Assembly (NCBI GenBank): GCA_001799485.1
Contig: MGTO01000003.1
Coordinates: forward strand, 1 to 39,689
From: Desulfuromonadales bacterium GWC2_61_20
GTDB taxonomy: Bacteria; Desulfobacterota; Desulfuromonadia; Desulfuromonadales; UBA2197
DNA length: 39,689 nucleotides
Reading direction: 5' to 3'
Positions 1 through 39,689 of the stretch are shown in pieces. Made by a program: the position numbers and the translations under genes. Each line of letters starts with the position of its first letter. The stretch's first letter is position 1. The notes below the pieces were generated by a model. That model made no database searches and was not told the DNA's origin. It was given only the letters and a program-made list of their open reading frames with translations.

Positions 1-290
1 GAATGCTTGTCGGCCACCGCCGGGGCGCAAGGGGAGACGCTGCGGGCGCCGATGAGGCGGGCAAGCTCCTTGGTCGAGACCTGACGATCGCCGTGCATGA
101 GGACGATTAGGGGTTGCTTGGCATCGTCCTCCATAATCAAGGTCTTGACCACGCAATGCTCGTCGACGCCGAGTTCGCGGGCCGAGACGGCGGTGCCGCC
201 CTTTTCTTCATAGGGGTAGAGGTGATCGCTGAAATCGACCTGTTGTTGGCGCAGGTAGCGGATGGCGGGGGTGACGGGGGTCTTGGCCAT
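1..290 (-). CDS. ybaK: YbaK/EbsC-type Cys-tRNA(Pro) deacylase, 3' part cut off by window edge
   Basis: Reverse-strand translation from ATG at 290: MAKTPVTPAIRYLRQQQVDFSDHLYPYEEKGGTAVSARELGVDEHCVVKTLIMEDDAKQPLIVLMHGDRQVSTKELARLIGARSVSPCAP; recognisable YbaK family. Confidence 0.85.
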   Translation of the reverse strand, partial: MAKTPVTPAIRYLRQQQVDFSDHLYPYEEKGGTAVSARELGVDEHCVVKTLIMEDDAKQPLIVLMHGDRQVSTKELARLIGARSVSPCAPAVADKH

Positions 291-310
291 GGCGCAAACT
301 CCCAAAGGCA

Positions 311-1117
311 TTAGCCCTGGCGGAACCAGGAGAGGACGAGGAGAACGAAGCTGAGACCGAGAACGGCGGCACCAGCGCCGGCGAGGAGATTGAAGGCAGT
401 CTCGAAGCGGCGCCGGGCCCAGCCATCGAGCGGCAGCACAAAACCAAGCACCGCGCCGCCGGCGGCGCCACCGAGGTGGGCGGCGTTGTCGGCGCCGACC
501 AGGATGCCGAAGATAAAGGCGAAGGCCGCCCACTTGAGCATGAAGTTGCGCAATTCCAGAGCCTGAAAACCGCCAAGGCGATGGAACCAGGCGGCGGCAA
601 AGCCGATGAGGCCGAAGAGGGAACCGGAGGCGCCAACCACCGGCGTCAGGGGATGCCAGAAGTAGCCGGCAACAGTGGCGGTGAGGGCGGTGAGAAGGTA
701 GAGGATGAGAAAACGGGAGCGGCCGATCTCCTGTTCGACGAGCGGGCCAACCTGATAGAGGGCGACCATATTGAAGGCGAGATGGATGAGGCCGCCATGG
801 TTGAAGGCATAGGTCAGGCAGCGCCACCACTCGCCCTGCTGGATGACCAGAGGCCAGAACTGGGCGCCGGTATGGATGAGAAGATTGGTGCCGGGGGCGA
901 GAAGCGGGCTGAGGCCAAAACCTGCCAGCAGCCCCCAGACGATCATGGCGGCAAAAACCAGGAGGTTGAGGCCAATGATCGGCTGGATCAGGCTGATCCC
1001 GCCGCCATGCACCGGGGCGCGGAAGATCGTCTTGAGCTGCCGCTCCCACTTCATCATGCGCCATTGCCAGCGGGTGCCGTTCATGCCGAGGCGGTCGAAA
1101 AAGGTTTTCCAGTTCAC
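311..1117 (-). CDS. Rhomboid family intramembrane serine protease
   Basis: GASGSLFGLIG serine motif and AHLGGAAGG His motif, multiple TM segments; GTG start at 1117 preceded by AGGAGA. The longer track ORF (311..2926) is an artefact extending antisense through resB/ccsA. Confidence 0.85.
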   Translation of the reverse strand: MNWKTFFDRLGMNGTRWQWRMMKWERQLKTIFRAPVHGGGISLIQPIIGLNLLVFAAMIVWGLLAGFGLSPLLAPGTNLLIHTGAQFWPLVIQQGEWWRCLTYAFNHGGLIHLAFNMVALYQVGPLVEQEIGRSRFLILYLLTALTATVAGYFWHPLTPVVGASGSLFGLIGFAAAWFHRLGGFQALELRNFMLKWAAFAFIFGILVGADNAAHLGGAAGGAVLGFVLPLDGWARRRFETAFNLLAGAGAAVLGLSFVLLVLSWFRQG

Positions 1118-1152
1118 GTTGGAGGTTCTCCTGAGAGCTTGTTGCGGACAGG

Positions 1153-2205
1153 TCAGTCGAGTTCGGGGCGGTCGCCGCGGCGCCGCTTGGCGTAAAAGGA
1201 GAGCAGCGCCAGCGCCACCCCGAGGCCCATGAGGATACCACCGATTTTCGCCAGTTCGGCGCCGGGGTCGCGGTTGATGGTGAGAACACTGATGGCGCGC
1301 AGCAGCGGCTCGCGCGGTTGCAGTTGGATGCCGGCTGCCGTCAGCGGCGCCGGGAGCCCTTCGCGCAGGAGGTACCAGCCGCGCCAGGGACCGTCCTGCG
1401 GATGGAGCAGTTCGAGTTCGAAGGCCGGGTTGTTGACTTCGTCGCCGACGGGGTAGATGCGACCATCGCCGCCACGACGGACATCGGCGAAGAAGCGCAG
1501 GACCCGCAGCACCCTGCCGTCGGGAAGTCGCAAGACGCTGCCGGGACGCAGCTCGATGCTCCCCTGGGGGGAGTCGCAGCGAAACCCTTCGGCTTCCTGG
1601 GCAAAGGTGGCGGGGAGGACAATGAGATCCCCTTCGGTCAGGGGATGGTTGAGGCGGATGACTTCGGTGCGGAGCTCGCGACCGTCGCGCAGCAGGGTCA
1701 GGGTGCTGCGCATGTCGCTGAACTGGCCGCCGACAAAGACCGGCTCGAAGGTGTCGAGGCGCAGGGCGTGACCGGGGAGGAGTCCAGCAAGGGGCAAGGA
1801 CTCGCCGACACGGATGGCGTTCCCCTCGCTGCGACTGCCGGCGAGACTCCCCCAGACAAAGGCGCCGAGGCAGAGGATGAAGCCGAGATGGATGAGGTAC
1901 TCGCCGCTTTTGCGCCAGCGCGCACGGATGCGCAGCAGCCAGTCGAAGAAGCAGCAGAGGGTATTGAGCCCGAGGAGAAGGACGGCGCCGGCGACGAGCC
2001 ACAGCCACCACGAGAGACCCGGTCGCGCCTGGCCGAAGCGGGCGAACCAGTCGGCGAGGATCATCTGGTCGATGCTGCCGAAGGTCTTCGGGTACTTGAT
2101 CATGACGATGGAACCGGCCATGGTCAGGACGGTGGCGACGGAGGCGAGCCAGATCGCCAGTTTCAGGTTGCAGAGGAGGTTCCAGAGGCGCGTCGGCATC
2201 GTCAT
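1153..2205 (-). CDS. resB: Cytochrome c biogenesis protein ResB family
   Basis: 350 aa, LWNLLCNLKLAIWLASVATVLTMAGSIVMIKYPKTFGSID...; paired with CcsA. Confidence 0.85.
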   Translation of the reverse strand: MTMPTRLWNLLCNLKLAIWLASVATVLTMAGSIVMIKYPKTFGSIDQMILADWFARFGQARPGLSWWLWLVAGAVLLLGLNTLCCFFDWLLRIRARWRKSGEYLIHLGFILCLGAFVWGSLAGSRSEGNAIRVGESLPLAGLLPGHALRLDTFEPVFVGGQFSDMRSTLTLLRDGRELRTEVIRLNHPLTEGDLIVLPATFAQEAEGFRCDSPQGSIELRPGSVLRLPDGRVLRVLRFFADVRRGGDGRIYPVGDEVNNPAFELELLHPQDGPWRGWYLLREGLPAPLTAAGIQLQPREPLLRAISVLTINRDPGAELAKIGGILMGLGVALALLSFYAKRRRGDRPELD

Positions 2206-2208
2206 CTC

Positions 2209-3012
2209 CTAGTCGAGGGGGTGGTTGCTCGACAGGAGCAGCCCGATGCCGAGATAGGTGAAGAGGACGACGCCGAAGCCGGCGATGGAGAGCCAGGCGT
2301 AGCCGGTCCCCTGCCAGCGTTTGATGAATTTGGCGTGGCACATGCCGGCGTAGAAGAGCCAGACGATAAAGGACCAGACACTCTTGATGTTCCAGGAGAA
2401 CCAGTAGCCCCAGGCGACAAAGGCCCAGATGGCGCCGAAGATCATGCACAGGGTGAAGAGGACGAAGCCGAGGAAGATCGCTTCTTCGTTGAGCTTGCGC
2501 AAAAGTGGCAGTTCGGGGAAGAGGTCGGTGCCGAGGCGCTGCTGCAGCAGGTAGAGGACGCCGAGGGAGAAGGCCATGGCGAAGAAGGCGTAGCCGACGA
2601 AAGAACAGATGATGTGCAGGGTGAAGAGCGGCGTGTCGAGGCTGGCGATCAGCGGCTTGATCGCCGGATCGCGGGGAAGGGCGGCGCCGAGGAGGAGGAG
2701 ATTGAGAAAGAGGACGAAGAGGCCGGTGGCGCGGATGCGGTAGCGCAGTTCGAAATAGAGGTAGCAGGCGGCCAGGGCCCAGCTGAAGAAGAAGAGGGTG
2801 GAGAAGAGGTTGGTCACCGGCAGATAGCCGGCAGCAAGCCAGCGCGCCAGGAGCACCGTAGTCTGCAGGGCGAGGCCGCTGCTGACGGTGACGAGGGCGG
2901 CCTGCGCCAGCCCGGGCCGGCGCCATTTGAGATGACCCAGATAGAGGAGGGTGGCGCCGAGATAGGCGGCGAAGGCGGCAGACAGCAGGACTGTGGTCAG
3001 GGCAGGGGACAT
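2209..3012 (-). CDS. ccsA: Cytochrome c biogenesis protein CcsA/ResC (heme exporter type)
   Basis: Polytopic membrane protein with WGxW-type motif (WGYWFSWNIKSVWSFIVWLFYAG); start at 3012 (MSPALTTVLL) preferred over 3078. Confidence 0.85.
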   Translation of the reverse strand: MSPALTTVLLSAAFAAYLGATLLYLGHLKWRRPGLAQAALVTVSSGLALQTTVLLARWLAAGYLPVTNLFSTLFFFSWALAACYLYFELRYRIRATGLFVLFLNLLLLGAALPRDPAIKPLIASLDTPLFTLHIICSFVGYAFFAMAFSLGVLYLLQQRLGTDLFPELPLLRKLNEEAIFLGFVLFTLCMIFGAIWAFVAWGYWFSWNIKSVWSFIVWLFYAGMCHAKFIKRWQGTGYAWLSIAGFGVVLFTYLGIGLLLSSNHPLD

Positions 3013-3098
3013 GACGATCCGCGGAGTATGAGGGGATGGCGACGACAAATCGGTGCGTACGTTATCACAATTTAGCACTACGAGAATAGTTGCAATTA

Positions 3099-3132
3099 AT
3101 TGTCAACCAGCGCTCTTCCGGTAGTTGACAAT
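3099..3132. promoter_or_regulatory. Putative BirA operator (TTGTCAACC-N14-AGTTGACAA) in the divergent ccsA/bioW region
   Basis: Perfect 9-bp inverted repeat ATTGTCAAC...GTTGACAAT upstream of bioW; resembles the BirA consensus TTGTWAACC-N14/15-GGTTWACAA. Confidence 0.65.
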
Positions 3133-3143
3133 CGTGGAGTCAC

Positions 3144-3961
3144 ATGCTAGCTTCGCCCGTCATGGAACGCCATCTATACAGTATTCGCATGCATGCCAGC
3201 CTTGGCGGACGCCATCTTTCCGGGGCCGAGCACCTCGCCCCCTTCGAGGATCTCGAGGAGTTGGCGGCGGCACTGGTGCGCCGCGCCCTGACCCACCCCG
3301 GCGGACGAGCGGAACAGGTGACGATCAGCATCGATCCGGTGGTAGCCGAGACGATTCGCCAAAGCCGCCTCCCCGATGTGCGCACGGTCCGTGTTGTTGA
3401 CTGGGAGCAGGGGCGGCAGACGGCGCTGCACTGGCTCAAGGTCGCCGGAGTCACGGAGTCGGCCGCGTGGACCGCCATGCAAGCAATGCAGCAGGGTGGT
3501 GCACCGGACGGCACTTCGATGCGCGGGGCGATGCTGGTCGATGTCGTCAGCGGCGAACGGCTGGAGCTGGATCATGCGCGTGGGGTCCGGGTCAGTCGCA
3601 TGGACCTCACTCTCGAAGCGGAGCAAGCACTCCGCGCTGCCCTGGTGTCGCGGAACCTCGATAATCCGCATGTGCGTGAGGCTTTGATCCTGGCCGGCAA
3701 GGTTCTCATGACGCCGGGTGTCGTCGCCGAGTTATGCTGGTCCGACGACCCCGACTATACCGCCGGCTACGTTGCTGCTCCCGGCTTCGGCTATGTGCGC
3801 TTTCCCCATCTGAAACCGCTCGGAGAGGGCCGGGGCGGGCGGGCCTTCTTTTTTGCCCGGGAGGGATTTAATCTCGACCAGGTGGTGACCTTTCTCGAAA
3901 AGGAAGCGGTTCTCTTTACCCGGCCGGGGCGCTTTCTGCGCGATATGGAAGCGGGAGAGTA

Positions 3962-3962
<1 letters not shown>
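3144..3962 (+). CDS. bioW: 6-carboxyhexanoate--CoA ligase (pimeloyl-CoA synthetase) BioW
   Basis: [24 protein letters not shown]... matches BioW N-terminus; start could be 3144 or 3162. Confidence 0.9.
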
Positions 3963-5143
<1,181 letters not shown>

Positions 5144-5149
<6 letters not shown>

Positions 5150-5184
5150 ACTCATAGGACTTATAGGACTTGATAGGACCTATG
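5144..5184 (+). repeat. Degenerate short tandem repeat (ATAGGACTT units) between bioF and bioH
   Basis: CATAGACTCATAGGACTTATAGGACTTGATAGGACCTATG, about four 9-10 bp units. Confidence 0.7.
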
Positions 5185-6000
5185 CCTGAAATTCACACTC
5201 ACACCTTTTACCATCCCGATGGGCGCACTTTGGCCTGGCGCGAAGCCGGATCGGGACGGCCGCTGATCCTGCTCCATGGCTGGGCCATGTCGGCAGTGGT
5301 CTTTAGCGAGATGCAGGCCGCACTTGCCGGCGATTTTCGCGTCCTGGCACCGGACCTGCGAGGCCACGGCGGCTCGTCTCCCGGTTCCGGTTACGCCCTG
5401 ACCGATTTCGCCGCCGACCTTGACGCCTGGCTTACGGCCCTTGACCTCGACACGATAGATCTTCTTGGCTGGTCCCTTGGCGGCGAGGTGGCGCAGTTGC
5501 TGGCAGCGCAGTATCCCCAGCGTGTCACCCGGCTGGCACTAATCTCCTCCACCCCGCGATTCGCTTCGACGCACGATTGGGAGCATGGTTTGCCGGATGT
5601 GCAAATCAAGGCGATGGCTCGCGACCTGCGCCGTAACTACGAGCTGACCATGAACGGTTTCTTCTCCCTCCAGTTTACCGACGAGGCGCTGGAACGTGAA
5701 CGCTATCGGCAAATCGTTGCCTTCGCCGTCCGGGCCGGCCGGCTGCCTCTCCCGGAGGTGGCCCTGGCGGCGCTGGAGACGCTTCGTAGTGAGGATTTGC
5801 GCCCCCTTCTGCCGCAACTTGTACAGCCGACGTTGGTGCTGCACGGCGGCCGCGACCGCATTATCCCGGTTGCGGCCGGGCGCTATCTCGGCACGACCCT
5901 GCCGGCCGCGCGCTACATCGAATGGCCGGATGTCGGTCATGCCCCGTTTATGAGCCGGCCGCAGGATTCTGTGACGCTGTGGCGGGAGTTTTTTGCATGA
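5182..6000 (+). CDS. bioH: Alpha/beta hydrolase, BioH-like pimeloyl-ACP methyl ester esterase
   Basis: LLHGWAMSAVVF, nucleophile elbow LGWSLGGEVAQ, catalytic VGHAPF; between bioF and bioC. Confidence 0.8.
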   Translation: MPEIHTHTFYHPDGRTLAWREAGSGRPLILLHGWAMSAVVFSEMQAALAGDFRVLAPDLRGHGGSSPGSGYALTDFAADLDAWLTALDLDTIDLLGWSLGGEVAQLLAAQYPQRVTRLALISSTPRFASTHDWEHGLPDVQIKAMARDLRRNYELTMNGFFSLQFTDEALERERYRQIVAFAVRAGRLPLPEVALAALETLRSEDLRPLLPQLVQPTLVLHGGRDRIIPVAAGRYLGTTLPAARYIEWPDVGHAPFMSRPQDSVTLWREFFA

Positions 6001-6803
6001 CCCCGGCCGAGGTCGCAGTGCGCCGGGTGCGCCAGCATTTTTCCCGTCATGCCGAGGAGTACGACCACTACGCCATGGTGCAGAAGAGTGTGGTGCGGCG
6101 CCTCCTGGAGTTGATGCCTTCCCTCACTGCGGATGCCGGTCCGGTCCTCGATCTTGGCACCGGCACCGGCGAGCTGGCGGACCGCTTCTCCACCCTGCAT
6201 CCGCACTTGCCGCTACTCCTCGCCGATATTGCCCACGGTATGACCCGGCACGCCGCCTCGAGTGTTCCCGGAGCACTGGCTTTCGATGCCGATGCCGCCG
6301 CCCTGCCTTTACTCGACGACTGTTGCGGTCTGGTCCTGTCCTCATCGATGTACCAGTGGGTCAATGACCTCCCCGGGGCATTTGTAGAGGTCGGGCGTAT
6401 TTTGCGGCCGGGTGGTCTCTTCGTCTGCGCCCTTTTCGGGGCCGGGACCTTGCGTGAACTGCGCACCGCCCACGAACAGGCTCTGGTCGAATGCGGCCAG
6501 GGGCACGCCTCGCACATGCAGCAATTTCCGACGCGGGAGGATGTTGCCGCGGCGCTCGATGCGGCAGGTTTTGCGGCTGAAATCGAAGGCAATGAGGAGA
6601 TTGAAAGGCACCCGGATGTCGCAACCCTGTTGCACAACCTCAAGCGGATCGGTGCCCAGAACGCATCATTGCGGCGTTCGCCGGGACTGGCCGAACGGCG
6701 CGTGACCCTGCGCATGATGTCCCTTTATGCCGAGCGCTTCGGAGGCGATGGCACGATTCCGGCCAGTTACGAAGTGATCTGCATGGTTGCGCGTAAACTT
6801 TGA
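5997..6803 (+). CDS. bioC: Malonyl-ACP O-methyltransferase BioC
   Basis: VRRVRQHFSRHAEEYDHYAMVQ..., SAM motif VLDLGTGTGELA, SSSMYQWVNDL; ATGA overlap with bioH. Confidence 0.88.
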   Translation: MTPAEVAVRRVRQHFSRHAEEYDHYAMVQKSVVRRLLELMPSLTADAGPVLDLGTGTGELADRFSTLHPHLPLLLADIAHGMTRHAASSVPGALAFDADAAALPLLDDCCGLVLSSSMYQWVNDLPGAFVEVGRILRPGGLFVCALFGAGTLRELRTAHEQALVECGQGHASHMQQFPTREDVAAALDAAGFAAEIEGNEEIERHPDVATLLHNLKRIGAQNASLRRSPGLAERRVTLRMMSLYAERFGGDGTIPASYEVICMVARKL

Positions 6804-6838
6804 TTTTCTTGGGGACGTGGCGACAATGGGGCGAAGGG

Positions 6839-6872
6839 AAGGGACAGCCGGAGGATGGCTGTCCCTTTTTTT
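6839..6872 (+). terminator. Rho-independent terminator of the bio operon
   Basis: AAGGGACAGCC-GGAGGAT-GGCTGTCCCTT followed by T-run. Confidence 0.85.
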
Positions 6873-8049
6873 ACAGGACTTGCAGAACCGCACATTTGAG
6901 ATAGTCGGTCTCCGGGCAGGCGAGGAGGACCGGATGATCGAAGGCCTGGCCGCGCATTTCCACGAGACGGCACTCCCGCCCGGCCTGGGCCGCGGCCTGG
7001 CGCAGGGTGTCGAGGAAGGTTTCCCGATCCATGTGGTAGGAGCAGGAGCAGGTGAAGAGAAAACCGCCCGGCTCCAGCAGTTCCATGGCCCGGCGGTTGA
7101 TGGTCAGGTAGCCTTTGATCGCTTCGGGGAGCTTCTTCTTGCTTTTGACGAAGGCCGGCGGATCGAGGATGATCGTGCCGAAGCGCTCCCTCTTACGTTC
7201 CAGTTCCCGCAGCAGATCGAAGACGTCGGCTTTGACGAAGCGGCAGCGCTGGTGCAGCTCATTGCGGTGGGCGTTGCGCTCGGCCAGGGTGATGGCGGCG
7301 GCCGAGATGTCGACGCCGATGACTTCCTTCGCCCCGTAGCGGGCGGCGTGTATCGACCAACTCCCCGAGTAGCAGAAGAGGTCGAGGACACGGTGCCCCT
7401 CCACCCGTCCGTCAAGGGCGCGGTGGTTTTCTTTCTGATCGAGGAAGTGGCCGGTCTTCTGCCCGCCACAGACGTCGACGAGAAAACTCAGACCGTTTTC
7501 GCCGACGCCGACCTCACCGGGAGGCTCCCCCCAGGCCATCTCGACATGGCGCGTCAGCCCTTCCAGTTCCCGTACCCCGGCGTCGTTGCGCCAGACCACC
7601 GCCCGCGGGGTGAACTCCTGCAACAACGCAGCGAGAATGATCTCTTTCCTGTGCTCCATGCCCAGGGTCAGCAACTGCACCGCAAGGACCTCGGCATAAC
7701 GGTCGACGACCAGGCCGGGGAGGCCGTCGCTCTCGCCGAACACAAGACGCACGGCGTTGGTCTCAGGGCCGTAAAGACTCCTTCGATACATGGCGGCGGT
7801 GCTGAAGCGTGTGCGGAAGAAGTCGAGACTGTCGATCGATTCGCGCTGGCGGGACATGCGGCGGGCGGCGATGAGGGAGTGGCCGTTATAATAGGCGCTG
7901 CCGAGACATTCACCTTTGGCGGTATAGATCTCGACGGCAGCGCCGTTTGCCGGATGGGGGTCGAGGCTGGCGATTTCATTACTGAAAATCCACGGATGGC
8001 CACTGCGCAGGCGGCGGTCGTGGCCGGGGCGGAGGGTAAGTCGGGTCAC
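6871..8049 (-). CDS. Class I SAM-dependent rRNA methyltransferase, RlmI/RlmK-like with N-terminal PUA domain
   Basis: LRPGHDRRLRSGHPWIFSNEI (PUA), VLDLFCYSGSWSIHAARYGAKEVIGVDIS, IILDPPAFVKSKK; GTG start at 8049 overlaps the arsR stop. Confidence 0.85.
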   Translation of the reverse strand: MTRLTLRPGHDRRLRSGHPWIFSNEIASLDPHPANGAAVEIYTAKGECLGSAYYNGHSLIAARRMSRQRESIDSLDFFRTRFSTAAMYRRSLYGPETNAVRLVFGESDGLPGLVVDRYAEVLAVQLLTLGMEHRKEIILAALLQEFTPRAVVWRNDAGVRELEGLTRHVEMAWGEPPGEVGVGENGLSFLVDVCGGQKTGHFLDQKENHRALDGRVEGHRVLDLFCYSGSWSIHAARYGAKEVIGVDISAAAITLAERNAHRNELHQRCRFVKADVFDLLRELERKRERFGTIILDPPAFVKSKKKLPEAIKGYLTINRRAMELLEPGGFLFTCSCSYHMDRETFLDTLRQAAAQAGRECRLVEMRGQAFDHPVLLACPETDYLKCAVLQVL

Positions 8050-8348
8050 TTGCAAACGCTGGACTGAAACATGGCGCCGACGATCTCTTTGGCTTCCTCC
8101 GAGACGACGTGGTAGAAGACCTCGACTCCGTCGCGGCGGCCGGCGATAATCCCCTTGTTCTTCAGTTGCGCCAGGTGCTGGGAGACGGTGGCCTGGGGGA
8201 GGGCAAGACATTCCCAGATCTTCTTGACGTTGCAGCTTTGCGACATCAGCCCGGCAATAATCTTGAGGCGGATCGGGTGGCCCATCACCTTGAGGATTTC
8301 TGCCTGTCTCTGATAATCCTGATCTTTATCGAATGCCAACTTTTCCAT
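8046..8348 (-). CDS. ArsR/SmtB family transcriptional regulator
   Basis: Winged HTH MGHPIRLKIIAGLMSQSCNVKKIWECLALPQATVSQHLAQLKNKGIIAGRRDGVEVFYHV; SD AAGGAG. Confidence 0.88.
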   Translation of the reverse strand: MEKLAFDKDQDYQRQAEILKVMGHPIRLKIIAGLMSQSCNVKKIWECLALPQATVSQHLAQLKNKGIIAGRRDGVEVFYHVVSEEAKEIVGAMFQSSVCK

Positions 8349-8377
8349 TAGGTCTCCTTGGGAGCGCGGAATAAATC

Positions 8378-8391
8378 GTATATATGAATAC
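8378..8391. promoter_or_regulatory. Imperfect palindrome GTATATATGAATAC upstream of arsR, possible autoregulatory site
   Basis: AT-rich imperfect inverted repeat about 30 bp upstream of the arsR ATG. Confidence 0.3.
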
Positions 8392-8552
8392 AAGTTTTGC
8401 GCCTGCCGTGTCAAGGTCTTCTTCGCGGGGGCAATCCTTCATAAATTCTCGACTTCATCGTCACGAGAGGCTAAACTGAGGGCCGCTTTCCCGAGGCGAC
8501 AAGATCATACGAATTTACTCCCAGGGCTTTCGCCCGGTTGAGGAGCCAAGGC

Positions 8553-9356
8553 ATGTTTTCGCACCCTTGCCGGATCGTTCCCGGTCTTTTCCTTCTGCTG
8601 ATTTTGTCGGCACCGATCGTTGCTGAAGTGGCTGCGGCAGAGAATGTTTTCCAGCCTTTTGTCGGCGAAGCCCTTGCCTATGATATCTCCTTCCTCTGGT
8701 TCGACCGTCTGGCCGAGGGACGTTTGCACTTCAGTATCGATGCCCCGACCGGGAGGTACCGGGCGGAACTTGAAGCACGCACCCTCGGCATAGCGGCCTG
8801 GGTCACCGGGAACCGCAAGCACCGCTACGATACCCTCATGGAACTCGGTTCGGATGGGCGTATGCGCACCCTGGTGCAGGAATCGTTGATCGTCAAGGGG
8901 GAGGGGAAAAAGCTGCGCGAAAAGGGGAAACGCTACATCTTCGATTATGAGGCGCGCAAAGTCCGGATGTTGCGTCAAGCCGGGGCGGGTTTTGTCGAGG
9001 ATACGGCCTTTCCCATGGAAGCCGGCCTCCAGCCCAACGATTTTTTGACGGTTTTCTTTAATTTTCGCGCGGGCCGCCTCGGCGAGATCAAGGCTGGCGC
9101 CGATTTCACCATCCCGACTTTCACCCGCAAGGGCAAGGCGGAAATCGGCATCCACGTCCTGACCGCGGTTGAACGCAAGGGTCTGGATCGGTTCCCGGCG
9201 CACGGGATTCTGGCCCGGGTCATCCTCGATGCCGAAGAACTCGATACCGCTGGCGGTGGTGTCTACGTCTGGTTTGACGAGCAAGGCCGTCCGGCGCAAG
9301 GAATTGTTGAAAACGTCTTGGGACTTGGCGATGTCTTCGGCCAGTTACGGCTTTGA
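8553..9356 (+). CDS. DUF3108 domain-containing exported protein
   Basis: Signal peptide, then FQPFVGEALAYDISFLWFDRLAEGRLHF... typical of DUF3108; SD GAGGAG before ATG 8553. Confidence 0.75.
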   Translation: MFSHPCRIVPGLFLLLILSAPIVAEVAAAENVFQPFVGEALAYDISFLWFDRLAEGRLHFSIDAPTGRYRAELEARTLGIAAWVTGNRKHRYDTLMELGSDGRMRTLVQESLIVKGEGKKLREKGKRYIFDYEARKVRMLRQAGAGFVEDTAFPMEAGLQPNDFLTVFFNFRAGRLGEIKAGADFTIPTFTRKGKAEIGIHVLTAVERKGLDRFPAHGILARVILDAEELDTAGGGVYVWFDEQGRPAQGIVENVLGLGDVFGQLRL

Positions 9357-9374
9357 ACTCCGATAGATGGATGG

Positions 9375-11051
9375 ATGGCAGCGAACGTGAAGAAGAACAG
9401 AACCTACGTCATCGGACATAAAAACCCTGACAGTGATTCGATTTGCAGCGCCATCGCTTACGCTCGACTCTGCCAGCGGCAGGGACGCAACGATGTCATC
9501 GCCGCCCGGGCCGGCAACGTCAATCGCCAGACCGAATACGTCCTTCGACAGCTGGCTTTGCCGGCCCCGCTTCTCCTGGCCGATGTCTATCCGCGGGTCC
9601 GCGATGTTATCGGTGAGGCGGTCGTCACCGTGGCCGCAGACGCCCCCCTGGCCCATGCTCTCGAACTCTTCCATGCCCATGGCATTCGTCTCCTGCCGGT
9701 GGTCGATGAGGACAGGTATCCTTTGGGCCTGCTTGTCCTCAAGCGGGTTTCCGAGCGTTTTCTGATCCCGGCGGAAGAGCGGGAAATCCGCAAGGTGCTG
9801 ACATCGCCGCAGGCGTTGCTCACATGCCTGCGTGCGACAGCAGAACATCTGGTGACGGCCGAGAAAATCGCGGAGCTCGATCTTTATGTCGGGGCCATGG
9901 CCGAGGCGACCTTTGCCGCCAAACTCGCCGGCGCCGATCCTCGGCGCGTTGTCCTGATCACCGGTGACCGTCCCGAGATTCAGCGGCAGGGGGTCGCCAT
10001 GGGAGTCCGGGTGCTCATCGTCACCGGTCAGTTGCCGGTGGCCCCGGAGATTGTCGAGAGCGCCCGGCGCAATGGCGTCTGCGTCCTGGTCACAGCGTTC
10101 GATTCGGCCACCAGCGCCTGGTTGACGCGCCTTTCGACCCCCGTCCATTGTCTTGTCGGGGGGGAGACCCCGACCATCGGCATCGACGATCGCGTCGATG
10201 ATCTGCGCGTGCGCCTGTTGCATGGTCGGGAACCGGGACTGGTTGTCCTCGATGGCGACGGGCGGGTGACCGGGGTGGCAACGAAGACGAGTCTCCTCTC
10301 CCCCTCTTCGGTCAAACTCATTCTCGTCGATCACAATGAACACTCCCAGGCTGTCGCCGGCGCCGACAAGGTCGAGATTGTCGAAGTCATCGATCATCAC
10401 CGGCTGGGAAATTTTCACACCGACCAGCCGATTCGCTTCATCAATCAGCCTCTCGGGAGTACCTGTACCCTGGTCGCCACCCTCTATCAGCAAGCAGGCA
10501 TCGATCCGGAAGCGGACATGGCCGGGCTTCTTCTCGCCGGGCTCCTCTCCGACACCGTCATCCTCAAGTCCCCCACGACCACCCTTGTCGACCGGCAGAT
10601 GGCAGTCTGGCTCGGTGATCTGGCCGGACTGGACTCAAGCGTCTTTGGCGCCCAGATCTTCGCCGCCGGGAGTTCTCTCGGGGCTTACCCGACCCCACGA
10701 GATCTGCTCCTCGCCGACTTTAAAGAGTTTGGTGCCGGGGACGAAGGTTTTGGCATCGGTCAAGTCGAAGTGGTCAGCTTTGCCGAATTCCGTCAGATGA
10801 GTGAGCAACTCCGGCGCGAGCTTGAACTCTTGCGCAAGGAGCGCCGCCTCGGCCTGACCGGGTTGCTGGTCACCGATATCGTTCAAGGCGACAGTTTGCT
10901 CCTGGCCGTCGGGCGGCGCGAACTTTCAACCTTGATGGGCTACCCCCGGGTTGAAGAGGGGCTTTTTGAGCTAAAAGGGGTCCTCTCGCGGAAAAAGCAG
11001 CTCGTCCCCCATTTGCTCAAGGTCTTCAAAACTGCGGCCGGACTGCTCTGA
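9375..11051 (+). CDS. Manganese-dependent inorganic pyrophosphatase with CBS and DRTGG domains (CBS-PPase)
   Basis: GHKNPDSDSICSAIAYA, two CBS halves flanking a DRTGG-like segment, DHHRLGNF, SDTVILKSPTTT. Confidence 0.9.
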   Translation: MAANVKKNRTYVIGHKNPDSDSICSAIAYARLCQRQGRNDVIAARAGNVNRQTEYVLRQLALPAPLLLADVYPRVRDVIGEAVVTVAADAPLAHALELFHAHGIRLLPVVDEDRYPLGLLVLKRVSERFLIPAEEREIRKVLTSPQALLTCLRATAEHLVTAEKIAELDLYVGAMAEATFAAKLAGADPRRVVLITGDRPEIQRQGVAMGVRVLIVTGQLPVAPEIVESARRNGVCVLVTAFDSATSAWLTRLSTPVHCLVGGETPTIGIDDRVDDLRVRLLHGREPGLVVLDGDGRVTGVATKTSLLSPSSVKLILVDHNEHSQAVAGADKVEIVEVIDHHRLGNFHTDQPIRFINQPLGSTCTLVATLYQQAGIDPEADMAGLLLAGLLSDTVILKSPTTTLVDRQMAVWLGDLAGLDSSVFGAQIFAAGSSLGAYPTPRDLLLADFKEFGAGDEGFGIGQVEVVSFAEFRQMSEQLRRELELLRKERRLGLTGLLVTDIVQGDSLLLAVGRRELSTLMGYPRVEEGLFELKGVLSRKKQLVPHLLKVFKTAAGLL

Positions 11052-11206
11052 AACCGGAACTGCCGATGCGTGGTGTATGCTCGCGCATGGTAAATCCCTG
11101 AATAAGCTGGCTTTTCGCGGCAGACAGCGGCACTCCGCAGCTTTTTTATTGCACAAGTCCGAGTCATCATCTAGTGTTCGGAGCTAAAATTTAAGGAGGA
11201 TAAAAA

Positions 11207-12148
11207 ATGGGCGAAGCCGGCAAGACCAAGTTCCAGAGCGATCTGCGCCGCTATCTACGTGAAACCGATGAGGATCGCGACCTGACCCGGCTGATCTGCG
11301 AAATCGCCGATGCCTCGAAATATATCATCAATTCCATCCGCACCGGCGATCTTGGCGTTGCCGGCACTTCCAACCTCTACGGGGAGGAACAGCTCGCCCT
11401 CGACGTCCTCTCCGATCGCATCCTGCGCAAGCGTCTCCTCCATTCCGGCGTCGTCGCCAACATCGTCTCCGAGGAATGTAATGAGATCATTACCGTCTCC
11501 GCGGATTGCGAAGGAAAGTATTCCGTTGCCTACGATCCCCTCGACGGCTCTTCCCTGGTCGATGTCAACCTCGCGGTCGGGACCATCGTCGGCATCTACA
11601 AGGGGTGCGATGTCCTCCTCCCCGGGCGCAACCTGGTCGCGGCCATGTACATCCTGTACGGGCCAAGGACGACCCTGGTGCTGTCGACCGGCAAGGGGGT
11701 CCACGAGTTCGCCATGAACTCCCTGATGGAATATGACCTGCAACGAGAAAACATCCAGTTGGCGCCTGTCGGCAACATCTATGCCCCCGGCGGCCAGCGC
11801 AACAAGTACACCCCCGGCGTCGAGGCGTTCGTCCGCTATCTCGAAGAAAAGGGGGCCAAGTTGCGCTACAGCGGCGGCTTCGTCCCGGATATCAACCAGG
11901 TGCTGCTGAAAGGGAAGGGGATCTTCCTCTATCCCCATCTGCAGGATGCGCCCAACGGCAAGTTACGCCTCCTCTATGAACTGAATCCCATGGCCTTTCT
12001 CATCGAACAGGCGGGGGGGGCCGCCTCGACCGGTAGGGGGCGTATTCTCGATCTGCTGCCACGGGGGATCGATGACCGTGCGCCGGTTTTCATCGGCTGT
12101 AAGGACGATGTGGCGAAGGCCGAGGAGTTTATTGCCCGGATGGGGTAA
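11207..12148 (+). CDS. fbp: Class 1 fructose-1,6-bisphosphatase
   Basis: YDPLDGSSLVDVNLAVGTIVGIY, YSGGFVPDINQVLLKGKGIFLYP; SD AAGGAGG. Confidence 0.93.
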   Translation: MGEAGKTKFQSDLRRYLRETDEDRDLTRLICEIADASKYIINSIRTGDLGVAGTSNLYGEEQLALDVLSDRILRKRLLHSGVVANIVSEECNEIITVSADCEGKYSVAYDPLDGSSLVDVNLAVGTIVGIYKGCDVLLPGRNLVAAMYILYGPRTTLVLSTGKGVHEFAMNSLMEYDLQRENIQLAPVGNIYAPGGQRNKYTPGVEAFVRYLEEKGAKLRYSGGFVPDINQVLLKGKGIFLYPHLQDAPNGKLRLLYELNPMAFLIEQAGGAASTGRGRILDLLPRGIDDRAPVFIGCKDDVAKAEEFIARMG

Positions 12149-12163
12149 GAGAAGTGAACAGGA

Positions 12164-12200
12164 AATAGAAAAGGCCGGGGGTGACCCGGCCTTTTCTATT
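12164..12200. terminator. Bidirectional terminator between convergent fbp and deacetylase
   Basis: 16-bp perfect stem AATAGAAAAGGCCGGG-GGTGA-CCCGGCCTTTTCTATT. Confidence 0.9.
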
Positions 12201-12214
12201 CTTGGTGAGAGGAA

Positions 12215-12988
12215 TCAGCCACCGCTGGCGCTGGCGACGATTCTGCCGAAGCGGTCGCCGCGGTCGCCATCGACCAGGAGGTAGCGCGGGAGTTTCATGA
12301 GGCTATCGGCGGCCGTGACCGGGCGGCGCTCGATGGTGAAGGTTGCTGCATATCCGGCCTGGGCGGCTCGTTGCAGCAGGTCGTCGTCATAGATACCGAA
12401 GGGCCAGGCCAGTTGGTCGACAGCTGTGCCGAATTCCTTCTCCAGGCGGGCCTTCGCTTTGCCGAGCTGAGTGCTGACCAGTTTGTCGAAGTCGGCGGGG
12501 AGGAGTTTCTTGCGTTCCTGTTTGAAGTTCGGGTGCCAATAGGTATGCGACTGGATATCGACCAGTCCCGTCGCCTTGGCCTCGTGCAACTCTTCCCAGG
12601 TCATGGCGTAGCTGGCATTGGAAATCGCCGATGGATAGACAAAGAGGGTCACCGGCACGTTATATTTTTTGATCAGCGGCAGCATGTCGCTGTAGACCGA
12701 TTTGTGGGCATCGTCCTCGACGATAACCACCGGTTTGGCGGGGAGCGGGGTGACGTCGGCTCCGCGTTTATGGTCAAGAAGTTGTTTCAGGGGAATGACG
12801 GTGTAGCCATTTTCCTTGAGGAAGCGCAGATGCGATTCGAAGTCTTTGGTGGTGATCGTCATGCTGTCGACAACGGTCGGGCCGAGACGGTGATAAAGAA
12901 GAACCGGCACATGGTAATCGCCGGCAACAGCGGGCGCCTGTAGCAACAAGACAAAAATCAGGGAGAAAAAAAGGTGGCGCACGGGCAA
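12215..12988 (-). CDS. Polysaccharide deacetylase family protein, exported
   Basis: Signal peptide; PVLLYHRLGPTVVDSMTITTKDFESHLRFLKENGYTVIPL, VVIVEDDAHKSVYSDMLPLIKKYNVPVTLFVYPSAI, IQSHTYWHPNF. Confidence 0.88.
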   Translation of the reverse strand: MPVRHLFFSLIFVLLLQAPAVAGDYHVPVLLYHRLGPTVVDSMTITTKDFESHLRFLKENGYTVIPLKQLLDHKRGADVTPLPAKPVVIVEDDAHKSVYSDMLPLIKKYNVPVTLFVYPSAISNASYAMTWEELHEAKATGLVDIQSHTYWHPNFKQERKKLLPADFDKLVSTQLGKAKARLEKEFGTAVDQLAWPFGIYDDDLLQRAAQAGYAATFTIERRPVTAADSLMKLPRYLLVDGDRGDRFGRIVASASGG

Positions 12989-13050
12989 CTCCAGTCGGTG
13001 GATGCGGTCATCTTAATACATCGAGGTTGCTCGAAGCTAGTGAGGAATAA

Positions 13051-13083
13051 AAAAAGCCCGGGAAGAATCTTCCCGGGCTTTTT
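13051..13083 (-). terminator. Terminator downstream of the kor operon
   Basis: AAAAAGCCCGGGAAGA/TCTTCCCGGGCTTTTT stem. Confidence 0.88.
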
Positions 13084-13100
13084 ACTCACAAGAATCAACC

Positions 13101-13649
13101 TTACTTGAGCAGCGCCTTGACCTTTTCGAAACCGAGGTTGTAGGCCTTTTTGTTGAGGTCGAGGAAGGCCTCGGGGACGCGAGCCAGAACCGCTTTCTCG
13201 CCGGCCTCGCGGGAAACCGCGTCGGTGAGGGCGATCATCGCGCCGAGGGCCACGACGTTGGCGACGATCTCGCGGCCAATCTCATCCTTGGCAGTGCGCA
13301 TGATCGGCATTTTGTAAACCTTGAAGTCGCCTTTCGGCTCGTTCTTGACGAAGTCGGAATCAATGAGGAGGACGCCCCCCTTTTTGATGCCGTTGGCATA
13401 CTTGTCGGCCGATTCCTGAGTCATTGCCAGGCAAGCATCGACGACGGTAGCCTTGGGATAGTCGATGGGGCTATCGGAGATGATAACCTCAGATTTAGAG
13501 GCGCCGCCACGAGCTTCGGGGCCGTAACTCTGAGATTGGACGGCGTGTTTTCCCTCAATGATGGCAGCCGCCTCGGCAAGGATGATGCCGGCGGTGATCA
13601 GGCCCTGGCCGCCGGCGCCGGAGAAGCGAATCTCGAATCGTTTGGACAT
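13101..13649 (-). CDS. korC: 2-oxoacid:ferredoxin oxidoreductase gamma subunit (2-oxoglutarate, KorC)
   Basis: RFSGAGGQGLITAGIILAEAA, SQSYGPEARGGASKSEVIIS. Confidence 0.88.
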   Translation of the reverse strand: MSKRFEIRFSGAGGQGLITAGIILAEAAAIIEGKHAVQSQSYGPEARGGASKSEVIISDSPIDYPKATVVDACLAMTQESADKYANGIKKGGVLLIDSDFVKNEPKGDFKVYKMPIMRTAKDEIGREIVANVVALGAMIALTDAVSREAGEKAVLARVPEAFLDLNKKAYNLGFEKVKALLK

Positions 13650-13667
13650 GGATAAAGATCTCCTTGA

Positions 13668-14486
13668 TTATTTGGCGCCGGATGCCTTGGCGATGACCTT
13701 GGCGTACTGCTCGCAGTACTCGGGCTTGTCCTCCTTGTAGAGAACGCCGGTGAGTACTTTCCCCTCAAGCTGCTCGGCGGTCATCTTGCCGGCGGCGGCG
13801 ACGGGAACCGCGATGTCCTTGAGCCGTTTCATCATGTCGATGACGCTGCGGAACTTGTTGCGACGGCCGTACGTGGTCGGGCAGTCGTCAAGGACCTCGA
13901 TAATTGCCATGCCTTTGTGCTTGATCCCCTCGGCGATGAGCTTGTCGATCTGGGTGGCATGGAAGGCGGTGGTGCGGGCGACAAAGGTGGCGCCGGCGCC
14001 GATGGCCAGTTTGCTGATATCGAAGGTCGGATCAGGGTTGCCGTAGGGAGTGGTCGAAGCTTTGTCGCCGGTCGGAGTGCAGGGGGAAAACTGCCCGCCG
14101 GTCATGCCGTAGATCAAGTTGTTCATGATGACATAGGTCATGTCGATGTTGCGGCGGCAGGCATGGATGAAATGATTGCCGCCAATGGCGGTGCCGTCGC
14201 CGTCGCCGCCCATAACGATGACGTTCATCTCAGGTTTGGCCATCTTGACGCCGGTGGCGAAGGCGGCGGCGCGGCCGTGAGCGGTGTGCAGGGTGCAGAA
14301 GTCGAGGTAGCCGGGAAGACGACTGGCGCAACCGATACCGGAGACAAGGGCGGTGTTGTTCTTGTCCAGACCGCAGCTGTCGATGGCGCGGATCAGCCCC
14401 TTCATGACGATGCCATGGCCGCAGCCGGGACACCAGATGTGCGGGAGCTTGCCCGGACGGATATATTTTTCGTAATCGTAAGCCAT
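13668..14486 (-). CDS. korB: 2-oxoglutarate ferredoxin oxidoreductase beta subunit
   Basis: TPP-binding: PHIWCPGCGHGIVMKGL, GIGCASRLPGYLDFCTLHTAHGRAAAFATG, GGDGDGTAIGGNH. Confidence 0.9.
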   Translation of the reverse strand: MAYDYEKYIRPGKLPHIWCPGCGHGIVMKGLIRAIDSCGLDKNNTALVSGIGCASRLPGYLDFCTLHTAHGRAAAFATGVKMAKPEMNVIVMGGDGDGTAIGGNHFIHACRRNIDMTYVIMNNLIYGMTGGQFSPCTPTGDKASTTPYGNPDPTFDISKLAIGAGATFVARTTAFHATQIDKLIAEGIKHKGMAIIEVLDDCPTTYGRRNKFRSVIDMMKRLKDIAVPVAAAGKMTAEQLEGKVLTGVLYKEDKPEYCEQYAKVIAKASGAK

Positions 14487-14488
14487 GG

Positions 14489-15637
14489 TTACTTGACCTC
14501 CTTGACCTGGGCAATGATCTGGCCGGGGTTGATCGGCTCACCGTCGACACGGCCGATACTGATGACGGGGCAGGCGCCCTTGACCACGCGCTCGACTTCA
14601 AGATTCATCTGGCCGAGGTTGAGTTCGGGGACGATGATGGCCTTGACCTGTTTACCGAGAGCGGCGATGCGCTTCTCCGGGAAAGGCCAGAGGGTGATGG
14701 GGCGGAAGAGGCCAACCTTGATCCCTTCCTTGCGCAGCTCGTTGACTGCATAGCGAGCCGAGCGCGAGGTGGAGCCGTAGGCAAAAAGGAGGATCGTGGC
14801 GTCGTCTGTCAGGTACTCTTCGTATTTTTCAATGTCGACACGGGCGACTTCACCTTCGACCTTGCGGATCTGGCGGCGTTCTTCGGCGTCGACATATTCT
14901 GCTTTGGTCGTCGGGAAGCCGTCCTGGGCCTTGTTCAGCCCCGTAACATGATAACGGTAACCAGTGCCGTAGGCAGCCAACGGTGGTACATCGCCAAAAG
15001 AGGTGTCATACGGTTTGTACTTGTCGGGGCCGACGGTCGGTTTGGCGCGATTGATGATTTCAAGATCGCCCGGCTCGGGGAACTCGATACGCTCACGCAT
15101 ATGGCCAACAATTTCGTCATAAACCACCTGCACCGGCATGCGATATTTCTCGGCAAGATTGAAGGCACGCACGGTTTCGGTGAAGATTTCCTGGACCGAA
15201 GCCGGGGCCAGGGCGATAGTCGCGTGATCGCCGTGAGTGCCCCATTTGGCCTGCATGACGTCGGACTGGCCGGGGCCGGTCGGCATGCCGGTCGAGGGGC
15301 CGCCACGCATGACGCTGATGATAACGCAGGGAACCTCGGCGATGCAGGCGTAGCCGATGAGCTCCTGCTTGAGGGAAATCCCCGGTCCCGAGGAGGCGGT
15401 CAGCGCCTTGGCCCCGGTCAGGGATGCGCCGATAATCGAGGCCATGGCGCCGATCTCGTCTTCCATCTGGATAAATTTGCCGCCGAATTTAGGGAGTTCG
15501 TTGGAGAGAACTTCCGCAACTTCGGTGGAGGGGGTGATGGGGTAACCGCCGAAGAAATTACATCCAGCGTAAAGGGCGCCGTGAGCGCATGCCTCGTTCC
15601 CCTGCAACAGAGCAACTTTCTTAGCCACGTTAGCCAA
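14489..15637 (-). CDS. korA: 2-oxoglutarate ferredoxin oxidoreductase alpha subunit
   Basis: GYPITPSTEVAEVLSNELPKFGGKFIQMEDEIGAMASIIGASLTGAKALTASSGPGISL. Confidence 0.92.
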   Translation of the reverse strand: MANVAKKVALLQGNEACAHGALYAGCNFFGGYPITPSTEVAEVLSNELPKFGGKFIQMEDEIGAMASIIGASLTGAKALTASSGPGISLKQELIGYACIAEVPCVIISVMRGGPSTGMPTGPGQSDVMQAKWGTHGDHATIALAPASVQEIFTETVRAFNLAEKYRMPVQVVYDEIVGHMRERIEFPEPGDLEIINRAKPTVGPDKYKPYDTSFGDVPPLAAYGTGYRYHVTGLNKAQDGFPTTKAEYVDAEERRQIRKVEGEVARVDIEKYEEYLTDDATILLFAYGSTSRSARYAVNELRKEGIKVGLFRPITLWPFPEKRIAALGKQVKAIIVPELNLGQMNLEVERVVKGACPVISIGRVDGEPINPGQIIAQVKEVK

Positions 15638-15652
15638 CCTCCTGTCGGTGAA

Positions 15653-15844
15653 TTAATCTACGTAAACCTTGATGGCAAAGTCAGGACAGCGCAGTTCGCA
15701 CTGCATGCACTTGATGCAATCCTGCAGCCGCACGACCTTGGCCAGGAAGCCGTCCATCTCGAGGACGTTCTTGGGACAGAACTCGACGCAGATACTGCAT
15801 CCCTTACAATACTTTTCGATGACCTCTATTCTTGTACCGCTCAT
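15653..15844 (-). CDS. korD: 4Fe-4S ferredoxin subunit of 2-oxoglutarate ferredoxin oxidoreductase
   Basis: Two 4Fe-4S motifs: CKGCSICVEFCP and CIKCMQCELRCP. Confidence 0.9.
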   Translation of the reverse strand: MSGTRIEVIEKYCKGCSICVEFCPKNVLEMDGFLAKVVRLQDCIKCMQCELRCPDFAIKVYVD

Positions 15845-16044
15845 TCCCGCCTGTCTCCTTTTCTGCGAAATTAGCTGCTGGTAACGGTTATCTAAAACGG
15901 CTGAAAGCTAGCACAAACTAAGGACGTTTGCCAGCAAAATATCGATGTCGTGTAAGGGTTTTTCTCCAATCTGAAAAACTGTTATAGCCGGAATTGGCGC
16001 GGATTCTTGGCGCAATAATTAATGTAAATAATTCCATGTAGATA

Positions 16045-16080
16045 GCAAAGAAGGGCAATGTCGCCATTGCCCTTCTTTGC
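16045..16080 (-). terminator. Terminator downstream of mdh
   Basis: 16-bp perfect stem GCAAAGAAGGGCAATG-TCGC-CATTGCCCTTCTTTGC. Confidence 0.75.
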
Positions 16081-16105
16081 ATGCTTTGTTCGAGCACTTT
16101 TAAAC

Positions 16106-19396
<3,291 letters not shown>

Positions 19397-19473
19397 TTAA
19401 TGACAGTAACAACAGCGGCTTTGTGACAGGTGAAAAGCTTGAAATCCCATGGTTTGCAGCAGATTCCTAATCT

Positions 19474-19507
19474 TGTATACAGTATACAGGGCCGCGGGGG
19501 CTGTCAA
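19474..19507 (-). promoter_or_regulatory. Predicted icd promoter (TTGACA-N15-TATACT) overlapped by 15-bp palindrome TGTATAC-A-GTATACA
   Basis: Perfect palindrome at 19474..19488; TGTCAA at 19502..19507 is the -35 on the minus strand. Confidence 0.6.
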
Positions 19508-19564
19508 GGAAAAATTCCGGGCTTATCCAGCCTGTTTGTCGGGTTATGCACGCTGTCAGAGCCG

Positions 19565-19870
19565 TCAGTTCGGCGGCGCCGAGAGCAGGTTGAGCGGGAA
19601 GCTCGTGGAGCGGCGGGCAGCTTCACGAGCTTCTTCTTTTTGCGTTTCGCCGGCGCCTTGGGGGATGCTTAACTCCTGCCGGGGGTATATAAGATGAGAG
19701 GTTAGAACAGGGGGGCGGCGTAGACGCTTGGACGCGCGGCGATGGTCCGAAGGGTCTCGCCGTTGACAACCGCATAACTCGTGAGAGCGTATGTCGGGGG
19801 GGAGTTGCGGAGTCGGTGGTAAAGTCTGCGGCAGGTTGCTGGGTGAAACCACAAGCAGTTCATCGGGGGG
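19565..19870 (-). pseudogene. Frameshifted LysM-domain protein remnant
   Basis: One reverse frame gives SYAVVNGETLRTIAARPSVYAAPLF*; another gives LIYPRQELSIPQGAGETQKEEAREAAR; together they form the two ends of a LysM domain with the middle missing. Confidence 0.65.
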
Positions 19871-19898
19871 CAGTATTAGACACCGTCCCCCCGATGAA
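19859..19898 (-). terminator. Stem-loop directly downstream of aspS, possible terminator
   Basis: 12-bp perfect stem TTCATCGGGGGG/CCCCCCGATGAA; no clear T-run. Confidence 0.5.
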
Positions 19899-19912
19899 AT
19901 GGCCGACTCGCG

Positions 19913-21700
19913 TTACTTGGGCTTGCTGGCCAAGCGGATGGAAAGCTCGCGTAACTGTTTTTCGTCGACGGGGCCGGGAGCCTCGGACATGAGGCAGGTC
20001 CCTTTTTGCGTCTTGGGGAAGGCGATGACGTCGCGGATCGAGTCGCTGCCGGTCAGCAGCATGATCAGGCGGTCCATGCCGAAGGCGATCCCCCCGTGCG
20101 GGGGGGTGCCGAAGTCGAGGGCGTCGAGGAGGAAGCCGAACTTAAGACGGGTCTCCTCTTCGGTGAGACCAAGGAGTTTGAACATCAGGGACTGCACCTG
20201 TTGCTGATGAATTCGGATCGAGCCGCCGCCGATCTCGCTGCCGTTGAGGACCAGATCATAGGCCTTGGCGCGGCAGCGACCGGGATCCGCCTCGACATAG
20301 GGAACGTCTTCGTCCATCGGGGCGGTAAAGGGATGGTGCACGGCGGCCCAGCGCTTGTCCTCGTCGTCCCACTCCAGCAGGGGGAAATCGGTAATCCAGA
20401 CGAAGCGGAAAACGTTCTTGTCCAGCAGGCCGAGGAGGTTGGCGAGATGACCGCGCAAGCGGCCGAGGGAATCGTTGACGACCTTCGGCTTGTCGGCGAC
20501 GAAAAGGAGCAAGTCCCCTTCCTGGGCGTCGAAGGCCTGGTTCAGGGCTGCGATTTCCGCCTCGGTGAAAAACTTGGCAATAGGGGAATGCCACTGACTG
20601 TTTTCGATCTTGACGTAGGCCATCCCCTTGGCGCCGTAAATTTTGGCGAATTCGGTGAGATCGTCGATCTCCTTGCGCGAGAAGCCGGCACAGCCCTTGG
20701 CATTGAGGCCCTTGACGATACCGCCGCCGGCACAGACCTCGGCAAAGACCTTGAAGCCGGCGTTTTTGACCAGATCGGTCAATTCGGTCAGCTCGAGGCC
20801 GAAGCGCAGGTCGGGGTTGTCGACCCCGAAACGACGGATCGCTTCGGCATAGGTCATGCGCTCGATGGGGAGTCGCACATCGGCGTTTTTCGCCGTTTTG
20901 AAGATGCGGGCGATGAGGCCTTCCATGACGCGGATGATGTCGTCACGGTCGATGAAGGACATCTCGCAGTCGATCTGGGTGAATTCCGGCTGGCGGTCGG
21001 CCCGCAGGTCCTCGTCGCGAAAGCAGCGCACGACCTGGAAATAGCGGTCGAAACCCGAGATCATCAGGATCTGCTTGAAAATCTGCGGCGACTGGGGCAG
21101 GGCATAGAAGCAGCCGGCGTTGATGCGCGACGGTACCAGAAAGTCGCGGGCGCCTTCCGGGGTCGATTTGGTGAGAAAGGGGGTCTCCAGCTCAATGAAA
21201 CCGTTTTCCGTCAGGTAGGCGCGGGTGGTCTGGGCCACCTGGTGGCGCAGGATGAGGTTGTACTGCAACTGCGGACGGCGCAAATCGAGATAGCGATGCT
21301 TGAGGCGGATATTCTCGGCGACCTCGGAGAATTCGTCGAGCATGAAGGGGAGGGGTTTGGAGCGGTTGAGCAGCTTGCATTCCGCCACCTGGACCTCGAC
21401 CTCGCCGGTCTTCATGTTGGGATTGACCGTCCCCGCCGGGCGCGGGATGACCTTGCCGCGGATGGCGAGAACGAATTCGTTGCGGACCCCTTCGGCCAGG
21501 AGGTGGGCTTCCTTGGCGAGATCGGGATCGAAGACGATCTGGGCGAGACCTTCACGGTCACGCAGATCGACGAAGACCAGGCTGCCGTGGTCGCGGCGAC
21601 GCAGGACCCACCCCATCAGGCAGACGTCCTTGCCAATATCGGCGCGGGTCAGATGCCCGCAGAAATGGCTACGTTTCCAATCACCTAGGGTATCGCTCAA
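19913..21700 (-). CDS. aspS: Aspartyl-tRNA synthetase
   Basis: [77 protein letters not shown]. Confidence 0.96.
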
Positions 21701-21783
21701 GTCCGTGTCCTCCAGAGAAAAATATAGGTAGGGGTGAAAAGGGAGTCATTATAGAAACCTCTGGCCGGAAGCGTCAAGCGCAA

Positions 21784-23055
21784 TCAGATTGGCGCGCTGT
21801 TCTGCTGCAGTCTTTCCATCAGAAGTTGTGCGAGATCGGTCAGTCCCACCTCATCCTGGGTCGCTGTCCGCATGTCACGCAAGGGTGCGCTGTTGCGGGC
21901 CAATTCATCTTCGCCGATGATGAGGACAAATCTCGCCCCGAGTTTATCGGCGCGGCGCAATTGCGACTTGAGACTTTTGCCCAGGAAATCGATCTCCACC
22001 CGGAAATTGCGTTGAAGCAGGCTGGACATGAGGAGAAAGGCCTCCTTTCCGGCGGCATCGCCGAGGGCGGCAATAAAGAGATCGGGACGGGGCGGGGGGA
22101 CAGGCGATGAGGTTTTCAGTAACGCCAGGCGTTCGAGCCCGGCCGCGAAACCGATGCCGGAGAGAGACGGGCCGCCAAGAGACTTGATCAGCCCATCGTA
22201 ACGGCCGCCAGCGGCTACGGCATTCTGGGCTCCAAGGTTCTCGGTGACCATTTCAAAGGTGGTTTTGGTGTAATAGTCGAGGCCGCGCACCATGCGGGGA
22301 TTGATCGCGTAAGGGGTCTTGGTTGCATCGAGGGAACTCCGCACGGCGACAAAGTGATCGTTGCAGCCGGCGCAGAGATGGTCAAGGACCGAGGGGGCGG
22401 CAACAGTTGCTTCACGGCAGCCGGGGACTTTGCAGTCGAGCACGCGCAGGGGATTGGCGAGATAGCGTCGACGGCAGTCGTCGCAGAGGGCATTGAGGCG
22501 ACTTTCCAGGAATGTGACCAGCATCTGGCGATAACCGGGGCGACATTCTTTGCAGCCAAGGGAGTTTATTTGCAGCTCGACGGTGTCGATGCCGGCGGCG
22601 GCAAAAAAATGAACCAGCATGATCAGCACCTGGGCGTCGATGCGCGGGTCATCGACGCCGATGACTTCGGCGCCGATCTGGTGAAACTGACGGTAACGGC
22701 CTTTCTGGGGGCGCTCGTAACGAAACATCGGGCCGAGGTAGTAAAGTTTGTTGACCGGATCGAGGGTGTACAGCTTGTGTTCGATGAACGAACGCATGAC
22801 CGGGGCCGTCCCTTCCGGGCGCAGACTGAGGGAGTTGCCACTTTTGTCGGTAAAAGTGTACATCTCCTTTTCGACGATATCGGTCGTTTCGCCGATGGAG
22901 CGACAGAAGAGCTCGGTTTTTTCAACAACCGGTACGCGGATTTCCGTAAAGCCGTAGGTCTCGAAAATGCGGCGGGCGGTGCTCTCAAGAAATTGCCAGG
23001 TCTGTACTTCGTTGGGTAGGATGTCGTTCATCCCTTTGATTCCGGAAATCGTCAC
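21784..23055 (-). CDS. hisS: Histidyl-tRNA synthetase
   Basis: GMNDILP, LRPEGTAPVMRSFIEHKL, RYERPQKGRYRQFHQIGAEV, VRGLDYYTKTTFE. Confidence 0.96.
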   Translation of the reverse strand: MTISGIKGMNDILPNEVQTWQFLESTARRIFETYGFTEIRVPVVEKTELFCRSIGETTDIVEKEMYTFTDKSGNSLSLRPEGTAPVMRSFIEHKLYTLDPVNKLYYLGPMFRYERPQKGRYRQFHQIGAEVIGVDDPRIDAQVLIMLVHFFAAAGIDTVELQINSLGCKECRPGYRQMLVTFLESRLNALCDDCRRRYLANPLRVLDCKVPGCREATVAAPSVLDHLCAGCNDHFVAVRSSLDATKTPYAINPRMVRGLDYYTKTTFEMVTENLGAQNAVAAGGRYDGLIKSLGGPSLSGIGFAAGLERLALLKTSSPVPPPRPDLFIAALGDAAGKEAFLLMSSLLQRNFRVEIDFLGKSLKSQLRRADKLGARFVLIIGEDELARNSAPLRDMRTATQDEVGLTDLAQLLMERLQQNSAPI

Positions 23056-23072
23056 GTCGTCTCACCTCGGAA

Positions 23073-23099
23073 TGAAAACGGAACCGCGGGAGCGGTTCC
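23073..23099 (-). terminator. Terminator between the cyclase operon and hisS
   Basis: Minus strand GGAACCGC-TCCC-GCGGTTCC followed by GTTTTCATT. Confidence 0.7.
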
Positions 23100-23148
23100 A
23101 GGTTGATTGGTCTTAAACCAAGCCAAATGTGTCACTAATGACTTGCCA

Positions 23149-24549
23149 TCAGGATTGACGCAGTCGATCAATGCGAAAAACTTCAATCTGCCGGCTTTTG
23201 CCTTTCATTGCGATGGTCTCCAGTCGACTCGCCTCAACTTTATCGCCTACCTTGGCGTAGGTGGCCTCCGAGACGAGAACCTCACCTTGCTGGGCCATTC
23301 CCTGTAAGCGTGCGGCAATGTTGACGTTGTCGCCGATCACCGTGTATTCCATGCGCATCGACGACCCGATATTGCCGGCGACGACGAGACCGGTGTTGAT
23401 GCCGATACCCATCTGGAGCGGCGGTTGCCCGAGACGTCTTCGCTCTTCGTTGAAGGATTCGACGGACCGTTGCATGGCCAGGGCGCAGCGGATCGCCTGC
23501 AGCGGTTCGTCACCGAGGGAAAGGGGGGCGCCGAAAAGGGCCATGACCGAGTCCCCCATGAGTTTGTCGACCATACCCTGATGCGCGCTGACAATCTCGA
23601 TCATCCGCGTGAAATAGTCATTGAGCAGCTGGACGACTTCCGTCGGCGGCAGCGTCTCTGCCAGCGCGGTGAAGCGCCGGATGTCGCAGAAGAGTACGGT
23701 GACTTCACGTTCCTCGCCTCCGAGCTGGAGTTCGTTCTTGTGCTTGAGAATCTGCTCGGCCAGGGGCTTGCTGACATAACGCTCAAAGGTGTTCTTGATA
23801 TATTCCTTTTCGCGCAGACTGACCGTCATGTCGTTGAAGGCCGTGGTCAGGATGCCGATTTCGTCGTTGCGGCGCGGAATGACGTGCTGCTCCAGATTCC
23901 CCGCTCCGACCGCTCTGACCGCCGCGACCAGGACGTGGACTGGACGGACGGCGATGCCTGCCAGCACAAAGGCCGCCACTCCGCCGAGGATAAATCCGAC
24001 AAGGGCGACCAGCCCCATGCGGTTGCGCATGGCAGTTATCTGCCGGGCGATCAGCTCTTCCGATAGCCCGAGATGGATGGTGGCAAGCCGCAGAGGCGGT
24101 TCACCAACCGTGACCATCGGGACTTCCAGATCGAGGATCGCTTCGCCTCCGAGATAGTGCCGGGAAACCTGATATTCCCCCGACTTCTCGATAATGTCGT
24201 TACCGGCGAAAGGGACAAAGGGCTTGCCGACGCGGGTAACATCATCGGCGGCCCGCACTTGCCCCTGCGTATCGACAATGACCGCGTACTGGATACCCGG
24301 TGAACGCAGGGCATTCTTGAGGGCTGAAAAGAGAGCGATGTCATCGCCGGTCAACAAGGGGTCTTCGGTGTTGAAGGCGACGCCGCGGGCAATCCCGATG
24401 CCCTTGTCGATATTTTCCCGAATCAGCGAGGTGCGGATATCCTGTTCCAGCAAAAACATCATGCCAAGAGCGAGGATGCCGCTGAAAACTGCCAGGACAA
24501 AAGCGAACTTGAAGCGAAGGCTATTGAAGAAACCAGGGCCATCAGCCAT
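23149..24549 (-). CDS. Membrane class III adenylate cyclase: periplasmic sensor, HAMP, cyclase catalytic domain
   Basis: Two TM segments, HAMP-like region, VLFCDIRRFTALAETL, VDKLMGDSVMALFG, MGIGINTGLVVAGNIGS, EYTVIGDNVNIAARLQ; Lys and Thr positions suggest ATP specificity. Confidence 0.88.
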   Translation of the reverse strand: MADGPGFFNSLRFKFAFVLAVFSGILALGMMFLLEQDIRTSLIRENIDKGIGIARGVAFNTEDPLLTGDDIALFSALKNALRSPGIQYAVIVDTQGQVRAADDVTRVGKPFVPFAGNDIIEKSGEYQVSRHYLGGEAILDLEVPMVTVGEPPLRLATIHLGLSEELIARQITAMRNRMGLVALVGFILGGVAAFVLAGIAVRPVHVLVAAVRAVGAGNLEQHVIPRRNDEIGILTTAFNDMTVSLREKEYIKNTFERYVSKPLAEQILKHKNELQLGGEEREVTVLFCDIRRFTALAETLPPTEVVQLLNDYFTRMIEIVSAHQGMVDKLMGDSVMALFGAPLSLGDEPLQAIRCALAMQRSVESFNEERRRLGQPPLQMGIGINTGLVVAGNIGSSMRMEYTVIGDNVNIAARLQGMAQQGEVLVSEATYAKVGDKVEASRLETIAMKGKSRQIEVFRIDRLRQS

Positions 24550-27019
24550 GTTGGTACTCTTTGATCTGCAGGATTTTGCGGCGGGCTTTTTCGATGTTCA
24601 TACGTGCTTTTTCGTGATTCGGATTCAGGATCAGGACCTGCTGCCACAGGGACACGGCCTCTTCATATTTGCCCCGGGTATAAAACTCGATGCCGCGTAA
24701 GTAAAGACGTTCATCGTCTCCCGGCAGCGCTGCTGGTTGTTTCTGTTGTGCCAACTGTTCCATGGCCGTTTTGGCCGCGGCAAAAAATGGATCGAGAGCG
24801 AGGGCTTCGGCGAATGCCCCTTCGGCTCGAACCAGGTCGCCACGGACGACGAATGCGTTCCCGAGCAAAAATAGTCGCGTGAGTTCCTGCTGTAGTTGCA
24901 GTTTGCCCTGCTGTAAACCGGCAAGAGCTGCACTGTTCAAGGGGTCGTGATCAAGGACCCGCCGAAATCCGGTCAGGGCCTGACTATAGTTCTTGGCCGC
25001 AAGTTGGGCATTGGCAGTATCAAGAAGACCGCGGGACAAACGGGAAGCAGCAGATTGATACTCTCCTTCGAGACGGCTCAGTCCTGCCGTATCGGGGGCT
25101 GTGGCGCGGAGATTGACGAGAAGCGTCCGGGCACCTTTGAGATCGTCACGCTGCAGTGCCTCGCGGGCGCTGGCCAGCAGGGCGTTGGCCTGCCGCTCGA
25201 TCTCGGCATCCAGCTGCGCCAGTTCACTCTTGAGTTCTGGGCTGTCCTGATAGCGCAGGGCATTTGCAAAATGTTTGCGACTTTCACTCTTGCGTCCCGA
25301 GGCGCGGGCATCTCGCCCGAGACGCAGCTCAGTCCTGGCCCGTTCGGCGGCAACGGCAGTCGCCGCGGCCAGCCCTTGCTGAACTCTCTGTTCGCCCGGG
25401 TTTGCACCAAGCAGGTGGCGATACGATTGAATTGCCGCGAGGGGGTCGCCACCATCAAGGAGGTGTTTGGCCTTGGTCAGTTCCGTGTCCAGAGTGGCGC
25501 GCTCGAGTTCGCTGATGCGGACCATTTCCTGTTGCGCAGTGGCGTTGTCGGGATCGAGTTGAAGGATGGCGCTGTAGGCTTCCTGCGCCGCGCCGAGTCG
25601 CCCCTCCGCCATAAGCCCCTGTGCCAGCAGCAAGCGTGTTTGCAGATCCTGCGACATATCACTGAGGGCTTGTTCCTGCAACTGCAAGCCGCGCTTGTCC
25701 GCGGCAGCCAGGGCGAGTCCCTTGCGGATTTGTTCCAGGGCCTGCCGGGCATTTCCGGCAGCGAGAGTCTGCGCTGCCAGGGCGAAGTAGTCGTCGGCCT
25801 GGCGCTGGATTTCCGCTCGGCATTCAGTGACGTAGTTTGCCACCAGGGGGTAGGCCGGATTCGCGACAAGAATCTTTTCGAAGAGAGCCAGCGCCGCGGC
25901 GAATTCACCGGCGGAAAAATGACTCTGAGCCTGGATGAAGGACTCGTCGAGGAGGGCATTTTCTGCGGCCAACAGGTTCATGGCCGCGTTGCGCAGGCTC
26001 GGTTCAAGGATCAGCGTCCGATGATAGAAGTCGATGGCCGCATCATAACGCTTCAGACTCAGACAGATGTTGCCGGCCAGGCTGAGTTCACGCACCGTCG
26101 CGTCAGGGCGCGTGGCCAAAGAAGCAAGCGCCCGCAGCGCCCTCTCATTGTCACCTTTTTGCTGGAGCGTCAGGGCAACATTGAAAAGGATGGCACGGAT
26201 ACTCTCGCGCATCTCTGCCGGCGCCGTCGTCAGGATGCCATCCAACGCGCTGGCGGCTTCGTCGTAACGACCGGCTTGGAATGCGATGAAACCAAGGTAG
26301 TAGCGAGGGATGGGGCTATCGGGTGAATATTTCACCGCCTCGCGAAAAGAGAGAGCGGCGACGTCGGTCAACCCTGTTTCCAATTGCTGCAAACCCTGGT
26401 TGACGAGAAGAGAAAAGATGTATTGCCGAACCAGGGGGTCGTCCGGGTAAATCGCCAGGTATTGGCGGAATTCGTCAAGGGCGCGCACGCTGTCCCCTGA
26501 ACGGGCATAGTAGTCACCGCGGAGACGATACACGTCGGTCAGCCCTGGGTTCAGTTGCAATACCCGGGCGAAAAGGGCCAGGGCGTCCTTGGTTTCGCCC
26601 CGCTGCAGGTAGTTCAGGGCGATGTTGTAATAGACTTCACCCAGAGGATATATGCCCGGTTGCGCGGCTGCACCCAGGTGCTCGGCCTGCTCAAGGTAAA
26701 GCAGCGCACTGTCGGGATCGCCAAGTCGGGACCAGGACAGCCCGAAGTTGTAATTCATCTCAACGGAGTCAGCCATGGCCGGATAGGCCCGGGTGAAGGA
26801 CGCGACGGCTTCCTTGTCGTGTCCGTCGATGAGAAGGGAGACCCCGAGATAATAGTGGAGAGTCAGGTTGTCCGGATCGATTAGGAGGGCGTTGCGGTAA
26901 TGTTCAATGAGGACATGCTGGCCGGCGGAAAGACCCGGCGAAGGGGCGAAACCTATCAGAGCCAGGGCTAGAACCAGTACCCTCAAGAGCCCAGCGCTGG
27001 TTCGTGCTGCCCGGATCAC
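24542..27019 (-). CDS. Exported TPR-repeat protein (~825 aa)
   Basis: Signal peptide followed by many TPR units (e.g. YNIALNYLQRGETKDALALFARVLQLNPG); GTGA overlap with upstream GGDEF gene and 8-bp overlap with downstream cyclase. Confidence 0.85.
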   Translation of the reverse strand: MIRAARTSAGLLRVLVLALALIGFAPSPGLSAGQHVLIEHYRNALLIDPDNLTLHYYLGVSLLIDGHDKEAVASFTRAYPAMADSVEMNYNFGLSWSRLGDPDSALLYLEQAEHLGAAAQPGIYPLGEVYYNIALNYLQRGETKDALALFARVLQLNPGLTDVYRLRGDYYARSGDSVRALDEFRQYLAIYPDDPLVRQYIFSLLVNQGLQQLETGLTDVAALSFREAVKYSPDSPIPRYYLGFIAFQAGRYDEAASALDGILTTAPAEMRESIRAILFNVALTLQQKGDNERALRALASLATRPDATVRELSLAGNICLSLKRYDAAIDFYHRTLILEPSLRNAAMNLLAAENALLDESFIQAQSHFSAGEFAAALALFEKILVANPAYPLVANYVTECRAEIQRQADDYFALAAQTLAAGNARQALEQIRKGLALAAADKRGLQLQEQALSDMSQDLQTRLLLAQGLMAEGRLGAAQEAYSAILQLDPDNATAQQEMVRISELERATLDTELTKAKHLLDGGDPLAAIQSYRHLLGANPGEQRVQQGLAAATAVAAERARTELRLGRDARASGRKSESRKHFANALRYQDSPELKSELAQLDAEIERQANALLASAREALQRDDLKGARTLLVNLRATAPDTAGLSRLEGEYQSAASRLSRGLLDTANAQLAAKNYSQALTGFRRVLDHDPLNSAALAGLQQGKLQLQQELTRLFLLGNAFVVRGDLVRAEGAFAEALALDPFFAAAKTAMEQLAQQKQPAALPGDDERLYLRGIEFYTRGKYEEAVSLWQQVLILNPNHEKARMNIEKARRKILQIKEYQHG

Positions 27020-28383
27020 TTGAGCTCCCAAGCCCCCCGCACGATGTTGCGGTCTTTTTTTCCTTCGTACATGGCGCGGTCGGCGATGTCGATAATGCTT
27101 TTTTTGTCGCCGGCATGTTCCGGAAAGGTCGCGTAACCGAGGGTTGCCGTCAATCGCGCCGGGTTGGTCGTGCCGGCAAGAAAGATGTGCTGTTCGATGG
27201 AGCGACGTATTCTCTCGGCAACGACGCCGGCGCCACGCACATCGGTCTCGACCAGCAAGGCGGTGAATTCATCGCCGCCATAACGGAAGAGGACATCGAC
27301 TTCGCGGACGCATTTGCGCAACAGATAGGCAATTTCGCGCAGGGACTCGCTACCGGCGAGGTGGCCGCGGGTGTCGTTGATCCCCTTGAAATGGTCGAGA
27401 TCGATGAAGACTAGGGAAAAGGAGAGGCCATAGCGCTCAGTGCGGCGCACCTCCTGCTCCAGGAAAACCTGCATGTAGCGATAGTTGAAGAGCCCGGTCA
27501 GGTCGTCGGTATAGATCAATTCGCGCGCTCCCTGATAGCGGAAGGCGTTTTCGAAACCGAGGGCGGCCTGATCGGAAAGAAACTGAATGTTATGGAGAGA
27601 CAGAGGGGTGGGAAGATCGCTCCCGATAGTATTGAACAGGAGCATTCCGCCTTTGATACTGCGCTCGCAGCGTAGGGGGATCAGCAGAACCGAGCGGACA
27701 TCGTCGGGCCAGCCCGAGGCCGGAGTGAGTTCGGAGGCCGGCAGCTGACACAGGGCGTTGAGATCGACGAAACGGGGTGACAACGATTCGGCGAGGGCGA
27801 AGGCCTCCTCCTCGGCAAGGCCTTCGATGGCACGAACCTGGGAAACGCCACTCTGGGTGGCAAGAAAGGCGAAACCGCGCCCCCCCGCCAGTTCGTGCAG
27901 GAGAGTCGTCACGGCCTGGGGGAGGAGACGGTCGATTTCAAGCATGGACGCGAGACTCTGGCCGCGCTGAAAGAGACGAATTTGACTCTTGAGGAGAATA
28001 TTTTCGTCCAGCAAACGGCGCTGTTCAACGCAGGTACGGATCAGATGCAGAAGCTCTTCGGGCTTGAACGGCTTGATCAGGTAGTCGCGGGCGCCGTTTT
28101 TTAAAGCCTCGATGGCGGTTTCGAGGGTGGCATGGCCAGTAGCCAGGATGACTTCCGGCGGATTTTCCAGCGAACGTACCCGGCGCAGGAGTTCCATGCC
28201 GCCAAGACCGGGCATGACGAGGTCGGTGAGGACGACATCAACCCCCCCCGACTGAAGACGAATAAGGGCCTCTTCGCCGGAGCAGACGGTTTCTACCTGG
28301 TATTCTTCGCCGCCGAGAAGCTCGGCATAAAGGCTACGGAAGAAAAGTTCATCATCCACAACCAGGATAGTGGCTGTCATCAT
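27016..28383 (-). CDS. REC-GAF-GGDEF response regulator, predicted Hypr-type (cGAMP/c-di-GMP) dinucleotide cyclase, GacA-like
   Basis: REC ILVVDDELFFRSLY/VLTDLVMPG/KPF; GAF-like middle; GGDEF catalytic RYGGDEF with RxxD I-site; FIDLDHFKGINDTRGHLAGSESL has Ser where canonical diguanylate cyclases have Asp. Confidence 0.85.
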   Translation of the reverse strand: MMTATILVVDDELFFRSLYAELLGGEEYQVETVCSGEEALIRLQSGGVDVVLTDLVMPGLGGMELLRRVRSLENPPEVILATGHATLETAIEALKNGARDYLIKPFKPEELLHLIRTCVEQRRLLDENILLKSQIRLFQRGQSLASMLEIDRLLPQAVTTLLHELAGGRGFAFLATQSGVSQVRAIEGLAEEEAFALAESLSPRFVDLNALCQLPASELTPASGWPDDVRSVLLIPLRCERSIKGGMLLFNTIGSDLPTPLSLHNIQFLSDQAALGFENAFRYQGARELIYTDDLTGLFNYRYMQVFLEQEVRRTERYGLSFSLVFIDLDHFKGINDTRGHLAGSESLREIAYLLRKCVREVDVLFRYGGDEFTALLVETDVRGAGVVAERIRRSIEQHIFLAGTTNPARLTATLGYATFPEHAGDKKSIIDIADRAMYEGKKDRNIVRGAWELK

Positions 28384-28437
28384 GCCGGCTTGCTCCCAGA
28401 AAAGTTTGTTAAAACTAGCAAAACAAAATTACTTTTG

Positions 28438-30789
28438 TCAATGGAAATCCCCGTTCTTCCAGCGTTCTGCACGCCACTCTCCCCCCCTACGGGAGAAGTG
28501 AAGAGTGCCGTGAAGATCGGTCCTCCACAAGGGGATCCGGCGCTCACTCAGTACAGTGATTGTTTCACGGTGGGGAAAGCCGAATCGATTGCCGGCGCCG
28601 GCACTGACAACGGCCAATCCCGGAGAGAAATGATCGAGGAGAAGTCCCGGGGTGGAAAGGCGACTGCCGTGATGGGGAATCTTGATGACCGCTACGGGAA
28701 AGGACGGGGTCTGGCGGAGCAGCTCTATAATGCCGGGCCTCTCCAGATCACCAGGAAGAAGGACGCAATCGTTCCCGAATTTCGCCAGAATGACCAGCGA
28801 GGCGTCGTTTGCAGTGGCAGGGTGAGGGGAGAGAAAGAGGGCGAGGGATTCTTCAGGGGGCCGCGGCAGAACCGTCCAGCCGGGGGGGAATGTGCGGATG
28901 GGGATGCCGCGTAGGGTCAGTCCCGCGACAATTTCGGGAGGGATTATCGCCCCCTCACCGCACCAGAATTCGGCTACGGGGAAATTCCGCAGAATATGGG
29001 CAAGTCCCTTGGCGTGATCGGGATGAGCATGGGACATGACGACGGCATCGAGCTTGCGAATACCGAGGCGGCCGAGAGCGGGGGCCACGAGCCTTTCCCC
29101 GGTATCAAAGGTGGTGCCGTAAAGCCCGCCGCCATCGACCAGGAGTTGCTGGCCGTCGCCGAGGGTCAGCAACAGGGCTTCTCCCTGGCCGACACTGAGG
29201 ACCGTCAGGGCCGGAGCCGACGGGGACGGAACTGGCAGGCAGAAGAGTACCAGGGCTGAGCCAATGGTGACGACCCGGCATATATGCCAGTCACGCCGCC
29301 AGGGGAAAAAGACGCTGATGACGGCTAGCAGGACCGCGAATGTGCGAAGTGGCGTCGTGTAAAAGTAAAAACCGGACAAGCCAGGCCAGCGGGTGATGGT
29401 GTCAACCAGAGCCACCATCCCATCGAGAAGGAGACCGCAGCCGCCGAAAAGACTGGATGCGATTTCGGGGGAGAAGGGGAGTACAAGGGTCGCCAGCAAG
29501 GCCAGAGGAACGACCACGCAACCGACCAGGGGGACAGCTGCCAGGTTGGTCACAAGACCGGCTGGGGCGATGAAGTGAAAATGGAACAGGACGAATGGCA
29601 GGGTCGCCAGAGTGGCGGCCACGGTTGCCAGCGCCAGGGTTGTCAGCCATCTGAACAGCCCGGGGAGTTGTGCGAGATGGGGTTGGCACGGCGGGACCAG
29701 CATCATGATGCCGGCGAGTCCGGCAAAGGAGAGTTGAAACGACGGCTCGAAGAGACTGGCCGGTTGTAACAGCAGGATGGCAAATGCCGCCGTGGCAAGG
29801 ATGTGGAGGGGATTGGTGCGCCGGCCAAAGAGAAGGAAGATGACGACGACAAGATACATGACCAGCGCTCGCAGCGCTGAGACCGAAGCCCCGGACCAGA
29901 AGAAAAAAAGGATCACTGCCGGAGCAGTGAGAAAAGGGAGGACGCGCAGTGGCGGCGCGCTCAGGAGCAGGTATTCGAAACGACGCCAGACGAGGGTTGT
30001 CAGGAGAACCAGACCGACGGCGATCAGGCCGAGGTTCTGACCGGATATGGCGAAAAGGTGGGAGACCCCGCCGCGGGTGAGAATCTGACGCAATTCTTCA
30101 TTGATCCCGCTCTGGTCTCCGGTCGTCAGCGCCACGACCAGCGCGGGCTGTCGGGGTATGGCTGTCCGATGGATGAAGCGGGCCACTTCGGCTCGACACC
30201 GTTCGAGCCAGCGCCGTGGTCCGGCCGGGGACGCACGCAGCAGGATGATTTCGCGAGGTCCTTCCACCGAGGCGGTGACGAAAATGCCCGCCGCGGCAAG
30301 TTTCCTGGGATAATCGTATTCGCCGGGGGTCTGGAAGAGGCGGGGGGGGCGCAATCGGGCGCGAAAGCGGATGATGTCCCCGGGAAGACATTCCGCCGTC
30401 CCTAGCCGTACCGTCAGGAGAAGCCGCCCGCAAGTTACTTCGGATTTTGTCCCCCGGACGATACGCTGGGCATCGACCTCGATTCTGCTGCCACTCTCGG
30501 GGCGGTAGCCGATGGCCAGGACACGCCCCTCGACAACTGTCGGCTCGTCGCCGATAGTGTGGCTGATCTCCCTGGGAGCAGAGGGGGGCACAATCTGCAA
30601 CTGGTAAAGCACCAGCCCCAGAGAAAAGCAGAAAAGTGCAAGAAAGAATGGTGCCGCGGCAAATCGTCGGCAAAAGAACCAGATGGCGGCACTGAGAAAA
30701 GGCAGCACCGGCCAGGGAAGGTCGGTCGGGAGATCGGGAGCCAAGCCGATCCCTGCCGCCAATGCTCCGAGAAGGAGGAAGATCGACAT
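28438..30789 (-). CDS. comEC: DNA internalization-related competence protein ComEC/Rec2
   Basis: 783 aa; N-terminal DUF4131-like region, competence TM domain (TTGDQSGINEELRQILTRGGVSHLFAISGQNLGLIA), C-terminal metallo-beta-lactamase with SHAHPDHAKG. Confidence 0.93.
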   Translation of the reverse strand: MSIFLLLGALAAGIGLAPDLPTDLPWPVLPFLSAAIWFFCRRFAAAPFFLALFCFSLGLVLYQLQIVPPSAPREISHTIGDEPTVVEGRVLAIGYRPESGSRIEVDAQRIVRGTKSEVTCGRLLLTVRLGTAECLPGDIIRFRARLRPPRLFQTPGEYDYPRKLAAAGIFVTASVEGPREIILLRASPAGPRRWLERCRAEVARFIHRTAIPRQPALVVALTTGDQSGINEELRQILTRGGVSHLFAISGQNLGLIAVGLVLLTTLVWRRFEYLLLSAPPLRVLPFLTAPAVILFFFWSGASVSALRALVMYLVVVIFLLFGRRTNPLHILATAAFAILLLQPASLFEPSFQLSFAGLAGIMMLVPPCQPHLAQLPGLFRWLTTLALATVAATLATLPFVLFHFHFIAPAGLVTNLAAVPLVGCVVVPLALLATLVLPFSPEIASSLFGGCGLLLDGMVALVDTITRWPGLSGFYFYTTPLRTFAVLLAVISVFFPWRRDWHICRVVTIGSALVLFCLPVPSPSAPALTVLSVGQGEALLLTLGDGQQLLVDGGGLYGTTFDTGERLVAPALGRLGIRKLDAVVMSHAHPDHAKGLAHILRNFPVAEFWCGEGAIIPPEIVAGLTLRGIPIRTFPPGWTVLPRPPEESLALFLSPHPATANDASLVILAKFGNDCVLLPGDLERPGIIELLRQTPSFPVAVIKIPHHGSRLSTPGLLLDHFSPGLAVVSAGAGNRFGFPHRETITVLSERRIPLWRTDLHGTLHFSRRGGEWRAERWKNGDFH

Positions 30790-30798
30790 GCCCCGGGC

Positions 30799-32178
30799 TC
30801 AGCGCGGCGGCTGAAGCAAGGCCGCCAGAGCCAGGAGACGGTTCATGACCATTGGGTCGGAAATGGTCTTTTCGGCGAGTCCGACCAGGCGGAGATAATC
30901 ACTCCCGCGGGAGGCTCGTCCCCGTAGGTGGAGAGCGTCGAGACCGGCCCGGGGTGGTAGCTTGATCTCGAGATGAACGGGCTCTGCCGGCAAAGCGATA
31001 CTGCCGATACTGATATCGCTGAGATAGGGGCGGAAATGGCAGTCAAATCGTCCTGCCTGGCCGACGGTGGCGGTCACCGGACCCTCGGCCAGGCCGCGGA
31101 CACTGATGTCGTAGACCCCGGCGGCGGGCGGGGTAAAAACGATATCGACGGTGGTTGGAGCATTGCCGGCGCGCAGCCAGCGACCGTTACTGGGAACCCC
31201 GAGATGACGGATGTCGGTAATGGCAGCCCCCGGGGAATGCCCGGCGCTCTCGGCCTCTATGCTGGTGGAAGTGCCGGCGGGCGGGAGGTGGGCTTCTAGG
31301 TCGAGAAACTTGCTGATGGTCACGGCGATGTCGTCAGCCGTCAGGGGGGCCTCGGGGCGCCAACCACCGTGCGGAGCGATGGCGGGGAGTGGGGCGGCGT
31401 CGAGTTCCAGATAGTCGATGCTGGCATCGGCCGGGAGGCTCACCACAACTTCCGTCTCTCCCGCCGGAAGGTCGATTTCACCCAGGGTCACGATATGAAA
31501 TTTATCTCCGGCCTCGGTGTTTGTCAGGGTCGCATTGCCGATCTTGAACTGATGACCGGATAAACGCAGCGAGCTGGAAAGGCGATAGCGGCCAGCCAGG
31601 GGGAGGAGAAAGCGGAGGTGGGCCTCGGTCGGCTGGGCAACGCCGTTAACCCAGCCCCTGCCGCTAAAGGGGCCGAAGTTGATGACACTGCTGACCGAGA
31701 CCAAGTCCGTCGGCTGATGAACCTCCTCGGCCTCAAAACGGAAGTGGCGGTTGCCGCCAAGGATGTTGCGATAATCCTGGTCTTCCGGTGTAGCCGGAAG
31801 ACCGAAGGAGAGGCCGAGGGTGTCGACGAGATTGCGCATCCAGTCGCGCTGCGTTGGCCCTGTGATCGCGGCAACTGGGGTTGGCGAAGGGGGGGTGGCG
31901 GGTGCAGGGACCGACGAAGCCGTGGCCGCTGTGGGGGCCGGTGCCGCCGCGGCTGGGACAGGGGCCTTGCTCTGCGCCGGGGGCTTATCGGTCGCTCCGG
32001 CTTGGACCTTGAGCGGCTTACTGCTGTTGGACTTGCTCGCTGGGTTGGTTGCGGTCGAGGTTGGTGCGGCTGCGGAAGGAACGGTTTTGACCGGGTCTTT
32101 CGTGGTTGCGGCGAAGACTTGAGCGGGACTCGGCAGGGATATGGTCAGCAGCATGGCGATGGCAGGCAGAAAATGCAC
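30799..32178 (-). CDS. Exported hypothetical protein with Ala/Pro-rich linker and beta-sandwich/CBM-like repeats
   Basis: GTG start at 32178 after GGAGGG; signal peptide, ~100 aa low-complexity linker, then two modules with RFEAEEV...GRYRLSSSLRLSG and SIEAESAG...GVYDISVRGLAEG. Confidence 0.6.
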   Translation of the reverse strand: MHFLPAIAMLLTISLPSPAQVFAATTKDPVKTVPSAAAPTSTATNPASKSNSSKPLKVQAGATDKPPAQSKAPVPAAAAPAPTAATASSVPAPATPPSPTPVAAITGPTQRDWMRNLVDTLGLSFGLPATPEDQDYRNILGGNRHFRFEAEEVHQPTDLVSVSSVINFGPFSGRGWVNGVAQPTEAHLRFLLPLAGRYRLSSSLRLSGHQFKIGNATLTNTEAGDKFHIVTLGEIDLPAGETEVVVSLPADASIDYLELDAAPLPAIAPHGGWRPEAPLTADDIAVTISKFLDLEAHLPPAGTSTSIEAESAGHSPGAAITDIRHLGVPSNGRWLRAGNAPTTVDIVFTPPAAGVYDISVRGLAEGPVTATVGQAGRFDCHFRPYLSDISIGSIALPAEPVHLEIKLPPRAGLDALHLRGRASRGSDYLRLVGLAEKTISDPMVMNRLLALAALLQPPR

Positions 32179-32351
32179 GTAACCCTCCTCGATTTGGGTG
32201 CGCCAATGTAACACAGGGGCTCCCCCTTTGCAAAGACGCAGCGAACCTTGGTCCGGTTCGCCCCGGACGAATATTTTTTCTTGGTAAGGATTGGTTATTC
32301 GGTTAGAATTCATGCAATCTGCTATTTACTTGAATGAGGAGAATTGCCGGC

Positions 32352-34127
<1,776 letters not shown>

Positions 34128-34296
34128 GGCGGGCTCTCCTGAAGAGGTGTCTGAAATACAGCATGCTCCTGCGCTCTGACAGAATATGTCACATGTGTGG
34201 CCATAGACTTTTCAGCGCAGGTGACCAGCGGTTGTTTATGACGAATTTCCGCAACTTTCAATCCCCTTTCCCGGCAATTTTCCTCGCCGACAATCG

Positions 34297-34331
34297 TTGA
34301 CATGACGCCGAAAAATCGTATACAGTATGCA
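34297..34331 (+). promoter_or_regulatory. Predicted acnB promoter (TTGACA-N16-TATACA) overlapped by CGTATAC-A-GTATGCA, near-copy of the icd palindrome
   Basis: TTGACA 34297..34302, TATACA 34319..34324; 13/15 match to the icd-upstream palindrome. Confidence 0.6.
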
Positions 34332-34333
34332 GC

Positions 34334-34399
34334 CTACCGCAGCCGCAAACGTTCGTGTGCCCGACCTGATCGGACACGAGATGCGGCTGCAGGAGGTAG
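34334..34399 (+). ncRNA. Structured 5' leader element of acnB (candidate cis-regulatory RNA)
   Basis: Nested pairing: CTACC/GGTAG, GCAGCCGCA/TGCGGCTGC, inner hairpin CGTGT-CC-GA/TC-GG-ACACG. Confidence 0.45.
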
Positions 34400-34461
34400 A
34401 GAAGCTGGCAAGAGCGTGCGGGCGGTGATCGTCCGGCGACATTTATTCGAGGAGGAAAGAG

Positions 34462-36996
34462 ATGATCGACGCCTATCTGATGCACGAGAAAGAGCGCAAT
34501 GCCCAGGGAATACCGGCGCTGCCGCTCAATGCCGAACAGACCCGCGAACTCTGCAAGCTGCTGCAGAACCCCCCGGCCGGCAAGGACGCTTTTTTGCTGA
34601 ACCTGCTCAAGGAGCGCATCTCCCCAGGCGTCGACCCGGCGGCCGAGGTCAAGGCCGACTTTCTGGCCAAGATTCTCACCGGTGCCGCCAAGTCGAAGCT
34701 CGTGTCCAAAAAAGATGCCGTGCAGATCCTCGGCACCATGCTCGGCGGCTACAACGTCGCGCCTTTGGTCGCCGCCCTGAAGGATAAGGAACTCGCCGAC
34801 GATGCAGCCAAGGCCCTCTCCGGCATGACCCTGGTCTACGGCGGCTTCGACGAAGTCGCCGCTCTCGCCAGCGCCGGCAACGCCGCCGCCAAGAAGGTCC
34901 TCAAGTCGTGGGCCGACGCCGAGTGGTTCACCAACCGCAAAGGGGTTCCCGACACCATCAAGGTCAAGGTCTACAAGGTCGACGGCGAGATCAACACCGA
35001 CGACTTCTCCCCCGCCGGCGACGCCTGGAGCCGCCCCGACATCCCGCTGCACGCCCTGGCCATGGGCAAGACCCGCTTCAAGGACGGCAACGCCACCATC
35101 GCCCAGTTCCGTAAGGAGGGCTTCCAGGTCGCCTTCGTCGGCGATGTCGTCGGCACCGGTTCCTCGCGCAAGTCGGCCTGCAACAGCGTCCTCTGGGCCA
35201 TCGGCAACGACATCCCCTGCGTCCCCAACAAGAAGACCGCCGGCGTCATCATCGGCGGCGTCATCGCCCCGATCTTCTTCAACACCGCCCAGGACTCCGG
35301 CGCCCTGCCGCTCAAGGCCGACGTCACGGCGATGAAGACCGGCGACGTCATCGTCATCAACGCCAAGAAGGGTGAGATCACCGACGAGAAGGGCAAAGTC
35401 CTCTCCAAGCTGACCCTTGCCCCCAACACCCTCGCCGACGAGTTCCGCGCCGGCGGCCGCATTCCCCTCATCATCGGCCGCGCCGTCACCGAGCGCGCCC
35501 GCAAGGCCCTCGGCATGGGTCCGACCACGGTCTTCACCCTCCCCGACAATCCGAAAGTCAAGGCCAAGCAGGGCTTCTCCCTGGCGCAGAAGATGGTCGG
35601 CAAGGCCTGCGGCGTCAAGGGCATCCTCCCCGGCACCGCCTGCGAGCCGAAGATGACCACCGTCGGGTCCCAGGACACCACCGGGCCGATGACCGCCGAC
35701 GAGTTGACCGAACTCGCCTGCCTCAAGTTTCTCTCGCCGATGTTCATGCAGTCCTTCTGCCACACCGCCGCCTATCCCAAGCCGGCGGACGTGAAGATGC
35801 ACAAGAACCTGCCCGGCTTCATCGCCGCCCGTTCCGGCGTCGCCCTGCGCCCCGGCGATGGTGTCATCCACTCCTGGCTCAACCGCCTCCTCCTCCCCGA
35901 CACCGTCGGTACCGGCGGCGACTCCCACACTCGTTTCCCCATCGGCATCTCCTTCCCGGCCGGTTCCGGCCTCGTCGCCTTCGCCGGCGCCATGGGCTTC
36001 ATGCCGCTGGACATGCCGGAGTCGGTGCTGGTCCGTTTCAAGGGCAAGTTTAACCCCGGCATCACCCTGCGTGACGCGGTCAATGCCATCCCCTACTGGG
36101 CGATCAAGCAGGGGCTGCTCACCGTGCCGAAGAAGAACAAGGTCAACATCTTCAACGGCCGTATCCTTGAAATGGAAGGGCTGCCTGAGCTCTCCGTCGA
36201 GCAGGCCTTCGAGCTGACCGACGCCGCTGCCGAGCGCTCGGCGGCAGCCGGTTGCATCCAGCTCTCCGAGAAGAGCGTCGCCACCTACCTGCGCTCCAAC
36301 ATCGCGCTGATGAAGAAGATGATCGCCGAGGGTTATTCGGACAAGAACACCCTGAAAAAACGCATCAAGGATGTCGAGAAGTGGCTGAAGAAACCGACCC
36401 TGCTCAGCGCCGACAAGAACGCCGAGTACGCGGCGGTCATCGAGATCAACCTCGCCGACATCAAGGAGCCGATCCTCGCCTGCCCCAACGACCCGGACGA
36501 CGTCAAGCTCCTCTCCGAAGTCGCCGGCACGCCGATCCAGGACGTCTTCCTCGGCTCGTGCATGACCAACATCGGCCACTTCCGCGCCGCCGCCGAGATC
36601 TGGCGCGGGCAGAAGTTCAACCCCGCCGTGCGTACCTGGATCTGCCCGCCGACCCGCATGGATCAGCAGCAGCTCAAGGACGAGGCGATCTTCTCGGTCT
36701 ACAGCGCCATGGGCGCCCGCATCGAGATCGCCGGCTGCTCCCTGTGCATGGGCAACCAGGCCCGCGTGCCGGACGGGGTCAACATGTACTCGACCAGTAC
36801 CCGTAACTTCGACGATCGCATCGGCGACGGCGCAAAGGTCTACCTCGGCTCCGCCGAACTCGGCGCGGTGACCGTCAACCTCGGTAAGCTCCCGACCCCG
36901 GCCGAGTACCTCGCGGTCTACAAGGAGAAGGTCGCGCCGAAGGCGGTCAAGATCTACAAGTATCTGCAGTTCGACGAGATGGACGGCTACAAGTAA
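34462..36996 (+). CDS. acnB: Bifunctional aconitate hydratase 2/2-methylisocitrate dehydratase
   Basis: 844 aa; [79 protein letters not shown]. Confidence 0.96.
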
Positions 36997-37057
36997 GCCG
37001 TATGTGAAGCGAAGAATGCTTGAGGCTTTGGGGGAAGCCGAGGGCAGGATGCGAGAG

Positions 37058-37092
37058 AACCCCCGCCTGGGCTTACCTGGGCGGGGGTTTTT
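37058..37092 (+). terminator. Terminator of acnB
   Basis: AACCCCCGCC/GGCGGGGGTT stem followed by T-run. Confidence 0.9.
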
Positions 37093-37098
37093 GCTTGG

Positions 37099-37127
37099 TT
37101 GACTCGATGTAGTTTAAAGGCTACAAT
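37099..37127 (+). promoter_or_regulatory. Predicted promoter of the TA module (TTGACT-N17-TACAAT) with internal TGTAG...CTACA inverted repeat
   Basis: Consensus-like boxes at ideal spacing; inverted repeat 37108..37125. Confidence 0.6.
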
Positions 37128-37130
37128 CCG

Positions 37131-37472
37131 ATGCAGACCTTTCCGTTCACCATCGACTATTACGTGACCGAGTCCGACCGAATTCCTTTCAAAGATTGGC
37201 TGGAGGGCCTGCGGGACGTGTCGGGACGGGCCAAGATCCGCGTGCGGCTCGACCGTGCCCGACTCGGTAACCTCGGCGATCATTGCACGGTGGGCGAGGG
37301 GGTCTCCGAGTTGCGGATCGATTATGGTCCAGGCTACCGGGTTTACTACGGCCTCGACGGCGACCGGTTGATTCTGCTGTTGCTTGGTGGCGACAAGGCA
37401 TCGCAGGAAAAGGATATTGCCAGGGCGAAGGGGCTCTGGCGCGATCATCAGCGGAGAAACAGGCATGCGTAA
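37131..37472 (+). CDS. Type II TA toxin, RelE/ParE superfamily (HigB/Gp49-like, TIGR02683 type)
   Basis: DWLEGLRDVSGRAKIRVRLDRARLGNLGDHCTVGEGVSELRIDYGPGYRVYYGLDGDRLILLLLGGDKASQEKDIARAKGLW. Confidence 0.88.
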   Translation: MQTFPFTIDYYVTESDRIPFKDWLEGLRDVSGRAKIRVRLDRARLGNLGDHCTVGEGVSELRIDYGPGYRVYYGLDGDRLILLLLGGDKASQEKDIARAKGLWRDHQRRNRHA

Positions 37473-37776
37473 GGAAAGCACATACCAACACGATCTGATC
37501 GAAGCCCTCAAAGACCCTTGCGAGGCGGCGGCGTATCTGAATGCGGCGATCGAGGAGGGGGACCGCGAGGTCTTCATGCTGGCGTTGCGCAATGTCGCCG
37601 AGGCCAACGGCGGGGTCGGGGCCGTGGCTGCCAAGGCCAACCTGAGTCGGGAGAGTCTCTATCGGATGCTCTCGCGACGCGGAAATCCCGAGATCAAGAG
37701 TTTGATTCCCTTGCTCCATTCCATGGGGTTGAGGCTGGCGGTCGAGGCGGAAGGGCGTGAGTGCGGGATAGGGTGA
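37465..37776 (+). CDS. Addiction module antidote protein (HTH, HigA-like, TIGR02684 type)
   Basis: DPCEAAAYLNAAIEEGDREVFMLALRNVAEANGGVGAVAAKANLSRESLYRMLSRRGNPEIKSLIPLLHSMGLRLAVEA; overlaps toxin stop. Confidence 0.88.
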   Translation: MRKESTYQHDLIEALKDPCEAAAYLNAAIEEGDREVFMLALRNVAEANGGVGAVAAKANLSRESLYRMLSRRGNPEIKSLIPLLHSMGLRLAVEAEGRECGIG

Positions 37777-37858
37777 GGGTTGTTTTTTTTGCTTGTGGCT
37801 CCAGTCAATCTCAGTAGAATGAACCAGGTTTTAACGCAGGTTGGAGACAGGACAGACC

Positions 37859-38179
37859 ATGATTTCACAGCGGATTCTCGATGCAGCGGTGCATCGCCTG
37901 ACCGAGGGTTTCGATCCGGAACGGATCATTCTCTTCGGCTCCCAGGCTCGTGGCAGCGCCGACGAGCGCAGCGATGTCGATCTTTTGGTCATTACCCGCC
38001 TGACCGGACGACGGCGCGAGATGATGTTGGCGATGGACCGAGCCTTGCGCGGGCTGGGACTAGCGCGGGATATCGTCATTCTGACGCCGGACGAGTTCGC
38101 GCGGGATTGCGAGATTCCGGGGACGATTGCCCGGCCGGCGGCTCGGGAGGGGAAGGTTTTGTATGAACGACGCCACTGA
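37859..38179 (+). CDS. MNT-type nucleotidyltransferase domain protein
   Basis: IILFGSQARGSADERSDVDLLVI carries the GSxARG...D(V)D NTase motif. Confidence 0.88.
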   Translation: MISQRILDAAVHRLTEGFDPERIILFGSQARGSADERSDVDLLVITRLTGRRREMMLAMDRALRGLGLARDIVILTPDEFARDCEIPGTIARPAAREGKVLYERRH

Positions 38180-38387
38180 GGCGGAGGAGGCGGCCATCGG
38201 CAAGGTGGTACATGTCGAGTTGACTTCACCCCAGCACCTCTACTGGCCGGAGGTGGATGTCGATCTGGAGGTGGAGAGTGTGCTCTTTCCGGAGCGGTAT
38301 CCGTTGGTGAGTCGGGGGCATGAGAAGGGGGAGGGGTATCGGGCGGCGGAGGGGAAGCTGGACGGGCAAGGTCGCAAGTCAAAATAA
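38163..38387 (+). pseudogene. Chimeric/truncated ORF: HEPN-partner-like N-terminus joined to DUF2442-like C-terminal tail
   Basis: MNDATEAEEAA... begins where the HEPN partner is expected, then LYWPEVDVDLEVESVL resembles the DUF2442 C-terminal motif; neither domain is complete. Confidence 0.4.
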
Positions 38388-38466
38388 TTTGGGGGATTTC
38401 CCGAATTTCCCATAATCTCCATTTCTCCATAGAATATCCCGTTGGTCGAATAAGAGAGAGTGACAG

Positions 38467-39597
38467 ATGAATTTGCAAACGAAACTAGATGAGCGCTTAT
38501 GGGATGCTATACGTAGTACGTACGAAGCTCGCAATTTTTCTGCTGCTATCCTAGATTCTATTCATTTTCTGAGCGAGTTGATAAGGGAAAGGTCAGGACT
38601 AGAAGGCGACGGGGTTAACCTAGTCGGTAGAGCTTTTGGAGGGAAAACGCCAGTACTAAAGGTTAACAGTTTAAATACAGAATCAGAGCGAAATGTACAG
38701 GCAGGAATTGAGCAGCTCTTGAGGGGGCTTTATCAGGCAGTTAGAAACCCACGGAGCCATGGAAATTGCCAAGATACAGAAGATGATGCTGTCACCATAA
38801 TCTTGTTCATAAATCACCTCTTAAAGACCATTGACCAAGCTAAGACCCCATTTTCGCATAATCTCTTTGTCAAACGTGTGCTTGATCCAGACTTTGTCCC
38901 TAAAAAAAGATACGCTGAGTTGCTCGTAAGCGAACTTCCAACAACAAAGCGCATCGATATTTTCTATGATGTTTTTTATAAATTGAATGAAGGTGAATCA
39001 GAGAAATTGAAATTCTTTTTTGAGGCACTTCTTGATAAAATGACGGAAGAGGAACAAACCGATATTAAACAGGAAATCTCTAATGTTCTCAGAGATGCCG
39101 ATGACACCTCAATCATAAGAAAGATCATACAGTCTTTCCCAAGTGACATGTGGCCATCTATTTCAGAAGTATCTCGTTTGCGGGTTGAGAATATGCTTGT
39201 TCAATCTGTAAAAGATGGGAAGTATCATGCATCACAAGACAAGTGTAGGGGGGGGAGCTTTGGGACATGGTCAACCAATCTAATCAAGCATTTCACATTA
39301 AAGACAGACCTTTACAGAGTGCTTTGCAACAAACTGTCATCGTCGGACGTTACAGAGCAAGATTACGTATTCGCGTATTTTTCAGGTGCTTTCACCGATT
39401 TATACAATAAGCCGCCCAAGGGACTAATTGATATAGTCAACAATGGTTTGAATGCAGGGGATGTCAGATATAAGATGCTTGTCGAAAACAACTTTTTCTG
39501 GAGTGAGGACGAGTGGACTAGCCCTTTTAAAGTTAGTATTGAAAAATTCGAGGAAGCCGGGAAAGTATTCAATCCAGACGATGAGATTCCCTTCTGA
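38467..39597 (+). CDS. TIGR02391 family protein (HEPN-like) with long uncharacterised C-terminal extension
   Basis: N-terminus LDERLWDAIRSTYEARNFSAAILDSIHFLSELIRERSGLEGDGVNLVGRAF...GIEQLLRGLYQAVRNPRSHG; AT-rich relative to flanks. Confidence 0.7.
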   Translation: MNLQTKLDERLWDAIRSTYEARNFSAAILDSIHFLSELIRERSGLEGDGVNLVGRAFGGKTPVLKVNSLNTESERNVQAGIEQLLRGLYQAVRNPRSHGNCQDTEDDAVTIILFINHLLKTIDQAKTPFSHNLFVKRVLDPDFVPKKRYAELLVSELPTTKRIDIFYDVFYKLNEGESEKLKFFFEALLDKMTEEEQTDIKQEISNVLRDADDTSIIRKIIQSFPSDMWPSISEVSRLRVENMLVQSVKDGKYHASQDKCRGGSFGTWSTNLIKHFTLKTDLYRVLCNKLSSSDVTEQDYVFAYFSGAFTDLYNKPPKGLIDIVNNGLNAGDVRYKMLVENNFFWSEDEWTSPFKVSIEKFEEAGKVFNPDDEIPF

Positions 39598-39622
39598 GAG
39601 AAACAATGGGAGACAATCAATG

Positions 39623-39657
39623 GGGACAGGCTACTTTACCGAAAAGTAGCCTGTCCC
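39623..39657. repeat. REP-like/IS200-type hairpin, possible RAYT-associated element
   Basis: 15-bp perfect stem GGGACAGGCTACTTT-ACCGA-AAAGTAGCCTGTCCC. Confidence 0.7.
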
Positions 39658-39689
39658 GAATGGCGCTAGTTTAAGGTCTTTTTGCATGG

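Follow-up and report, generated by a model that had tools for sequence, protein, structure and literature searches.

VanR-type GntR/FCD repressors exert local control over catabolic genes, and many FCD effector domains carry a four-residue metal site composed of one Asp and three His. FadR, which belongs to the GntR superfamily without sharing the FCD domain, acts both as activator and as repressor. PmiR of Pseudomonas aeruginosa is, according to a title cited in PMC13086498 (Cui et al., 2022), a GntR/FCD sensor of 2-methylisocitrate. In Geobacter sulfurreducens, the known repressor HgtR has gltA, atpG (F0 b' subunit) and nuoA among its targets (PMC7726332), and its gene, GSU3364, has a predicted RpoN promoter and a gene for an enhancer-binding protein (EBP) upstream (PMC2725144). 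HgtR is the sole global transcription factor for acetate oxidation named in the literature we could read, and it is acetate oxidation via the TCA cycle that supplies the metal reduction and current production of Geobacter and Desulfuromonas relatives. Here we consider a palindrome in front of acnB of Desulfuromonadales bacterium GWC2_61_20, which comparison across genomes makes very likely to be the operator of an autoregulated GntR/FCD factor acting over an acetate-oxidation regulon.

The window, by which we mean the whole stretch of 39,689 nucleotides that was analysed, carries acnB on the plus strand (34462..36996, beginning with ATG at 34462), encoding an aconitate hydratase B of 844 aa (TIGR00117 equivalog, 1373 bits). 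Its promoter consists of a TTGACA -35 element (34297..34302, plus strand) and, after N16, a TATACA -10 element (34319..34324, plus strand); a separation of N16-17 is kept in the orthologous promoters. The -10 lies within the left half of the candidate operator CGTATACAGTATGCA (34317..34331, plus strand), a 15-bp palindrome with a 1-nt centre and two mismatches to TGTATACNGTATACA. Compared with the icd copy, TGTATACAGTATACA, it has the same 1-nt centre and differs at positions 1 and 13. The earlier note had thus described correctly, in sequence and in coordinates, a 13/15 copy of the icd palindrome over the -10 of TTGACA-N16-TATACA, and the “equivalent position” it assigned to the two copies holds to within one base, the operator beginning 14 nt after the end of the -35 at acnB and 13 nt after it at icd. 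Directly 5' of the acnB promoter lies cheB, a chemotaxis methylesterase gene (32654-33922).

The icd operator TGTATACTGTATACA (19474..19488, minus strand) is a perfect palindrome, kept 5' of icd in most of the regulator-bearing relatives, and it follows a TTGACA -35 element (19502..19507, minus strand) by the same 13 nt that is found in most orthologous icd promoters. The gene itself (17150..19378, minus strand) encodes a monomeric NADP-dependent isocitrate dehydrogenase of 742 aa (TIGR00178 equivalog), and mdh, for malate dehydrogenase (16106..17059, minus strand; TIGR01763 equivalog), lies 90 nt downstream and is probably part of the icd operon. After a gap of about 260 nt come the genes of a 2-oxoglutarate:ferredoxin oxidoreductase, korD, korA, korB and korC (13101..15844, minus strand; korD 15653..15844, korA/B/C 13101..15637), which possibly form one transcription unit with icd-mdh, co-transcription here being deduced from gene arrangement. 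The earlier note saw no site in front of mdh or korD; this is right, and is to be expected if both genes are in the icd operon.

Allowing up to three mismatches to TGTATACNGTATGCA, the window gave five matches, counted strand by strand, where shuffles led us to expect 0.63; at up to two mismatches only icd and acnB have sites. The only other matching place, 3173, lies within the 5' end of the bioW coding sequence and was discarded as noise. Over the whole genome, a draft that is 79% complete, seven sites were found at up to two mismatches and none with the reversed-motif control, while at up to three mismatches the 16 sites equalled the 17 of the control, and sites with three mismatches were for this reason left out. 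The seven precede icd, acnB, gltA (with dusB divergent), sdhC, nuoA, sfrB (the head of an sfrBA-like NADPH oxidoreductase operon) and a GntR/FCD regulator gene, several of these names coming from reading of the translations and from tblastn to orthologs rather than from family models. The gltA and sdh promoters, which the earlier note had singled out for inspection, thus both carry the site, the latter at sdhC. In Geomonas edaphica all eight sites precede genes of the same kind (icd, gltA, sdhC, regulator, nuoA, an ato-type CoA-transferase, sfrB and acnB), and ATP synthase operons (atpX, atpI), por and other genes join the set in Geobacter sp. AOG1, Geothermobacter and Desulfuromusa. Across the genomes of these relatives about 25 sites, mostly with two mismatches, are without such a gene and may be chance occurrences. 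By this comparative evidence, the site would be common to the promoters of most TCA cycle enzymes, and of the respiratory enzymes fed by the cycle, in the Desulfuromonadales/Geobacter group. The proposal that acnB and icd share a regulator is accordingly well supported as far as sequence can support it, but the set is far larger than the two consecutive steps for which it was made.

The regulator gene (G000:C147:4527-5234), whose operator lies 31 nt upstream of its start, is one of only two intact-looking GntR-domain genes in the genome and the only one of them with a site. Its product, P0001, has an N-terminal GntR winged helix-turn-helix (PF00392, residues 13-74, 70.5 bits against a cut-off of 27) and a C-terminal FCD effector domain (PF07729, residues 84-203, 92.3 bits against 24.3), which is helical in the predicted model (mean pLDDT 88). 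No NCBIfam equivalog model scored above its own cut-off with this protein, the best being TIGR03338 at 131 against 271.5 bits. Among 39 orthologs, nearly all residues of the recognition-helix region, R48-E59, are invariant. The alignment also shows H135, H139 and H183 in 39 of 39, and the putative FCD metal site is altered, with His at the expected Asp and Thr or Asn at the fourth position (205); these changes (L014:4524-5234; alignment A1 positions 135, 139, 183 and 205) are invariant or nearly so. At a contig edge of the window genome (G000:C42:3-338) a stretch with an internal stop matches part of the regulator at 64% identity and is possibly a decayed or divergent copy.

The palindrome TGTATACNGTATACA occurs within 250 nt upstream of all 80 named regulator orthologs from Desulfuromonadales and the Geobacter group, perfect in 75 and with one mismatch in five; in 250 nt of the orthologs' coding sequence, taken as control, the best match has 5-7 mismatches. 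Because the palindrome precedes the regulator's own gene, the regulator is probably autoregulated, as is often so in the GntR/FCD subfamily, whose operators are short palindromes. These promoters are sigma-70-like, the gap between TTGACA and the operator being exactly 5 nt in 61 of the 80 and, when one mismatch to TTGACA is allowed, in 69; a sigma-54-like (-24/-12) element was found in the 250 nt upstream of none of them. A search at E <= 1e-20 detected the regulator in 120 of the 141 genomes of the order of Geobacter sp. AOG1; a few of these matches are weak and may be paralogs. The AOG1 gene has kch upstream and adjoins selA-ispD-ispF(-glnS). GSU0018, a GntR gene listed in PMC6520446, was considered through synteny as a candidate counterpart in G. 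sulfurreducens, the AOG1 ortholog having selA-ispD-ispF-glnS beside it.

Regulator and site excess co-occur among 136 genomes of the window's order: with a threshold of at least four sites above control, set by us, and with counts uncorrected for shared ancestry, an excess was found in 101 of 102 regulator-positive genomes and in two of the 17 regulator-less genomes that are at least 90% complete, the other 15 being without it. Where completeness is below 90%, genomes without the regulator often still have the sites, as would be expected if the regulator gene fell in a gap. Phylogenetic footprinting, one of the checks suggested for the original observation, gave the same picture, the motif being conserved in both the acnB and the icd promoters and lost where the regulator is lost. 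The acnB operator is in the same place in all 32 promoters of site-bearing lineages (31 from genomes with the regulator and one from G101), 30 of them identical to the imperfect CGTATACAGTATGCA, and it is present in none of the acnB promoters of 16 regulator-less genomes, where the best match has 4-6 mismatches. In one of these from the window's own family (G131), TTGACA and TATACA remain at N17 and AAGTGCG stands in place of GTATGCA, which tells the promoter apart from the operator and favours TATACA as the -10. An imperfect operator kept verbatim, and decayed in a regulator-less sister genome, neatly shows an operator being maintained for the sake of its regulator. In a first set of icd promoters, the TTGACA-N13-operator arrangement was found in 11 of 11, one of them counted through a 12-14 nt variant, and most promoters of a second set have it too; in a regulator-less sister genus the icd operator has decayed to 2, 2 and 4 mismatches, with the -35 and the spacing kept.

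The correspondence has its exceptions. One genome (G034) has the regulator and the acnB site and lacks the icd site, and monomeric icd is absent from the tested members of one family (f18). In family f13, two genomes (G101, G102) carry operators at icd, gltA, nuoA, sdhC and glyQ, and G101 also at acnB; no regulator ortholog was detected in either, nor does a site precede any of their FCD genes. The FCD proteins of this family, which share 25-28% identity with the regulator (44% over one short stretch) and whose genes are without the site, were rejected as the regulator.

We propose that P0001 would bind TGTATACNGTATACA-type sites as a dimer. The regulon in the window genome would comprise gltA, acnB, icd (probably together with mdh-kor), sdhC, nuoA and sfrB, to which relatives would add ato, two ATP synthase operons, por and others. 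Because the left half of the acnB operator contains the -10, the bound dimer should block RNA polymerase there, so that repression would come about by promoter occlusion. The operators at acnB, icd and the regulator gene overlap the -10 or the spacer, and that of sfrB directly follows a TTGATT-N18-TA(A/T)TTA-like promoter; overlapping or abutting the core promoter in all four cases, they have repressor geometry, and on this arrangement we consider repression at acnB and icd likely. A metabolite lodged in the FCD domain would then release or strengthen the repression. This ligand might be a TCA-type organic acid, and a tricarboxylate is no more than a reasonable guess by analogy, since the closest solved relative, PmiR, is called a sensor of 2-methylisocitrate in the title of its paper.

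Other readings of the site need to be weighed. A/T-rich palindromes might arise by chance at -10 regions, TATA-like hexamers being self-similar, and the numbers lend this some colour: base composition alone predicts about 2.7 sites at up to two mismatches in the genome, and there is no excess over control at up to three. The single acnB copy is by itself weak evidence, and match quality cannot defend it; it is position and conservation that make it convincing. What chance does not account for is that the imperfect acnB site is kept verbatim, including the right half that no -10 requires, that it is absent in regulator-less genomes, and that all seven sites are located where they are. We consider a chance origin extremely improbable, the footprinting having ruled it out. 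More room is left for a dual regulator, which would repress acnB, icd, sfrB and its own gene, and activate gltA, nuoA, some sdhC and ato from operators placed 7-12 nt ahead of the -35. The operator of gltA, nuoA and some sdhC indeed ends just upstream of TTGACA, where activators sit, which is not simple occlusion; in 10 Desulfuromonadales-side genomes the gltA operator is separated from TTGACA by 7-9 nt, in 11 genomes the nuoA operator by 9 or 11 nt, and FadR offers a precedent in the same superfamily. Against it, the gltA and nuoA operators of Geobacter AOG1 and Geomonas have no TTGACA at that place, and repression is also possible from an upstream site, so that we hold dual action to be possible and somewhat unlikely.

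Of the candidates named in the earlier note, GntR or HgtR-like proteins, the regulator gene agrees with the GntR type and not with HgtR. That HgtR of Geobacter sulfurreducens might nevertheless bind the site, either by itself or competing with the GntR protein, is brought to mind by its targets gltA, atpG and nuoA, all of which have the palindrome in Geobacter sp. AOG1 and through which HgtR, too, regulates central metabolism. However, the site precedes the GntR gene in every one of the 80 orthologs and co-occurs with it across genomes, and the RpoN promoter and EBP neighbour that belong to HgtR are not seen at the GntR gene, which has kch upstream in AOG1. We regard binding by HgtR as improbable. 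The regulator is probably not HgtR, being set apart by the published description of HgtR rather than by sequence or site, and we probably have before us two distinct proteins whose target genes overlap. A lineage-wide scheme that joins several of these elements would make a tricarboxylate-reading GntR/FCD protein the autoregulated master regulator of acetate oxidation that sets the entire TCA cycle, complex I, the SfrAB-like enzyme, which oxidises NADPH, and ATP synthase in concert, repressing from the -10 at acnB and icd, activating from upstream of the -35 at gltA and nuoA, and sharing operators with HgtR in Geobacter; taken as a whole, we find this scheme rather unlikely. Our preferred reading stays with an autoregulated GntR/FCD factor that acts at the acnB palindrome.

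Set against the described systems, such a factor has its closest solved sequence in PmiR (PDB 7xp0, 7xp1; phmmer 2e-30, profile 6e-37), whose fold, too, ranks with the best matches (Foldseek 1e-10, 34% identity). The two are alike in combining GntR and FCD domains and in acting next to citrate-like chemistry, but they share only about a third of their residues and the regulon here is different and much wider. The VanR-type GntR/FCD protein Atu1419 (PDB 6z74, 6za0, 6za3), whose structures contain palindromic DNA and also fortuitous citrate, and TM0439 (3fms) have the same fold, but VanR-type proteins are not known as TCA-cycle repressors and the metal-site residues differ in the regulator here. 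FadR of E. coli (PDB 1hw1) is similar as a GntR-superfamily protein in which one factor serves many central-metabolism genes, and differs in effector domain and operator, being only a distant fold match. Literature searches on the motif, and on GntR combined with either Geobacter or TCA genes, found no relevant paper in the mostly open-access literature covered, and the regulator appears to be a new, hitherto undescribed protein of a known family whose regulon in central metabolism is unusually broad. With a conserved regulator, an operator and a gene list at hand, a direct genetic test is possible in culturable species.

Two minor observations concern the operators of relatives. In seven genomes from several families (loci L260, L288, L341, L346, L359, L378 and L390), an operator lies 18-226 nt upstream of glyQ, which encodes glycyl-tRNA synthetase alpha and is not a TCA gene. 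Some operators have a third half-site with a 7-nt period (GTATAC-N-GTATAC-N-GTAT), amounting to two overlapping palindromes, as at L277:2501-2522 and upstream of nuoA in L361, L374, L385, L393 and L398.
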